Positions 1-64,000 of a stretch of DNA of 64,000 nucleotides are shown piece by piece. Position numbers and translations under genes: made by a program. Under the pieces are notes generated by a model. The model did no database searches. It was not told where the DNA came from and saw only the letters and a list, made by a program, of their open reading frames with translations. The stretch comes from Tateyamaria pelophila (lineage in GTDB: Bacteria > Pseudomonadota > Alphaproteobacteria > Rhodobacterales > Rhodobacteraceae): contig NZ_JAIMIA010000005.1 in assembly GCF_019966495.1 (NCBI RefSeq), positions 1-64,000 on the forward strand. The letters are read 5' to 3'. Each line of letters opens with the position of its first letter. The stretch's first letter is position 1.

Positions 1-78
1 ACATCACGCAATTTCCTGTCGATGATCAAACTGGCATCCGTCAGGCTGTGGATCGAGTTTTATGAGTCCGCTGCCTAG
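1..78 (+). pseudogene. C-terminal end of a transposase (probably IS5-like), cut by window edge
   Basis: Frame 1 from the first base reads 25 codons ending RLWIEFYESAA and a TAG stop. The NFLSMIKLASVRLW pattern resembles the C-terminal tail of IS5-family transposases as I recall it. Only the tail is inside the window, so I cannot say whether the element is intact. No matching terminal inverted repeat was recognised in the next 200 bases. The family assignment is inference from a very short stretch. Confidence 0.5.
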
Positions 79-310
79 TAAGACAGACCACCGCAGCGTA
101 GACATTCGACATCAATTTCCGAACTGACCGCGATGGTCCTTGCCCCTTCCAATCTGGAGCGTCACATGGGACCAAAAAGTAAGTTGTCCCCCAAGACAAC
201 AAACACAAGAGTCCCAATTGGCCTCGATTCGACAGTCGCAGAAGTGCGGCACAAGTTCTGTGAACACGTTCACAGAGCATAAGATTTAGTTAATTTTAAA
301 TGTCGAGTTT
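79..310. other. Intergenic stretch between transposase tail and crp-type gene
   Basis: No convincing gene is visible. A 79-codon frame on the minus strand has no ribosome binding site and no recognisable protein character. The stretch holds an isolated CRP-type palindrome (259-274) and the first half of a 15-base tandem duplication that continues into the end of the downstream gene. Confidence 0.5.
259..274. promoter_or_regulatory. CRP-like palindrome TGTGA-N6-TCACA
   Basis: The sequence matches the classical CRP half-site pair TGTGA and TCACA separated by six bases. The dyad extends to CTGTGAAC and GTTCACAG around a 2-base centre. It lies behind the 3' end of a Crp/Fnr-family gene rather than upstream of a visible promoter. 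It could be an orphan operator whose target was displaced by the adjacent insertion sequence, or simply a hairpin. The match is seen; function is inference. Confidence 0.4.
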
Positions 311-326
311 CTAAATGTCGAGTTTC
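298..326. repeat. 15-base tandem duplication covering the regulator's stop codon
   Basis: The 14-mer AAATGTCGAGTTTC occurs at 298-311 and again at 313-326, a period of 15 bases. The second copy encodes the last residues and stop of the Crp/Fnr-type gene. The first copy is therefore a duplicated 3' end lying outside the reading frame. It looks like replication slippage. Confidence 0.7.
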
Positions 327-949
327 GAACTTAAGGCGTCTTTGTCCAACACCTCGATCAAACCGCGCGACACCGATACGATCTCTTCACGCCTCCATTC
401 GGCCAGTGTCTTGGACACCATCTCGCGCGTTATGCCGACATAATCCGCCAATTGGGACTGCGACATCGCAATCTTTCCGCCCTCCCCTGCGAGAAAAAGC
501 GTCTTGGCCGCCAGACGGGCGGTCGGCGCGAGAAAGGCTTGTTCCTCGACTTGCCGGGCCAGCCATCGCAGGCGTTTCCCGGCCAGGCTCAACAATTCCG
601 CCGCCAGATGCGGTTGCACTTTGACAGCCTCCATCAGGCTGGATTGACGGATATAGCGCACGTGGCTTGCCTCGGTCGCTTCGATACGTGCTGTGCGTGG
701 ACCGGGATCAAAAAGCGCAATTTCGCCAAAAACACTTCTCGGGCGCAAGAGGTTTAATGAGAGTTTTCGACCTTCGACGGAAAACACACAGACTTCCAAA
801 AGACCGGCTTCAAGGATGAACAGGCGATCATCGTGCTCACCCTGCTCACACACCACCTCGCCAGCTTGCAGATGCAAGGATACGAAGCCTTTGTCAAAAA
901 CACGGCGCAGCTCATTCGAGGTCTCCAGAAAAAGAGTCGTTTGGTCCAT
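311..949 (-). CDS. Crp/Fnr-family transcriptional regulator
   Basis: The protein (212 aa from the chosen start) has an N-terminal cyclic-nucleotide-binding-type beta barrel (about residues 20-110, with FGEIALFDPGPRTA resembling the phosphate-binding cassette) and a C-terminal winged helix (QSQLADYVGITREMVSKTL as recognition region). The cysteine cluster of oxygen-sensing FNR is absent, so a Crp-like ligand or a redox-blind sensor is more likely. The longest frame begins at 1027, but MDQTTLF at 949 is a better start because the extra 26 residues are arginine-rich and unlike the family. It is divergent from the phasin-like gene and could control it; that link is inference. Confidence 0.8.
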   Translation of the reverse strand: MDQTTLFLETSNELRRVFDKGFVSLHLQAGEVVCEQGEHDDRLFILEAGLLEVCVFSVEGRKLSLNLLRPRSVFGEIALFDPGPRTARIEATEASHVRYIRQSSLMEAVKVQPHLAAELLSLAGKRLRWLARQVEEQAFLAPTARLAAKTLFLAGEGGKIAMSQSQLADYVGITREMVSKTLAEWRREEIVSVSRGLIEVLDKDALSSKLDI

Positions 950-1191
950 CAAAACACCGCCGCTTTTGCGTCTGTAGGTGCATCGGACAGACACGGTAGA
1001 ATGCACATTGTCAAACGTTGGCCGCAATCAGAACGCGTACATGCAACCCCTGTTCGAACTTCCGTCTTGTCATTTCCCAAAAAAGTCACCTTAACGATTC
1101 AGATCAAAGCCGCGCATGCGCACAACCGTTAGACTCCGGACCATCTCCAGACCGTGCGATGATGGCACGCAAATCTAAAGAAAGGCTCAAA

Positions 1192-1536
1192 ATGGCAAAG
1201 CACAAAGCCCCCTCCCTCGATCCCACTGCCTCTATGACCAGCGCCATGGTCACCTTTGGCCCGACCATGACCAAGGCTTGGTTCGGTCTTGCGAGCGAAT
1301 GCGCACAATTCGCTGTAAATCGTCTGCAACAGGATCTTGAGGCGCAACGTTCCCTGCTATCGTGCAAGACTCCCATTGATCTGGTGCAGCGGCAGTTTGA
1401 CTATTGTCAGGCCGTCTCACAACTCTGTGCGAACCAGTCTACCCGGATGTTTGAATTGATGACCGAAACGGTGCAACAAACGTCGGACGAGGCAAAACGG
1501 GACCATTCCCGTAAGTACGACGACATCCCACTCTGA
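1192..1536 (+). CDS. Phasin-like small protein
   Basis: The predicted protein has 114 residues, is largely helical and lacks a signal peptide. Its middle, with FGLASECAQFAVNRLQQDLEAQ and FDYCQAVSQLCANQSTRMFEL, follows the amphipathic helix pattern of alphaproteobacterial phasins, which coat polyhydroxyalkanoate granules and bind phospholipid surfaces. I chose ATG 1192 because AAAGAAAGG precedes it at good distance; ATG codons at 1159 and 1162 lack that. The gene stands alone and converges on the ribosomal operon, with a terminator hairpin between. The phasin assignment rests on pattern and size only. Confidence 0.6.
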   Translation: MAKHKAPSLDPTASMTSAMVTFGPTMTKAWFGLASECAQFAVNRLQQDLEAQRSLLSCKTPIDLVQRQFDYCQAVSQLCANQSTRMFELMTETVQQTSDEAKRDHSRKYDDIPL

Positions 1537-1550
1537 CGCGGTGTGCGAGC

Positions 1551-1583
1551 AAAAGAAAACCCCGGCTACTTTCGCAGCCGGGG
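1551..1583 (-). terminator. Terminator after rplW, possibly bidirectional
   Basis: CCCCGGCT (1560-1567) and AGCCGGGG (1576-1583) form a perfect 8-bp stem. Read on the minus strand it is followed by TTTTCTTTT, a classical intrinsic terminator tail, so it ends the rpsL-to-rplW transcript. On the plus strand it lies 23 bases after the phasin-like gene's stop without a T tract. Confidence 0.85.
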
Positions 1584-1613
1584 TCAAAGTCTGATCGGCG
1601 TTGCGCCCGAACC

Positions 1614-1910
1614 TTACAGCCCGGTGCTCACGTCGATTGTGTTGCCTTCTTCAAGCGTCACATACGCCTTCTTGACGTCTTTGCGCTTGCCCAGTTGACC
1701 GCGGAACCGTTTGACTTTGCCTTTGGTTATGGTCGTGTTCACGGCCTTCACCTTGACACCAAAGAGCGCTTCGACAGCCTCCTTGATCATCGGCTTATTG
1801 CTGTCGATCGCCACTTCGAACACAACGGCGCCATTTTCGGACGTCATTGTCGCTTTCTCTGTGATGATCGGCTTGCGGATCACATCGTAGTGTTCTGCCT
1901 TGGCACTCAT
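1614..1910 (-). CDS. rplW: 50S ribosomal protein L23
   Basis: This 98-residue protein has the L23 features [13 protein letters not shown] at the N-terminus and [10 protein letters not shown] and [11 protein letters not shown] in the second half. L23 binds 23S rRNA domain III at the exit tunnel and serves as docking site for trigger factor and SRP. Its ATG overlaps the rplD stop as ATGA, so translation is probably coupled. It is the last ribosomal gene in this transcript: a terminator follows about 30 bases on, and rplB, normally next, is absent from this position. Confidence 0.97.
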
Positions 1911-2524
1911 TTCAAGCGAGCCTCCAGTGCTTCGATACCCGCTTTGGTGATCACCAGAGTGTCACGCTTGAGGATATCGTATACGTTTGCGCCCATCGAC
2001 GGCAGGATATCCAGACCTTCGATGTTGCGGGACGCGGCGAGGAAGTCTTCGTTCACAGATGCCCCGTCAATGACCAACGCGCGTTTCCAACCCAGATCCT
2101 TGACCTGTTTGGCCAAAGCTCCGGTTTTGCCGGATGTGGACGCGTCTTCGATCACCACCAACTCGCCTGCGGCCATTTTGGCGGACAGAGCGTGCTTGAG
2201 GCCCAGTTTACGGAACTTCTTGGTAAGGTCGTGGCCGTGCGAACGCACCACGGGACCCTTGTAGATACCACCACCGCGGAAGATCGGAGCAGACCGCGCG
2301 CCGTGGCGTGCGCCGCCGGTGCCCTTCTGACGATAGATCTTCTTGGTCGAATAGTTCACTTCGGACCGCGTCTTGACCTTGTGCGTACCAGCCTGCGCGT
2401 TGTTACGCTGCCAGCGAACGACGCGGTGCAGGATATCGGCGCGTGGTTCCAGACCAAACAGGTCTGCATCCAGCTCGATATCGCCCGCTTTGGCGCCGTC
2501 GAGTTTGATTACATCGAGTTTCAT
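1907..2524 (-). CDS. rplD: 50S ribosomal protein L4
   Basis: The 205-residue protein carries the L4 signature with the long tunnel loop rich in basic residues ([25 protein letters not shown] split around residues 65-90). L4 lines the exit tunnel and in many bacteria is the autoregulator of the S10 operon. The ATG overlaps the rplC stop (ATGA) and its own stop overlaps the rplW start. Length is normal for the family. Confidence 0.97.
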
Positions 2525-3384
2525 GCATCACCCTCTTTCTTCTGTGCTTCAGCAGCTTCTGCTTCGGCCACAGCATCCGTCTTTGCCTCTTCGGCCTCGG
2601 CGGCTTCCATTGCGGCTTGCTCTTCTGCGGCGGCTGCTGCGGCGGCTTCTTCGGCCTCTGCGGCGGCTGCGGCTGCAGCTTCTTCAGCGGCTTTGGCTGC
2701 TTCTTCGCGGGCAGATTTCAGAGCTGCGGGCAGGATTGCGTTTTCAGGGAACGGCTTTTTGACCGCGTCCTTGACGGTCACCCAACCACCTTTTGATCCG
2801 GGCACGGCGCCCTTGATCATGATCAGACCACGATCGGAGTCGGTGCGCACAACCTGAAGGTTCTGCGTTGTCACCTTGGCCGCACCCATGTGACCGGCCA
2901 TTTTCTTGCCTTTGAAAACCTTACCGGGATCCTGACACTGACCTGTCGAGCCGTGCGAACGGTGCGAGATCGAAACACCGTGCGAAGCACGCAGTCCGCC
3001 GAAGTTGTGGCGTTTCATGGCGCCGGCAAAGCCTTTACCAATCGATGTGCCCGTGACGTCGACGAACTGACCTTCGAAATAGTGATCGGCGATGATTTCT
3101 TCACCAACACCGATCAGATTGTCTTCGGTCACGCGAAACTCGACCAACTTCCGCTTGGGCTCAACCTTTTGGGCGGCGAAGTGGCCGCGCATGGCTTTGC
3201 TCACGCGTTTCACTTTTGGCGACCCGGCGCCAAGTGTCACAGCGGTGTAGCCGTCCTTGTCCGATGTACGGTTGCCGACAACCTGAAGGCCGTCCATCTG
3301 AAGCACGGTCACAGGAATCTGTTTGCCATCTTCCATGAACAGGCGGGTCATGCCGACTTTTTTTGCGAGTATTCCAGAGCGCAT
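2521..3384 (-). CDS. rplC: 50S ribosomal protein L3 with long Ala/Glu-rich tail
   Basis: Residues 1-210 are a standard L3 ([14 protein letters not shown] start; glutamine-containing [20 protein letters not shown] loop that reaches the peptidyl transferase centre). From about residue 222 the protein adds some 65 residues almost entirely of Ala, Glu and a few Lys, ending AQKKEGDA; usual L3 is about 210 residues. The tail is predicted helical and strongly acidic, and would project from the ribosome or be trimmed. AAGGGGGG precedes the ATG. It lies between rpsJ and rplD in the classical order. Confidence 0.96.
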
Positions 3385-3398
3385 ATTCTATACCCCCC

Positions 3399-3719
3399 TT
3401 ATGACTGCAATTTGATCTCGACATCCACACCAGCGGCGAGGTCGAGCTTCATCAGCGCGTCAACGGTCTGGGGGGTCGGATCAACGATGTCGAGCAGACG
3501 CTTGTGCGTCCGGATCTCGAACTGGTCACGGGATTTCTTGTCAACGTGGGGACCACGCAGAACGGTGAACTTTTCGATTTTGTTCGGCAGCGGGATCGGG
3601 CCGCGCACGGACGCACCGGTACGTTTGGCGGTGTTTACGATTTCCTGTGTGGACGCATCCAGCACACGGTAATCAAACGCCTTCAAACGGATGCGGATAT
3701 TTTGGCTTTGCATTGCCAT
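3399..3719 (-). CDS. rpsJ: 30S ribosomal protein S10 (NusE)
   Basis: At 106 residues this matches S10 closely: [16 protein letters not shown], the [19 protein letters not shown] loop and [12 protein letters not shown]10 sits in the 30S head and doubles as NusE, the partner of NusB and NusG in antitermination. AAGGGAA precedes ATG 3719, favouring it over the ATG two codons later. In this genome it follows tuf directly, joining the str and S10 operons. Confidence 0.97.
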
Positions 3720-3801
3720 TATCGTGTTCCCTTATTCGGGTCTTTCAACGGAGAGGAGGAGCATCGCTCATCGGTGCCCCTCATCGCGTCTGTTTTTTGT
3801 A

Positions 3802-3824
3802 AAGGCGGACCACGGGTCCGCCTT
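3802..3824 (-). other. Hairpin between tuf and rpsJ (distal of two)
   Basis: AAGGCGGACC and GGTCCGCCTT pair perfectly over 10 bp around a 3-base loop. On the minus strand it is followed by TAC and an A run, not a T tract, so a full intrinsic terminator is unlikely. It more probably stabilises the tuf 3' end or attenuates read-through into rpsJ. Confidence 0.6.
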
Positions 3825-3838
3825 GCATATCCGGGGTC

Positions 3839-3860
3839 GGGCGCACCTGAGGGCGCGCCC
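3839..3860 (-). other. Hairpin just behind tuf stop codon
   Basis: On the minus strand GGGCGCGCC, CTCA and GGTGCGCCC form a 9-bp stem with one G-U pair, starting 8 bases after the tuf stop. On the plus strand the same position would be an A-C mismatch, which argues that the structure works in minus-strand RNA. Confidence 0.6.
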
Positions 3861-3868
3861 TGTCCGTT

Positions 3869-5044
<1,176 letters not shown>

Positions 5045-5076
5045 GATGGCCTCCTTGAGTTGGATGGCGGAGCAAG

Positions 5077-5109
5077 CCCCGCCCTTACCGAGTTGTGGGT
5101 AGGGCGGGG
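5077..5109 (-). other. GC-rich hairpin in fusA-tuf gap
   Basis: CCCCGCCCTTACC at 5077-5089 pairs with GGTAGGGCGGGG at 5098-5109 with one bulged base, in the 81-base gap between fusA and tuf. No T tract follows on the minus strand. It may be a processing or attenuation structure that lets tuf be expressed separately from fusA. Confidence 0.6.
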
Positions 5110-5125
5110 TATTCCCGCCATCCCG

Positions 5126-7246
5126 TTATGCGTATTTCGACTGGATCTCTTCCGAGATGTTCGACGGAACCGGTTCGTAGTGGCTGAACTGCATCGTGAA
5201 GTTCGCACGACCCGACGACATCGACCGCAAGGTGTTGATGTAGCCGAACATGTTTGCCAGCGGCACCTGTGCGTCAATCGCGATGGCATTGCCACGTGTA
5301 TCCTGACCCTGAACCTGACCGCGACGCGACGTCAGATCGCCGATGATGCCGCCTGTGTAGTCTTCAGGCGTCACAACTTCGACTTTCATGATCGGCTCGA
5401 GCAGTTTCGCGCCCGCTTTGCGCATGCCTTCACGCATGCCCATACGTGCAGCGATTTCAAAGGCCAGAACGGACGAGTCAACATCGTGGAACTTGCCGTC
5501 GATCAGGGCCACCTTGAAGTCGATCACCGGGAAACCGGCCAGAGGACCGCTGTCCATGACAGAATTGATGCCTTTTTCGACACCCGGAATGTATTCCTTG
5601 GGCACGGAACCACCGACGATGCGGGACTCGAACGAATAGCCTTCGCCTGGCTCTGTCGGCGAGATGATCAGTTTCACTTCGGCGAACTGCCCCGAACCAC
5701 CCGATTGTTTCTTGTGGGTGTAGGTATGCTCGACCTCGTGGCCGATGGTCTCGCGGTAGGCCACTTGCGGGGCACCGATGTTGGCTTCGACCTTGAACTC
5801 GCGCTTGAGACGATCCACCAGAATATCGAGGTGAAGTTCGCCCATGCCTTTCATGATGGTCTGACCGGATTCCAGGTCAGTTTCCACGCGGAAGGATGGA
5901 TCTTCGGCGGCCAGACGTTGAAGGCCCATCGACATTTTCTCTTGGTCAGCCTTGGTTTTGGGCTCAACGGCGATCTCGATCACTGGATCAGGGAACGTCA
6001 TCGTTTCCAGAACCACAGGATCGTTGACGGCGCAAAGCGTGTCACCGGTTGTGGTGTCCTTCAAGCCGGCAAGCGCGATGATATCGCCCGAGAACGCTTC
6101 CGTGATTTCCTCACGGTCGTTCGAGTGCATCATCATCATACGGCCAACGCGCTCTTTACGCTGTTTGGTCGAGTTCAGAAGCGTATCACCCTTGTTCAGC
6201 ACGCCCGAGTAGATTCGTGTGAATGTCAGCGTGCCAACGAACGGGTCGTTCATGATTTTGAACGCCAGACCAGAGAATGCCATGGTGTCATCCGCGCGGC
6301 GCGGAATGTTGCGTGTTTCTGTCTCGTCACCGGGTTTGAAACCCATGTAATCCACAACGTCCATCGGCGATGGCAGATAGTCGATCACGGCGTTGAGCAA
6401 AGGCTGCACACCCTTGTTCTTGAACGCCGAACCACACAGAACGGGAATGAATTTAATCGCAAGCGTACCGGCACGGATCAGACGGCGAAGTGTCGGGACG
6501 TCCGGCTCTTCGCCGTCCATCAGATACTTCTCCATCTCATCGTCGTCCATTTCGACAGCGACTTCGATCATCTTGGCGCGCCATTCGTCGGCTTGCGCTT
6601 TCAAGCTGTCACGGATCGGCTTTTTGACCCAGGACGCGCCCAGATCTTCGCCTTCCCAGACCCATTCTTCCATGGTGACCAGATCGACCATGCCTTCCAG
6701 CTCGGTCTCTGACCCAATCGGGATCTGGATCGGGCACGGTGTGGCACCTGTACGATCTTTGATCATATGAACGCAGTTGAAGAAATCAGCGCCGATCTTG
6801 TCCATCTTGTTGACGAACACGATACGCGGCACCTTGTAGCGGTCAGCTTGACGCCAAACGGTTTCAGTCTGAGGCTCAACACCGGCGTTGGCGTCCAGAA
6901 CGGCAACTGCACCATCGAGAACCGCCAGCGAACGCTCAACTTCAATGGTGAAGTCCACGTGGCCGGGGGTGTCGATGATGTTCATACGGTGCTTGGGCGT
7001 GTCTGGCGTTTCACCGTCTTCGGTGCGCTCCCAGAAGGTTGTGGTCGCAGCCGAAGTGATCGTGATGCCACGCTCTTGTTCCTGCTCCATCCAGTCCATG
7101 GTGGCTGCACCATCGTGCACCTCACCGATATTGTGGGACTTGCCTGTATAAAACAGGATGCGTTCCGAACATGTGGTTTTGCCGGCATCAATGTGAGCCA
7201 TGATGCCAAAGTTGCGGTAGCGGTCGAGCGGATAATCGCGTGCCAT
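5126..7246 (-). CDS. fusA: Elongation factor G
   Basis: The 706-residue translocase has the P loop AHIDAGKTT (17-25), the DTPGHVDFT switch II, the NKMDK specificity motif and the C-terminal domains ([36 protein letters not shown]). It catalyses GTP-dependent translocation and, with RRF, ribosome recycling. AGGAAG precedes the ATG. It sits 26 bases downstream of rpsG in the str operon. Length and motifs are normal. Confidence 0.98.
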
Positions 7247-7272
7247 GGGGCTGCTTCCTCAGGAGATCAGTT

Positions 7273-7743
<471 letters not shown>

Positions 7744-7755
7744 CTACTGCTCTCC

Positions 7756-8127
7756 TTATTTGGGACGCTTGGCGCCGTATTTCGAACGGCGTTGCTTACG
7801 GTCTTTGACGCCCTGGGTGTCGAGGACACCGCGCAGGATGTGGTAACGCACACCGGGAAGGTCTTTGACACGACCGCCGCGGATCAGAACAACGGAGTGT
7901 TCCTGCAAGTTGTGGCTCTCACCCGGAATGTAGCTGATAACCTCAAAACCATTGGTCAGGCGCACCTTGGCAACCTTACGCATGGCCGAGTTCGGCTTTT
8001 TGGGTGTCGTTGTATAAACGCGCGTGCACACACCCCGCTTTTGCGGGTTGCCTTCGAGGTGAAGGGACTTCGAGCGTTTTACTTTGGGCTGGCGCGGCTT
8101 GCGGATCAGCTGTTGGATCGTTGGCAT
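7756..8127 (-). CDS. rpsL: 30S ribosomal protein S12
   Basis: The true start is ATG 8127 ([12 protein letters not shown]), giving the family length of 123 residues; an upstream in-frame start at 8298 would add 57 unrelated residues. The decoding-centre loops TPKKPNSA (Lys43) and [13 protein letters not shown] (Lys88 region) are of wild-type form, so no streptomycin-resistance substitution is seen. It is the first gene of the transcript driven by the promoter at 8350-8378. Confidence 0.97.
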
Positions 8128-8460
8128 TGCAGGTCTTTTCCCCGTCTCATCAACATATGTCGTGCGGGGCGGCCCCGCGGTTTCAATACATCGCTCCTGT
8201 GCGTCCACAAAAGCGCAAAAACCGCTATCGCTCCCATGAGGGGCGACGCGGTGGGTTTCCAGAGGATCGGGCCAATGCAAAGGCCGGATCGTGTCCACTT
8301 CGGTTCTGATTTCGGTCCTGAGGCGTTAACCCCTTCCCGAGATAGCGGGCGTATAGGGGGAGTCGGGGGTGGTGTCAACAGCCACACGCGGCTTGCGCAT
8401 CCTTGTGACGCTGATGCAAACTCAACGGCGTAACTGGCTTGGAATACAGGGGCAATCAGG
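8128..8460. other. rpsL upstream region
   Basis: The stretch holds the rpsL promoter at 8350-8378 and an implied leader of roughly 200 bases on the minus strand. No protein-like reading frame stands out; in-frame codons upstream of rpsL are not S12-like. The plus-strand side contains the short approach to the rhamnosyltransferase gene. Confidence 0.6.
8350..8378 (-). promoter_or_regulatory. Sigma70-type promoter of the rpsL-to-rplW operon
   Basis: On the minus strand TTGACA (8373-8378) and TATACG (8350-8355) are separated by exactly 17 bases. The -35 box is perfect and the -10 has four of six consensus bases. Transcription would start near 8343 and run into rpsL. Confidence 0.75.
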
Positions 8461-9270
8461 ATGCAAGTAATCGGGTTGTGTCGATTTTCCTACCCCGCGA
8501 TCGGCGGCTTTCAAATCGACTTCGACAGCTTCCAAAGTAAACTCGATTATCTGTACGCGCCTGCACGCCTGAATGAGCGTTTTGCGACGTTTGAAACGAT
8601 CACCCTGCCCTCGTTGCGCGCCCAGACTGACCCGGACTTCACCCTTGTCGTGGTGATTGGCGAAACGTTGCCCGACACCTATCGCAACCGCCTGGAAAGC
8701 TTGCTGGAGGACGTCCCGCAAGCCGTGATCCAGACTCATGCCCCGGCCCAACATCGTCCGATCATGAAAAAGATCATCAACAGCGTGCGCACGGACCACA
8801 GCACGCCCTGCCTGCAATTTCGCATGGATGATGACGATGCCGTGGCCGTGGATTTTGTACAGCGGCTGCGGCATGTAGCACGGGATGTTCAAGCGCTCGT
8901 CGCACTCAAGGACCTGTTGGCCATTGACTTCAATCGCGGGTTCATCGTCCAGCCGGGGCCCAAAGGGATCGCTGCGGCGAAAACCACGATCCCCTATCAA
9001 ACGGCCGGGCTCGCCATGATGGTGCCTCCGGCCTCGCGCTTGACGGTGATGAACTTTGCCCATCACAAACTCGCCGAGCGGATGACCACGGTCACTCTCA
9101 CCGACAGTGTCATGATGCTGCGGGGGCACAATGCGTTCAACGATTCGCGTCAGGGCCGATCCGCAAGGCAGCATGAACTGACCCTCATGGATGAGACAGA
9201 CGAAGCGCTGATGCGCGAACGCTTCAACATTGACTGTGACGCCGTACGCGCCGCATTTTCAGCGCTTTGA
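8461..9270 (+). CDS. Putative rhamnosyltransferase family protein
   Basis: The 269-residue protein begins MQVIGLCRFSYPAIGGF and contains a run of four aspartates (FRMDDDDAVA, near residue 120) typical of metal-nucleotide binding in GT-A glycosyltransferases, plus TLPSLRAQTDPDF. This pattern fits the putative rhamnosyltransferase family common in Rhodobacteraceae. No signal peptide or membrane segment is present, so it acts in the cytoplasm, probably on a surface polysaccharide or protein. The sugar is not deducible. Its end overlaps the convergent DMT gene by 12 bases. Confidence 0.75.
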   Translation: MQVIGLCRFSYPAIGGFQIDFDSFQSKLDYLYAPARLNERFATFETITLPSLRAQTDPDFTLVVVIGETLPDTYRNRLESLLEDVPQAVIQTHAPAQHRPIMKKIINSVRTDHSTPCLQFRMDDDDAVAVDFVQRLRHVARDVQALVALKDLLAIDFNRGFIVQPGPKGIAAAKTTIPYQTAGLAMMVPPASRLTVMNFAHHKLAERMTTVTLTDSVMMLRGHNAFNDSRQGRSARQHELTLMDETDEALMRERFNIDCDAVRAAFSAL

Positions 9271-10167
9271 AAGAGCCCGCTCGCGGTACAGCGTAAACAG
9301 CCCGGTGGCGACCACGATCCCGGCCCCCAGCAAGGTCAGGGCACTTGGCCAGTCGTCGAACACCACCCAGCCCAGCACCAGCGCCCAGATCAGGCCAGTA
9401 TAGCGAAAGGGGGCAATTAGTGTAATCTCGCCGATACGCATGACGCGCACCGAGAAGAAATACGCACCAATGATCAAGACAGATGCCCCACCGATCAACA
9501 CCGCAAGACGCGGCGTAATCGGAACCCATTCCGTCGCCGTCGAGGCCACCCCGGCGAACAGCATGACCGTCACGGCAGCCACGAATGTGACAGTCATCGA
9601 CGGCACACCCGGCGTGAGTTTGCGTGTCACCAGATCCCGGACCGTCACGCAGGCCACGGCAATCAACGCATAGAGTGACCAGATGCTGAATCCTTCCGCA
9701 CCCGGCCGCACAATCAGCAGCATGCCGATGAAACCCAACAGAATCGCCGCCATGCGCCTCCATCCCAAGGGCTCCCCAAAGAACAAAGCTGCGCCAACGG
9801 CCACCGTCAGGGGCAGGACCTGAAGGATGGCAGTGACATTGGCCAGGGGCAGATTAAGAAGTGCCGTAATGAAGAAATAGGCTGCGCCGACCTCGGCCAC
9901 CGACCGAATGCCGATCAGCACCCAATCCCTGCGGGCAATGTTGAAATGCAACGCGCGCAGATATCGCGCCAGCATCAGGATCAGCAACGATGACAGCACG
10001 CCCCGAAGGAACAAGAGCTGCATCAGCGGCACGGCACCGTCAGTCAATTTGATCAGCGTATCGTTCAGCGTGAAACACGCCATCGACGCTATCATCAGGA
10101 CCACACCGGTCATATTCGGAGACATTGGCATGTCGGAGCGGTAGCACCGGTTTGCATATCGCGCCAT
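9259..10167 (-). CDS. DMT-superfamily (EamA) permease
   Basis: About ten hydrophobic segments in two repeated halves mark an EamA-type drug/metabolite transporter. The N-terminal half begins near MTGVVLMIASMACFTLNDTL and the second EamA repeat starts around SIWSLYALIAV. Such inner-membrane proteins export amino acids, metabolites or drugs; the substrate is not deducible. An internal start at 10131 (MPMSPN) is as plausible as 10167, since neither has a strong ribosome binding site. It stands downstream of no obvious partner. Confidence 0.8.
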   Translation of the reverse strand: MARYANRCYRSDMPMSPNMTGVVLMIASMACFTLNDTLIKLTDGAVPLMQLLFLRGVLSSLLILMLARYLRALHFNIARRDWVLIGIRSVAEVGAAYFFITALLNLPLANVTAILQVLPLTVAVGAALFFGEPLGWRRMAAILLGFIGMLLIVRPGAEGFSIWSLYALIAVACVTVRDLVTRKLTPGVPSMTVTFVAAVTVMLFAGVASTATEWVPITPRLAVLIGGASVLIIGAYFFSVRVMRIGEITLIAPFRYTGLIWALVLGWVVFDDWPSALTLLGAGIVVATGLFTLYRERALSKR

Positions 10168-10262
10168 GGAAATCGCGCGCCTGCTCCGCGCAGAATGCGG
10201 GCAAACGAAGCCGTCCAGATTTGCATCTTTCCGCTTTCCGTCTCGCAGACACTGCGCACAAA

Positions 10263-10293
10263 AAAAGCCCCCGCGCAGAACGCAGGGGCTTTT
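10263..10293 (-). terminator. Intrinsic terminator after rpoC
   Basis: AAAAGCCCC (10263-10271) and GGGGCTTTT (10285-10293) form a 9-bp stem, extended inwards by GCG/CGC pairing. On the minus strand a run of T residues follows, 23 bases behind the rpoC stop. It ends the rplJL-rpoBC transcript. Confidence 0.85.
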
Positions 10294-10315
10294 ACTCAGT
10301 CTTTTTTAGCGCGAC

Positions 10316-13300
10316 TTAATCGCGGCTGTCTTCCCCATGGTCAACAACCGTGTCGAACACATCACCACCAGCGATATCGTCAGACGTTGGCGCGGCCAGA
10401 GCGGCGGCGGCTGCAGCTTCCTCGCGGCGTGCTTCGATCACGACGTTGTCACGATCTGTCGCAATCTTGCGCATTTGCTGGGTTGCCCCGCCGGTGCCCG
10501 CCGGGATCAGGCGGCCCACGATGACGTTCTCTTTGAGGCCGACCAGTTTGTCACGTTTGCCCTGCACCGATGCTTCGGTCAGAACACGCGTGGTTTCCTG
10601 GAACGACGCCGCAGAAATGAAGCTGCGGGTCTGCAACGACGCCTTGGTGATACCCAAGAGAATTGGCTCACCTTTCGCAGGACGTCCATCCTTGGACACC
10701 GCCTTTTCGTTGGCCTGATCGAACTCTTGCTTGTCCACATGCTCGCCCTTGAGCAGCGTGGTGTCGCCGGAGTCCTGAATCTCCCATTTCTGAAGCATCT
10801 GACGCACGATGACCTCGATGTGCTTGTCGTTGATCTTCACGCCCTGAAGACGATAGACCTCCTGCACCTCGTTGATCATGTAATCCGCCAGCGCCTCTAC
10901 ACCCATGATCGCAAGGATGTCGTGGGGGGCCGGGTTGCCGTCCATGATGTAGTCGCCTTTCTGGACGAAATCGCCCTCGACAACAGGAATGTGCTTGCCC
11001 TTGGGCACCATGTACTCGACCTTTTCAATGGTCTCGTCCGCGGGCTCGATCGCGATGCGACGCTTGTTCTTGTAGTCCTTCCCGAAGCGCACATAGCCGT
11101 CGATTTCCGCGATGACGGCGTTGTCTTTGGGGCGACGTGCCTCAAAGAGTTCGGCCACACGTGGCAGACCACCGGTGATGTCCTTGGTTTTGGCGCCTTC
11201 GCGCGGAATTCGCGCAAGAACGTCACCCGCCTTGACTTCGTCGCCATCTTCGATCGACAGAACCGCGTCAACAGACATCGGATAGGTCACCGGGTTGCCA
11301 GCATCGTTGCGGACCGGTTCACCATCGGCATCCACCAGAATGATCTCAGGCTTGAGTTCGTTGCCTTTGGGGGCAGCGCGCCAGTCGATCACGATCTTCT
11401 GTGTCATACCCGTCGCGTCATCCGTCTCGTCACGCACGGCAATGCCGCCGACAAGATCGACATATTTCGACGTACCGGATTTTTCAGCGATGATCGGCAG
11501 AGTGTAGGGATCCCACTCAAACAGCTTCTCGCCACGAACCACTTTCTGACCTTCGGTCACGAACACCGTCGTACCGTAGCCCAGCTTGTGGTTTGCGCGC
11601 TCGTCGCCATTTTCGTCCTGAATGATCAGCTTCATGTTCCGGCCCATGACCAGAGTCTCGCCCGAAGAGTTCGCAATCGTTTGCGCGTTCTCAAAGACGA
11701 TCGTGCCCTCTTGGCTGGCCTCGAGGAACGACTGCTGGCCACCTTGCGCAACGCCGCCAATGTGGAATGTCCGCATTGTCAGCTGTGTGCCCGGTTCACC
11801 GATGGATTGGGCGGCGATGATGCCAACCGCTTCGCCGGTGTTGACCATGGTACCGCGTGCAAGGTCACGGCCGTAGCACGTGGCGCAGACGCCTTCTTCG
11901 GCTTCACATGTCAAAGGCGACCGGATGCGCATCGATTGCACGCCCGCCTCGTCCACTGCATCTGCCATACGTTCGTCGATCAGCGTGCCATGCGCGATCA
12001 GCACTTCGTCCGTACCGGGGCGCAAGACGTCCTCGGCCGTAACACGGCCCAGAACACGTTCCGCCAGCGAGGAGACAACCTCACCATCATTCACCGCCGC
12101 TTCGGCGGTGATCGACGTTTCGGTGCCGCAGTCACGGCTGCGCACGATACAGTCTTGTGCTACGTCCACCAGACGACGGGTCAGGTAACCCGAGTTGGCC
12201 GTTTTCAGAGCTGTATCCGACAGACCCTTACGGGCACCGTGAGTCGAGTTGAAGTATTCAAGAACGGTCAGACCTTCCTTGAAGTTCGAGATGATCGGCG
12301 TTTCGATGATGTCGCCATTCGGCTTCGCCATCAAACCGCGCATCCCGCCCAGCTGTTTCATCTGCGTGACCGAACCACGCGCACCGGAGTGCGCCATCAT
12401 GTAAACCGAGTTCGGTTCACGCTCAGAGCCATCCGCGTCGACTTGCGCCGCCGAGATCGAGCCCATCATGGCATCGGTGACCTTGTCGTTACACTTGGAC
12501 CAAGCATCGACAACCTTGTTGTACTTTTCGCCCTGAGTGATCAGACCGTCCATGTACTGCTGTTCGAAGTCTTTCACCTGCTCACGGGTCTCATCAACGA
12601 TGGGCCATTTCGTGTCCGGGATCAGCATGTCGTCCTTGCCGAACGAAATGCCTGCCTTGAAGGCGTGACGGAAACCCATAGTCATGATCTGGTCACAGAA
12701 GATGACCGACTCTTTCTGACCGCAATAGCGGTAGACGGTGTCGATGACCTGCTGCACTTCCTTCTTCCGCAGAAGACGGTTGACCAGCGAGAACGGCGCT
12801 TTGTTGTTCAGTGGCAGAAGAGCGCCCAAAAGAACCCGGCCCGGAGTCGTTTCGAACCGCTCCATCACTTCCAGACCTTCGGAATTGATCTGGGGGACCC
12901 GTGCGGTGATCTTGGAGTGCAAGTGCACGACATCACTGTCGAGCGCATGCTGCACTTCCTCGATCGAGCCAAAGACCATGCCTTCGCCCTTGAGGCCAGT
13001 CCGCTCCAGGGTCACATAGTATAGACCGAGGATCATATCCTGCGAAGGTACGATGATCGGCGCGCCGTTGGCGGGCGACAAGACGTTGTTTGTCGACATC
13101 ATCAACACGCGGGCTTCAAGCTGTGCTTCAAGGCTCAAGGGAACGTGCACGGCCATTTGGTCACCGTCAAAGTCCGCGTTGAAGGCCGAACAGACCAGCG
13201 GGTGCAGCTGAATTGCCTTGCCTTCGATCAGGACCGGTTCGAACGCCTGAATGCCAAGACGGTGCAGCGTTGGCGCACGGTTCAGCATGACAGGGTGTTC

Positions 13301-14560
13301 GCGGATAACTTCATCAAGAATGTCCCAAACTTCGGGACGCTCCTTTTCCACCAGCTTTTTGGCTTGCTTGACGGTACTGGACAGACCCTTGGCCTCAAGC
13401 CGCGAGTAGATGAACGGTTTGAACAGCTCGAGCGCCATCTTTTTCGGCAGACCACATTGGTGCAGTTTCAGCTCCGGGCCGGTCACAATCACCGAACGAC
13501 CGGAGAAATCGACGCGTTTGCCCAAAAGGTTCTGACGGAAGCGGCCTTGTTTGCCTTTCAACATGTCGGACAGCGATTTCAGCGGACGCTTGTTGGCCCC
13601 CGTGATCACACGGCCACGACGCCCGTTATCGAACAATGCATCAACGGATTCCTGCAACATCCGCTTTTCGTTGCGGACGATGATATCGGGTGCACGCAGT
13701 TCGATCAGACGCTTGAGGCGGTTGTTCCGGTTGATCACCCGACGATAAAGATCGTTCAGGTCGGATGTCGCGAAACGCCCTCCATCAAGCGGCACCAGCG
13801 GGCGCAGTTCCGGCGGGATCACGGGGATCACGGTCAGAACCATCCACTCAGGGCGGTTGCCGGATTCAAGGAACGATTCAACGACTTTCAAGCGTTTGAT
13901 GATCTTCTTCGGCTTCAGCTCGCCCGTCGCCTCTTTGAGGTCGGCGCGCAACTGGTCCGCTTCGGCCTCAAGGTCGATCATGCTCAGCATTTCGCGGATT
14001 GCTTCGGCACCGATATTGGCGGTGAAAGCATCCATGCCAAACGCATCCTGCGCATCCATATACTCTTCTTCAGAGAGCATCTGGCCATAGCTAAGGTCCG
14101 TCAGACCAGGCTCGATCACAACGTAGTTCTCAAAGTACAGAACCCGCTCCAGATCACGCAGCGTCATGTCCAACATCAACCCAATGCGCGACGGCAGAGA
14201 CTTGAGGAACCAGATGTGCGCGACGGGTGCAGCCAACTCGATGTGACCCATCCGCTCGCGGCGGACCTTTTGCAAGGTGACTTCAACGCCACACTTCTCG
14301 CAGACAACGCCGCGATACTTCATGCGTTTGTATTTGCCGCACAGACATTCGTAATCTTTGATCGGGCCAAAGATACGCGCACAGAACAAGCCATCACGCT
14401 CGGGCTTGAAGGTCCGATAGTTGATAGTCTCGGGCTTTTTGATCTCGCCAAAAGACCACGAGAGGATCCGTTCGGGCGACGCAAGCGATACCTTGATCTC
14501 GTCAAAGACCTTAGGCGGCGTCAGCGGGTTGAACGGGTTATTTGTAAGTTCCTGGTTCAT
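10316..14560 (-). CDS. rpoC: RNA polymerase subunit beta'
   Basis: At 1414 residues this has the expected RpoC length. It shows the N-terminal zinc site (CLCGKYK and CEKCGVEV), the absolutely conserved active-site [12 protein letters not shown] that chelates the catalytic magnesium, and the second zinc cluster with [23 protein letters not shown] precedes the ATG. It is cotranscribed with rpoB, from which it is separated by 91 bases holding two hairpins. Confidence 0.98.
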
Positions 14561-14600
14561 TTTGTTACCTCAAATTTTGGGCAATGCGTTGGAAGCGGCG

Positions 14601-14652
14601 CCAAGATTTTTCGTACGAAAAATCTTGGCTGAGGAAATTCGAAGAATTTCCT
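14601..14652 (-). other. Paired hairpins in the rpoB-rpoC gap
   Basis: On the minus strand, AGGAAATTC, TTC, GAATTTCCT (14652-14632) overlaps the rpoB stop codon. After a short linker a perfect 28-base palindrome follows at 14628-14601 (arms CCAAGATTTTTCGT). Neither has a T tract suited to termination of an essential operon. They are more likely processing or stability structures, or a mobile intergenic repeat. Confidence 0.75.
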
Positions 14653-17600
14653 TATTCGTCTTCCTCCGCATCCAGGAGTTCCATGTTGAGGCCCAAACCG
14701 CGGACCTCTTTGACGAGAACGTTGAACGATTCCGGCACGCCGGCTTCAAAGTTGTCCTCACCCTTGACGATGCTTTCATAGACCTTGGTCCGGCCTGCCA
14801 CGTCATCCGATTTCACCGTCAGCATTTCCTGCAAGGTATAAGCGGCGCCGTAAGCTTCCAGAGCCCAGACTTCCATCTCACCAAAGCGCTGACCGCCGAA
14901 CTGCGCCTTACCACCCAGCGGCTGCTGTGTGACAAGCGAGTACGGACCGGTTGAACGCGCGTGGATTTTGTCGTCCACAAGGTGGTGCAATTTCAGCAGG
15001 TACTTGATGCCCACGGTCACAGGACGAGCAAACTGCTCCCCTGTTCGGCCGTCAAACAGCACCGACTGACCCGAGGTCGAGAATCCCGCGCGCTTGAGTG
15101 CGTCGTTCACATCCGCCTCTTTCGCACCGTCAAAGACCGGCGTGGCGATCGGAACACCGCGCGTCACGTTACCCGCGGCTTCGATCAGGTCTTCTTCACT
15201 CATGCCAGTGATGCCTTCTTCGTAGACATCATCGCCATAGGCGAGGCTCATCGCTTCGCGGACAGGGGTCAGATCACCGGAGCGGCGATACTCTTGCAAC
15301 GCCTCATCGATGTTCACTCCCAAACCGCGCGCGGCCCAACCCATGTGGGTTTCGAGAATCTGACCGACGTTCATGCGCGATGGTACGCCCAGTGGGTTCA
15401 GACAGAAATCGACCGGTGTCCCATCCGCGAGGAACGGCATGTCCTCCATCGGTACCACTTTCGAAATCACGCCCTTGTTGCCGTGACGACCCGCCATTTT
15501 GTCGCCCGGTTGCAGCTTGCGCTTCACCGCCACGAACACTTTGACCATTTTCATCACACCCGGGGGCAGATCGTCACCGCGGCGAACCTTCTCGACCTTG
15601 TCCTCGAAACGGGCATCCAAGGTGCGCTTTTGCGCCTCATATTGCTCGTTCAGCGCTTCGACCACTTGTGCGGACTGCTCGTCTTTCAGGGCAATCTGCC
15701 ACCATGCGGACCGCGGATAGGCCTCCAGCATATCGGCATCGACGTTCGACCCAGCCTTGAGACCCTTCGGACCTTTGGCAATCTCTTTGCCCAGCAACAT
15801 GTCGCCCAGACGAGCATAGATGTTACGGTCAAGAATGGCCAACTCGTCGTCCCGGTCACGGGCAAGACGTTCAACTTCTTCACGCTCGATCTGAAGCGCA
15901 CGTTCGTCTTTTTCCACACCGTGGCGGTTAAAGACACGCACCTCAACAACCGTGCCGAAGTCACCCGGTTTCACACGCAATGATGTATCACGCACGTCCG
16001 AGGCCTTTTCACCAAAGATGGCACGGAGGAGTTTTTCCTCAGGTGTCATCGGGCTTTCGCCTTTTGGTGTGATCTTGCCGACCAGAATATCACCCGGCTC
16101 AACATCGGCACCGATATAGACGATGCCCGCTTCGTCGAGGTTGCGCAGGGCTTCCTCACCGACGTTGGGTATGTCGCGGGTGATCTCTTCCGGCCCGAGC
16201 TTGGTGTCACGGGCGGCGACTTCGAATTCCTCGATATGGATCGAAGTGAACACGTCATCACGGCTGATGCGTTCCGAGATCAGGATCGAGTCTTCGTAGT
16301 TGTAGCCATTCCACGGCATGAACGCGACGACCACGTTTTTGCCCAAGGCCAATTCGCCCATGTCGGTGGAGGGGCCATCTGCGATGACTTCACCTTTGAC
16401 AACCGTGTCACCCACTTTGACCAACGGACGTTGGTTGATGCAGGTGTTCTGGTTCGAACGCTGGAACTTGCGCATACGGTAGATGTCGACGCCCGCATCG
16501 CCCAACTCAAGGTCGGACGTGGCACGGATCACGATCCGGGTCGCATCAACCTGGTCGATGATCCCTGCGCGTTTCGCCATGATGGCCGCACCAGAGTCGC
16601 GGGCCACAACTTCTTCGATACCGGTGCCCACGAGGGGGGCTTCGGCTTGCAGAAGTGGAACCGCCTGACGTTGCATGTTCGACCCCATCAAGGCCCGGTT
16701 GGCGTCGTCATTTTCAAGGAACGGGATCAACGATGCAGCGACTGATACCAACTGTTTTGGGCTCACGTCGATCAAGTCAACGCTGTCGACCGGCGACAGT
16801 GTATAGTCCCCCGATTTCCGCGTGTTGACCATTTCGTTAATGAACCTGCCACCTTCGTCCAGGGTCGCGTTGGCCTGCGCCACTGTGTGACGCATTTCTT
16901 CGGTCGCGGACATGTAGTGCACTTCGTCCGTCACCTGGCCTTTGTTCACTACACGGTAAGGCGTTTCGATGAAGCCGTACTTGTTCACGCGGGCGAATGT
17001 GGCCAACGAGTTGATCAGACCGATGTTCGGCCCTTCAGGCGTTTCGATCGGGCACATCCGACCGTAGTGGGTCGGGTGCACGTCGCGGACTTCAAAGCCT
17101 GCACGCTCGCGGGTCAAACCGCCAGGCCCAAGCGCCGACAGGCGACGCTTGTGCGTCACTTCGGAAAGCGGGTTGGTTTGGTCCATGAACTGCGACAATT
17201 GGCTTGAGCCAAAGAATTCGCGGACAGCAGCAGCAGCCGGTTTCGCGTTGATCAGATCCTGCGGCATGACGGTGTCGATCTCGACCGACGACATCCGCTC
17301 CTTGATCGCGCGCTCCATGCGCAGCAGACCAACACGGTATTGGTTCTCCATCAATTCGCCGACCGAACGCACACGCCGGTTGCCGAGGTGGTCAATGTCG
17401 TCGATGTCACCCTTTCCGTCGCGCAGGTCGACCAGCGCCTTGATACAGGCGACGATGTCTTCCTTGCGCAAGGTGCGCTGGGTGTCTTCGGCATCCAGGG
17501 CCAGGCGCATGTTCATCTTCACACGGCCCACAGCGGACAAATCATAGCGCTCGCTGTCAAAGAAGAGCGTGTCGAACAGATTCGACGCGGCCTCGACGGT

Positions 17601-18788
17601 GGGCGGCTCGCCCGGGCGCATGACACGGTAAATGTCCATGAGCGCGGTTTCGCGGTTCATGTTCTTGTCGTTCGCCATGGTGTTGCGCATGTACGGACCG
17701 ACATTGACGTTATCGATATCGAGCACGGGGATTTCCGTGATGCCCGCATCGATCAGCTCTTTGGCCGTGCCGCCGATCAGCGTGTCTTCCTTGTCATATT
17801 CCAAGGTCAGTTCATCACCGGCTTCGACGTAAATTGCACCGTTTTCTTCGTTGATGATGTCCTTGGCGACAAACTTGCCGACAATATGCTCAAAAGGAAC
17901 AAGCAATTCGGTGACAGCGCCTTCGTCGATCAGTTTTTTGACCGCGCGGGGAGTCACTTTCTTGCCTGCTTCAGCAATCACTTCGCCCGTTTTGGCATCA
18001 ACCAGATCATAGGTCGGCCGGGTGCCGCGAACGCGATCGGGGAAGAACGGCGTGACCCAGCCTTTATTCTTCTCAAGCTTGTAGGTGACAGTGTTGTAGT
18101 ACGCATCCATGATCGCCTCTTGGTCCAGACCAAGAGAGTAAAGCAGCGTCGTGACCGGCAACTTGCGACGACGGTCGATGCGAGCAAAAACGATGTCCTT
18201 TGCGTCGAATTCAAAATCCAGCCAGCTGCCGCGATAAGGAATGATGCGGCAGGCGAACAGGAGCTTGCCGGACGAATGCGTTTTACCTTTGTCGTGGTCA
18301 AAGAACACACCGGGCGACCGGTGCATCTGGCTGACGATCACGCGCTCGGTGCCGTTCACGATGAACGTCCCGTTGGGGGTCATCAGAGGCATGTCGCCCA
18401 TGAAGACGTCTTGTTCCTTGATGTCCTTGACGGACTTGGCGCCGGTATCTTCGTCCACATCGAACACGATCAGACGCAGCGTCACCTTAAGCGGCGCGCT
18501 GTAGGTCATGTCGCGTTGCTGACATTCTTCTACGTCATATTTGGGCTTTTCCAGCTCATATTTGACGTATTCCAGAACGGATGTTTCGTTGAAGTCTTTG
18601 ATCGGGAAAACCGATTGGAATACGCCTTGAATCCCATCACCGTCGGTGGGGGTTTCGGCGTCGCCGGAGTTCAGGAACAAGTCATAAGACGATTTCTGAA
18701 CCTCGATGAGGTTTGGCATCTCCAGAACTTCACGGATTTTGCCATAATATTTACGAAGACGTTTCTGGCCAAGGAACGATTGCGCCAT
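14652..18788 (-). CDS. rpoB: RNA polymerase subunit beta
   Basis: The protein has 1378 residues from ATG 18788 ([16 protein letters not shown]). AAGGTGA stands 8 bases upstream of that ATG, while the in-frame GTG at 18800 lies inside this ribosome binding site. The rifampicin pocket ([28 protein letters not shown]) has the wild-type Asp, His and Ser residues. [16 protein letters not shown] and the C-terminal [21 protein letters not shown] are also present. It follows rplL after 291 bases and precedes rpoC. Confidence 0.98.
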
Positions 18789-19079
18789 ACTATAAGTCAC
18801 CTTTCAGCGTTTCTCTGGGTGCGCGCGCCGTCGGGCCACGGTGCGCTGCCCCTTCGAGAGGATGGGTCCAGATCTATTCACAGCCACCGTCCCACCGATG
18901 GCCTCCCGATCTGTTGAACACATCTTGGAAAAGGCTTTGGATCAAAACCCTTGCCAAGACAGGTCAGGCCGGGCACGCGATATGCGCACCCAGCCCAATG
19001 ATTTCAATGGGGGCACGGAATTTGATGCAAATTCCGGCCGTTTTCCGATCATCGGAAAACGCCCCCGTCCCAAAGGGAC
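18789..19079. other. rplL-rpoB intergenic leader
   Basis: This 291-base gap carries the double-hairpin element at its rplL end and about 220 bases of otherwise unannotated leader before rpoB. No protein-like frame was found. In E. coli the corresponding gap holds an attenuator and an RNase III cleavage site; a similar role here is inference from position. Confidence 0.5.
19016..19061 (-). repeat. Double-hairpin element, copy C (after rplL)
   Basis: On the minus strand, starting 18 bases after the rplL stop: stem CGTTTTCCG / CGGAAAACG with a 5-base loop, linker GC, then stem CGGAATTTG / CAAATTCCG with a 3-base loop. Both stems are perfect 9-bp pairs. It shares architecture and core bases with copies at 38526 and 50758. 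Transcription into rpoB must pass it, so it is not a strong terminator. Confidence 0.85.
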
Positions 19080-19454
19080 TTAGGCCAGTTCGACCTCGGC
19101 GCCAGCTGCTTCCAGCTTGGCTTTGACTTCTTCGGCTTCGGCCTTGTCCACGCCTTCCTTGATCTTGCCACCGGCTTCAACCAAGTCTTTCGCTTCTTTG
19201 AGGCCCAGGCCAGTCAGGCCACGGACTTCTTTGATGACGTTGATTTTCGAAGCACCTGGCGATTTCAGGATGACGTCGAATTCAGTCTTTTCTTCCTCAG
19301 CGGCACCAGCGCCGTCAGCAGGTCCAGCCATCATGACTGCGCCACCGGCTGCAGGCTCGATGCCGTACTCGTCTTTGAGGATTGTTTTCAGTTCTTGTGC
19401 TTCCAGCAGCGTCAGACCAACGATGTCTTCTGCCAGTTTTTTCAGATCAGCCAT
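19080..19454 (-). CDS. rplL: 50S ribosomal protein L7/L12
   Basis: This 124-residue acidic protein has the N-terminal dimerisation region, an Ala/Gly-rich hinge (about residues 36-50) and the C-terminal factor-binding domain ([24 protein letters not shown]). Multiple L7/L12 dimers on L10 recruit EF-Tu and EF-G. It lies 75 bases after rplJ and is followed by the double-hairpin element. Confidence 0.98.
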
Positions 19455-19529
19455 TTTATCAGCTCTTTCCGTTACGATATATGTGTTCCAACGCGATGAT
19501 GTTCAACCATGCGCCGCTCAGACGTTTGC

Positions 19530-20045
19530 TTACGCGGCCGCCTTGTCCTCGATTGTGGACAAGATGGATGCGATGTTGCTTGCAGGTGCGCCAATGGCCC
19601 CGGCGATATTCGATGCAGGTGCGGCGATACAGCCAACGATCGACGCAATAAGCTCGTCGCGCGAAGGCATTTTCGACACAGCCAGAACACCGGCCCGGTC
19701 CAGAGCGTTCTCTCCCATTGCTCCGCCCAGGATCACGAACTTGTCGTTTTCCTTGGCAAAGTCCTCGGATACTTTGGCCGCGGCCACAGGATCTTCGGAG
19801 AAGGTCAGAACGGTCATACCCGTCAGATAGTCAGCGATGCTTGCGCAGGGCTTCCCGTCCAGGGCGATTTTGGCGAGCCTGTTTTTGGCAACACGAACGC
19901 TTGACCCATTGTCGCGTGCACGGGCACGCAGGTCTTGCATTTCGGCAACTGTCAGACCGGCGTAGTGGGCAACCACAACGACGCCAGAGCTTTCGAAGAT
20001 CTGGCCGAGTTCGTCGACCAATTTCTCTTTCTGGGCTCTATCCAC
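19530..20045 (-). CDS. rplJ: 50S ribosomal protein L10
   Basis: The 171-residue protein starts [14 protein letters not shown], with [18 protein letters not shown] near residues 23-40 and the C-terminal helices that carry L7/L12. The start codon is GTG at 20045, with GGAG at good distance. L10 (with L7/L12) commonly autoregulates by binding its own mRNA leader, and a leader-like sequence lies upstream. It heads the rplJ-rplL-rpoB-rpoC transcript. Confidence 0.97.
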
Positions 20046-20129
20046 AGTTCTACTCCAGTTATTGGAGGGGCGGACCCCTCCGGCTCGTTTTTACCACGCA
20101 GCCATGCGCGGCAATCGGGTCCAAGCGGG

Positions 20130-20255
20130 TCGTCGCAGCCCTAAGCCTGGAACACACCAGGCCGGAATGTCTCTTCCCGTCTCAGGCAGGAATTATGATC
20201 AGAGGATACCGATCACCCACCGTCTCGGACGAAATAATAGGCCGCCAGCGAATCG
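20130..20255 (-). ncRNA. L10 leader candidate (autoregulatory rplJ mRNA leader)
   Basis: On the minus strand the paired motifs CCGAGACGGTGGGTGATC and CCTGCCTGAGACGGG, followed by a GCCTGG/CCAGGC hairpin (20145-20162), resemble what I recall of alphaproteobacterial L10 leaders. Those leaders bind the L10(L12)4 complex to repress translation. Boundaries are approximate. Identification is by remembered pattern and position before rplJ. Confidence 0.5.
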
Positions 20256-20274
20256 CAGACGGCCCATTGCAGGT

Positions 20275-20303
20275 GACTTAGAGGTTTTGCATCCAAAGTC
20301 CAA
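20275..20303 (-). promoter_or_regulatory. Possible promoter of rplJL-rpoBC
   Basis: On the minus strand TTGGAC and TAAGTC are separated by 17 bases upstream of the leader. Both boxes match consensus only partly, so this is a weak candidate. Confidence 0.3.
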
Positions 20304-20368
20304 GGGCGATTTCCCGAAAAATACCGCGGGGCGACACATATGAGGGCTCCGGTGAGGTCCGCCGAGGG

Positions 20369-22072
20369 TCAACCAAAGTGATCTTCGCGCAATTGGCGCC
20401 GCAGAACTTTACCCGACAAAGTCACCGGCACTTCCGCCACGAACCGGATTTCCTTCGGAATTTTGTAATTTGTCAGCTTCTCACGGCACACGCCAATAAT
20501 CGTTTCGGCGGACAGGTCTTCGTCCGAGCGAACAATGAACGCAACCGGGGCTTCGCCGGTCTTTTCATCCTCAATTCCTATCACACCCACCTGGACAACA
20601 CCCGGCAAGGTCGAAATCACATCCTCGATCTCATTCGGGGCCACGTTGAAACCGGACACGAGGATCATGTCTTTTTTGCGGTCTACAATCTCGACGAACC
20701 CGTCCTCATCCATCACACCAATGTCGCCGGAATAATACCAGCCGTCCTTGAGGACCTCATTGGTTGCCTCGGCATTGCCCCAATACCCCTTCATCATCGA
20801 CGGGGTTTTTGCGATCACCTCGCCCGGCTGTCCGACCGGCACGTCATTGCCCGAGTCATCCACAATGCGCAGATCCGCGCCCGGCGTGGGAATACCCACC
20901 TTGCCAAGTTTGTTATGGCCGATAGGATTGAATGTCAGAAGGCCCGACACTTCGGTCATCCCATAGCCCTGCACAATATCGACGCCGGTCATATCCGCCC
21001 ATTTTTGCGCAACCCCTGTTTGCTGCGCAGCGCCTCCAGAGGCACAAAGCTTGATATTCTCAAACAGTTTACGATCAAACCATGGCTCGACCATCAGCGC
21101 CGCAAAAAGCGTGTTGATCCCTGTGAACCAGGTAAACCGGTACTTCTCAAAGGCCGCTTTGAGGTTGGACGGGGGACGCGGGCTAGGAGCCAGAACCAAA
21201 TGCGCCCCAACCCCAATGCCGGAAATGAACAGCAAAACAAAAGCTGTGATATGATACAATGGCAGCGCCACCAAAACGACTTCGCCAGTGTGATCCAAAA
21301 GCTCGGAGGTCATGGCCCTGGCTTGCTCCATATTCGCAATGACCGCCAGATGAGAAAGCTCGGCCCCCTTGCTGCGCCCGGTAGTGCCGCTTGTGTACTG
21401 ATACAGCGCTGTCGCGTCGGGGGTCACATCGCTTGTGTAGTCCGACCCGGTGCGCGCGGTCGCGTGCCGCTGTCCGGCGGCCAGAGCTGCGGCAAAGGTC
21501 GTGTGCGGCACGACCATCTTCGGAATGACCTTGCGGATGTATTTGAGCACGAAGCCCATCACCGCCTTTTTGACCGGTGGAAAAAAATCGACAACCGAGA
21601 GCTTGATGACGTGTTTCACCGCAGTATTGGCGACAATTTCATCGAGCTTGTTGCCGAACACGTCGATGATCACGATCGCTTTTGCGTTGCTGTCGCTCAA
21701 CTGATGCTCAAGTTCGTGCGGGGTATAAAGTGGATTGATGTTTGTGCCTGCACACCCGGCCAGCGCAATGCCCATAGACGCGACGCAAAAACCAATACAA
21801 TTGGGGGCCATGATCGCCACGGTGTCGCCGACCTGCAACTTCAATTCTTCACGCAGATAGGCTGCAAAGGCGTCCGCATGCGCTTTGAGCTCGGTATAGG
21901 TCAGCGTCGCCTCGGCCCCGTTTGGTAGAATGGTTGTAACGGCCGGGCGGTCTCCAAACTGACTGACAACCTGCGCCGCCAGCGCGTGAAGCGTCTTGCT
22001 TTGCATTTTGTCCGGATCAAAGGCCTTTGCCTCATCCGAATAGTACTTCTCCCATGGCCGTGTGTTGCCCAT
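20369..22072 (-). CDS. AMP-forming acyl-CoA ligase (FadD-like)
   Basis: The 567-residue protein activates a carboxylic acid, probably a medium or long-chain fatty acid, to its CoA thioester via an acyl-adenylate. Motifs seen: P loop YTSGTTGRSKGAELSH (about 215-230), QGYGMTEVSGLL, the YYSGDIGVMDEDGFVEIVDRKKD hinge region and the C-terminal catalytic lysine motif GKVLRRQLR. GGGAGGAA precedes the ATG. It is inserted between rplA (after its terminator) and rplJ on the same strand, an unusual place for a fatty-acid gene. Exact chain length is not deducible. Confidence 0.9.
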   Translation of the reverse strand: MGNTRPWEKYYSDEAKAFDPDKMQSKTLHALAAQVVSQFGDRPAVTTILPNGAEATLTYTELKAHADAFAAYLREELKLQVGDTVAIMAPNCIGFCVASMGIALAGCAGTNINPLYTPHELEHQLSDSNAKAIVIIDVFGNKLDEIVANTAVKHVIKLSVVDFFPPVKKAVMGFVLKYIRKVIPKMVVPHTTFAAALAAGQRHATARTGSDYTSDVTPDATALYQYTSGTTGRSKGAELSHLAVIANMEQARAMTSELLDHTGEVVLVALPLYHITAFVLLFISGIGVGAHLVLAPSPRPPSNLKAAFEKYRFTWFTGINTLFAALMVEPWFDRKLFENIKLCASGGAAQQTGVAQKWADMTGVDIVQGYGMTEVSGLLTFNPIGHNKLGKVGIPTPGADLRIVDDSGNDVPVGQPGEVIAKTPSMMKGYWGNAEATNEVLKDGWYYSGDIGVMDEDGFVEIVDRKKDMILVSGFNVAPNEIEDVISTLPGVVQVGVIGIEDEKTGEAPVAFIVRSDEDLSAETIIGVCREKLTNYKIPKEIRFVAEVPVTLSGKVLRRQLREDHFG

Positions 22073-22162
22073 TCCGTTCCTCCCAATCGGTATCCATCCA
22101 AATACGAGCCTACATGAATTTCACGATTGTGGAGAATATTCGCACGAGGGGGTCTGAAAACG

Positions 22163-22192
22163 AAAAAACCGGACTGCATGCGCAGCCCGGTT
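22163..22192 (-). terminator. Intrinsic terminator after rplA
   Basis: On the minus strand AACCGGGCTGC, GCAT, GCAGTCCGGTT form an 11-bp stem with one G-U pair, followed by T residues. It ends the rplK-rplA transcript, so rplJ needs its own promoter. A smaller GAATTCG/CGAATTC hairpin stands directly before it, next to the rplA stop. Confidence 0.88.
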
Positions 22193-22216
22193 CTTAGAAT
22201 TCGAAAGCGAATTCGT

Positions 22217-22915
22217 TTATTTGGTGATCGCGCTGTCCACGCTGACGCTGACGCCTGCGCCCATGGTCGAGCTGAGCGAGATCTTTTTCATGTAGGTCCC
22301 TTTGGATCCCGATGGCTTGGCCTTGGCCACGGCACCGACAAAGGCACGGACGTTCTCGATCAACTTGGATTCGTCGAAAGACGCTTTGCCAACGCCGGCG
22401 TGGATTACGCCAGCTTTTTCGACCTTGAACTGGACTTCGCCGCCCTTTGCCGCTTTCACAGCAGCGTCGACGTCCATGGTCACGGTGCCGACTTTCGGGT
22501 TCGGCATCAGGTTGCGGGGGCCAAGCACCTTACCCAGACGGCCGACAACCGGCATCATGTCAGGGGTTGCGATGCAGCGATCGAATTCGATCTTGCCGCC
22601 TTGCACGATTTCCATCAGGTCCTCTGCGCCGACGATGTCTGCACCGGCAGCTTGCGCTTCTTCGGCCTTTGCGCCGCGCGCGAACACAGCGACGCGCACG
22701 TCTTTGCCTGTTCCATTAGGCAGACCAACCACACCGCGGACCATTTGATCAGCGTGGCGGGGATCCACACCCAGATTCATCGCAATTTCGACAGTTTCGT
22801 CGAATTTGGCCGATGCATTGCCCTTGATCAGAGCCACGGCTTCTTCAACCGTCAGGTTGTCTTTGCCTGCGAATGCTTCGCGGATGGCTTTTGTACGTTT
22901 ACCAAGCTTTGCCAT
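22217..22915 (-). CDS. rplA: 50S ribosomal protein L1
   Basis: The start is ATG 22915 ([15 protein letters not shown]), giving 232 residues, the usual L1 length; an upstream in-frame start would run through rplK. The L1 core [14 protein letters not shown] and [18 protein letters not shown] is present. L1 forms the mobile stalk near the E site and often represses the L11 operon by binding its mRNA. It follows rplK by one base. Confidence 0.97.
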
Positions 22916-22916
22916 A

Positions 22917-23342
22917 TTACTTAACCTCGATACCCATGGAGCGGGCAGAGCCCAGGATGATCTGCATGGCACCTTCGATATCGTTGGCGTTCAGATCCTG
23001 CATTTTCGCTTCTGCGATTTCACGGACTTGTGCTGCGGTCACGTGGCCCACGACTTCCCGGCTTGGCGTCTTCGCGCCGGATTTCAGCTTGGCCGCTTTC
23101 TTGAGGTAATAGGACGCAGGGGGCGTCTTGATTTCCATCGAGAACGACTTGTCCTGGTAATACGTGATCACGGTCGGGCACGGCGCACCGGGCTCCAGAT
23201 CTGCGGTCTTGGCGTTGAACGCCTTGCAGAATTCCATGATATTGATGCCGCGCTGACCCAGCGCCGGACCGACAGGCGGGGACGGGTTCGCCTGCCCAGC
23301 CTTAACTTGCAGCTTCATGCTGCCTACACGTTTCTTGGCCAT
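22917..23342 (-). CDS. rplK: 50S ribosomal protein L11
   Basis: ATG 23342 ([16 protein letters not shown]) gives 141 residues and is preceded by AAGGAGAAGG. The proline-rich N-terminal segment [19 protein letters not shown] binds thiostrepton in other species. L11 is needed for stimulation of RelA by uncharged tRNA, relevant since the RelA/SpoT gene lies 36 kb away. It is first in the rplK-rplA transcript. Confidence 0.97.
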
Positions 23343-23688
23343 TGGCCTTCTCCTTCTCAACTCCCGCCGGATCGCGATCCGTAGGATATGTGTGATGTGG
23401 TGCGGTGTGGATCACGCGTGACCCGAGCCTCCCACATGGGATTCTGCCGCAAATACGACAGAGGCGCCGGATACAAGGAGATATGAGGATTGGCAAGGGG
23501 TTTGGCGCTGCCGCGATCCGCCGGATGGATCAGGGTGAACTTCTCCACGAAATGGCGACGGGCCTGCACCCTTCAGCCACCCGGCCCGTCCTGACCAAGA
23601 AACGGCAATAAGTTGGCGCTTGGTTCTGTTACCGCAGTCGACTATCTGGTCGGATACGCCCCCGGATGCGCAAGGCCATAAACAAAGA
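23343..23688. other. Divergent gap between rplK and CadD-like gene
   Basis: It contains the rplK promoter candidate (23468-23496) and its leader of about 120 bases. A 42-codon plus-strand frame at 23483-23611 begins inside this promoter and is judged spurious. No RNA gene was recognised. Confidence 0.5.
23468..23496 (-). promoter_or_regulatory. Promoter of rplK-rplA
   Basis: On the minus strand TTGCCA (23491-23496) and TATCCG (23468-23473) are separated by 17 bases. Start of transcription would be near 23461, leaving a leader where L1 or L11 could act. Confidence 0.6.
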
Positions 23689-24255
23689 ATGACTGAAATC
23701 ATCTTTTTCCTCTCGGTCGGCTTGGCCCACGCGATGACCAATTTCGACAACCTTGCCGTCATGCTCATTCTGGTGCCCGCACTGGGTGCAGCCCGGTGTG
23801 TCGTCGCCTATGTCAGCACCCAATTGGTCTGCTTTGCCATCGCCGGAGTTGCGGGTGCGACGGCCATCAGTCTGCTGGGCCCATGGGTCGGCTATGTCGG
23901 CCTGGTGCCCATCGGTCTTGGCCTGTTTGCGTTCTGGCAGCAGTCAAAGGGGGATAGCGGCGTCGCAAAAGCCCCACCCGGTTCAATGCTGGCGACGCTT
24001 GCCTTGTTTCTGGGGCTGGGGATCGACACGACATTGGTCTTGTCTGCGATCCTGGGGGATTCGTCAGACTTGTGGGACGGGCTGGTCTATCTCGGTGCGA
24101 TCGCCTCTGTCGCCGTCCTGACCACAATATTCCTTTTGATGGCAAATGGACGGATTGGCGTTGGCGCAGTTGAACGGGTCGGCCGTTTCGCACCCTACGC
24201 GATGATAGCGGTCGGGCTCTATATTCTCAGCAACAGTTTCACCGATACCATCTAG
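23689..24255 (+). CDS. Membrane protein, possibly CadD-type cation exporter
   Basis: The 188-residue protein has five to six hydrophobic segments. The opening FLSVGLAHAMTNFDNLAVM resembles the TNxDN motif of the cadmium-resistance transporter (CadD) family, and LGLGIDTTLVLSAILGDSS gives a second related stretch. It lies on the strand opposite its ribosomal neighbours, between nusG and rplK, suggesting insertion into the old secE-nusG-rplK block. The start at 23689 gives a membrane segment at once; 23620 is an alternative. Substrate is unknown. Confidence 0.55.
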   Translation: MTEIIFFLSVGLAHAMTNFDNLAVMLILVPALGAARCVVAYVSTQLVCFAIAGVAGATAISLLGPWVGYVGLVPIGLGLFAFWQQSKGDSGVAKAPPGSMLATLALFLGLGIDTTLVLSAILGDSSDLWDGLVYLGAIASVAVLTTIFLLMANGRIGVGAVERVGRFAPYAMIAVGLYILSNSFTDTI

Positions 24256-24384
24256 GGCGAAGTTCAAAGCCCGCAGGCCTGACTGCGTCGCGCGGACCAC
24301 ACATCCTGGAGGGTGACGCGCTGATCCACCGGTGACGTGCTTGCGGGATTTGCTTTCTCACCTCAGGCAAGGGCCGATCCGCAA

Positions 24385-24409
24385 ACAAAAAAGCCGCGCA
24401 GTGCGCGGC
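24385..24409 (-). terminator. Intrinsic terminator after nusG
   Basis: GCCGCGC (24393-24399) and GCGCGGC (24403-24409) form a tight hairpin. On the minus strand TTTTTTG follows. It separates nusG from rplK transcription. Confidence 0.85.
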
Positions 24410-24438
24410 CCTTCACTATTTCGACACGGAAGATCGCT

Positions 24439-24972
24439 TCACACCTGTTTGGTCACCTGAGTGAATTCCAGTTCGACCGGTGTTTCGCGACCAAAGATCG
24501 AGACCATGACCTTGAGGCGCTGGCTGTCTTCGTCCACTTCCTCAACCATGCCGTCGAAATCTTCGAATGGACCTTCGTTGACTTTGACCCGCTCGCCAAT
24601 CTCGAAGTGGATGAGCGTGCGCGGCGAATCTTCGCCTTCCTGTACGCGGTTCAGGATCTGGTTCACCTCGGCATCACGCATCGGCATGGGGCGACCTTGT
24701 GGCCCCAGAAACCCGGTGACGCGGTTGATCGAGTTGATCAGGTGATAGCCCTGGTCAGACATCTCCATGTGTACCAGCACATAGCCCGGCATGAAGCGGC
24801 GCTCGGTCGTGACTTTCTTGCCGCGGCGCACCTCGATGACCTCTTCGGTCGGCACCAGGACTTCGTCGATCTCGTCTTCCAGGCCGTTTTCCACGACGGA
24901 AGTCCGGATGGTTTCAGCAATCTTCTTTTCGAAGTTGGAAAGTACGCTGACGGAATACCACCGTTTTGCCAT
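24439..24972 (-). CDS. nusG: Transcription termination/antitermination factor NusG
   Basis: The 177-residue protein starts MAKRWYSVSVLSNFEKK, has the NGN domain with MPGYVLVHMEM and VTGFLGP, and a C-terminal KOW motif (GERVKVNEGPFEDFDGMVEEV). It binds RNA polymerase at the clamp and contacts S10 or Rho. It follows secE by about 180 bases. A terminator comes next instead of rplK read-through. Confidence 0.96.
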   Translation of the reverse strand: MAKRWYSVSVLSNFEKKIAETIRTSVVENGLEDEIDEVLVPTEEVIEVRRGKKVTTERRFMPGYVLVHMEMSDQGYHLINSINRVTGFLGPQGRPMPMRDAEVNQILNRVQEGEDSPRTLIHFEIGERVKVNEGPFEDFDGMVEEVDEDSQRLKVMVSIFGRETPVELEFTQVTKQV

Positions 24973-25151
24973 GATATGCTTGGCCCCTCGCCCGAAGTTT
25001 TTTAATACCGGAAGGTCAATCTTCCGCTGCCTGAATAAAAATCGGCGCGAGGCTCGAATCGCCGCGCGCCTATGATCAGGTCAGGGCTGCGGCATACTCT
25101 GCACATTTTCAAAGTGCAAGAGGCACCCCGACTTTCGCGATCCGAATTGGG

Positions 25152-25349
25152 TCAGCCAAAAAATGTCAGGATAAACTCGAGACCCCAGCGAATCAGGATA
25201 TCGACAATCGCGAAAAAGATCGCCGTCAGCGCCGCCATGATGAAGACCATCACGGTGGTCAGCAAAACCTCACGCCGTGTGGGCCATACGACCTTGGACA
25301 CTTCCGAGCGGACCTGCTGGATGAACTGGAGCGGATTGGTAGTGGCCAT
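25152..25349 (-). CDS. secE: Preprotein translocase subunit SecE
   Basis: This 65-residue protein (from ATG 25349, MATTNPLQFIQQ) has the SecE amphipathic motif EVSKVVWPTRREVLLTT followed by a single membrane span. Short, single-span SecE is the common form outside enterobacteria. It sits between tRNA-Trp and nusG, the conserved arrangement. The in-frame start at 25397 would add residues unlike the family. Confidence 0.95.
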   Translation of the reverse strand: MATTNPLQFIQQVRSEVSKVVWPTRREVLLTTVMVFIMAALTAIFFAIVDILIRWGLEFILTFFG

Positions 25350-25493
25350 AGCGAATATCTGTCCCTGCTGGAGCGAGTGGATTGCATGTAACGGCACGTT
25401 TGCGCAAATTCAAGCCGAGAAAGCGGCCGCTCTCTGACCGTCTGATCTGCAAGACGCCGTTATGCCAAAAGGTCACGGCGGGAAAATCGGGAA

Positions 25494-25569
25494 TGGCAGG
25501 GGCACCAGGGCTCGAACCCGGGACCTACGGTTTTGGAGACCGTCGCTCTACCAGCTGAGCTATACCCCT
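25494..25569 (-). tRNA. tRNA-Trp (CCA anticodon)
   Basis: The minus strand folds as a complete 76-base tRNA: acceptor AGGGGTA pairing with TGCCCCT, D arm GCTCAGCTGGTAGAGC, anticodon loop CTCCAAA with CCA, T arm GGGTTCGAGCCC and encoded CCA tail. It lies upstream of secE-nusG, the usual position for tRNA-Trp in many bacteria. Confidence 0.96.
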
Positions 25570-25581
25570 ACGGTGGTGTGG

Positions 25582-25610
25582 TGATTACGCGGGGATGTTT
25601 GACAATGCAA
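25582..25610 (-). promoter_or_regulatory. Promoter candidate of tRNA-Trp
   Basis: On the minus strand TTGCAT and TAATCA are separated by 17 bases, with the -10 box ending 12 bases before the tRNA 5' end. The position is right; the box matches are moderate. Confidence 0.5.
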
Positions 25611-25804
25611 GAGCCGAAATGGGCCGAAACGAAGCCTGCGTGCCCTTGGCCAGGCCCGGTCCCGACGGCCCCGCAGCCAGCTACAAATGCCGGTTGCCGG
25701 TGACCTGCTTGATCGATCCACACGGCGCTTTTCGCGGTGAAAATGCGCTGAACCATTGCAGGTCAGGGCGAAAAACGCGGGCACACCGGGTTTTAATGCG
25801 GTCC

Positions 25805-26386
25805 TTATCCGGCGACTTCGGGCACCGAGACCGCTTCCGTTTGGGGATCTGGAGTGAACCATCCTTGCTCAGCGCGCTGTTCGACCAGATACTTCTCGAC
25901 CTCTTTGGCTGCATTCTGGCTCAGAATGACCAGTTGCTCATCGGCGGTCATCGTCAGGCCGGATCCAATAATCAAATCTGTACCAAATGTTTCAAACACG
26001 GTGATTTGACGTGGCTCGTCGTTCAGCTTCTTGCCTGCTTCATCATCCCAAACGGTAAGATTAATGATCAGCGCCGACTTTGGCGCGGCCACCACCGGAA
26101 TGCCCGGAATTGCCAAGATGTAGCCCTCGATTGAAATTCCAAAGTGATAGCGGCTTGCCCCGTCATAGCGATCAAAGCGTTCGGCAATGGCAGCTTTCAT
26201 CGTGTTCGCCAACATCTCTTCGGACGCTTTGCGGCTCAACGGGCCCTGAGTTGCCTTCGAGGCAACGACAATGTTGTGCTCCAGCCTGAAATCGCCCAAC
26301 GGGACGGGCGCATCCTTCAGATCCGCACTTCCGCTACATGCCGCCACGACCGACAACATCAGTAACCCAGATACCCAACGCAGCAT
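25805..26386 (-). CDS. Predicted lipoprotein of unknown function
   Basis: From ATG 26386 (GGGGAG upstream) the 193-residue protein starts with a signal peptide ending in the lipobox LSVVAACSG (Cys at about residue 17), so it should be lipid-anchored. The mature part has no motif that I recognise. VKVDLT-like sheets (KSALIINLTVWDD) and GTDLIIGSGLTM suggest a small beta-rich domain. It lies alone, divergent from the P450 gene. Confidence 0.7.
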   Translation of the reverse strand: MLRWVSGLLMLSVVAACSGSADLKDAPVPLGDFRLEHNIVVASKATQGPLSRKASEEMLANTMKAAIAERFDRYDGASRYHFGISIEGYILAIPGIPVVAAPKSALIINLTVWDDEAGKKLNDEPRQITVFETFGTDLIIGSGLTMTADEQLVILSQNAAKEVEKYLVEQRAEQGWFTPDPQTEAVSVPEVAG

Positions 26387-26501
26387 TATGCTTACTCTCC
26401 CCGTAGCATTCATGCACGTGCGATACCTCAGCTACACCCAAGGCGCAATTGTCCCGCGCATCCTTCGTGTTACATCTGCATCAGCCAAGGAGGGATCTTC
26501 C

Positions 26502-27869
26502 ATGCCTGAAACTGCCCCCCATCCACGCCTGCCCGTCCGTGTGCCGTTGGTCAACGAAGACTGGGGCATCTGGAAGCGATTGCAGATGGTGCGGGCGAAC
26601 GTGCTGCAAATGATCCCGGAACGGGCCACTTCAGAGCCCATCGCATCCGGCACCGTCGGCAAACGCTGGCACATGATCATGGACCCGGTCGGCGTGCGCG
26701 AAATCCTGCTTGACCGGTTGGATCAATATCCCAAATCCATCGTCACGAAAAATCTGCTGCGACCGGCCATCGGTGAATCGCTGTTCATCGCGGAAGGCGC
26801 CCATTGGCGCTGGCAACGTCGCACCGCCGCCCCCGTTTTCTCGCATCGTAATATGATGAACCTGGCCCCGATCATGACGCACGCCGCCGAACGCGCCTCT
26901 GAGCGTGTCGCCGCAACAGCCGGGTCCCGGGCCGTCAACATGCTGGACGAGATGATCACAACCACGTTCGATGTCATTGCCGATGTGGCATTTTCGGGCG
27001 ACGAAACCTTTGACCGCGACGGCGTCCACAACGCCATCAACGACTACATCTCCGAGGTCGGCAAAATTTCCCTGTTCGACATACTGGGCGCGCCCGATTG
27101 GGTACCGCGGCCCAGCCGCGTCATGTCCGGCAAGGTGTTGCGCGACATGAAATCCGTCGCGGACAAAACCATCGCGGACCGGGCCGCACGCGACCGCGAT
27201 GGGGTGCCTGATCTGCTTGATCTCTTGCTCAAGGGCGAAGACCCGAAATCCGGGCGCAAGATGACAACGCCGGAGTTGCGCGACAATCTGCTGACCTTCA
27301 TCGTCGCGGGCCACGAAACAACTGCGCTGAGCCTTGCCTGGTCGTTATATCTGGTGGCCTTTGATCAGACGGTACAGGACCGCGCCCGTGCCGAGGCGCA
27401 GGGCGTCCTGAAAGGTCGCGCCGCGACCGGTGATGATGTGGCGAACCTGCCCTTCATCCGACAGATCATTGATGAAGCCTTGCGCCTCTATCCCCCCGCC
27501 GGGCTATTGTCGCGGACCGCTCTGGCAAACGATACGCTATGCGGGCGTGACATCCGCAAGGGCGATACCTGCATCGTTCCCATCTATGCGCTGCATCGCT
27601 CCAGGCTGTTGTGGGATGACCCCGATGCCTTCCGTCCCGAACGGTTCGAGGATCGCAAATCAGTGGACCGATATGCCTACCTGCCCTTTGGCGACGGGCC
27701 ACGCATTTGCATCGGCGCATCTTTCGCATTGCAGGAGGCCGTCATTATCCTGGCCACATTGCTCAGTCGATTCAAATTCACACCGGTGACAGGCCGCGAC
27801 CCGGAACCGGTCATGATCATAACCCTGCGGCCTCAGGGGGGTGTCTGGCTGATGGCCGAAGCGGCTTGA
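26502..27869 (+). CDS. Cytochrome P450
   Basis: The 455-residue protein starts at ATG 26502, preceded by AAGGAGG. It has the I-helix oxygen-activation motif AGHETTALSLAW, the EALR (ExxR) pair, FRPERF and the heme loop FGDGPRICIGASFALQEA with the thiolate cysteine. There is no N-terminal membrane anchor, as usual for bacterial P450s. No ferredoxin, reductase or biosynthetic genes are nearby, so electron donors must be encoded elsewhere and the substrate is unknown. It resembles the fatty-acid/terpenoid-type soluble P450s in general layout only. Confidence 0.93.
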   Translation: MPETAPHPRLPVRVPLVNEDWGIWKRLQMVRANVLQMIPERATSEPIASGTVGKRWHMIMDPVGVREILLDRLDQYPKSIVTKNLLRPAIGESLFIAEGAHWRWQRRTAAPVFSHRNMMNLAPIMTHAAERASERVAATAGSRAVNMLDEMITTTFDVIADVAFSGDETFDRDGVHNAINDYISEVGKISLFDILGAPDWVPRPSRVMSGKVLRDMKSVADKTIADRAARDRDGVPDLLDLLLKGEDPKSGRKMTTPELRDNLLTFIVAGHETTALSLAWSLYLVAFDQTVQDRARAEAQGVLKGRAATGDDVANLPFIRQIIDEALRLYPPAGLLSRTALANDTLCGRDIRKGDTCIVPIYALHRSRLLWDDPDAFRPERFEDRKSVDRYAYLPFGDGPRICIGASFALQEAVIILATLLSRFKFTPVTGRDPEPVMIITLRPQGGVWLMAEAA

Positions 27870-28006
27870 GGATCAGCGTGACGCGCGATCCGCGCGCGTA
27901 GGTCCGTATTGCGCAACAGGCACCGCAAGCTGGTGATCAGATACCAAAACTTGCAAAAAAAGACGTCTTGCAGCACTGCTAAGTGCATTGGCCAGGAGGA
28001 ATCTAC

Positions 28007-29776
28007 GTGCCACCAAAGACCGAACGACGTCTTGCGGCCATCGTGATGGCGGATGTGGTCGGGTATTCGGGCTATATCCAGCGTGATGAGGTCGGGACGC
28101 GACAACTCTTTCAAAAACTGGAAAAGAACTTCTTTCTGCCGCTGTCACGCATGCATGGTGGTCGGATCATCAAAACCATGGGCGACGCATTTCTGATGGA
28201 GTTTTCGTCCGTTCTCAATGCCGTCACCTGCGCCGTTGAGCTTCAAAAGCAAATGCACCTGCATGTGAGCGAAGCCGAAAGCCTCGATCTGCGCCGCCTT
28301 CAATTCCGCATTGCGGTCAATCTGGGTGATATCATTGTCGAAGATGACGATATCCACGGGGACGGTGTGAATGTGGTTGCCCGCCTGCAGGGGCAGGCCG
28401 ACCCCGGCGGCGTCTGCATTTCGGACGCAGTCTTTGCCCAGATCAACGGCAAGACAGATATTCCGTTTGAAGATGGCGGTCTGGTCAGTTTGAAAGGGAT
28501 CACGCCGAAGCAGCAAGTATACCAATGGTCGCCCGAACGCAGCGGGGCCAAATCCACCGCCCTCACCTTGCGCGAGCCGATCGCTCTTGAGGCCGCCCGT
28601 CAGGCCTCCATCGCCGTGCTGCCCTTCGAAAACCTGAGTGCGGACCCCGAGCAGGAGTACTTTTCTGACGGGATATCCGAAGACATCATTACAGAACTGA
28701 GCCGGTTTCGCGATCTGCATGTCAAGGCCCGCAACTCGTCCTTTGCGCTCAAAGGTCAGCGGATGGACACGGCAGAAGCAGGGGCAGCACTGGACGTCAA
28801 ATACCTCGTCGAAGGCAGTGTGCGCAAAGCCGGGCAACGGGTCCGTGTCTCGGTGCAACTGATCGACGTGGCCGATGGCGGGCATATCTGGGCGGAACGC
28901 TATGACCGCAACCTTGAAGACGTTTTCGAGGTGCAGGACGAGATCACGCGCAGCATCGCATCCGTGCTACCCAACCGCCTGCGCAGCGCTTTGTCCGAAC
29001 GGATACAACGTAAATCGACCACAAACTACTCGGCCTATGAACTGTTCTTGCAAGGCCGGTGGATTTTCCTCACCTCCGCGGGCGCGGATCCGCGTGCCGT
29101 CGAATTTCTGGAACGGGCATTGGCAATCGATCCGAACTATGCTCACGCCCATGCGGTGCTGGCCAATCTCTATGCCTATTCGCTTTTCAGTCTTGGCGTC
29201 TGGTACGGCGACCCCGAAGCACGCGCCCGCAGTGCCCTTGGAGAGGCGTTGAAAGCCGGACAGGCGGATCCGACGATCCTGACACTGGCGGCAGAAACAC
29301 ATTACTGGCTGGGCGAAAGTGATCGCGCGCGCCACAACATCGAAGCGGCGCTGCGCATCAATCCACATGATGTCCAATCCCGCGTCGTTTATGGATCCAT
29401 TCTAAACGGAGCGGGACAGTCCGAAGACGGTCTGCGGGTCATGAAAGAGGCTCTCGAAATGGACGCTCAAATCCTGGATTTTACCAAGGAACCGATGGCC
29501 GAGTGCCTGTACATGCTGCGGCGCTACGAGGATTGCCTCGATGTCCTTTTGTCATGGCAAGATCCGCCGCCGCACACCTATGCTCAGATCGCGGCCTGTT
29601 ACGCGCATCTGGGACAGATGGACAAGGCCAAGGCCGCCGCAGAGAAATTTCGCACCGCCAGCGCAGCGAGTTCGGATTTTGCGCGATATGCGATGTACCA
29701 TGCCCGGATCTGCCAGTTGCCGGAAGACAAGGAGAACTGGTTGTCGGGCTACCGTATGGCTGGCCTGCTGGACTGA
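28007..29776 (+). CDS. Class III adenylate cyclase with TolB-like and TPR regions
   Basis: GTG 28007, preceded by AGGAGG 7 bases upstream, gives 589 residues. Residues 8-180 are a class III cyclase domain with the metal aspartates Asp16 (MADVVGY) and Asp60 (KTMGDAF), substrate Lys56, and the transition-state pair in GDGVNVVAR (Asn122, Arg126), so it looks active. Residues about 200-330 (IAVLPFENLS, FSDGISEDIITELSRF) are a TolB-N-like region often paired with such cyclases. The rest is TPR-like helices. It is probably cytosolic and makes cAMP in response to protein contacts. Its cAMP could feed the Crp-type protein at 311; this is inference. Confidence 0.88.
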   Translation: MPPKTERRLAAIVMADVVGYSGYIQRDEVGTRQLFQKLEKNFFLPLSRMHGGRIIKTMGDAFLMEFSSVLNAVTCAVELQKQMHLHVSEAESLDLRRLQFRIAVNLGDIIVEDDDIHGDGVNVVARLQGQADPGGVCISDAVFAQINGKTDIPFEDGGLVSLKGITPKQQVYQWSPERSGAKSTALTLREPIALEAARQASIAVLPFENLSADPEQEYFSDGISEDIITELSRFRDLHVKARNSSFALKGQRMDTAEAGAALDVKYLVEGSVRKAGQRVRVSVQLIDVADGGHIWAERYDRNLEDVFEVQDEITRSIASVLPNRLRSALSERIQRKSTTNYSAYELFLQGRWIFLTSAGADPRAVEFLERALAIDPNYAHAHAVLANLYAYSLFSLGVWYGDPEARARSALGEALKAGQADPTILTLAAETHYWLGESDRARHNIEAALRINPHDVQSRVVYGSILNGAGQSEDGLRVMKEALEMDAQILDFTKEPMAECLYMLRRYEDCLDVLLSWQDPPPHTYAQIAACYAHLGQMDKAKAAAEKFRTASAASSDFARYAMYHARICQLPEDKENWLSGYRMAGLLD

Positions 29777-29794
29777 CGTTCGCCTTGCGCAGGG

Positions 29795-32089
29795 TCAGTT
29801 GAACTTGTTGTCCCTTGGGAACCCGCGCGGGGCCATCCGGCCCGTGCCCGCACGCTTGCCGCCCCATTCCGCAAGCTCGCTTTCGGTGCGGGTGCGTCCC
29901 GCCGGGTCGAGCCAACTCAGCCCTTCGGTGCGTGTGAATGTGGTGGCATCGGACAGCCCGCCGTCCTTGTACTTTTGCAGGCGCACGCCCTTTCCCCGGC
30001 CCATTTCGGGCAATTCGTCGAGGTCGAAGACCAGCACCTTGCGGTTGTCACCGACCACGGCAACAGCGTCGCCCGTTACCGGCTTGCACACCGCCAGCTT
30101 GACGTCTCCGCGCACGTTCAAAACCTGTTTGCCGGTCCGTGTTTGTGCGATGACTTCGTCTTCGGGCACGACAAACCCGTCGCCCGCCGAAGACGCGACC
30201 AACAATTTACGGCCCGGTTTATGGGTCAGGATCTTGTGAATTTGCGCCTCATTCGGCAGATCGACCATCAAACGCAACGGCTCGCCCATCCCACGCCCAC
30301 CCGGCAAGGTAGACGCCGAAAGCGTATAGAACCGCCCGTTTGATCCGACAATCACCAGGCGATCGGTGGTTTCCGCGTGGAAGATAAAGCTGGGTCCGTC
30401 GCCGTCCTTGAACTTCAATTCACGGGTCAGGTCGATATGGCCGGTCATGGCACGGATCCAACCCATCTCGCTGCACACCACCGTGATCGGTTCACGATCA
30501 ATCATCGCTTCCAGCGGCACCTCTTCGACGGTGCCTGCCTCGGCGAATGTCGTGCGTCGGGCGCCGCCATGCCAATCCTTGCCAAACTGCTTTTTGGTAG
30601 CCCGCAACTGGTCCGAAATCGCGTTCCATTGCAGGTCTTCGCTTTCCAGCAAATCCTCAAGCCCGGCGCGTTCTTCCATCAGGGCGGCCTGTTCGCGCAG
30701 CAACTCGACCTCTTCGAGACGGCGCAAACTGCGCAGACGCATGTTCAGGATGGCTTCGGCCTGCACTTCGCTCAATTCGCCATCGCCCGGGAGCGGCGGG
30801 ACATAGTCCGCCTCGTTCATCGCGCGCGGGTGGTCCTTGGACCAGTCTTCCATCATCAATGCGGCTTTTGGGTCATCGTCGTACCGAATAATATCGATCA
30901 CGCGGTCAAGGTTCAGGAAGGCGACGATGAACCCTTCGAGCACTTCAAGACGGTGGTCGATCTTTTCCAACCGGTGCCGACTGCGGCGCTCAAGCACTTC
31001 ACGTCGGAAATCAAGAAAGGCGCGCAGTACTTCCTTCATCGAACAGACCTTGGGCGTCACGCCGTCGATCAGCACGTTCATGTTCAGACTGAACCGTACC
31101 TCAAGATCGGAATTCCGGTACAGCATTCCCATCAGGACTTCCGGGTCCACGTTTTTGGAGCGCGGCTCGAGAATAAGACGAACGTCATCAGCAGACTCGT
31201 CGCGGACATCTCCAAAAATTGGAATCTTCTTGGTCTGGATCAGCTCTGCCAGCTTTTCGATCAGCTTGGACTTTTGAACTTGATAGGGAATTTCAGTCAC
31301 GACGATCTGCCACTGGCCCCGGCCCAGATCTTCGACCTCGTAGCGGCAGCGCAGACGGAATCCACCCTTGCCAGTCCGGTAAGCCTGCGCAATCTGGTCC
31401 GCAGGCTCGACGATCACGCCGCCGGTGGGAAAATCCGGCCCCGGCACGTAATTCAGCAACGTATCATCGCGTGCATCCGGCGTTTTGATCAGATGCAGGC
31501 AGGCATCGCAAAGCTCGGCGATATTATGCGGCGGAATGTTCGTCGCCATTCCCACCGCAATCCCGCTCGATCCATTCGCCAGCAAATTCGGAAATTGCGC
31601 AGGCAACACAACAGGTTCAGTCAGCGTGCCATCGTAGTTATCGCGGAAATCCACCGCGTTTTCATTCAGACCCTCCAGCAATGCTTCGGCCACGGCCGTC
31701 ATGCGGGCCTCGGTATAGCGTGCAGCGGCTGGGTTATCGCCGTCGATATTGCCAAAATTCCCCTGCCCGTCCACGAGCGGGAAACGGACGTTGAAATCCT
31801 GTGCCAATCGCGCCATCGCATCGTAAATTGCGGCGTCCCCATGCGGGTGATAATTGCCCATCACGTCGCCGGAAATCTTGGCCGACTTGCGGTATCCCCC
31901 GGTCGACGACAGACGCAATTCCCGCATCGCAAATAGAATTCGGCGGTGCACCGGCTTCAGCCCGTCGCGGGCGTCTGGCAGCGCCCGGTGCATGATCGTG
32001 GACAATGCATAGGTCAGATAACGATCGCCAAGCGCGCGGCGTAGCGGTTCCGTAAGGTCCATGTTGGGGGTATCGGCCTGATCTGACAT
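29795..32089 (-). CDS. parC: DNA topoisomerase IV subunit A
   Basis: The 764-residue protein (from MSDQADTPN) has the RALPDARDGLKPVHRR quinolone-pocket region, ISGDVMGNYHPHGDAAIYDA, and the catalytic tyrosine in ARYTEARM. The C-terminal half carries the degenerate beta-pinwheel repeats. Compared with GyrA the C-terminal domain is shorter and lacks a GyrA box, supporting ParC. ParE is not in the window. ATG 32137 is an alternative start with no better ribosome binding site. Confidence 0.93.
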   Translation of the reverse strand: MSDQADTPNMDLTEPLRRALGDRYLTYALSTIMHRALPDARDGLKPVHRRILFAMRELRLSSTGGYRKSAKISGDVMGNYHPHGDAAIYDAMARLAQDFNVRFPLVDGQGNFGNIDGDNPAAARYTEARMTAVAEALLEGLNENAVDFRDNYDGTLTEPVVLPAQFPNLLANGSSGIAVGMATNIPPHNIAELCDACLHLIKTPDARDDTLLNYVPGPDFPTGGVIVEPADQIAQAYRTGKGGFRLRCRYEVEDLGRGQWQIVVTEIPYQVQKSKLIEKLAELIQTKKIPIFGDVRDESADDVRLILEPRSKNVDPEVLMGMLYRNSDLEVRFSLNMNVLIDGVTPKVCSMKEVLRAFLDFRREVLERRSRHRLEKIDHRLEVLEGFIVAFLNLDRVIDIIRYDDDPKAALMMEDWSKDHPRAMNEADYVPPLPGDGELSEVQAEAILNMRLRSLRRLEEVELLREQAALMEERAGLEDLLESEDLQWNAISDQLRATKKQFGKDWHGGARRTTFAEAGTVEEVPLEAMIDREPITVVCSEMGWIRAMTGHIDLTRELKFKDGDGPSFIFHAETTDRLVIVGSNGRFYTLSASTLPGGRGMGEPLRLMVDLPNEAQIHKILTHKPGRKLLVASSAGDGFVVPEDEVIAQTRTGKQVLNVRGDVKLAVCKPVTGDAVAVVGDNRKVLVFDLDELPEMGRGKGVRLQKYKDGGLSDATTFTRTEGLSWLDPAGRTRTESELAEWGGKRAGTGRMAPRGFPRDNKFN

Positions 32090-32298
32090 AGATGCTGTGT
32101 AGCCAAGGGGCGGAGCAGGAACAAGCTTACATCGCATCAGACGCCAAAACGATGCTGTTGCAGGCGAATAAGGCGTTGCGAGCCCACAACAGCTTAGGTC
32201 TCGTCCATCATTTCGATTTTTTCAGTGTTGTGAATCGGTTGCTTTGATAAGATCAGAAAATGGATTGAGTTTTTTTGATTGAGCTGGGGGGCGATTTG

Positions 32299-32958
32299 GT
32301 GCGTTACGTAATTGCTGCATTCTTTTTTCTGGGGTTGGTGTTCTATGAAATGAGCGGCGGTGCCGATTTCGACGCCGACGCAACGCGACTGTCCCGAATC
32401 GAAGCGCCTCTGACTGATGAGCCAGAAAAACTGGAACAAGTGTTTGCAGGAACGGACTCCGCATTGACAGAGAATGTGACGCGAGCGGCACTCAACCTGA
32501 ATACCGTACAAGATGTTGTGCGCCCGGTGCGCACAAATCGGACAACACTCGCCCCTGCACCATCCGCTCTGGACGTCCCCGGAGCTACGGTGAGCACAGC
32601 ACCACCCGCTGAATTTTTTCCCAGCCTCGTGGGCGACAGTCTGGTGGATACGAACATCCTGATAGATCGCTCTGCAATTACTGTCGTTGATTTCAGCGAC
32701 AACCGGCCTGCCCCATTGCAACCGCCTGCCCGGGCGCAGCCAGAAACCCTCGAAGTTGCGACAGATATCCGATCCGTCACCGGCGCTGCGGTCAATGTGC
32801 GGGGCGGTCCGGGAACCAATTTTTCGGTGGTCAATCGCCTCGTGCTTGGAGATGAGGTCGAAGTGCTTCAGGATCCCGGCGAGGGCTGGGTCCAATTGCG
32901 CCCGCTCAACGGAAGCCCGACCGGATGGATGGCATCCTACTTGCTGACCGATGGCTGA
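32299..32958 (+). CDS. Membrane-anchored SH3-domain protein
   Basis: One N-terminal membrane span (YVIAAFFFLGLVFYEM) is followed by about 120 residues of low-complexity Pro/Ala/Thr-rich linker. A C-terminal bacterial SH3 domain follows (AAVNVRGGPGTNFSVVNRL ... GWVQLRPLNG ... WMASYLL). SH3b domains of this kind usually bind peptidoglycan in the periplasm. I chose GTG 32299, behind a GGGGGG tract; TTG 32275 is also in frame. It precedes the SDR gene by 23 bases. Confidence 0.75.
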   Translation: MRYVIAAFFFLGLVFYEMSGGADFDADATRLSRIEAPLTDEPEKLEQVFAGTDSALTENVTRAALNLNTVQDVVRPVRTNRTTLAPAPSALDVPGATVSTAPPAEFFPSLVGDSLVDTNILIDRSAITVVDFSDNRPAPLQPPARAQPETLEVATDIRSVTGAAVNVRGGPGTNFSVVNRLVLGDEVEVLQDPGEGWVQLRPLNGSPTGWMASYLLTDG

Positions 32959-32981
32959 TGTCATCCTGACTTTCGCGCAGC

Positions 32982-33842
32982 ATGACTGACCTCGCAAAAG
33001 CAAAGGCGGGCGCCGTGCAACAATCCATCCTGATCACCGGATGCTCTTCGGGCATTGGATATGCTGCGGCGCATGGTCTGAGGAAACGGGGCTGGCGGGT
33101 TTTTGCATCCTGCCGTCAAGCTGATGATTGTACGCGTCTGCAAGCTGAGGGATTTGACAGCCCTCTGATCGACTACGCTGACCGGGCCTCGATCACACAA
33201 GGCCTGCAACACGTTCTGGCCGAAACCGGCGGAACGCTGGATGCCCTGTTCAACAACGGTGCCTATGCAATACCCGGCGCTGTCGAGGACCTTCCAACAG
33301 ATGGATTGCGGGCAATTTTCGAAGCGAATTTTTTCGGGTGGCACGATCTGACCCGCCAGGTTCTGCCTGTCATGCGGGCGCAAGGCCATGGCCGGGTCGT
33401 GCAATGCTCGTCCGTGCTCGGCTTTGTCACGATGCCCTGGAGGGGTGCCTACAACTCGACCAAATTCGCGCTTGAAGGGCTGACAGACACGTTGCGCATT
33501 GAAATGCGGGGCACGCCGATCAAGATAATCCTCATTGAACCCGGCCCCGTAACAAGCCGCATTCGCGCCAATTCCATTCCGCATTTCGAAAAGTGGATCG
33601 ATTGGGAAGCGTCACCGCGCGTCGCGCTATATCGCGACAAGCTGATCCATCGGCTCTATGATGACGCAGGGCCGGACACATTCGAATTACCCCCCGAAGC
33701 CGTTGTGAAAAAGCTGGTCCATGCCATCGAAAGCCCCAATCCGCGGCCGCGTTATTTCGTGACCACGCCGACCTACATCATGGCCACCCTGCGCCGCATT
33801 CTGCCAACGCGCCTGTTGGATGCCGTCCTGGCGCGCGCCTGA
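32982..33842 (+). CDS. Short-chain dehydrogenase/reductase
   Basis: This 286-residue SDR has the cofactor motif TGCSSGIG (about 20-27), NNGAYA in place of NNAG, catalytic Ser in CSSVLG and the YNSTK pair. Length and motifs fit the classical family. The arginine in FASCRQ after the second strand suggests NADP(H). The substrate is not deducible. Confidence 0.88.
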   Translation: MTDLAKAKAGAVQQSILITGCSSGIGYAAAHGLRKRGWRVFASCRQADDCTRLQAEGFDSPLIDYADRASITQGLQHVLAETGGTLDALFNNGAYAIPGAVEDLPTDGLRAIFEANFFGWHDLTRQVLPVMRAQGHGRVVQCSSVLGFVTMPWRGAYNSTKFALEGLTDTLRIEMRGTPIKIILIEPGPVTSRIRANSIPHFEKWIDWEASPRVALYRDKLIHRLYDDAGPDTFELPPEAVVKKLVHAIESPNPRPRYFVTTPTYIMATLRRILPTRLLDAVLARA

Positions 33843-33917
33843 GGCAAGACAACCTTCGCTTTTTCCACGCGACCCGCTAGATGTGGCGTTAACAAACGAA
33901 CACAAAGGACACGGCAC

Positions 33918-34127
33918 ATGCCCCAAGACCCACTTTTAATCCTCGTTGTGCTGGCCTGCCTCGCCGTCGTGGTGGTGCTGATGCTGGGTTTGGGCGGTTT
34001 TGCCAAAGGCTCCGGCTGGGCGCAAAAGAACTCGAACAAATTGATGCGGTATCGTCTTGGCGCCCAATTTATCGCGGTTTTGCTGATCGTCGCCTACGTG
34101 TTCCTGCGCCAGTCCGGAGGGGAATAA
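33918..34127 (+). CDS. Small twin-helix membrane protein (HIG1-like)
   Basis: The 69-residue protein has two membrane helices separated by a short basic loop (NSNKLMRYRLGAQF) that resembles the HIG1 domain pattern around QxxR. HIG1-type proteins associate with respiratory supercomplexes in mitochondria and some alphaproteobacteria. It lies 3 bases before the adenosyltransferase gene and is probably cotranscribed. The assignment is by pattern only. Confidence 0.65.
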   Translation: MPQDPLLILVVLACLAVVVVLMLGLGGFAKGSGWAQKNSNKLMRYRLGAQFIAVLLIVAYVFLRQSGGE

Positions 34128-34130
34128 ACG

Positions 34131-34706
34131 ATGGTTGTGCTGAACAAGATCTACACCAAGACGGGCGATGCCGGCGAAACTGCCTTGGGCAATGGTGCGC
34201 GCGTGGCCAAGCATTCGATGCGCGTCACAGCCTATGGCACGTCAGACGAACTGAACGCATTTCTGGGCGTTGCCCGCCTTGAGGCCAAAGGAGAAATCGA
34301 CATCGCGCTGAGCCGCATCCAGAATGATCTTTTTGATTTGGGCGCGGACATGTGCCGACCTGACATGGAAAAGGACGCGGAAAGCGAATATCCACCCCTG
34401 CGAATGACCGATGCACAAGTGACCCGGCTGGAATTCGAAATCGACGCAATGAACGCCAAGCTTGAGCCATTGCGCAGCTTTATCCTGCCCGGAGGATCGA
34501 CGCTTTCTGCGCATTTGCATGTATGCCGCACTGTGGCGCGCCGTGCCGAACGGCTGGCGGTCGAACTGGCCACGATGGAAGCGGTCAACCCGTCTGCCGT
34601 CAAATACCTCAATCGCCTCAGCGATTGGTTTTTTGTCGCAGGTCGGATCGCCAATAATGACGGCAAGGACGACGTGCTGTGGGTTCCTGGCGCAAACCGC
34701 GATTAG
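34131..34706 (+). CDS. Cob(I)alamin adenosyltransferase, PduO type
   Basis: The 191-residue protein has the ATP-binding N-terminus KIYTKTGDAGETALGNGARV, DELNAFLG, the FILPGGS motif and the C-terminal RLSDWFFVAGR of PduO-type ATP:cob(I)alamin adenosyltransferases. It makes adenosylcobalamin, the cofactor of methylmalonyl-CoA and ethylmalonyl-CoA mutases. This fits the presence of a probable methylsuccinyl-CoA dehydrogenase at 49 kb, which acts in the ethylmalonyl-CoA pathway. Confidence 0.93.
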   Translation: MVVLNKIYTKTGDAGETALGNGARVAKHSMRVTAYGTSDELNAFLGVARLEAKGEIDIALSRIQNDLFDLGADMCRPDMEKDAESEYPPLRMTDAQVTRLEFEIDAMNAKLEPLRSFILPGGSTLSAHLHVCRTVARRAERLAVELATMEAVNPSAVKYLNRLSDWFFVAGRIANNDGKDDVLWVPGANRD

Positions 34707-34857
34707 GCTGAAGCTTCTTTGACGTGCTCGGGGGCTGCGCCGACACGTTCGCCAAGAATGCGTGCCAACGGGTCAGAAAGGAAACTTTTTCCCAAATCGG
34801 ACGAAACGCGGCGTCCTTGGAATGTGACGTGACGATTTTGCCCTGTTTCCGTAACAC

Positions 34858-34873
34858 CGGTTTAGGTAAACCG
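34858..34873. promoter_or_regulatory. Inverted repeat upstream of etfB
   Basis: CGGTTTA and TAAACCG are perfect 7-base arms with a 2-base centre, 60 bases before the etfB ATG. It could be an operator. A second short hairpin (CTCGT/ACGAG) lies closer to the ribosome binding site. Confidence 0.4.
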
Positions 34874-34932
34874 TCCCAGAGAACTGTCTCGCTCGTGCAA
34901 AACGAGTCGCTATTTAAAGGAGAGGAACGCTC

Positions 34933-35691
34933 ATGAAGGTGCTGGTGCCTGTCAAACGCGTGATTGACTACAACGTAAAAGTACGCGTCAAAGCGGATGG
35001 ATCGGGTGTTGATCTTGCCAATGTAAAAATGTCGATGAACCCGTTTGACGAAATTGCCGTCGAGCAGGCCATCCGCCTCAAAGAAGCAGGCCAGGCCGAC
35101 GAAATCATCGCGATTTCCGTCGGCGTCAAGCAGGCACAGGAAACACTGCGCACCGCATTGGCGATGGGTGCGGACCGCGCGATCCTTGTGATCGCTGCTG
35201 ACGATGTGCATTCCGATATTGAGCCTCTGACGGTCGCAAAAATCCTCAAGGCAGTCATCGATGAAGAGCAGCCGGGCCTCGTGCTCTGCGGCAAGCAGGC
35301 AATCGACAACGACATGAACGCGACGGGTCAGATGCTCGCGGCCCTGATGGGCTGGAGCCAGGCAACCTTTGCCTCGACAGTCGAAATCACAGGCGACAAG
35401 GCCCGCGTGACACGCGAAGTTGACGGTGGTTTGCAAACCATCGAGGTCAATATGCCAACGGTCATCACCGTTGATCTGCGCCTGAACGAGCCGCGTTATG
35501 CATCCCTGCCCAACATCATGAAGGCCAAACGCAAGCCATTGGATGAAAAAACTGCGGCGGACTACGGCGTCGATGCCGCACCGCGCCTCGAAGTCATAAA
35601 GACAACAGAGCCAGAAGCACGCGCCGCCGGCATCAAGGTCGGGTCCGTTGACGAACTTGTGGCAAAACTCAAAGAAGTGGGAGCAGTTTGA
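34933..35691 (+). CDS. etfB: Electron transfer flavoprotein beta subunit
   Basis: The 252-residue protein starts [19 protein letters not shown] and carries the AMP-binding region [16 protein letters not shown] and the recognition loop [20 protein letters not shown] of EtfB. With EtfA it passes electrons from acyl-CoA dehydrogenases to ETF:quinone oxidoreductase. AGGAGAGG precedes the ATG. The stop overlaps the etfA start. Confidence 0.97.
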
Positions 35692-36617
35692 TGGCAGTTC
35701 TTCTTTTGGCAGAAATCAATGACGGCGAGCTGGCGATGGACGCCACAGCAAAAGCTGTTACCGCTGCGGTGGCACTTGGGGAGGTCACTGTTCTGGCCGC
35801 TGGCGCCACGTGCGCCGCCGCCGCCGCAGAAGCGGCGACAATCGAAGGTGTTTCGAAAGTGCTGTGCGCCGAAGATGCGCTTTATGGCAAGCGTCTGGCC
35901 GAGCCGGTGGCAGACCTGATCGTTTCGCTGGCCAGTGATTACGAGCATATCGTGGCGCCCGCCACGACCGACGCCAAAAACGTCATGCCCCGCGTTGCGG
36001 CCTTGCTCGACGCGATGGTCATATCTGACGCGACCGCAGTGATCGATGGCAACACATTTGAGCGGCCGATCTATGCAGGCAACGCCATCCAGACTGTAAA
36101 ATCCGCGGATGGCAAGAAAGTGATCACGTTCCGGGCCTCGACCTTCGATGCCGCAGGCACAGGTGGATCCGCCCCGGTTGAAAACATCGCAGCGGCTGCC
36201 GACCCGGCCTTGTCGTCCTGGATCGAAGACAAAGTGGCTGCCAGTGACCGTCCTGAGCTTACATCGGCAGGCGTCGTGGTATCCGGTGGACGCGGTGTCG
36301 GTTCGGAAGAAGATTTTGCGCTGATCGAATCGCTGGCTGACAAGCTTGGTGCAGCAGTTGGTGCCTCGCGCGCGGCGGTTGATTCCGGCTATGCACCAAA
36401 CGACTGGCAAGTAGGTCAGACCGGCAAAGTCGTTGCCCCTGACCTCTATGTTGCCGTCGGGATTTCTGGCGCCATTCAGCACCTTGCAGGAATGAAAGAT
36501 TCCAAGATCATCGTTGCGATCAACAAGGACGAAGAAGCGCCGATTTTCCAGGTTGCGGATTACGGACTTGTTGCAGACCTGTTCGATGCCGTACCGGAAT
36601 TGGTCTCCAAGCTGTAA
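35691..36617 (+). CDS. etfA: Electron transfer flavoprotein alpha subunit
   Basis: The start is ATG 35691 in the TGATG overlap with etfB ([14 protein letters not shown]), giving 308 residues. The FAD-binding C-terminus is clear: VVSGGRGVGSEEDF, AVGASRAAVDSG, QVGQTGKVVAPDLYVAVGISGAIQHLAGM. It is half of the heterodimer that accepts electrons from dehydrogenases such as the Mcd-like enzyme at 49 kb. A terminator follows 22 bases after the stop. Confidence 0.97.
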   Translation: MAVLLLAEINDGELAMDATAKAVTAAVALGEVTVLAAGATCAAAAAEAATIEGVSKVLCAEDALYGKRLAEPVADLIVSLASDYEHIVAPATTDAKNVMPRVAALLDAMVISDATAVIDGNTFERPIYAGNAIQTVKSADGKKVITFRASTFDAAGTGGSAPVENIAAAADPALSSWIEDKVAASDRPELTSAGVVVSGGRGVGSEEDFALIESLADKLGAAVGASRAAVDSGYAPNDWQVGQTGKVVAPDLYVAVGISGAIQHLAGMKDSKIIVAINKDEEAPIFQVADYGLVADLFDAVPELVSKL

Positions 36618-36638
36618 GGCTTTAAGACCAATCACATG

Positions 36639-36672
36639 AAAGCCCGCCGGTTATTCTGGTGGGCTTTTTCTT
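36639..36672 (+). terminator. Intrinsic terminator after etfA
   Basis: AAAGCCCGCCGG and CTGGTGGGCTTT pair over 12 bp with two G-U pairs around a 5-base loop, followed by TTCTTTT. It ends the etfBA transcript. Read on the other strand it lies within and beyond the end of the convergent DUF6473 gene's tail region. Confidence 0.88.
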
Positions 36673-36673
36673 T

Positions 36674-37495
36674 TCAGATAAAATGCCTGAGCACAGGAAC
36701 CAAAGCATTGGCCACTTCGCGGTGCAATTGCGGACCCAGCATGGTCTGAGCCGCGGCCTGATCCATGGTCGCAAAAACCATGCCTTCTGTTCCCGCAGCG
36801 AGTGCATCCGGCGACGCCACGACCTCGACGCAATCCGTTACGAACGGCCGCAACCCATCAATCATAGATCGGGTTAAGAAAGCGGGATCTGTATCAATTT
36901 CGAGGGCGGTTTCCGGAGGTTCATGAGCACTGGCCCAAAGCAATATCACTTTGCCTGGCATCTGGCTGAGAACGAGGCGCATGCGGGCGCTCCAGGCGGC
37001 TTGCAACTCATCCACGACGGTTTGAAACCGATCTGGCGATACCAGTTGCAGACGCTTCAGCATGTGGTTGACGAAGTTGAATTCGGCAAAATCCACGTCG
37101 CGATAAATGATCCGGAGCAACGCAGAGGCTTCGACAAATCGATCGTTGCGGCGAGGATGCACCCGATAGAACCGGTTGGATATATTGCGAGGGCTGGTAA
37201 CTTGAAGGACGGTCACGCAAGCATTGTTGGCTAGATCCAGCAAGAACGGATCGGTCGCGTAAACATCAATCCCTGCATTCAAACACCCCAGATTTGGACA
37301 GGTTGTCTCGATTTCTGTTTCGATCAAATCCGAAAACGGTGATGCCACATATTTGCCATAAGTCGTTGTACCACCAAAGAAAGCCACATACGGCTTGTCC
37401 AAACTTCGGCGCGGCCCCCGAAAAAGGACTTTCGACCGGCCATATCTGCACGGCAGATAGTCGAGCCCACACGGACTCAACGCATCAAAGCTCAT
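36674..37495 (-). CDS. DUF6473-family protein
   Basis: The 273-residue protein (from ATG 37495) opens MSFDALSPCGLDYLPCRYG and contains LLFRGPRR-like VLFRGPRRSLDKPYVAFFGG and TTTYGKYV, the signature I recall for DUF6473 in Rhodobacteraceae. The GGTTTYG and LNAGIDVY stretches look like an SGNH-hydrolase-like fold, but that is inference. A GTG start at 37522 would add nine residues. Function is unknown. Confidence 0.65.
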   Translation of the reverse strand: MSFDALSPCGLDYLPCRYGRSKVLFRGPRRSLDKPYVAFFGGTTTYGKYVASPFSDLIETEIETTCPNLGCLNAGIDVYATDPFLLDLANNACVTVLQVTSPRNISNRFYRVHPRRNDRFVEASALLRIIYRDVDFAEFNFVNHMLKRLQLVSPDRFQTVVDELQAAWSARMRLVLSQMPGKVILLWASAHEPPETALEIDTDPAFLTRSMIDGLRPFVTDCVEVVASPDALAAGTEGMVFATMDQAAAQTMLGPQLHREVANALVPVLRHFI

Positions 37496-37649
37496 GATAC
37501 CCACTCTCAAATTTTTACTCACCCACCTCTCGTATGACAGCAGAGCCTTGCGTTTTTGCTAACAGATCATGACATTTTCTGGGCCCGCCTGCCCTTGCCC
37601 CTGTCCCCGTGCACACCCTATGGTGCACCGGCGGATTAAGGGGATCGTG

Positions 37650-38525
37650 ATGGACATCAAGACCATTGGAATTGTGGGTGCCGGACAGATGGGCAACGGT
37701 ATTGCGCACGTCATGGCAGTCGCTGGATATGACGTTATGCTCACGGATATCTCCGGCGATGCGTTGCAGGCGGCTGTGGCGCTCATCGATCGCAATCTGG
37801 AGCGTCAGGTCAGCCGGGAAAAGATCAGCGCCGAGGACAAGGCCTTTGCGATGAAGCGGATTGCAACGACGCAAACCCTGACGGACTTGGGGCCAAGCGA
37901 TCTCATCATTGAAGCAGCCACAGAACGCGAAACCGTCAAGCAGGCGATATTCGAAGACCTGTTGCCGCACCTGAAGCCTCATACCATCCTGACATCGAAC
38001 ACGTCATCCATTTCGATCACGCGGCTTGCCAGCCGCACGGACCGGCCGGAAAAGTTCATGGGCTTCCATTTCATGAACCCGGTACCAGTGATGCAATTGG
38101 TTGAACTGATCCGCGGGATCGCAACGGATGTCGAGACCTATGACGCGTGCAAGACCGTGGTTGATCGGCTGGGGAAGACCGCCGCGAGCGCCGAGGACTT
38201 TCCCGCCTTTATCGTCAATCGCATTCTGATGCCGATGATCAACGAGGCCGTCTATACCCTCTACGAGGGCGTGGGGTCCGTACAATCGATCGACTCGTCG
38301 CTGAAACTGGGGGCCAACCATCCGATGGGTCCGCTAGAGTTGGCAGACTTCATTGGGCTGGATACATGCCTCGCCATTATGAACGTTTTGCATGATGGGC
38401 TGGCGGACACCAAGTATCGTCCCTGTCCGCTGCTGACCAAATATGTTGAAGCTGGTTGGCTTGGGCGCAAATCAGAGCGCGGCTTTTACGACTACCGTGG
38501 AGATGTACCTGTCCCGACGCGGTAG
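37650..38525 (+). CDS. 3-hydroxybutyryl-CoA dehydrogenase
   Basis: From ATG 37650 (AAGGGG upstream) the 291-residue protein has the NAD fold GIVGAGQMGNGIAHV, SNTSSISITRLAS, the catalytic GFHFMNPVPVMQLVE and the C-terminal helical domain ending KSERGFYDYRG. It interconverts acetoacetyl-CoA and 3-hydroxybutyryl-CoA (Hbd/PaaH family). Such an enzyme feeds PHB cycling or the ethylmalonyl-CoA pathway. Directly after the stop stands a double-hairpin element. Confidence 0.93.
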   Translation: MDIKTIGIVGAGQMGNGIAHVMAVAGYDVMLTDISGDALQAAVALIDRNLERQVSREKISAEDKAFAMKRIATTQTLTDLGPSDLIIEAATERETVKQAIFEDLLPHLKPHTILTSNTSSISITRLASRTDRPEKFMGFHFMNPVPVMQLVELIRGIATDVETYDACKTVVDRLGKTAASAEDFPAFIVNRILMPMINEAVYTLYEGVGSVQSIDSSLKLGANHPMGPLELADFIGLDTCLAIMNVLHDGLADTKYRPCPLLTKYVEAGWLGRKSERGFYDYRGDVPVPTR

Positions 38526-38571
38526 CGCGTTTTCCGATACGGAAAACGGCCGGAAAATGCGTCATTTTCCG
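38526..38571 (+). repeat. Double-hairpin element, copy A (after 3-hydroxybutyryl-CoA dehydrogenase)
   Basis: Stem CGTTTTCCG / CGGAAAACG with loop ATA, linker GC, then stem CGGAAAATG / CATTTTCCG with loop CGT. It starts 2 bases after the stop codon. It lies between convergent genes, so it may serve both 3' ends. Confidence 0.85.
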
Positions 38572-38590
38572 TTGCGCCAAGACCGATGCT

Positions 38591-39469
38591 TCAGTCTTTC
38601 AAGTCGAGAGTGTGCGTACGTAACCAAGCCATAAAGCCGCGCGGGTCGTCTTTGAACCCATCCACAAAGGAGCGATCCAATGGGTGACCCACAATTGGGG
38701 CTTGCGGTTTGTTCAGGGAATGAACGATTTCGTGCAACAACAGGCCCTGGCGGAGCATAGGCGATAGTTTGTTTGCGATCTGATAGGCACGGCTGTTTTG
38801 ACCCGGAAAATACATCGGTACAACGGTAGCTCCGGAACGACGGATCAATTGCGCCGTAAACACATTCCACTCACCTTCGACGGCATCTCCCCACCATGTG
38901 TCAGACACTGCAACAACACCTGATGGAAACAGCGCCACGACGCCGCCCGCCTTCAAATGCGACATCGCCTTGGCACGCATTTCGACACCTTTGCGCTGTG
39001 CATCCTTGTCATGAGGAAACGGCACCGGGATCATGTAACTTCCGGCGACCTCGTCGATGGCCGTAAGCAACGAGCGTGTCAAAATGCGGTAGTCGGGCCG
39101 CACACGTCCGATCAGGTCCGCAAAAATCATACCATCCACCATCCCATGGGGATGATTGGCAACGATAATGACCGGGCCTTCCTTCGGGATACGGTCTAAT
39201 TGCGACTGCGGGGTCGTCAGTTCGATCCCCATCACATCAAGACATGCGCGCCAGAACGCTTGCCCCTTCGGTGGGTTCTGGCGTTCAAATTTCCTAATCA
39301 GGCGCAGTATCGTCAATTTCCCGGTGAAGGCTTCCATGACGCGGATAAAGGCCGCTTTCCAGGGGTCTTCGAACGTGGACGCGTAAGACAGGCTACTGCG
39401 ATCGTATTTCGCAAAGCTCACGGTCTCTGTTTCCTCTATTTCGGAAACGTTATGTGTACTATCCACCAA
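38591..39469 (-). CDS. Lysophospholipid acyltransferase family protein
   Basis: The 292-residue protein has the acyltransferase motif block I VANHPHGMVDG, block III FPSGVVAVSD and a later PMYFPGQNSRAY, as in hemolysin/OlsB-like acyltransferases that use acyl-ACP. It likely acylates a lyso-lipid or an ornithine-type lipid at the inner membrane. The frame opens at TTG 39469 followed by GTG, with GAAGG upstream; the exact start is uncertain. It stands between the double hairpin and the HPr gene. Confidence 0.8.
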   Translation of the reverse strand: MVDSTHNVSEIEETETVSFAKYDRSSLSYASTFEDPWKAAFIRVMEAFTGKLTILRLIRKFERQNPPKGQAFWRACLDVMGIELTTPQSQLDRIPKEGPVIIVANHPHGMVDGMIFADLIGRVRPDYRILTRSLLTAIDEVAGSYMIPVPFPHDKDAQRKGVEMRAKAMSHLKAGGVVALFPSGVVAVSDTWWGDAVEGEWNVFTAQLIRRSGATVVPMYFPGQNSRAYQIANKLSPMLRQGLLLHEIVHSLNKPQAPIVGHPLDRSFVDGFKDDPRGFMAWLRTHTLDLKD

Positions 39470-39514
39470 AAGGTCGGCACCTTCTTTTGACCTATGAAAC
39501 AGCCTTTTTCCGGA

Positions 39515-39784
39515 TCAGGCCTCTTCTCCAAACTTGTCTGCAACCAGCGCCGTCAGCGCCTCTGCCAGAGCCGCTGCATCTGGTCCTGAAGTTTCAACGT
39601 CAATAAAACTTCCGATCGGTGCTGCCAACATCAAAAGGCCCATAATGCTGTCACCTGATGCAGACATGCCATCTTTGCTGACCGTTGCGGTCGCATCAAA
39701 TGCTTCAACCACTTCCACAAGTTTGGCAGATGCTCGGGCATGGAGACCTTTGATATTGACGATTTCAAGAGAGCATTGTCCCAT
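39515..39784 (-). CDS. HPr-family phosphocarrier protein
   Basis: The 89-residue protein has the active-site histidine His15 in KGLHARASAKLV and the regulatory Ser46 in GDSIMGLL, the site phosphorylated by HprK. Both residues of the phosphorelay are intact. It is the last gene of the chvI-chvG-hprK-rapZ-EIIA-HPr set. No sugar permease is nearby, so its role is regulatory rather than transport; enzyme I is not in the window. Confidence 0.94.
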   Translation of the reverse strand: MGQCSLEIVNIKGLHARASAKLVEVVEAFDATATVSKDGMSASGDSIMGLLMLAAPIGSFIDVETSGPDAAALAEALTALVADKFGEEA

Positions 39785-39789
39785 TTGGC

Positions 39790-40185
39790 TTATGTATCCG
39801 CACTAATATTCTGACTATCGATGTACTTCTTACCAGCATCGAGAGCCGCACGCACGGCATCAGTGACGCTGCGGTGCCGGCTTTTCGCCAACTTGATCAG
39901 CATCGGTAAATTTGCACCGTACAGGATGCGGCGATTTTTTGGTTTGCACGCACGCAGGCTCAGGTTGGACGGTGATCCGCCAAAAAGATCCGTCACGACA
40001 ACAACACCGTCGCCTACGTCAACTTCATCCGCCGCCCGGCAGATTTCGGCCTCTTTGTCGGCGCGGTCGTGGTCCGGTTCGATCATGATGGCACGCATAC
40101 CGCGTTGCGAACCAACGACATGTTCGATGGCTTTGAGATATTCGCAGGCCAGGCCTCCGTGGGCCACGATCACGATCCCGATCAA
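39790..40185 (-). CDS. PTS EIIA component, mannose-type
   Basis: The 131-residue protein begins at a TTG codon (IGIVIVAHGGLA) and carries His9, the EIIA-Man active histidine, plus VVVVTDLFGGSPSNLSL. It accepts phosphate from HPr. The TTG overlaps the rapZ stop as TTGA, so its translation depends on rapZ. No IIB, IIC or IID partner is present; in alphaproteobacteria this EIIA forms a carbon-status sensor with HPr and HprK. Confidence 0.9.
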   Translation of the reverse strand: MIGIVIVAHGGLACEYLKAIEHVVGSQRGMRAIMIEPDHDRADKEAEICRAADEVDVGDGVVVVTDLFGGSPSNLSLRACKPKNRRILYGANLPMLIKLAKSRHRSVTDAVRAALDAGKKYIDSQNISADT

Positions 40186-41081
40186 GCTGATGCCTCTTCG
40201 CGTTTGCGACGGTCCAATTCGCGATGGCGAATAGACACCTGCCAGTCCGCCTGCGCAAGGGCTGCGGCCAAGCTTTCTGCCATGGCTACTGATCTGTGTT
40301 GCCCGCCCGTGCACCCAAACGCCACGGCAAGATGCGATTTCCCTTCCTCCAGATAGGCCGGAAGTAGCCAAAGAACCATATCCCGCACTTTCATCTCGAA
40401 CTCCTGCGCCCGAGGATCGCCCTGAATATAGGCTTGAACCGCGTGATCCTGACCTGTGCCGGATCTCAAGGTAGAATCCCAATACGGATTCTTCAGAAAG
40501 CGGCAGTCAAACACCATATCAACGGATCGTGGCAGCCCGCGCTTATAGCTGAAGCTCTGCACGGAAACAGCCAACTGGCTTTGGTCCCCCGGTGAAAACC
40601 AGTGCTCAACCTCGGTTCGCAGCTCGTGCACGTTCAAATCCGATGTGTCGATCAGAATGTCAGCCCGCGCGCGCAAGGGAGCGAGCAATTCCAATTCTCT
40701 TTGAATGCCTGCTTCCACCCGATCTGCCGCCGCCAGTGGATGGCGTCGGCGCGTCTCGGAAAAGCGATTCAGCAACACGCTCGTACTGCAATCAAGATAC
40801 AAAAGCTCGGGGACCACACCCGGCACTGCTGCAATCTGGCCCAAGGCATCCGTGATCGCGGTCACCGAAAAATCGCGGTTGCGCGGATCAATTCCCAAGG
40901 CCAGTGGCGTGTCTGTCACCGGATTGTCCAACAGCGCTCGCAAGAGTCGCAAAGGCATATTGTCGATGGCCTCGAAGCCCAGATCCTCCAATACCCGAAT
41001 GGCGCTGGACCGACCGGCACCAGATGGGCCCGTGACCAGAACAAGTCGACGAAGCGGTGAGTGCGCGGCTGTTTCGGTCAT
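40182..41081 (-). CDS. rapZ: RapZ/YvcJ-family nucleotide-binding protein
   Basis: At 299 residues it has Walker A GPSGAGRSSAIRVL, where an Arg replaces the usual Lys, then EDLGFEAIDNMP, the DCSTSVLLNRFSETRRRHPL stretch and the C-terminal IGCTGGQHRSV-like AFGCTGGQHRSVAMAE. In enterobacteria RapZ guides RNase E to GlmZ; in other bacteria the family links cell-wall precursors and PTS. Start overlaps the hprK stop (ATGA). Known neighbours in alphaproteobacteria are exactly these genes. Confidence 0.93.
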   Translation of the reverse strand: MTETAAHSPLRRLVLVTGPSGAGRSSAIRVLEDLGFEAIDNMPLRLLRALLDNPVTDTPLALGIDPRNRDFSVTAITDALGQIAAVPGVVPELLYLDCSTSVLLNRFSETRRRHPLAAADRVEAGIQRELELLAPLRARADILIDTSDLNVHELRTEVEHWFSPGDQSQLAVSVQSFSYKRGLPRSVDMVFDCRFLKNPYWDSTLRSGTGQDHAVQAYIQGDPRAQEFEMKVRDMVLWLLPAYLEEGKSHLAVAFGCTGGQHRSVAMAESLAAALAQADWQVSIRHRELDRRKREEASA

Positions 41082-41500
41082 TTCGGATCCCTTCGAGATC
41101 CCTTAAGATATTGCATTATCGACGCAGGCCAAGCTGGGTTGTCCACTTTGTGAAGGCACGGAAAGCTGTGGTTCAAAATGGTAACACTGTGATAAACAGG
41201 CAACCGGTCCATTTCCTGCTGATCAAGATCTATGACCAGCGAAATGGCCGCCTTGGCATGGGCTACGCGCAAAATCCCGACGCCGCGCGCCTCGATCAGG
41301 CCAGCGATGCTGGCTGGCGCTTCTGCCCACACTCTGCCGTTGTGCAAACTGAGTCTTGTTTGGTCATCGGCTACCAGCGTCGCACCTAAACTCATCAATT
41401 GCAGGCTCAGACTCGATTTTCCGCTGCCCGATGCCCCCCTGATCAAGACACCGCATGCGCCCACTGCTACCGTGTTGGCGTGGCACAGAATTTCCGGCAT
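41078..41500 (-). CDS. hprK: Short HPr kinase/phosphorylase
   Basis: The 140-residue protein contains Walker A GASGSGKSSL (22-31) but lacks the N-terminal domain of the Firmicute enzyme (about 310 residues), the normal alphaproteobacterial form. It phosphorylates HPr on Ser46 and removes the phosphate again. AGAGGTGG precedes the ATG. It lies 12 bases behind chvG and overlaps rapZ. Confidence 0.92.
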   Translation of the reverse strand: MPEILCHANTVAVGACGVLIRGASGSGKSSLSLQLMSLGATLVADDQTRLSLHNGRVWAEAPASIAGLIEARGVGILRVAHAKAAISLVIDLDQQEMDRLPVYHSVTILNHSFPCLHKVDNPAWPASIMQYLKGSRRDPK

Positions 41501-41512
41501 GTCAGACCACCT

Positions 41513-43210
41513 CTAAACCGGCAGACCCACAACAAAGCGCGCACCCAAGGGTTCGGACGTAATATCCGCATCTGTCGGACGAATATTCTCAGCCCAGATC
41601 ACACCACCATGCGCCTCGATAATCTGCTTGGAAATGGCGAGACCAAGGCCCGAATTGTTGCCAAAATGCGCGTCAGGCCGCTGGGAGTAGAACCGTTTGA
41701 AGATTTTGGTGAGCGCCTGATCCGGGATACCGGGCCCTGTGTCTTCTACAACGATCAAGACGCGATTTTCCCGCTTGCGCGCCCAGACGCGAATGGCGTC
41801 CCCCTCGTCACAGAACGAAATTGCGTTGGTGATAAGATTCACGAAGACTTGCGCCAGACGCGCCTCCAATCCTTGCACCTCGATCGGTTGTGAAGGCAAA
41901 TCCACTATGAATTCAACGCCCTTTGTGCGCGCGTCCTCGCCGAGATATTGCCCCAGATTTCCCAGCATACGGAGAAGATCGAACGGCTCTTCTTCTTCCT
42001 TGACCAATTCGCTGTCGAGCCGTGACGCATTTGAGATATCGCTGACCAAGCGATCCAGTCGACGGACGTCATGTTCGATCACATCAAGCAGTTTTTCACG
42101 CTGATCGTCCCGCTTGACCAATCGCAACGTGCCAACCGCGGAGCGCAGCGAGGCGAGGGGATTTTTGATCTCGTGCGCCACGTCTGCTGCGAATTGTTCA
42201 TTCCCGTCGATCCGGTTGTAGAGAGCTGCAATCATGCCGCGAAGGGCGCCGGACAAGCGCCCAATCTCATCCGGTCGTGCGGTCAGATCCGGAATTCGAA
42301 TCCGGCCTGGGTTCACCTTGCGCGCATTCTTGTCGCGCCCCAACTCCGCGGCTGCGGCGAGTTCAGATAGCGGATTTGCAATTGTCGAGGCCAGCACGAG
42401 GCTCAGGCCGATCGACACAAGCGTCGCGATAACGAACATTTGCAAAACGCGCTCGCGTTCGTCGCGCACGAGATTGTCAATCTCCCCGGATGCGTTGGTC
42501 AGGGCGACGACACCAACGGCCATGTCATTCTGGATGATTGGCGTCACGGCGCTGTGCAGTGTGCCACCGTCGGTGTCCAGTCCTTCACTGACTTGCGTTT
42601 CACCATCCAAAGACCGCGCGACCAGTTTGCGCAATTGATCCTCGACGGTAGCCAGCTCTGGCTCTTGCGCGGCAAAAGGCGCCGAAACAACGCGCCACAC
42701 CCAGCTCAGACTATCCGTAAGCACGGCCCTGTCACTGCCTGGCGCGGTGTCGGCGCGTAAAGGCTCCAGATTACCCCGCGTCTGAGCGATCATTTTCTCT
42801 TCGGTATCAAAAACATAGATGTCGTGACCCACGCGGACATCCAGCCCGGCCAAAGTCGAAACAACATCGATCCCGTCACCCGTCGCGAGGTTTACCGGAA
42901 CACCTGAGGGCAGTTGCGCCTCAAATGCATCGGCAATCAGTTCTGCCTGCGATACCAGCGTTGATATCCGCTGAACCGCCAAACTGTCACGCGTTGAATT
43001 GAGATACAGGATACCTGCAACAAGGACATTCAGGGCAATCAGGTTGAAGGTGATGATCTTGCGCGTCAGCGGCGACGCGCGCAGCGAAAACCGGCCGCGC
43101 CGCGCCCGGCTGTCACGCCTTTCGGACGAGACCACGCGATCAGGCGCGACCCAGTCCTCCCCGAGCACGACATCGACGTCATGCGATGGTGGGGTGTTCA
43201 AATCTCGCAC
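41513..43210 (-). CDS. chvG: Sensor histidine kinase ChvG
   Basis: The 565-residue kinase has two N-terminal membrane spans flanking a periplasmic sensor (about 60-260), a HAMP region, the phosphoacceptor ADVAHEIKNPLASLRS, and the ATPase boxes NLITNAISFCDEG, DTGPGIP and GLGLAI. ChvG/ExoS senses acidity and envelope stress in related species, controlled by the ExoR inhibitor, which is not in the window. I favour GTG 43210 because GGAAAGG stands 6 bases upstream; a TTG at 43228 is the other choice. Confidence 0.92.
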   Translation of the reverse strand: MRDLNTPPSHDVDVVLGEDWVAPDRVVSSERRDSRARRGRFSLRASPLTRKIITFNLIALNVLVAGILYLNSTRDSLAVQRISTLVSQAELIADAFEAQLPSGVPVNLATGDGIDVVSTLAGLDVRVGHDIYVFDTEEKMIAQTRGNLEPLRADTAPGSDRAVLTDSLSWVWRVVSAPFAAQEPELATVEDQLRKLVARSLDGETQVSEGLDTDGGTLHSAVTPIIQNDMAVGVVALTNASGEIDNLVRDERERVLQMFVIATLVSIGLSLVLASTIANPLSELAAAAELGRDKNARKVNPGRIRIPDLTARPDEIGRLSGALRGMIAALYNRIDGNEQFAADVAHEIKNPLASLRSAVGTLRLVKRDDQREKLLDVIEHDVRRLDRLVSDISNASRLDSELVKEEEEPFDLLRMLGNLGQYLGEDARTKGVEFIVDLPSQPIEVQGLEARLAQVFVNLITNAISFCDEGDAIRVWARKRENRVLIVVEDTGPGIPDQALTKIFKRFYSQRPDAHFGNNSGLGLAISKQIIEAHGGVIWAENIRPTDADITSEPLGARFVVGLPV

Positions 43211-43245
43211 GAATATCCTTTCCGCCAACGCCCCGTCGAATGCCC

Positions 43246-43947
43246 TTATTCTTCGTTATAGCGATATCCGATGCCATACAGTGTCTCAATCGCACAGAAT
43301 TGCTGGTCTGCCGTGCGCATCTTCTTGCGCAAACGCTTGATGTGACTGTCGATCGTCCGATCATCCACATAGACTTGGTCGTCATAGGCCACGTCCATCA
43401 ACTGATCGCGTGATTTCACAAAACCGGGGCGCTGTGCCAATGCCTGCAACAACAGAAACTCTGTGACGGTCAAGGATACGTCATTGCCCTTCCAGCTGAC
43501 AGCATGGCGCAGCGGGTCCATTCGCAATTCACCACGTTCCATCACTTTCGTTTCTTCGGTCACGCCCACTTCGTCCGACGCGACAGCGTCCTGACGACGC
43601 AACAGCGCTCGAATACGTTCCACCAGCAAACGCTGCGAAAACGGCTTTTTCACATAGTCGTCTGCGCCCATACGCAAGCCGAGCACCTCGTCAATCTCGT
43701 CATCTTTCGATGTCAGGAAAATCACGGGCATTGCGGTTTTTTGGCGCAAGCGCTGCAACAGATCCATGCCATCCATGCGGGGCATTTTTATATCGAGCAC
43801 CGCCATATCAGGCAGTCGCTTGTCGAATGCATCAAGGGCCGCCTGACCATCATTATATGTCTCAACCTCGAAACCTTCGGCTTCAAGCGTCATGGACACT
43901 GACGTCAGGATATTCCTGTCGTCGTCCACCAGTGCAATCTTGGACAT
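43246..43947 (-). CDS. chvI: Response regulator ChvI
   Basis: From ATG 43947 (AAGGAAG upstream) the 233-residue protein has receiver residues Asp8-Asp10, the phosphoacceptor Asp52 ([11 protein letters not shown]) and the Lys in [11 protein letters not shown], then an OmpR-type winged helix ([22 protein letters not shown]). It is partner of ChvG directly downstream. It is divergent from pckA across 347 bases; control of pckA by ChvI is plausible given the conserved linkage. Confidence 0.94.
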
Positions 43948-44294
43948 CGCCTGCTTCCTTATACTGCTCATTTGCATTTATTTTTTCGTCATTGTTCCGG
44001 TTTTGGTCTCTCGAATCAATCTATAAGTGCGAATCGGCACTTGGGTACCGCTCCACATTCACCAGAATTTGGTTAGTAATGGTTAATTTGACGCAGATTC
44101 ACGGTCACGGCCTGCCTGGCCTGCTATTGTTTGCGCAACCGTTTGCCATGATGGCGCTAACTGAGACAAAGCTCTCTGTTCATATCGTGAATCCACATGC
44201 TAAGACCGCTCTATCGGGCGGTGTTTCGCCGTTTTCGCAATGCTTTAGGGCATCCTCTGACACGAACGCCGCTCGGCGGCATCAGGAGAATCAC
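43948..44294. other. Divergent chvI-pckA regulatory region
   Basis: No gene is seen. The region is AT-rich near chvI (around 43970-44040). It holds ACCGC/GCGGT (about 44204-44224) and CGCCG/CGGCG short hairpins in the presumed pckA leader just before its ribosome binding site. I could not identify unambiguous promoter boxes. Confidence 0.5.
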
Positions 44295-45893
44295 ATGACA
44301 TTTGGACGGGTAAACCCGCAGTTTCAGCTTGAAGATCAAGGGATCACAGGGCTGGGGAATGTCTACTATAACCTGATCGAGCCCGCGCTCATCGAACAAG
44401 CTCTCGACCGAAAAGAAGGGACTTTGGGCAAAGGTGGCGCCTTCTTGGTGACGACGGGCAAGTTTACCGGTCGCTCGCCCAAGGACAAACATGTCGTCAA
44501 GACCGACAGCGTTGCGGACTCCATCTGGTGGGAAAACAACGCTGCAATGACACCCGAAGGGTTCGACGCGCTGCATGCAGACATGCTCGAGCACATGAAA
44601 GGCCGTGACTATTTCGTCCAGGATCTGACAGGCGGGGCCGACCCAAGCTATTCGATCAATGTACGCATGGTAACTGAAATGGCATGGCACGGCCTGTTTA
44701 TCCGGCACATGTTGCGTCGCCCGGATGCCGACGATCTGGCAGATTTCATCGCGGATTTTACCGTCATCAATTGCCCGTCCTTTCAGGCCGATCCTGCCAA
44801 GCACAATTGTCGATCAGAGACTGTCATTGCGATGAACTTTGATAAAAAGCTGATCCTGATTGGCGGCACCGAGTATGCGGGTGAAAACAAGAAGTCGGTA
44901 TTTACCCTGTTGAATTACCTGTTGCCGGAACGCGGCGTCATGCCGATGCACTGCTCTGCCAACCATGCGCACGGCAATCCGGTCGACACGGCGGTTTTCT
45001 TTGGCCTGTCCGGCACTGGCAAAACGACACTTTCGGCAGATCCTGGCCGTATCCTGATCGGCGACGACGAACATGGCTGGTCCGACCGCGGTACGTTCAA
45101 CTTCGAGGGCGGTTGCTACGCCAAAACGATCAACCTGAGCGCCGAGGCGGAGCCAGAGATCTACGCGACAACCGAAAAGTTCGGGACTGTGATCGAGAAT
45201 ATGGTCTATGATCCCGATACCAAGGAACTGGATTTCGAGGATGACAGCCTGACAGCCAACATGCGCTGCGCCTACCCATTGCACTACATCTCCAACGCGA
45301 GCGCATCCGCATTGGGCGGTCATCCAAAGAACATCATCATGCTGACCTGTGATGCCTTCGGTGTGCTGCCCCCGATCGCCCGGCTGACGCCTGCACAGGC
45401 GATGTATCACTTCTTGTCGGGCTTTACGTCAAAAGTGGCCGGGACGGAGCGCGGCGTGACAGAGCCCGAGCCCACATTCTCGACCTGCTTTGGTGCGCCG
45501 TTCATGCCGCGTCGGCCCGAAACCTACGGCAAACTGTTGCAGGAAAAGATCGCAAAACACGGCGCGGCGTGCTGGTTGGTGAATACGGGCTGGACCGGCG
45601 GCGCATATGGCAGTGGCAGCCGGATGCCAATCCGTGCGACGCGCGCCCTGTTGACGGCGGCCATGGATGGCACCCTGGCTGCTGGTGAATTCCGCAAAGA
45701 TGCCAACTTTGGTTTTGATGTGCCCGTATCCGTTCCGGGGGTGGCAGACATTCTGCTGGATCCCCGTCGCACCTGGGGCGATGCGGAAGCCTATGACCGT
45801 CAAGCGAAAAAACTGGTCGAAATGTTCTCGAACAACTTCGACCAGTACTTGCCCTACATCGACGACGACGTAAAAGCCGCCGCTATCGGATAG
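44295..45893 (+). CDS. pckA: Phosphoenolpyruvate carboxykinase (ATP)
   Basis: ATG 44295 follows AGGAGA and gives 532 residues. Walker [10 protein letters not shown] is at 237-245, preceded by MPMHCSANH and followed by DDEHGW, the kinase-2 metal site. It converts oxaloacetate plus ATP into PEP, the entry step of gluconeogenesis needed for growth on C2-C4 acids. It sits opposite the ChvGI operon, as in rhizobia. The last codons and stop fold into an 11-bp hairpin. Confidence 0.96.
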
Positions 45894-45900
45894 CGGCGGC
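45876..45900 (+). other. Hairpin spanning the pckA stop codon
   Basis: GCCGCCGCTAT, CGG and ATAGCGGCGGC form a perfect 11-bp stem with a 3-base loop. The TAG stop lies in the second arm. No T tract follows, so it may protect the 3' end or slow ribosomes rather than terminate. Confidence 0.75.
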
Positions 45901-45916
45901 ACGGTCACTCTTATAA

Positions 45917-46642
45917 TCAGGCTGCCTTGGCGTGCTCCACTTCGGGCTTCGCCAAGGGTAGATCGAGCAGAAATTCAATGTCGCCACGATGCAGGTAAGA
46001 CATGACTGTTTCGATCGGCGGCTGGCCGTCACGTGGGTACCACTGTAGCGCGGCGGGATCCTGGTGCATCCAGCCGGTTCGTGATGCGAACCCTTTGTGA
46101 GCCACCGTGTTCAGCATGAATGAAAACATGTGGTCGGGATCCCAATGCTGGAGAGCCATCCAAAACCCATAGCGGCACAGGGCGGCTGAAAGGGCGCTGC
46201 CGCGGAATTGACCGGGTGCCCCACCAATCCAGAATTCGCCATGATATGCCATACGGCCCGTCATACGCTGTGCGCCCGGGCCAGCCTTGTAATTCGACCG
46301 TTCCAGATCAAGAGCAATCGTCGGCGGGGGAAAATCCGTGAAGTTCGCCTGAAGGTGCTCGGCCAGACTAATTCCAGTCAGGTTCAAAAGCCGCAGGGCC
46401 TGAGTGTGTACCAGTGTATCTTTCGAATCCGTAGCCACGATCCAGAACGCAGACCCATCACTGAAGCCATGCAGCTCCGGATCAAACGGCACACAGATTC
46501 TGTGACCGGGGCGCGCTGTTTTCAGCAACGACTCGTATTGGTCAAAATCGTATCCGACCCTCAACGTTAGGCCATAGGACGCCAACAGTCCCATACTGGA
46601 CGCGACGAATTTTTCACCAAATTGCATATTGTGGAACGTCAC
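45917..46642 (-). CDS. GNAT-like protein of unknown function
   Basis: The 241-residue protein starts at GTG 46642 behind AAGGAG. The C-terminal half, with PGQFRGSALSAALCRYGF followed by HKGFASRTGWM, follows the acetyl-CoA-binding and terminal helix pattern of GNAT acyltransferases, a fold shared with LuxI-type synthases. The N-terminal half (CVPFDPELHGFSDGSAFWIV, VHTQALRLL) fits such a fold too. There is no signal peptide. It lies 89 bases behind the LysR-type gene on the same strand. Function is unknown. Confidence 0.5.
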   Translation of the reverse strand: MTFHNMQFGEKFVASSMGLLASYGLTLRVGYDFDQYESLLKTARPGHRICVPFDPELHGFSDGSAFWIVATDSKDTLVHTQALRLLNLTGISLAEHLQANFTDFPPPTIALDLERSNYKAGPGAQRMTGRMAYHGEFWIGGAPGQFRGSALSAALCRYGFWMALQHWDPDHMFSFMLNTVAHKGFASRTGWMHQDPAALQWYPRDGQPPIETVMSYLHRGDIEFLLDLPLAKPEVEHAKAA

Positions 46643-46731
46643 CCGACTATCTCCTTCTCATGTTAGATGAGAGGAGTGTAGCGGAAGAATCCCGAAACGC
46701 CCAATAGTGGTTAATCGCTACTAAAACATTG

Positions 46732-47622
46732 TCATTCCAATTTAAAATTGATGCGCACGTCATCCGCCATTTCATCCAGGGCGGATTGATCAACCCCGTT
46801 GATCCGAATCACTTCAGGTCGATCGACCACAACCATCAGAGCAAAACTCCCATCCGGCATTTGGCATCCCAGCAATAGGCGCTCGAATATACAGTGCTCT
46901 GGTGGGCCGTCCTTGCTTCGGGCGACGAAGGTTGCAACCTGATCTATGCGCATACCGTGGGTGGCCTGCACCTCGCGCAGCGGCACGTCCAGAACGCGTG
47001 CCATTTCCGGCCCAAAAGGAAAGTTATCGAGAGAACGCCCGACGCTGCTTCGCGCCTTGGCCCACCCCCACCATTGTGAATAGAATGCGTTTTCTCCAAG
47101 TTCGGTACAAATCCAACCCGCTGCCGTGTCGCGATAGATCAGGACGTATGGCCTGATCAGGTTCATCCTGGGATGCTCCAACGCGCCATCGGATTCTGCC
47201 CAGCAGCGAATTGCGGTGCGTAGAAGCGGTGACTTATTCGTCCAGGCGATATTTATGGGTTGCTGCTGCTGGTAGTAGTACCGGCCTTTCCCGTCCGCAA
47301 AGGACGTGCCCATCAGTCCGTCCACGTCTTTGATTTGACCTTGCAACCACAAGCGCCCGTGACCCAGCAAAGACAAGGCAGATGGCAGCGCTTCCCGGCC
47401 CGCTTCGGTCAGTTCATATCGGCGATTGACGACGTCAAATAATTGAACGCCCCTCAATTCTTCCAGCTGGGAGATATGCCGACGCACGGTTTGACGCGTA
47501 CTGTTGAGCTCGGTCACAGCATGAGAAAGGTTCAACGTCCGCGCCAGTGTCGTAAATGACCGAATCATTTCAAACAGCAGCGGCTGGTTAACTTCCTGAA
47601 ATTGTGTGACTGGAGCGTTCAA
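46732..47622 (-). CDS. LysR-type helix-turn-helix regulator with unusual C-terminal half
   Basis: Residues about 19-85 (MIRSFTTLARTLNLSHAVTELNSTRQTVRRHISQLEE in outline) are a clear LysR DNA-binding domain. The remaining 200 residues are rich in Trp and Tyr (GRYYYQQQ, FYSQWWGWAKAR) and do not look like the periplasmic-binding fold of LysR effectors. The longest frame opens with TTG 47622; ATG 47568 matches the classical family start better. It is divergent from the XRE gene and upstream of the GNAT-like gene. Confidence 0.75.
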   Translation of the reverse strand: MNAPVTQFQEVNQPLLFEMIRSFTTLARTLNLSHAVTELNSTRQTVRRHISQLEELRGVQLFDVVNRRYELTEAGREALPSALSLLGHGRLWLQGQIKDVDGLMGTSFADGKGRYYYQQQQPINIAWTNKSPLLRTAIRCWAESDGALEHPRMNLIRPYVLIYRDTAAGWICTELGENAFYSQWWGWAKARSSVGRSLDNFPFGPEMARVLDVPLREVQATHGMRIDQVATFVARSKDGPPEHCIFERLLLGCQMPDGSFALMVVVDRPEVIRINGVDQSALDEMADDVRINFKLE

Positions 47623-47634
47623 CTTGATTCTCTA

Positions 47635-47676
47635 ATGTATGATCAATAATACCATAGGGTAAAATATATCATACAT
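47635..47676. promoter_or_regulatory. 9-bp inverted repeat in LysR/XRE divergent region
   Basis: ATGTATGAT (47635-47643) and ATCATACAT (47668-47676) are perfect inverted arms 24 bases apart in an AT-rich stretch. Placement between two divergent regulator genes suggests an operator for one of them. Confidence 0.45.
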
Positions 47677-47781
47677 CAATGCACTATTTACGTGTGCAAA
47701 ATGTACAAAACTACTCAGTTGAACCGAGTCGCCTGATAGCGGATCACTGCTGTAGGAAATCAACCGGAGGTAAATGGTACA

Positions 47782-48141
47782 ATGGCTCACGCAGTAGATG
47801 TTCACGTTGGTAAGCGGCTCAAGCAAATTCGGACCTTGCGCCGTATGTCGCAAACAGATGTCGCCAAGCGTCTGAATCTGTCATTTCAGCAAATTCAGAA
47901 ATACGAAATCGGTTCAAATCGGGTTGCCGCCAGTCGCCTGTTTGAACTGTCCCGCATCTTTGACGTACCAACCTCCTACTTTTTTGAAGGTTTGACAGAA
48001 ACCGATCCGGCGCCCCGCCGTGATAACGGCCTCGATATCGTGAACGCCCTCGCGTCGATCGAAGACGAAAAGATCAAGACACGGATCGTCACCTTTATCG
48101 AAGACGTATCAGGCCTGACAGTTGCGCGCCGCGCGTCTTAA
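47782..48141 (+). CDS. XRE-family transcriptional regulator
   Basis: The 119-residue protein has an N-terminal helix-turn-helix (VGKRLKQIRTLRRMSQTDVAKRL in outline, LSFQQIQKYEIGSNRVAASRL) and the VPTSYFFEGL tail common to small alphaproteobacterial XRE regulators of the SinR/PraR type. The C-terminus is a short helical dimerisation segment. GGAGG lies 11 bases before the ATG. Its TAA overlaps the opposite-strand stop of the TSUP gene. Confidence 0.88.
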   Translation: MAHAVDVHVGKRLKQIRTLRRMSQTDVAKRLNLSFQQIQKYEIGSNRVAASRLFELSRIFDVPTSYFFEGLTETDPAPRRDNGLDIVNALASIEDEKIKTRIVTFIEDVSGLTVARRAS

Positions 48142-48905
48142 GCCATAACGGCTCTCCGGATCAGATTCAGGCCCGCGACAAGCAGCACCAATAAGGTCAC
48201 CCGCTTGAACGCGACCTGATCGATCCGGTCCAGGACCTTGCTCCCAAACCACTGTCCAAGCAAGGCAGGAGCGATCAATGCGGCGCTGAGCGGCACGGTT
48301 TCAGCCCGCAATACACCAGATCCTACATGCGATGCCAATAACGCCACCGAGCCAAGGCCATAGATCACGCCCTGCGTTCGCATCTGTTCTGTTTTTTCGG
48401 TGCCCAAAGCCGTCAGATACATCACGGTCGGCAGACCCCAAACACCTGAGATGCCCCCCATGAAACCGGCAATCATGCCGAAGCCGGCTTCGACACCGGA
48501 CCTCTGGCGCGCAAGTGTCAGCCCCCACCCAACCAGCTGTACCAACACAAAAACCGTCACAACGGTCCCGATAAGTCCGAACAAGACAGAAATCGGCAGA
48601 ATACGAACCAATTGCGCACTGGCAACCAGCACCACACCTCCAACTGTCAGATAGACCCAGAACCGACGCGCAGAGGCCAGCGCCGGGAGAAACCCTTGCC
48701 GAAAAGCCTGCGAAACATTGGCAACAAGCGTGGGGAGGATCAGCCCCGCCAGCGCCAGTTCGGGTTCGATAAACGATGTCAGGCCTGAGATCAGAACCAT
48801 TGGCATGGCAAAACCGACAACGCCTTTGACGAAGCCGGCCAACATCGCGATACTGAGTGCCGCGATCCATAAACCCGGCGGTAGAAGGCTAAACAGCATA
48901 TCCAT
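48138..48905 (-). CDS. TSUP-family (TauE/SafE) membrane permease
   Basis: The 255-residue protein has about eight membrane spans with the two TSUP half-repeats, GFVKGVVGFAMPM near the N-terminus and GFMGGISGVWGLPTVMYL in the middle. Family members export sulfite, sulfoacetate or related organosulfur anions. No sulfur genes are adjacent, so the substrate is open. Confidence 0.88.
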   Translation of the reverse strand: MDMLFSLLPPGLWIAALSIAMLAGFVKGVVGFAMPMVLISGLTSFIEPELALAGLILPTLVANVSQAFRQGFLPALASARRFWVYLTVGGVVLVASAQLVRILPISVLFGLIGTVVTVFVLVQLVGWGLTLARQRSGVEAGFGMIAGFMGGISGVWGLPTVMYLTALGTEKTEQMRTQGVIYGLGSVALLASHVGSGVLRAETVPLSAALIAPALLGQWFGSKVLDRIDQVAFKRVTLLVLLVAGLNLIRRAVMA

Positions 48906-49063
48906 GCAGTCCTCATATCCCCGTGCGCCGCACCATGCCAGCGCTGCTGCGCAGAATCACGTTACGCAATAATAGACCAAAGCCACGCAGCGAAACGAAT
49001 ATTTGTTGCGCTGCACCTGCAAAATAGAATAGGACAGCGGGGACATTTATGAGGAGTGGAACG

Positions 49064-50752
49064 ATGGCACATGACGGACAGGACTTGAGCAGCGTAGCAC
49101 CGATTTTGCTCGACGATCTTTTGACCCTCACGGCAGCAGCAATTGCGCCAGTGGACGCAATCGTTTCGATCGCAACAGACCGTTTGCGTGCAGAGTTGAG
49201 CATCGATGGACGCATCTCAAACGACCTGGTCGAACAGCATCAAACGGCTGCACACGGGCTTGCATGGCTCTCTACATACGCCGAATCGCTTCGACAGATG
49301 CAAAAATGGGCGGAAGCCCTGACCGCTCAATCCAAATTTGGCGAAGTCGAAGCGTTGATCCATCAAATCGCTTTTGGCGAGTACCTCTGGCAGATTTACG
49401 GCGGCATTCAGATGAACCAGGGTGAAATCCTGCGTTTGCAGGACATGGGACTCACCCAGGACGATATGCGGAAGATGATGGTGCCGGAAGTCCAGACCCT
49501 GACGCAAAGCGGTAACACCCAAGCTGCCCGTGTGCGTTTGGTCGCTCTGATGCAAGAGCGCAGCGCCGAAGTCACGGTGGGCGCGTCCGGCCTCGATGAC
49601 GAGTTGGAGATGATCCGAGAACAGTTTCGTCGCTACGCCGTGGAGAAAGTCGAACCCTTTGCGCATGACTGGCACCTGAATGACGAACTGATTCCGATGG
49701 AGGTCATTGATGAACTGGCCGAAATGGGCGTGTTTGGCCTGACCATCCCCGAAGAATACGGCGGTTTTGGGCTCTCCAAGGCATCCATGTGCGTGGTCAG
49801 CGAAGAATTGTCTCGCGGTTATATCGGTGTGGGCTCTTTGGGCACACGCTCCGAGATCGCTGCCGAACTGATCATTGCAGGCGGCACCGAGGCGCAAAAG
49901 CTAAAGTGGCTGCCCCAGCTGGCGAGTGCCGAAACCCTGCCAACGGCCGTTTTTACGGAGCCCAATACCGGCTCTGATCTCGGCTCTTTGCGGACCCGTG
50001 CCGTCAAAGGTGATGATGGAGATTACAAAATCACGGGCAACAAGACATGGATCACCCATGCCACACGGACGCAAGTGATGACCTTACTCGCCAGGACAGA
50101 TCCAAACACGACCGATTACAAAGGTCTGTCTATGTTCTTGGCGGAAAAGATACCCGGCACGGATGAAACCCCCTTCCCGACAGAGGGCATGACAGGCGGC
50201 GAAATCGAAGTTTTGGGCTATCGCGGCATGAAGGAATACGAACTGGCCTTCGATAACTTCAACATCAAGGGCGAGAACCTTTTGGGCGGCGAAGAGGGCA
50301 AAGGTTTCAAACAGCTGATGGAGACGTTCGAGTCGGCTCGCATCCAAACTGCTGCCCGTGCAATCGGTGTGGCGCAATCCGCACTGGACCTGTCTATGCA
50401 ATACGCCCAAGACCGAAAGCAGTTTGGCAAAGCGCTGATCAATTTCCCCCGCGTGGCGAACAAACTGGCCATGATGGCGGTTGAGATCATGGTCGCACGG
50501 CAACTCACGTACTTCTCGGCTTTTGAAAAGGATGAGGGGCGGCGTTGCGATGTAGAAGCTGGCATGGCCAAACTGTTAGGCGCCCGAGTGGCCTGGGCCG
50601 CTGCGGATAATGGATTGCAGATACATGGCGGCAACGGGTTTGCGCTGGAGTACAAGATCAGTCGCGTATTGTGCGATGCGCGGATCCTCAACATCTTTGA
50701 GGGTGCGGCTGAAATCCAAGCCCAGGTGATCGCGCGCCGCCTTTTGGGCTAA
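49064..50752 (+). CDS. mcd: Acyl-CoA dehydrogenase, probably methylsuccinyl-CoA dehydrogenase
   Basis: From ATG 49064 (GAGGAG upstream) the protein has 562 residues. A 140-residue N-terminal extension precedes a full acyl-CoA dehydrogenase fold (FTEPNTGSDLGSLRTRA, ITGNKTWITHA, ARIQTAARAIGVAQ, DARILNIFEGAAEIQ). That extension plus SRGYIGVGSLGTRSEIA is characteristic of Mcd, which oxidises (2S)-methylsuccinyl-CoA to mesaconyl-CoA in the ethylmalonyl-CoA pathway. EtfAB in this window would be its electron acceptor. Another branched-chain acyl-CoA dehydrogenase is the alternative. Confidence 0.8.
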   Translation: MAHDGQDLSSVAPILLDDLLTLTAAAIAPVDAIVSIATDRLRAELSIDGRISNDLVEQHQTAAHGLAWLSTYAESLRQMQKWAEALTAQSKFGEVEALIHQIAFGEYLWQIYGGIQMNQGEILRLQDMGLTQDDMRKMMVPEVQTLTQSGNTQAARVRLVALMQERSAEVTVGASGLDDELEMIREQFRRYAVEKVEPFAHDWHLNDELIPMEVIDELAEMGVFGLTIPEEYGGFGLSKASMCVVSEELSRGYIGVGSLGTRSEIAAELIIAGGTEAQKLKWLPQLASAETLPTAVFTEPNTGSDLGSLRTRAVKGDDGDYKITGNKTWITHATRTQVMTLLARTDPNTTDYKGLSMFLAEKIPGTDETPFPTEGMTGGEIEVLGYRGMKEYELAFDNFNIKGENLLGGEEGKGFKQLMETFESARIQTAARAIGVAQSALDLSMQYAQDRKQFGKALINFPRVANKLAMMAVEIMVARQLTYFSAFEKDEGRRCDVEAGMAKLLGARVAWAAADNGLQIHGGNGFALEYKISRVLCDARILNIFEGAAEIQAQVIARRLLG

Positions 50753-50757
50753 GGGCG

Positions 50758-50801
50758 CGATTTCCGACACGGAAATCGGCCGGAAACCGTGCCGGTTTCC
50801 G
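50758..50801 (+). repeat. Double-hairpin element, copy B (after mcd)
   Basis: Stem CGATTTCCG / CGGAAATCG with loop ACA, linker GC, then stem CGGAAACCG / CGGTTTCCG with loop TGC, starting 5 bases after the mcd stop. Compared with copy A, differences in the stems are compensated on the other arm. Confidence 0.88.
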
Positions 50802-50844
50802 CTCTGTCAATTGACCGTCAGCACAAAACAGTCACTGTGGCGGC

Positions 50845-51444
50845 ATGCTTACATTTGCCGCCGCCGTATTCTTTCTGATTATCACCCCCGGACCGGGCGT
50901 TTTATCTGCAGCAGGTGTCGGGGCCGCTTACGGTATGCGGGCAGGCCTGCGCTACGTCCTTGGCCTTTTCATTGGCAACAATCTTGTCATTCTTGCCGTC
51001 GTCTCAGGCCTCGCTGCTTTGGTCCTAACGACATCATGGGTCCGCACAGCTCTCTTCGTACTTTCAACAGCCTACTTACTCTATCTCGCCCTTCGCATTG
51101 CCTTTGCGGGATCAAAACTCGCGTTTGCACCCGCTACATCTCAGCCAGGCGTAGTGGCAGGCATCCTGCTACAGCCCATCAACCCAAAGGCTTATGCCGT
51201 CAATGCGGCCCTGTTTTCGGGGTTCACCATCCTTCCTGACGCCTTGGTCGCCGAGGCGAGCCTGAAGTTGCTGATCGTAAACGTGATCTGGGTTCCAATC
51301 CATGTGCTCTGGGTTTGGTTCGGTGCCAAGCTCAAGGAAATGAACTTGGCACCAACACGTCAAAGGATGGTGAACATGGCGATGGCGGCTTCAATGCTCC
51401 TGGTCGTTGCACTCGCCCTCTTCTCGGCGCTCAATGACACATAG
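50845..51444 (+). CDS. LysE-family exporter
   Basis: The 199-residue protein has six hydrophobic segments and the family N-terminus FFLIITPGPGVLSA with the GLRYVLGLFIGN repeat. LysE/RhtB proteins export amino acids or homoserine lactones. It follows mcd after the double-hairpin element and precedes the TetR gene. The substrate is not deducible. Confidence 0.88.
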   Translation: MLTFAAAVFFLIITPGPGVLSAAGVGAAYGMRAGLRYVLGLFIGNNLVILAVVSGLAALVLTTSWVRTALFVLSTAYLLYLALRIAFAGSKLAFAPATSQPGVVAGILLQPINPKAYAVNAALFSGFTILPDALVAEASLKLLIVNVIWVPIHVLWVWFGAKLKEMNLAPTRQRMVNMAMAASMLLVVALALFSALNDT

Positions 51445-51627
51445 CGTCGGCGCGTCGGTGCCGCCTCCAATTTAAGTGCGCAACCTTCACGGTAATGCGA
51501 CACCACCTGCGATACATGCTCAATTTCTGCGCACCACACACCCATGCATGTGCGGCATAACGCCGATGCCCCGCGATCAGGCGGCTTTCACTTGTATCAT
51601 GAAATACGCAGGCGTATTGCATGGAGC

Positions 51628-52152
51628 ATGGCAAAACCTCCTCTTTCCCCCGCCGCCTGGATTGATGCCGGGCTTGAGCAATTAACATCCCTCGGGCAGT
51701 CCGCACTGCGCGCGGAACCCTTGTCACGCCACCTCAAGACCTCAAAAGGTTCGTTCTATTGGCACTTCAAAGATGTGCCGGCATTTCAGTCTGCCCTTCT
51801 TGAAGAATGGAAATCCCGTGCCTTGGCCACGCTGAGCGAAAACGCCGCGGCCGACGGGTCCTCCACGGATAAACTGATAAGATTCGGTCAAAGCGTTCAG
51901 GGCGACATCTCTAGCCCGGCACTGCGTGCCTGGGCTCTTGAGAATGCCGAAGTGGCGTCCGCCCTTGCCGAAGTCGACGCTGCCAGAATGGATCAGCTTA
52001 TCGGTATCTTGACCGAAATTGGCGTGACGAACGACGACTTCGCCAAGGCGGCTTATGGCTCGCTCGTCGGGTTGCAACAGATGAACGTCGATAGTGGAGA
52101 CGCTCTTGTGGCTTATGCTACACTGGTCGATCTGGCTCTCGCCTTGGAATGA
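51628..52152 (+). CDS. TetR-family transcriptional regulator
   Basis: From ATG 51628 (MAKPPLSPAAWIDAG) the 174-residue protein has the TetR helix-turn-helix with LSRHLKTSKGSFYWHFKD as recognition region, then a helical ligand domain. The frame is open upstream to 51544 but those residues are not family-like. Its stop overlaps the META lipoprotein start (ATGA). It may control that gene or the LysE exporter. Confidence 0.85.
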   Translation: MAKPPLSPAAWIDAGLEQLTSLGQSALRAEPLSRHLKTSKGSFYWHFKDVPAFQSALLEEWKSRALATLSENAAADGSSTDKLIRFGQSVQGDISSPALRAWALENAEVASALAEVDAARMDQLIGILTEIGVTNDDFAKAAYGSLVGLQQMNVDSGDALVAYATLVDLALALE

Positions 52153-52541
52153 AAAGACTCGGCGCGCTGGCCCTGGTTGCTTTGCTATCAGCGTGCCAAG
52201 GCGATGAAACGGTTGCAGCCTATGGTGCGGCTGGCAAGACGTGGCATTTGACGGAACTGGGCGGTGTACGCTTCACCGCGCGCGCAACGGTTAGGTTTCC
52301 CGAATTTGGAAAAATCGCGGGGGACGGGCCGTGTAACCGCTACTCCACCTCAATGACAGTGCCTTATCCTTGGTTCGAAGCCGGGACCATCCAGTCAACA
52401 GATATGGCCTGCCCCGATCTGGATGCTGAACACGCGTTTTTTGCAGCGCTCGCATCCATGTCACAATCTGAAGTCTGGGGCGATACCATGATCCTGCGCA
52501 CCGAAGACGGACAGGAAATGGTATTCAAAGCGTCCGGCTAA
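52149..52541 (+). CDS. META-domain lipoprotein
   Basis: The 130-residue protein starts with a lipoprotein signal (lipobox LLSAC, Cys16) and continues as a META/HslJ-like domain ([43 protein letters not shown]). Such proteins are outer-membrane or periplasmic and often linked to heat or antibiotic tolerance. It overlaps the TetR stop and converges on recO with a 17-base overlap. Confidence 0.82.
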
Positions 52542-53250
52542 ATGCCGCCACAAAACGAGCGCGGGCGTCGGGCAATGGCCTTGAACCCAAATCCGGCGCC
52601 ATGCGCGACGCTAAAAAATAACCCGTTGTTTCAAGTGCTTGAACGATATCCATATCGCTGGCTTGTCCATCTCCGCGCAGAACAGGTGGCAAGGGCAACA
52701 TCCGGTCCGCCCAGGCGCCCGCCCCTTTGGCGGACACCGCCCTGCCCGACTTGGGCGAGACATAGATCAAATCCTCTGCGCTGCCCGTTACTGCACAGGA
52801 ACTCAGGTCCAGACCAAATCCCATTTCGTTCAACAGGGCGACCTCCCATTGCAGGTAAGCCAGCGGCCACACCGCGTCCTGGCCCAGCAGGTCCAGAAGT
52901 TGCTCGGATCGGCGGTACAAGACTGGATGGGGTTCCCGCTCGGGCAGGCAAAAACTCAGCAAAGCTGTGACCGTATTCAATCCGGCCAATGCCAAACGGC
53001 TGTCCATGACCAAAGCCGCCCGGCTGCGCACCGGCTCCACGGCAAAGGTTCCAATCTGGTCTTCAAGCCGCGCGCGCCAAGCGACGTCCAACTGCGCACC
53101 TGGTTGCAAAATGGGCGCGATCTTGCGGCTGGTGCCGCCGCGCACCACGCCTGCATGACGCCCTTTGTCTTCGGTAAAGACCTCAATGATCGCACTGGTT
53201 TCCCCGTGGCGGCGCACGTTCAGCAATATGCCTGCGCCACGCCATTCCAC
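52525..53250 (-). CDS. recO: DNA repair protein RecO
   Basis: The 241-residue protein starts at GTG 53250 ([17 protein letters not shown]) and has the OB-fold N-terminus with [10 protein letters not shown] and [14 protein letters not shown]. RecO helps RecR load RecA onto SSB-covered gaps. The zinc-finger cysteines found in some RecO proteins are absent, as is common in this group. It is the last gene of the folK-to-recO strand run. Confidence 0.92.
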
Positions 53251-53251
53251 G

Positions 53252-53581
53252 TCAGGAAAGTCCCTCTTGATCGAGCAAATGGCGCCCCCGCCGATCTTCG
53301 ATCTCGATCACCCACACATCCGGATCAAATCCGCGTTGACGGGCCACCGCTGCATCCACATCCGCTTCTGGCCCACTGGCCAGTTCAGACCAGACCCGCG
53401 CATCTGACATCAGGTCAAAACTGCGCTGAAACAATACGGCCTGCCCATCCAGCGTGTTCAGCTTCACCAGAACAGCACCCCCGGTATCATCCCCATGGGC
53501 CACAACAAACCCGGGCACATCCGCAAAACGCAACCGCGCCAGATACGCATCCACCCAAAACCGGGACGTCAGGCGGGGCAC
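53252..53581 (-). CDS. DUF1491-family protein
   Basis: The 109-residue protein (GTG start) matches the DUF1491 pattern with [15 protein letters not shown], a GGAVLVKLN strand and [13 protein letters not shown]. It lies one base before recO and 60 bases behind era. The function of the family is unknown. Its conserved place beside era and recO suggests a link to RNA or DNA maintenance, but that is inference. Confidence 0.78.
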
Positions 53582-53641
53582 GGCATCCCTCGCTTCTCTG
53601 TTCCTGAAAAATCCTCCCCGAAGGGTCGGCTTGCAATCGGA

Positions 53642-54550
53642 TCAGAGGTTTCCATCTTTGAAGTCCAGACCCATCTCGGAATAACGTTCCGCTTCTTCCT
53701 GCCATTTCTCTCGCACTTTAACCTGCAAAAACAAATGCACCTTGCGGCCCAAAAACTCTGTCAGTTCCGCACGCGAAGCCTGGCTGACCGATTTGATCGT
53801 CTCGCCCTTGTTGCCCAAGACGATCCCCTTGTGACCATCCCGGCTCACATAGATAATCTGATCCACACGGGCCGACCCGTCCTTGCGCTCTTCCCAGTTC
53901 TCGGTTTCGACAGTCAACTGATAGGGCAACTCCTGATGCAAACGCAGGGTCAGTTTTTCGCGGGTCATCTCGGCAGCGATCATGCGCATTGGCAGGTCCG
54001 CTATCTGATCTTCCGGGTAAAGCCACGGACCTTCCGGCACCTGACCCGCCAACCACTGCCGCAAGGTGTCAACACCGTGCCCCTTTTCAGCAGAGATCAT
54101 GAAGGTCTCGGCGAAATCATAGCGCTCATTCAAATCCTGCGTCAGGCTCAGCAACGCAGGCGCTTCCACCCGGTCAATCTTGTTGATCGCCAGCGCCACG
54201 GTGCGACCCTTGCCGATCTCGGCCAGGCCCTCGAGGATCCGCTCGACACCTTCTGTCACACGACGGTGCGCTTCGATCATCAAAACAACGACATCCGCGT
54301 CCGCAGCCCCGCCCCAGGCGGCGGCAACCATGGCCCGGTCCAAACGGCGGCGTGGTTTGAACAGGCCCGGCGTGTCAACGAAAACGATCTGGCTGTCGCC
54401 CTCCATCGCAACGCCGCGAATACGCGCCCGCGTCGTTTGCACCTTGTGCGTCACGATCGAAACCTTTGCCCCGACCATGCGATTGAGCAGCGTGGATTTT
54501 CCCGCGTTGGGTTCTCCGATCAGGGCAACAAATCCGGCACGGGTGGTCAT
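53642..54550 (-). CDS. era: GTPase Era
   Basis: The 302-residue protein has G1 [13 protein letters not shown]3 DTPG, G4 NKID and a C-terminal KH domain ([25 protein letters not shown]). Era binds 16S rRNA 3' ends during 30S assembly. The ATG overlaps the rnc stop, as in the conserved rnc-era pair. Length is normal. Confidence 0.97.
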
Positions 54551-55233
54551 ATCTCTTGCTCCAATTTGGCCAGTAGGGACTTGGCAGCAGCCTGTTGCGC
54601 CTCGCGTTTCGATCCGGCAGTGGCACGTGCTTCAGCACCCGTGCTCAGTTGCGCGGAGATTGTGAACACCGGCGCATGATCCGGACCGGTACGGTCCATC
54701 TCGACATATTCCGGCGGCGTCAGGCCGCGCGCCTGCGCCCATTCCTGCAAAGCGGTCTTGGCATCGCGGGCATCGGCCTCAACGGTCGTGATCCGATCAG
54801 CCCACAGGCGCAGGATCATATCACGGGCCGCGTCAAATCCTGCATCCAGATAGACGGCAGCAATGACGGCCTCGACCGCATCCCCCAACAGGGCCAGTTT
54901 GCGCCGCCCCCCCGATACCATCTCGGACCGCCCCAAACGCACAACGGCACCCAAATCGATTTCACGGGCGACGTCGGCACATGTTTCCTTGCGCACCAGT
55001 GCGTTGAAGCGCGGCGCGAGTGTTCCCTCGGACGCATCCGGGTCCGCTTCGATCAGCGCCTGAGCCATCACGAGGCCCAAAACCCTGTCTCCCAAAAACT
55101 CCAGCCGCTGGTTGTCACTGCGCGTGGGCGACGACATCGACGCATGTGTCACCGCCTCGATCAAAAGGTCGGGTGCCGCGAAACTATGCCCGATCCGGCC
55201 TTCGAAGGCCCTGAGGTCCGCGCCCAGCTTCAC
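54547..55233 (-). CDS. rnc: Ribonuclease III
   Basis: The 228-residue enzyme has the signature [14 protein letters not shown], the second metal-binding stretch [17 protein letters not shown], and a C-terminal double-stranded RNA-binding domain ending [14 protein letters not shown]. The start is GTG overlapping the lepB stop. It could cleave the paired hairpins described in this window; that link is inference. Confidence 0.97.
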
Positions 55234-56054
55234 TCGATTCCCTTAAAGAACCGATCCCCGCGCCAGGTCCAGAAATAGAGCATGGACCGGCCCGCCGACG
55301 AGAACATGATGCGGTCCGCGCGGCCAATCAGGTTTTCGAAAGGAACGTAACCCACGCCACCCGCGACCTGCGCGATGCGGCTGTCGGACGAGTTGTCGCG
55401 ATTGTCGCCCATGAAAAAGAAGTGTCCATCCGGCACGCGGAAAACAGGAGTGTTGTCGGACTGCTGATTGCCGATGTTCAAAATCACATGTTCATTGCCA
55501 TTGGGGAACGTCTCGATAAAGCGGGATTTGACACATTCGCCGCCCAGCCCGACCGACCCGTTTTCACAACGCGGCAACAGGCCTTGCGGACCTTGGCGTT
55601 CGAACAATTCGACAAACTGGCCGTCGGGCTGTTGCGGGACGGGTGTGCCGTTCAATATCAGGATGCCGTCCTGGACCTGAATCGTGTCTCCCGGCAGGCC
55701 GACCAGCCGTTTGATATAGTCCGAACCGGAAACCGGATGGCGGAACACGACGACGTCGCCCCGCTCAGGCTCACCTGCGAAAATGCGCGTGTTGTCCCCG
55801 TCGATAAATCCACACAGCTTCTTGGCATCAAGGCCGATGATCGGAATGGACGGACAGGACGCGTAGGAATAGCCGTAAACCATTTTATTCACGAATAAAA
55901 AGTCGCCGATCAGCAGCGTTTCTTTCATCGACCCGGACGGAATCCAGAAGGGCTGAAAAAACAACGTGCGGAACACACCGGCAATCAGCAGCGCATAGAC
56001 GATGGTTTTGATCGTCTCCACTATGCCGTTTTCTGCTTTTTCCTTGGCTGCCAT
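55230..56054 (-). CDS. lepB: Signal peptidase I
   Basis: The 274-residue protein has one N-terminal membrane span (about 16-36), catalytic Ser42 in [10 protein letters not shown], the general-base Lys in [12 protein letters not shown] and box [12 protein letters not shown]. It removes signal peptides of exported proteins at the periplasmic face. It overlaps rnc by 4 bases. About 100 bases separate it from acpS upstream. Confidence 0.97.
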
Positions 56055-56154
56055 TGGGCGCTCCTGCTCGGATCATCGGGGTCGTGGCTACATGCGGGCA
56101 CCATGCTTGACTGTCAAGGCAACGCGACGGCAGTTTGACGCCTTCAGCCTACCC

Positions 56155-56574
56155 CTATGACATGCCTTGGGCCGCTGCAACGGGCCGCGCTTCGATCACA
56201 ACAAAAGCCTGCGCCCATGGGTGATCATCCGTCAGCGTCACATGGATGATGGCCTCGTGCCCGTCCGGCGTCATCTTGGCCAGCCGATCCGCCGCCCATC
56301 CGGTCACGGCCATTACGGGTTGGCCGGTCGGCAGGTTGCTGACAGCCATGTCCTTCCAGGAAATACCCATGCGCAAACCGGTCCCGAGCGCTTTGGAACA
56401 AGCCTCTTTGGCAGCCCACCGCTTGGCATAGGTGCCCGCGACATCAGTGCGACGTTCCGCCTTGCGCTGCTCGACTTCGGTAAAGACCCGATTGCGAAAC
56501 CGATCCCCAAAGCGATCAAGCGTATTTTGAATTCGTTCGATATTGGCCAGGTCGGTTCCAATCCCCAGAATCAC
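56155..56574 (-). CDS. acpS: Holo-[acyl-carrier-protein] synthase
   Basis: This 139-residue enzyme opens with the signature [14 protein letters not shown] (GTG start) and has [15 protein letters not shown], the magnesium and CoA-binding helix. It transfers phosphopantetheine to apo-ACP. The start overlaps the stop of the Dabb gene as GTGA. Confidence 0.96.
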
Positions 56575-56885
56575 CGGGGCACCTCGATGTCAAATACAAG
56601 GATGCCGTCGCCACCGCCGTGACAGAGGTCAACAAGCTGCGCGCCCAATGCCTTATGTTCAGGATCGACGGCATAAGCCGCCAAGGCTTTGGCGTTGCGC
56701 GCATCCAGCGTGAAGCCATAGGCGTAGTCGGGTGTCTTGTCCTCGAAATCGCGGTTCGGACCTGCGCAAAAGTCGCCGCACCCATCGAGCCGGTCCACCA
56801 CCTTGGCCAGATCGAGCATGACCGCATTGACCTGCCTTGGGTCAGCGTCTTCGCGCAAACGTAGCATCACACAGTGACGGATCAT
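56571..56885 (-). CDS. Dabb (stress-responsive A/B barrel) domain protein
   Basis: ATG 56885 (GAGGAGC upstream) gives 104 residues starting [16 protein letters not shown], the Dabb opening, with [16 protein letters not shown] and [15 protein letters not shown] as the usual middle. Dabb proteins are small ferredoxin-like dimers of mostly unknown role. The longer upstream frame is unrelated sequence. It is translationally coupled to acpS. Confidence 0.82.
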
Positions 56886-56929
56886 GTCACAGCTCCTCTT
56901 GTTATCGACGGGTCGCTGCCCGGCGTTGC

Positions 56930-57361
56930 TCAATTCAATCTTTGCGCGACGCGGTTTGCAAGGTCGATACGCCAGCGCGTGACCCGTGTCGGGCAGCATC
57001 GGGGTTCGCCCGGGCCCAACATAGTGGTGGTGATGTCGATATGGGTAGGGGCAAATGCGATATCGCGCGGAGATTGGCCGAAGAGCCCCTGCACAATGCC
57101 CGCGAATTGCCACCCTTGGGTCGTGCGCTGGTAAAGGCCAGTGGCGATGGAGGTCGCGTTGCCGCCCGGAAACGCCTCGTAGACTATGCCAAGGGCGCGG
57201 GTCGCAGTGGCCGGATCGCCCTGATCGGGCAGCCAGAACGACGCCTCGGCCCGCCCTGACGCGGTGAGCGTACCATAGAGCAGCCGGTCAAGATCGGGCC
57301 AGCCGTTTTGGGCCTGCACCGGCGTGACCAATATCAGCAAAAGGGCGGCAATCGCCCTCAT
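56930..57361 (-). CDS. Predicted periplasmic protein
   Basis: The 143-residue protein has a Sec signal ([16 protein letters not shown], cleavage expected after the AQA-like site). I recognise no domain in the mature part, which has a pair of adjacent cysteines (PRCCPTR). The ATG overlaps the pdxJ stop. It may be a small enzyme or binding protein. Confidence 0.65.
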
Positions 57362-58116
57362 GTGCTCTGACGCGCCTCATCCATCAAGCGACGCATCTCC
57401 CGGATCGCCGGGTCCAGACCCAGAAATATCGCCTCGCCAATCAGGAAATGCCCGATGTTCAGCTCCATCGCCTCCGGGAAGGCTGCAACCGGCTGGACCG
57501 TCTCGTAGGTCAGACCATGACCGACATGCACTTCCAGTCCCAGATCATGGGCAAACCGGCTCATGTCGCGCAGGGCGTCCAACTCGCGGTCGCGATCTTC
57601 AAAGCGACCCTCGTGATGGGCATCGCAATAGGCACCAGAATGCAGTTCGATCACTTGTGCGCCGATCCGGTGAGCCGCCTCGATCTGACGCTGATCCGCC
57701 GCAATGAAAATTGACACCCGGCAGCCTACATCTCGCAAGGGCGCGATGAAATGCGCCAGCTTGTTCTCCTCGCGGGCTACTTCAAGACCACCCTCTGTCG
57801 TGCGCTCTTCGCGCTTTTCGGGCACGATGCACACAGCGTGGGGTTTATGGCGCAACGCAATCTTTTGCATCTCGTCCGTAGCCGCCATTTCGAAATTCAA
57901 AGGCACGGACAGAACATCCATCAAGCCTTCGATATCCGAGTCCGAAATATGGCGGCGGTCTTCACGCAAATGCGCAGTGATGCCATCCGCACCGGCAGCT
58001 TCTGCAATTTTTGCGGCACGAAGCGGATCGGGCGTGTCGCCGCCCCGCGCGTTTCGAACAGTCGCGACGTGGTCGATGTTGACCCCAAGACGGAGTTTGC
58101 CAAGCGGTGCGGTCAT
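57358..58116 (-). CDS. pdxJ: Pyridoxine 5'-phosphate synthase
   Basis: The 252-residue TIM barrel starts [19 protein letters not shown] and has the glutamate in [19 protein letters not shown] and the glycine motif [11 protein letters not shown]. It condenses 1-deoxyxylulose 5-phosphate with aminoacetone phosphate to PNP in vitamin B6 synthesis. It stands in the RelA-to-recO run, as in many proteobacteria where pdxJ-acpS-lepB-rnc-era-recO are linked. Confidence 0.97.
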
Positions 58117-58223
58117 GGGTCGGATCCTTTCCTTCGATCAACGGCAACCTACTGCGGACAAGGCTGCTTGGGAATGCGGAGATAGCAGGAATATTGCACC
58201 AGCAGATGGTCATTTTCCCGTAA

Positions 58224-58242
58224 GGCGCACCCTTGGTGCGCC
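58224..58242 (-). other. Hairpin after the DUF2062 gene
   Basis: GGCGCACC and GGTGCGCC pair perfectly around a 3-base loop. On the minus strand it starts 6 bases after the DUF2062 stop, and TTAC follows rather than a T tract. It resembles the hairpin behind tuf. Confidence 0.6.
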
Positions 58243-58247
58243 CGTGC

Positions 58248-58907
58248 TCAATCCGCCTTTTTGCGCGCATCTGCGGACTTTGCAGCGGCTTTCGCCTTGA
58301 GAATTTCCAGTTTTGCCTTCATCGCGCCTTTCCGACGATGCTGATAAGCGCGGATCAGCGGGACAGAGACATAGTAACAGATCGTTGCCGCAATGATCCC
58401 CGGAGCGATGCCGCCAATGAGATAAGGAAAGAATATCTCATCGAAAAAGACGGCAAGACCCGTCCAATCCTGAGGATGCCCGGTCACAAGAGCCTTCAGG
58501 TTCAGCCACAAATCTCCGCCTGCATCCACAAATTTACCAATGAAAGACCGCTCGTGCTCTTCTGACAAGTCGGACCCCAAGAGCCAGTGGCCTGTCTGAA
58601 GAGAGATCAGGCCAATCGGGACATAGGTCAGCGGATTGCCAAAAAACGTAGCCATCAACGATGCCAGAATATTCCCGCGCAAGGCGGTTGCTATGGCGCC
58701 GGCCACCACGAAGTGCGCCCCATAAAACGGGGTAAACGTCGTGAAAACACCTGCCCATATTCCGCGCGCAATACGCTCGGGCGCATCCGGCAAGCGCCGG
58801 ACGCGGTGTTTGACGTACTGAAATGCACGACCCCAGCCCCCGCGCGGCCAGAGAGATTCCAGCACCGCACGAAATAACGGCTTGCGGTCGCGGCGCTTGA
58901 ATACCAA
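58248..58907 (-). CDS. DUF2062-family membrane protein
   Basis: The 219-residue protein has the DUF2062 core ERIARGIWAGVFTTFTPFYG, GNPLTYVPIG and two to three membrane spans. The start is TTG 58907, after AGGGCGAGG. The family's role is unknown. It lies 22 bases behind the RelA/SpoT gene and is followed by the hairpin at 58224. Confidence 0.78.
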   Translation of the reverse strand: MVFKRRDRKPLFRAVLESLWPRGGWGRAFQYVKHRVRRLPDAPERIARGIWAGVFTTFTPFYGAHFVVAGAIATALRGNILASLMATFFGNPLTYVPIGLISLQTGHWLLGSDLSEEHERSFIGKFVDAGGDLWLNLKALVTGHPQDWTGLAVFFDEIFFPYLIGGIAPGIIAATICYYVSVPLIRAYQHRRKGAMKAKLEILKAKAAAKSADARKKAD

Positions 58908-58929
58908 TGCCTCGCCCTTCTCTGCTCGC

Positions 58930-61068
58930 TCAGCTTACAGCCGCATGCCCGGCAACGGGCAAAGGCTTGCGATATCGCTTGATCGCCGCCACATCGCTTT
59001 CCGCCTGCAGGGCCCCCATCAGGCTGTGTAAATGCTGAGCATCCCGGAGTTCCAGGTGAATGAGTAACCGGAAGAAGTCCGGTTTACGATCCTTGAATTC
59101 CAAATCGGAGATATTGGCCTTGGTCTCTCCGATCAAGGTGCAAATACGCCCCAGAACACCGGTGTCATTGCCGATGGTCAGATCCAGCGTCGCGCCGTAA
59201 ACGGCCGGATGCGATCCGTCGTGCCAGTGCAGGTCCAACCAGCGGTCCGGCTGGTCTTCGTACTCCGTCAAACGCGCACAATCGATGGCATGCACGACCA
59301 CTCCCTTGCCGCGAAATGTGATGCCGACGATGCGCTCTCCCGGCAAAGGCTCGCAGCATTCCGCACGTTGAAAGGACTGTCCGGGCAAAAGTCCGATCAC
59401 TGCACGGCGCGCATCCACCAGCTTGCCCGTTTTGGGAATCAGTTCGGGATAGATTGACTGCACCACCTCACGCCCGGTCAATTCAGCCGATCCCAGGCGG
59501 GCCAGAACCTCGTCGGCATTGCCAAGGCGTAACTGCTTGGCCGCGGCCTCAAGCGCCTTGTCAGTGGCCTTCTTGCGCACATGGGCAAAGGCTGATCGGG
59601 CCAATTCACGACCCAGGGTGATGAACCGCTCGCGGTCCGCTTCCCGCATGGATCTGCGAATCGCCGTCTTGGCCTTGCCGGTCGTCGCAATCTCCAGCCA
59701 GGTGGCCTGCGGCGTTTGCCCTTCGGCTGTGATGATCTCGACAGACTGGCCATTTTTGACCCGGGTCCAGAGCGGCACCCGCATCCCATCCACCTTGGCT
59801 CCGACGCAGGCGTTCCCGATCCGCGTGTGGATGGCATAGGCGAAATCGATGGGTGTCGCCCCGCGCGGCAGCTTCACCACCTCGCCCTTGGGCGTAAAGC
59901 AAAAGACCTGATCCGAGTACATCTCCAGTTTGACCGCTTCGAGGAAATCCTCGTGATCGTCCTCGCCGTCAAACTGTTCCGTCAGCTGCGCGATCCATTT
60001 GGCAGGATCGACGGCAAAGGGGTTTTGCGAGCGCACCCCGTCCCGATAGGACCAATGTGCCGCAACGCCTGTTTCGGCCACGTCATGCATCTGGCGCGTA
60101 CGAATCTGCACCTCGACCCGCTTGCCATCGCGGCCCGAAACGGTGGTGTGGATCGACCGATACCCGTTTGTCTTGGGTTGACTGATATAGTCCTTGAACC
60201 GCCCCGGCACCGCGCGCCAGCGCTGATGGATCGCGCCCAGCGCACGATAAGTGTCTTCTTCGGACGTGGTGATCACGCGAAATCCGTAGATGTCGCTGAG
60301 GCGGCTGAACGACTGATCCTTTTCCTGCATCTTGCGCCAGATCGAATAGGGTTTCTTGGCGCGGCCGAAGACTTCGGCTTCTATGCCCGCCTTTGCCAAC
60401 TCGTGGCGCATATCGCCAGTGATGCGCTGGATCACGTCACCCGTATCGCGTTGCATCGTGATGAAACGCCGGATGATGGACGATCGGCCCTCGGGGTTGA
60501 GCACCTTGAACGCCAGATCCTCAAGCTCTTCGCGCATCCACTGCATGCCCATGCGTCCCGCCAGCGGTGCAAAGATATCCATGGTTTCGCGGGCTTTTTG
60601 CACCTGTTTGTCAACGCGCATCGACCGGATCGTGCGCATGTTGTGCAATCGGTCACTCAGCTTGACCAGAATCACGCGCATGTCCTTGGACATCGCCATG
60701 AAGAGCTTGCGGAAATTTTCGGCCTGTTTGGTCTCGACGCTGCTGAGCTGAAGATTTGTCAGCTTGGTGACGCCATCCACCAGCTTGGCAATGTCAGGGC
60801 CGAACTTCTCCAGGACGATGGCGTAGCTCGCCTTGGTGTCTTCGATTGTGTCGTGCAGCAACGCCGTGATGATTGTGGCATCGTCAAGTTGCTGTTCGGT
60901 CAGAATGGCCGAAACGGCAACGGGGTGGGTGAAATACGGCTCACCGGAATGACGAAACTGGCCCTCATGCATCTGCTCCCCAAATGCATAGGCGGCGCGA
61001 ATAAGCTTTTCATTCGTTTTTGGATTGTAGTTGCGGACCAGCGCGATCAGATCGTCAGCAGAGATCAT
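58930..61068 (-). CDS. Bifunctional (p)ppGpp synthetase/hydrolase (RSH)
   Basis: The 712-residue protein has an intact HD hydrolase domain (HSGEPYFTHPVAVSAI, ALLHDTIEDT), the synthetase block (YGFRVIT, TNGYRSIHTTV), a TGS domain (FCFTPKGEVVKLPRGATPIDFAYAIHT in outline) and a C-terminal ACT domain. As the only RSH in the window it would both make and degrade the alarmone, the usual single enzyme of alphaproteobacteria (called rel or relA/spoT). It follows rpoZ, a target of ppGpp on RNA polymerase. Confidence 0.96.
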   Translation of the reverse strand: MISADDLIALVRNYNPKTNEKLIRAAYAFGEQMHEGQFRHSGEPYFTHPVAVSAILTEQQLDDATIITALLHDTIEDTKASYAIVLEKFGPDIAKLVDGVTKLTNLQLSSVETKQAENFRKLFMAMSKDMRVILVKLSDRLHNMRTIRSMRVDKQVQKARETMDIFAPLAGRMGMQWMREELEDLAFKVLNPEGRSSIIRRFITMQRDTGDVIQRITGDMRHELAKAGIEAEVFGRAKKPYSIWRKMQEKDQSFSRLSDIYGFRVITTSEEDTYRALGAIHQRWRAVPGRFKDYISQPKTNGYRSIHTTVSGRDGKRVEVQIRTRQMHDVAETGVAAHWSYRDGVRSQNPFAVDPAKWIAQLTEQFDGEDDHEDFLEAVKLEMYSDQVFCFTPKGEVVKLPRGATPIDFAYAIHTRIGNACVGAKVDGMRVPLWTRVKNGQSVEIITAEGQTPQATWLEIATTGKAKTAIRRSMREADRERFITLGRELARSAFAHVRKKATDKALEAAAKQLRLGNADEVLARLGSAELTGREVVQSIYPELIPKTGKLVDARRAVIGLLPGQSFQRAECCEPLPGERIVGITFRGKGVVVHAIDCARLTEYEDQPDRWLDLHWHDGSHPAVYGATLDLTIGNDTGVLGRICTLIGETKANISDLEFKDRKPDFFRLLIHLELRDAQHLHSLMGALQAESDVAAIKRYRKPLPVAGHAAVS

Positions 61069-61090
61069 TCGGTCCGCACCTCGGGTGTGC

Positions 61091-61444
61091 TCAGCTTTGG
61101 CCTTGCGCGGCCATCAACTGACGCAAAAGCATCTCTTCGGACATGCTGTCTTCTTCCGGCTTGTCCTGCTCTGCACCCATCAAAAGCGCCATGGCATCTT
61201 CTTCGGCTTCGTCGACCTCGATCTGTGTCTGGTTCGATTCGATCAGGCGTTCGCGCAGTTCGTCGGCGCTTTGTGTTTCGTCAGCAATTTCGCGCAGCGA
61301 CACAACGGGATTTTTGTCGTTGTCACGGTCGACGGTGATCGGCGCACCGGCAGATATCTCGCGCGCACGATGTGCTGCAAGCATCACCAGTTCGAAACGG
61401 TTTGGAACCTTGTCAACGCAGTCTTCAACGGTCACGCGGGCCAT
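61091..61444 (-). CDS. rpoZ: RNA polymerase omega subunit
   Basis: The 117-residue protein starts [30 protein letters not shown], typical of omega, with the acidic tail common in alphaproteobacteria. It helps assemble beta' and forms part of a ppGpp site. It is followed by the RSH gene after 22 bases. A clear promoter lies at 61483-61511. Confidence 0.96.
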
Positions 61445-61482
61445 GGGGTGCTCCAGATCAGCATAATTAAGTAGAAGGCGGG

Positions 61483-61511
61483 TATTTAGGCCCGTTTCGA
61501 CCGAATGACAA
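61483..61511 (-). promoter_or_regulatory. Promoter of rpoZ-RSH operon
   Basis: On the minus strand TTGTCA (61506-61511) and TAAATA (61483-61488) are separated by exactly 17 bases, five and four consensus matches respectively. It lies 39 bases before the rpoZ ATG. Confidence 0.7.
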
Positions 61512-61542
61512 GGTGCAAATGGGTCGCTGGCCCAAAGCAGGT

Positions 61543-62154
61543 CTAGTCCAGCGCCTTGATCTGCTCAATATCCGCAGCAGGCAACAAGGCAAGCAACTGC
61601 TTCACCGTCTGCCCCAGCACTGGATGCACCCATCCCGGAGCGACATCCGCCAGGGGGACCAAAACAAAGGCCCGTTCGTGCAGGCGCGGATGCGGCAGTA
61701 TCATGTGTTGCGGCGCTGCGGTCTTTTGCTGCGACAACGGCATATCCATCCAGGCCCGCACTGTTTCCTCATCCGGGCTCACCATGTCGCCGCACGCCAA
61801 AAGATCGAGGTCGAGCGCACGTTGTTCCCAGCGCGCTTTTCTGCGTCGTCCCAGCGCGGCCTCGACCGCATGCAGGTGCGTCAGGGCCTCCTGGGGTGAC
61901 CACGGTGCCGAGATGGCAAGCGCAGCATTCACATAGTCTGGCCCCGATCCGGCAGGGAACGCCGGGGTGCTGTAAAAATGGCTCATGGTCCGAATCACCC
62001 CCCCCGCCTCGACAATCAATTCAACTCCAGCACGAATGGTTTCCCTTGGGTTACCTGCGGTGGAATCCATGTTTGACCCCACGGCAACTAGCATCTCTGA
62101 CCGTCTTTGTGGCGGTAATTCGCCGTTTTTTTCGGCAAAGGTGTCTTGCGACAT
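61543..62154 (-). CDS. folK: 2-amino-4-hydroxy-6-hydroxymethyldihydropteridine pyrophosphokinase
   Basis: From ATG 62154 the 203-residue enzyme has LVAVGSNM near the start, the FYSTPAF strand, the signature [19 protein letters not shown] and [16 protein letters not shown]. It transfers pyrophosphate from ATP to the pterin in folate synthesis. The frame extends three codons up to TTG. It is divergent from the NYN gene across 100 bases with a palindrome. Confidence 0.95.
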
Positions 62155-62188
62155 ACTCAAAATAACCTATTTTTGGTCCATCGCCGTC

Positions 62189-62202
62189 CGCAAAATTTTG
62201 CG
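62189..62202. promoter_or_regulatory. 14-bp palindrome in the folK/NYN divergent region
   Basis: CGCAAAATTTTGCG is a perfect palindrome centred between two divergent genes. It may be an operator; no regulator is assigned. Confidence 0.4.
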
Positions 62203-62254
62203 CACACTCACGGATATTAATTGGCGGTAATCCGAATTATCGGAAGGACACTTT

Positions 62255-62827
62255 ATGTTTTATAAGGACGAACGGCTTGCGCTGTTCATCGATGGTTCCA
62301 ACCTGTACGCTGCAGCCAAAGCGCTTGGGTTCGATATCGATTACAAACTCCTGCGGCAAGAATTTATGCGACGCGGGAAACTGCTGCGTGCATTCTATTA
62401 CACTGCTTTGCTGGAAAATGACGAATACTCTCCAATCCGTCCTTTGGTTGACTGGCTGAACTATAACGGTTTCACAATGGTGACCAAGCCGGCCAAGGAA
62501 TACACCGACAGCATGGGCCGCCGTAAGGTCAAGGGCAACATGGATATCGAATTGGCCGTGGATGCGATGGAATTGGCATCGCGGGTTGATCATATCGTGC
62601 TGTTTTCCGGCGACGGGGATTTCCGCCCACTGCTCGAAAGCCTGCAACGTCAGGGTGTCAGGGTGTCGGTTGTTTCGACGATCCGCAGCCAGCCACCGAT
62701 GATCTCGGATGAATTGCGCCGCCAGGCGGATAATTTCATCGAGTTGGATGAATTGAAGGATGTCATTGGCCGCCCACCGCGCGAACAAACCTTCGAGCGC
62801 AACGACCGCCTGCAAGCGCAAAGCTGA
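62255..62827 (+). CDS. NYN-domain protein (LabA/DUF88 family)
   Basis: The 190-residue protein has the PIN-like NYN pattern: acidic LALFIDGSNLYAAAK at 7-20, MDIELAVDAMELAS, and LFSGDGDFRPLLESLQRQG with the conserved aspartates. Such domains are RNases. GGAAGGA precedes the ATG. It is often found near folK and rpoZ in alphaproteobacteria. RNA target unknown. Confidence 0.88.
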   Translation: MFYKDERLALFIDGSNLYAAAKALGFDIDYKLLRQEFMRRGKLLRAFYYTALLENDEYSPIRPLVDWLNYNGFTMVTKPAKEYTDSMGRRKVKGNMDIELAVDAMELASRVDHIVLFSGDGDFRPLLESLQRQGVRVSVVSTIRSQPPMISDELRRQADNFIELDELKDVIGRPPREQTFERNDRLQAQS

Positions 62828-62904
62828 TTTGGCTTGATACAAGCCCGGTCGGGCCTATGTTCCGCCTAGGCCCGGTTGCTGGGCCCAGACACAGAGGCTT
62901 GCCA

Positions 62905-62964
62905 ATGCCAATTTACCCGCTGTTTGTGCACAGCACAGACATCGCTGGCACTGTCAGGTTTTGA
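62905..62964 (+). CDS. Possible 19-codon leader peptide before the YqaA-like gene
   Basis: ATG 62905 has AGAGG at good distance and reads MPIYPLFVHSTDIAGTVRF then TGA. The TGA overlaps the TTG start of the YqaA-like frame as TTGA. It could couple translation of that gene or mark a shifted N-terminus; it may also be chance. Confidence 0.3.
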   Translation: MPIYPLFVHSTDIAGTVRF

Positions 62965-63392
62965 CCGGCCTTATCGCCATGTTCTTCGTGGCTTTCGGAG
63001 CAGCAACCTTGTTGCCGCTCCCGTCTGAGCCTTTGTTTGCCGCCTTGCAGATCCAGGGGGACACCTCGCTTCTTTGGCTGGTGGTGTTTGCAAGCGTCGG
63101 CAATACGCTGGGTTCAGTCGTCAACTATGTCCTCGGATGGCAAGCCATGCGCTTTGCCGATCGTTCATGGTTTCCAGCCAACCCCAAGAAGATGGCCAGG
63201 GCCCAGCGCTGGTTCGAACGCTGGGGCATTTGGACCCTCTTGTTTGCCTGGATGCCACTTGGGGATGCGATCACATTGCTTTCGGGCGTGATGCGGACCC
63301 GCTTCTGGCTCTTTTTTGTTCTGGTGGCTACGGGCAAAACACTGCGATATGTTGCCATGGCTCTCGTCACCAGCGGCGTTCTGGCACTTTAG
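62961..63392 (+). CDS. YqaA-family membrane protein
   Basis: The 143-residue protein has three to four membrane spans and the family motifs AATLLPLPSEPLF, GNTLGSVVNYVLG and FERWGIWTLLFAWMPLGDAITLLSG of the YqaA/VTT-like group. The frame's first good codon is TTG 62961; a 19-codon reading frame with a proper ribosome binding site ends in it. ATG 62979 is a third possibility. The role is probably lipid handling, by analogy to VTT proteins. Confidence 0.78.
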   Translation: MTGLIAMFFVAFGAATLLPLPSEPLFAALQIQGDTSLLWLVVFASVGNTLGSVVNYVLGWQAMRFADRSWFPANPKKMARAQRWFERWGIWTLLFAWMPLGDAITLLSGVMRTRFWLFFVLVATGKTLRYVAMALVTSGVLAL

Positions 63393-63460
63393 GTGCGCCG
63401 GGGCTGGACGCGCGGCGTGTCCTTGCATACCTCTTGTAAAGCTTCAAAAGGACCGCGCCC

Positions 63461-64000
63461 ATGACCAAGCCCCCTTTGACCTTGTATCTTGCCGCTCCGC
63501 GCGGTTTTTGCGCAGGCGTGGACCGCGCCATAAAAATCGTCGAGATGGCCTTGGAAAAATGGGGCGCCCCGGTCTTTGTGCGCCACGAGATTGTGCATAA
63601 CAAATTCGTGGTTGATGGGTTGCGCGACAAGGGCGCCGTCTTTGTCGAAGAACTGGACGACTGCCCGGATGATCGGCCCGTCATCTTTTCGGCGCATGGC
63701 GTGCCCAAATCCGTCCCCGCGACGGCTGCTGCCCGCGAGATGGTCTATGTCGATGCGACCTGCCCGCTGGTCAGCAAGGTGCATATCGAGGCGCAGCGCC
63801 ATTCCGACAACGGCCTGCAGATGATCATGATCGGCCACGCAGGGCACCCCGAAACCGTCGGCACCATGGGGCAGCTGCCCGACGGCGAAGTGCTGTTGGT
63901 CGAAACGGTCGAAGACGTGGCGCATGTCGAAGTCCGCGATCCCGAGCAACTGGCCTTTGTCACCCAAACCACATTGTCGGTGGATGACACCGCAGATATC
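63461..64000 (+). CDS. ispH: 4-hydroxy-3-methylbut-2-enyl diphosphate reductase (partial, runs off window)
   Basis: The frame is open from ATG 63461 (AAAAGGA upstream) to the window end, 180 codons. It has the first iron-sulfur cysteine at [12 protein letters not shown] (residue 17), [18 protein letters not shown] and the second cysteine in [12 protein letters not shown]. IspH makes IPP and DMAPP in the MEP pathway. The last third, with the third cysteine, lies outside. Confidence 0.96.

Follow-up and report, generated by a model that had tools for sequence, protein, structure and literature searches.

Two perfect hairpins stand in tandem directly behind an acyl-CoA dehydrogenase-like gene of Tateyamaria pelophila (positions 50758 to 50801 of the window, that is, of the whole 64,000-nucleotide stretch of DNA analysed). 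This leads to the question as to what such a pair of palindromes is, and on which molecule its pairing is maintained. The same architecture occurs there in three copies, given here with their neighbours; scores are those of covariance model R1, described below.

18821..18912, minus strand: Rhodo-rpoB leader RNA (RF03074) near copy C, which served as an internal control
19016..19061, minus strand: copy C, past the rplL-like ORF and upstream of the Rhodo-rpoB leader; 57.7 bits
19080..19454, minus strand: ORF before copy C, which we take to be rplL-like; present in all 20 genus genomes
37569..38525, plus strand: ORF before copy A, presumably 3-hydroxyacyl-CoA dehydrogenase-like; present in all 20 genus genomes
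38528..38571, plus strand: copy A, past the stop of ORF 37569..38525 and convergent with an ORF ending at 38591; 69.8 bits
49049..50752, plus strand: acyl-CoA dehydrogenase family ORF before copy B, its family matches all falling below the NCBIfam cut-off
50758..50801, plus strand: copy B, between the acyl-CoA dehydrogenase-like gene and the co-directional ORF 50845-51444; 71.4 bits

Copy B reads CGATTTCCG-ACA-CGGAAATCG, a GC linker, and CGGAAACCG-TGC-CGGTTTCCG. In each of the three copies 18 of 18 pairs are Watson-Crick, the first stem of copy C being readable as 10 bp with a 3-base loop or as 9 bp with a 5-base loop. A scan for stems of at least 9 bp, loops of 3-5 nt and a tandem spacing of at most 4 nt returned perfect tandem hairpins at three places in the window (four listings, since copy C is reported in two forms); 200 first-order Markov shuffles gave no such place. 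The three fully paired double hairpins described in the initial annotation are indeed present, and they begin, as it had stated, shortly past a stop codon in sense orientation, at distances of 2 (A), 5 (B) and 18 nt (C). A further tandem double hairpin, of unrelated sequence, lies at 14600-14652 on the minus strand, directly past the stop of an rpoB-like gene; it is also found in genomes G011 and G012 and, in changed form, in G019, and in seven other species the spacer after the rpoB-like gene holds a GTAAGGCGG-type palindrome instead.

The three copies are members of a dispersed family. In the window's own genome (G000), the pattern CGGAAANCGGCCGGAA occurs 11 times without mismatch and 56 times with up to two mismatches, the latter versus 29 for the reversed control. 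When 17 copies were aligned, 97.4% of the cells in the two stems were paired; 25 cells carried changes on both sides, and one-sided changes to a standard pair were absent. Covariance searches with R1 and then with a broader model, R2 (80 copies), both trained on well-paired copies, yielded 212 distinct copies, 42 of them in G000 and 47 in a congener, Tateyamaria sp. (G014); matches below 37 bits and overlapping opposite-strand matches were excluded, as were repeat sightings of one copy where loci overlap. In alignment A3, where each stem was set at 10 bp, 93.8% of the 1578 cells were paired, and both-side changes numbered 182 versus 37.4 in shuffles. Within the genus, 15 of 20 genomes were hit at E 0.01, and the number of matches per genome ranged from 0 to 63. 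Across the family, at least 44 of 394 genomes matched at E 1e-5, a lower bound because 15 candidates were scored per genome. A class-wide draw of 385 gave four matches at E 1e-6, namely the own genome, two from the same family and one from outside, the last being weak (38.1 bits). Hence, the covariance search of this genome and other Rhodobacteraceae that had been proposed as a check did recover further copies.

An exact pattern scan of named genomes returned 59 stretches, including some from Tateyamaria, Ruegeria pomeroyi, Leisingera, Seohaeicola, Sulfitobacter, Aliishimia and Marimonas; the sole phage match was a 22-nt half match. Two records titled Enemella evansiae, an actinobacterium (L321 and L344), also carry the paired palindromes, and are probably mislabelled or from a contaminated assembly. 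At positions 1501-1819 of locus L231 (G139:C1:148915-152233), five double-hairpin units follow one another at a spacing of about 67 nt, two of them scoring below 37 bits.

No name for the element was recovered. Against Rfam 15, the whole window gave only the Rhodo-rpoB leader and a tRNA at gathering score, neither over the element, and all matches around copy B lay far below the cut-off, in agreement with the earlier statement that no named RNA or repeat has this form. No title or abstract opening among the search results names such an element in Rhodobacteraceae, most subscription journals lying outside the coverage. The study of R. pomeroyi small RNAs (Rivers 2016, PMC4809877) lacks the words hairpin, terminator, palindrom, convergent and stem-loop and uses "repeat" twice, in other senses, while a stem-loop survey (PMC2267715) lacks Rhodobacter, Silicibacter and Caulobacter. 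Rhodobacter, Ruegeria and Roseobacter are likewise absent from the RepRanger main text (PMC12306157), and the accessible portion of PMC5107571 holds nothing bearing on the element. The paired palindromes constitute a real family in many marine Rhodobacteraceae, apparently without a name or prior description.

Comparison with the congener reveals how the copies are passed on. For 33 of the 42 copies of G000, a G014 copy lies beside the same flank (27 are backed by both flanks), with identical orientation in every listed pair. Base comparison took in 27 of these 33 orthologous copies. Here, 21 stem positions were changed on both sides and remained Watson-Crick, and five one-sided changes were left once the outermost pair was excluded; among loop letters 58 of 156 differed, among stem pairs 42 of 486. 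The two genes preceding copies A and B differ by 20.8% at the DNA level. Since the copies share flanks and carry compensated changes in G014, they are inherited rather than freshly inserted. The compensatory stem changes noticed earlier among the three window copies thereby reappear between orthologs. At copy C (19039-19061), the first-hairpin loop is the reverse complement of the G014 loop (ATGAT and ATCAT), a hint of hairpin inversion.

The chemistry of the pairs was examined in 204 distinct cores (one failed parsing). Their 3672 pairs comprise 3593 Watson-Crick, 18 G-U, 24 A-C and 37 other combinations. The Rhodo-rpoB leader, in 11 of 20 genus genomes, shows 63 G-U and one A-C among 340 pairs, its structure having been predicted on the control alignment itself. 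In Bacillus cereus terminators (PMC5381666), 4-5% of pairs are G-U, and of the A-U/G-C switches with an inferable intermediate 89.5% passed through G-U. On the element strand, G-U and A-C numbered 3 and 5 in the 38 copies after one-way sense genes, and 2 and 4 in the 19 copies with one-way genes on the other strand; on the transcript strand, the 57 strictly one-way copies hold 7 of each. Looser one-sided classes gave G-U/A-C counts of 6/8 (sense) and 3/9 (other side) on the element strand and of 15 versus 11 on the transcript strand, a slight lean towards RNA. This symmetry argument comprises 42 G-U/A-C cells, which are not independent events.

Because pairing survives at the stem positions that vary, a strand must be folding back on itself. 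With no clear preference for G-U, selection is unlikely to act on the transcript strand alone. Self-folding and strand symmetry together point to one of three things: the DNA itself folds, both transcripts are used, or a mutational process corrects palindromes. What is conserved looks to be the DNA, or both strands, and not an RNA from one strand, and the initial annotation's reading as RNA structure in particular is not borne out, one-way genes included. Its dictum that structure rather than sequence is conserved holds in that pairing is kept while bases change, but not for the cores of the first stem (TTTC/GAAA) and the second (GGAA/TTCC), which are strongly kept. The strand-symmetric covariation shows that base compensation within a hairpin does not, taken alone, prove an RNA structure.

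In the predicted fold, two hairpins, mostly perfect and each closed by a 3-nt loop, are joined by 2-3 nt. This fold has a mean energy of -21.4 kcal/mol and lies within 2 kcal of the minimum free energy (MFE) in 192 of 204 copies. The alternative folds across the two hairpins that had been suggested are not a conserved feature: the cross-hairpin fold comes close in copy B (-22.2 versus -24.4 kcal/mol for the double hairpin), is poor in copy A (-11.8 versus -20.2) and was not found within 15 kcal in copy C. In 94 of 204 copies the 5' arms could cross-pair at 8 or more of 9 positions; for the 3' arms the count is 48. Loop-loop pairing between the hairpins was considered and rejected, loops being fully complementary in 29 of 196 copies versus 39.4 expected with shuffled partners.

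The position relative to stop codons was determined for 174 first units, with array L231 split into three and opposite-strand neighbours in four loci counted apart; a gene end was the stop of an open frame of at least 100 codons, without gene calling. At 142 of these 174 places (whole clusters), a stop lies within 30 nt, reading into the element, as the proposed link to gene ends would have it. The sense orientation seen in the window, however, does not extend to the family: 55 places have such a stop on the sense side only, 37 on the other side only, 50 on both and 32 on neither. Within 20 nt, a stop is found upstream in sense at 93 places and on the other side, reading in, at 57, versus 5.1% of random positions in the same loci; within 10 nt, the sense count is 76. 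Genome G139 deviates, with a sense stop within 20 nt in one of 14 copies and an other-side stop in three. Among 44 copies from the named genomes (43 of the 59 loci), 13 were sense only, five other side, 13 both and 13 neither. Annotated plasmid copies lie between convergent genes in R. pomeroyi DSS-3 (2 and 8 nt from the gene ends) and in Leisingera sp. S132 (6 and 31 nt). Two-unit clusters account for 38 of the 174 places, their units being 53-104 nt apart from start to start.

From these sequence comparisons, we tentatively place first a 3'-boundary element, REP/BIME-like and strand-symmetric, that would work as a pair of DNA hairpins, with a putative trans factor or topological role. Its functional form would be DNA folded within one strand, as hairpin or cruciform, since the stem positions stay complementary, which binding to a linear duplex would not require, and since the strand asymmetry of RNA is missing. 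Some trans-acting factor would read the two conserved cores, or else a topological process where transcription units end; gyrase at BIME-2 of E. coli has reportedly been proposed as such a process. Counting against folded DNA, all three window copies lie in sense, copies B and C are (nearly) preserved in a single other genus genome, and the hairpins at the copy C site in G009, G017, G006 and G018 contain G-T cells. Many copies are possibly transcribed from both sides, so that G-U would be disfavoured by that alone, which weakens the DNA reading. The next-ranked explanation, possible if less probable, is an RNA element used in both directions, and for that reason intolerant of G-U, whose double hairpin directly past the stop would block 3'-5' exonucleases or stall terminating ribosomes. 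E. coli REPs reportedly act in this way within 15 nt of a stop, and RepRanger (PMC12306157) restates the stop-codon effect of REPs. The 76 sense stops within 10 nt, the 50 places with stops on both sides, the stability of the fold and its closeness to the MFE, and the lean of the looser classes are all consistent with such a bidirectional RNA. G-U is, however, no commoner than A-C in the strictly one-way copies, and a strong block at copy C, between rplL and rpoB, would cut rpoB expression.

Intrastrand template switching during replication could also keep the arms complementary, selection then being absent or confined to the core letters. This correction of palindromes predicts the missing G-U preference and the rarity of intermediates that were counted, and the inverted copy C loop between G000 and G014 also speaks for it, but stems change far less than loops and the copies of some species look decayed rather than corrected; we regard it as unlikely. 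Less probable again is a mobile REP/REPIN family that a RAYT transposase would spread. As with REPs, these are multicopy extragenic palindromes, with 42 and 47 copies in two genomes, 142 of 174 at gene ends, two units in 38 of 174 clusters and a patchy copy number. Searches for RAYT-type Y1 transposases, made with PF01797 only, passed the cut-off in copy-rich G000 (2) and G007 (1) and in G019 and were weak in G003, but found none in copy-rich G014, G001, G005 and G008; the shared flanks and orientation of 33 of 42 copies in G014 (27 with both flanks) likewise weaken RAYT mobility. A regular foot of the REP type, as listed in PMC2817692, is missing as well: GTAG occurs within 8 nt before stem 1 at nine of 174 places (background 0.8), seven of them formed with a TAG stop, and GTGG at nine (background 3.7), with one and five, respectively, outside stem 2 against the same backgrounds. 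Ordinary intrinsic terminators would share the 3' location and the stable hairpins, yet this explanation is also weakened and is the least probable of all: a T-run is absent on both strands (TTTT within 10 nt in one of 174 on each, background 1.6%; T fraction 0.190 and 0.161 beside the element on the two strands versus 0.192 background), as is G-U-led switching of the kind reported for B. cereus terminators (PMC5381666).

The fate of individual sites varies within the genus. At the copy A site, the element is kept in G014, G001, G003, G005 and G008 (G003 showing a single A-C cell, G001 three G-T cells), altered in G015 (16 of 18 pairs) and G010 (15 of 18), and, to the eye, decayed in its letters in G004 (14 of 18) and G002 (12 of 18); the remaining genus genomes exceed shuffles by at most one or two pairs. 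Of the 19 other genus genomes, G014 alone keeps copies B and C intact or nearly so, with 17 of 18 pairs at copy B and an intact copy C. G010 holds 16 of 18 pairs at the copy B site, and hairpins persist at the copy C site in G006 and G018 (15 pairs each), G017 (14) and G009 (13), with two or three G-T cells each. At the copy B site of G001, G008 and G005 (loci L248, L253 and L255), the same gene is followed by a GTAGGGCGGGG...CCCCGCC hairpin that resembles a classical REP, the downstream sequence differing from that of G000. Copy-rich species stand in separate places on the genus tree (copy numbers being R2 counts for G000 and G014 and R1 counts elsewhere, some opposite-strand matches included), and so genome-wide loss of copies probably happened more than once. 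Under the folded-DNA reading, copies may decay in lineages that are without the factor. The more specific proposal, that the hairpin-DNA pair is read by a putative Rhodobacteraceae-specific factor marking transcription-unit ends, whose loss would entail genome-wide decay of the copies, is rather doubtful. If true, comparing copy-rich with copy-poor Tateyamaria could name the factor, the uneven presence within one genus constituting a natural experiment for finding what uses the element. Furthermore, the group across which this 3'-boundary element occurs is ecologically major and counts the model Ruegeria pomeroyi among its members.

The "double-hairpin elements" of mitochondria, a term that occurs in papers on mitochondrial repeats, also consist of two tandem hairpins as a dispersed unit; the likeness is one of description only, these being organelle elements without known relation. 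With intrinsic (bidirectional) terminators, the element shares a hairpin directly past the stop, common to convergent genes, but it has two hairpins, no U-tract and no clear G-U preference. Unlike the REP/BIME sequences of Enterobacteria and Pseudomonas, it has no regular GTAG-type foot, no Y1 transposase in four copy-rich genomes, and two mostly perfect, closely linked hairpins with 3-nt loops at orthologous sites that show compensatory change. It resembles them in being a short palindrome of many copies, extragenic, often at gene 3' ends and often paired.
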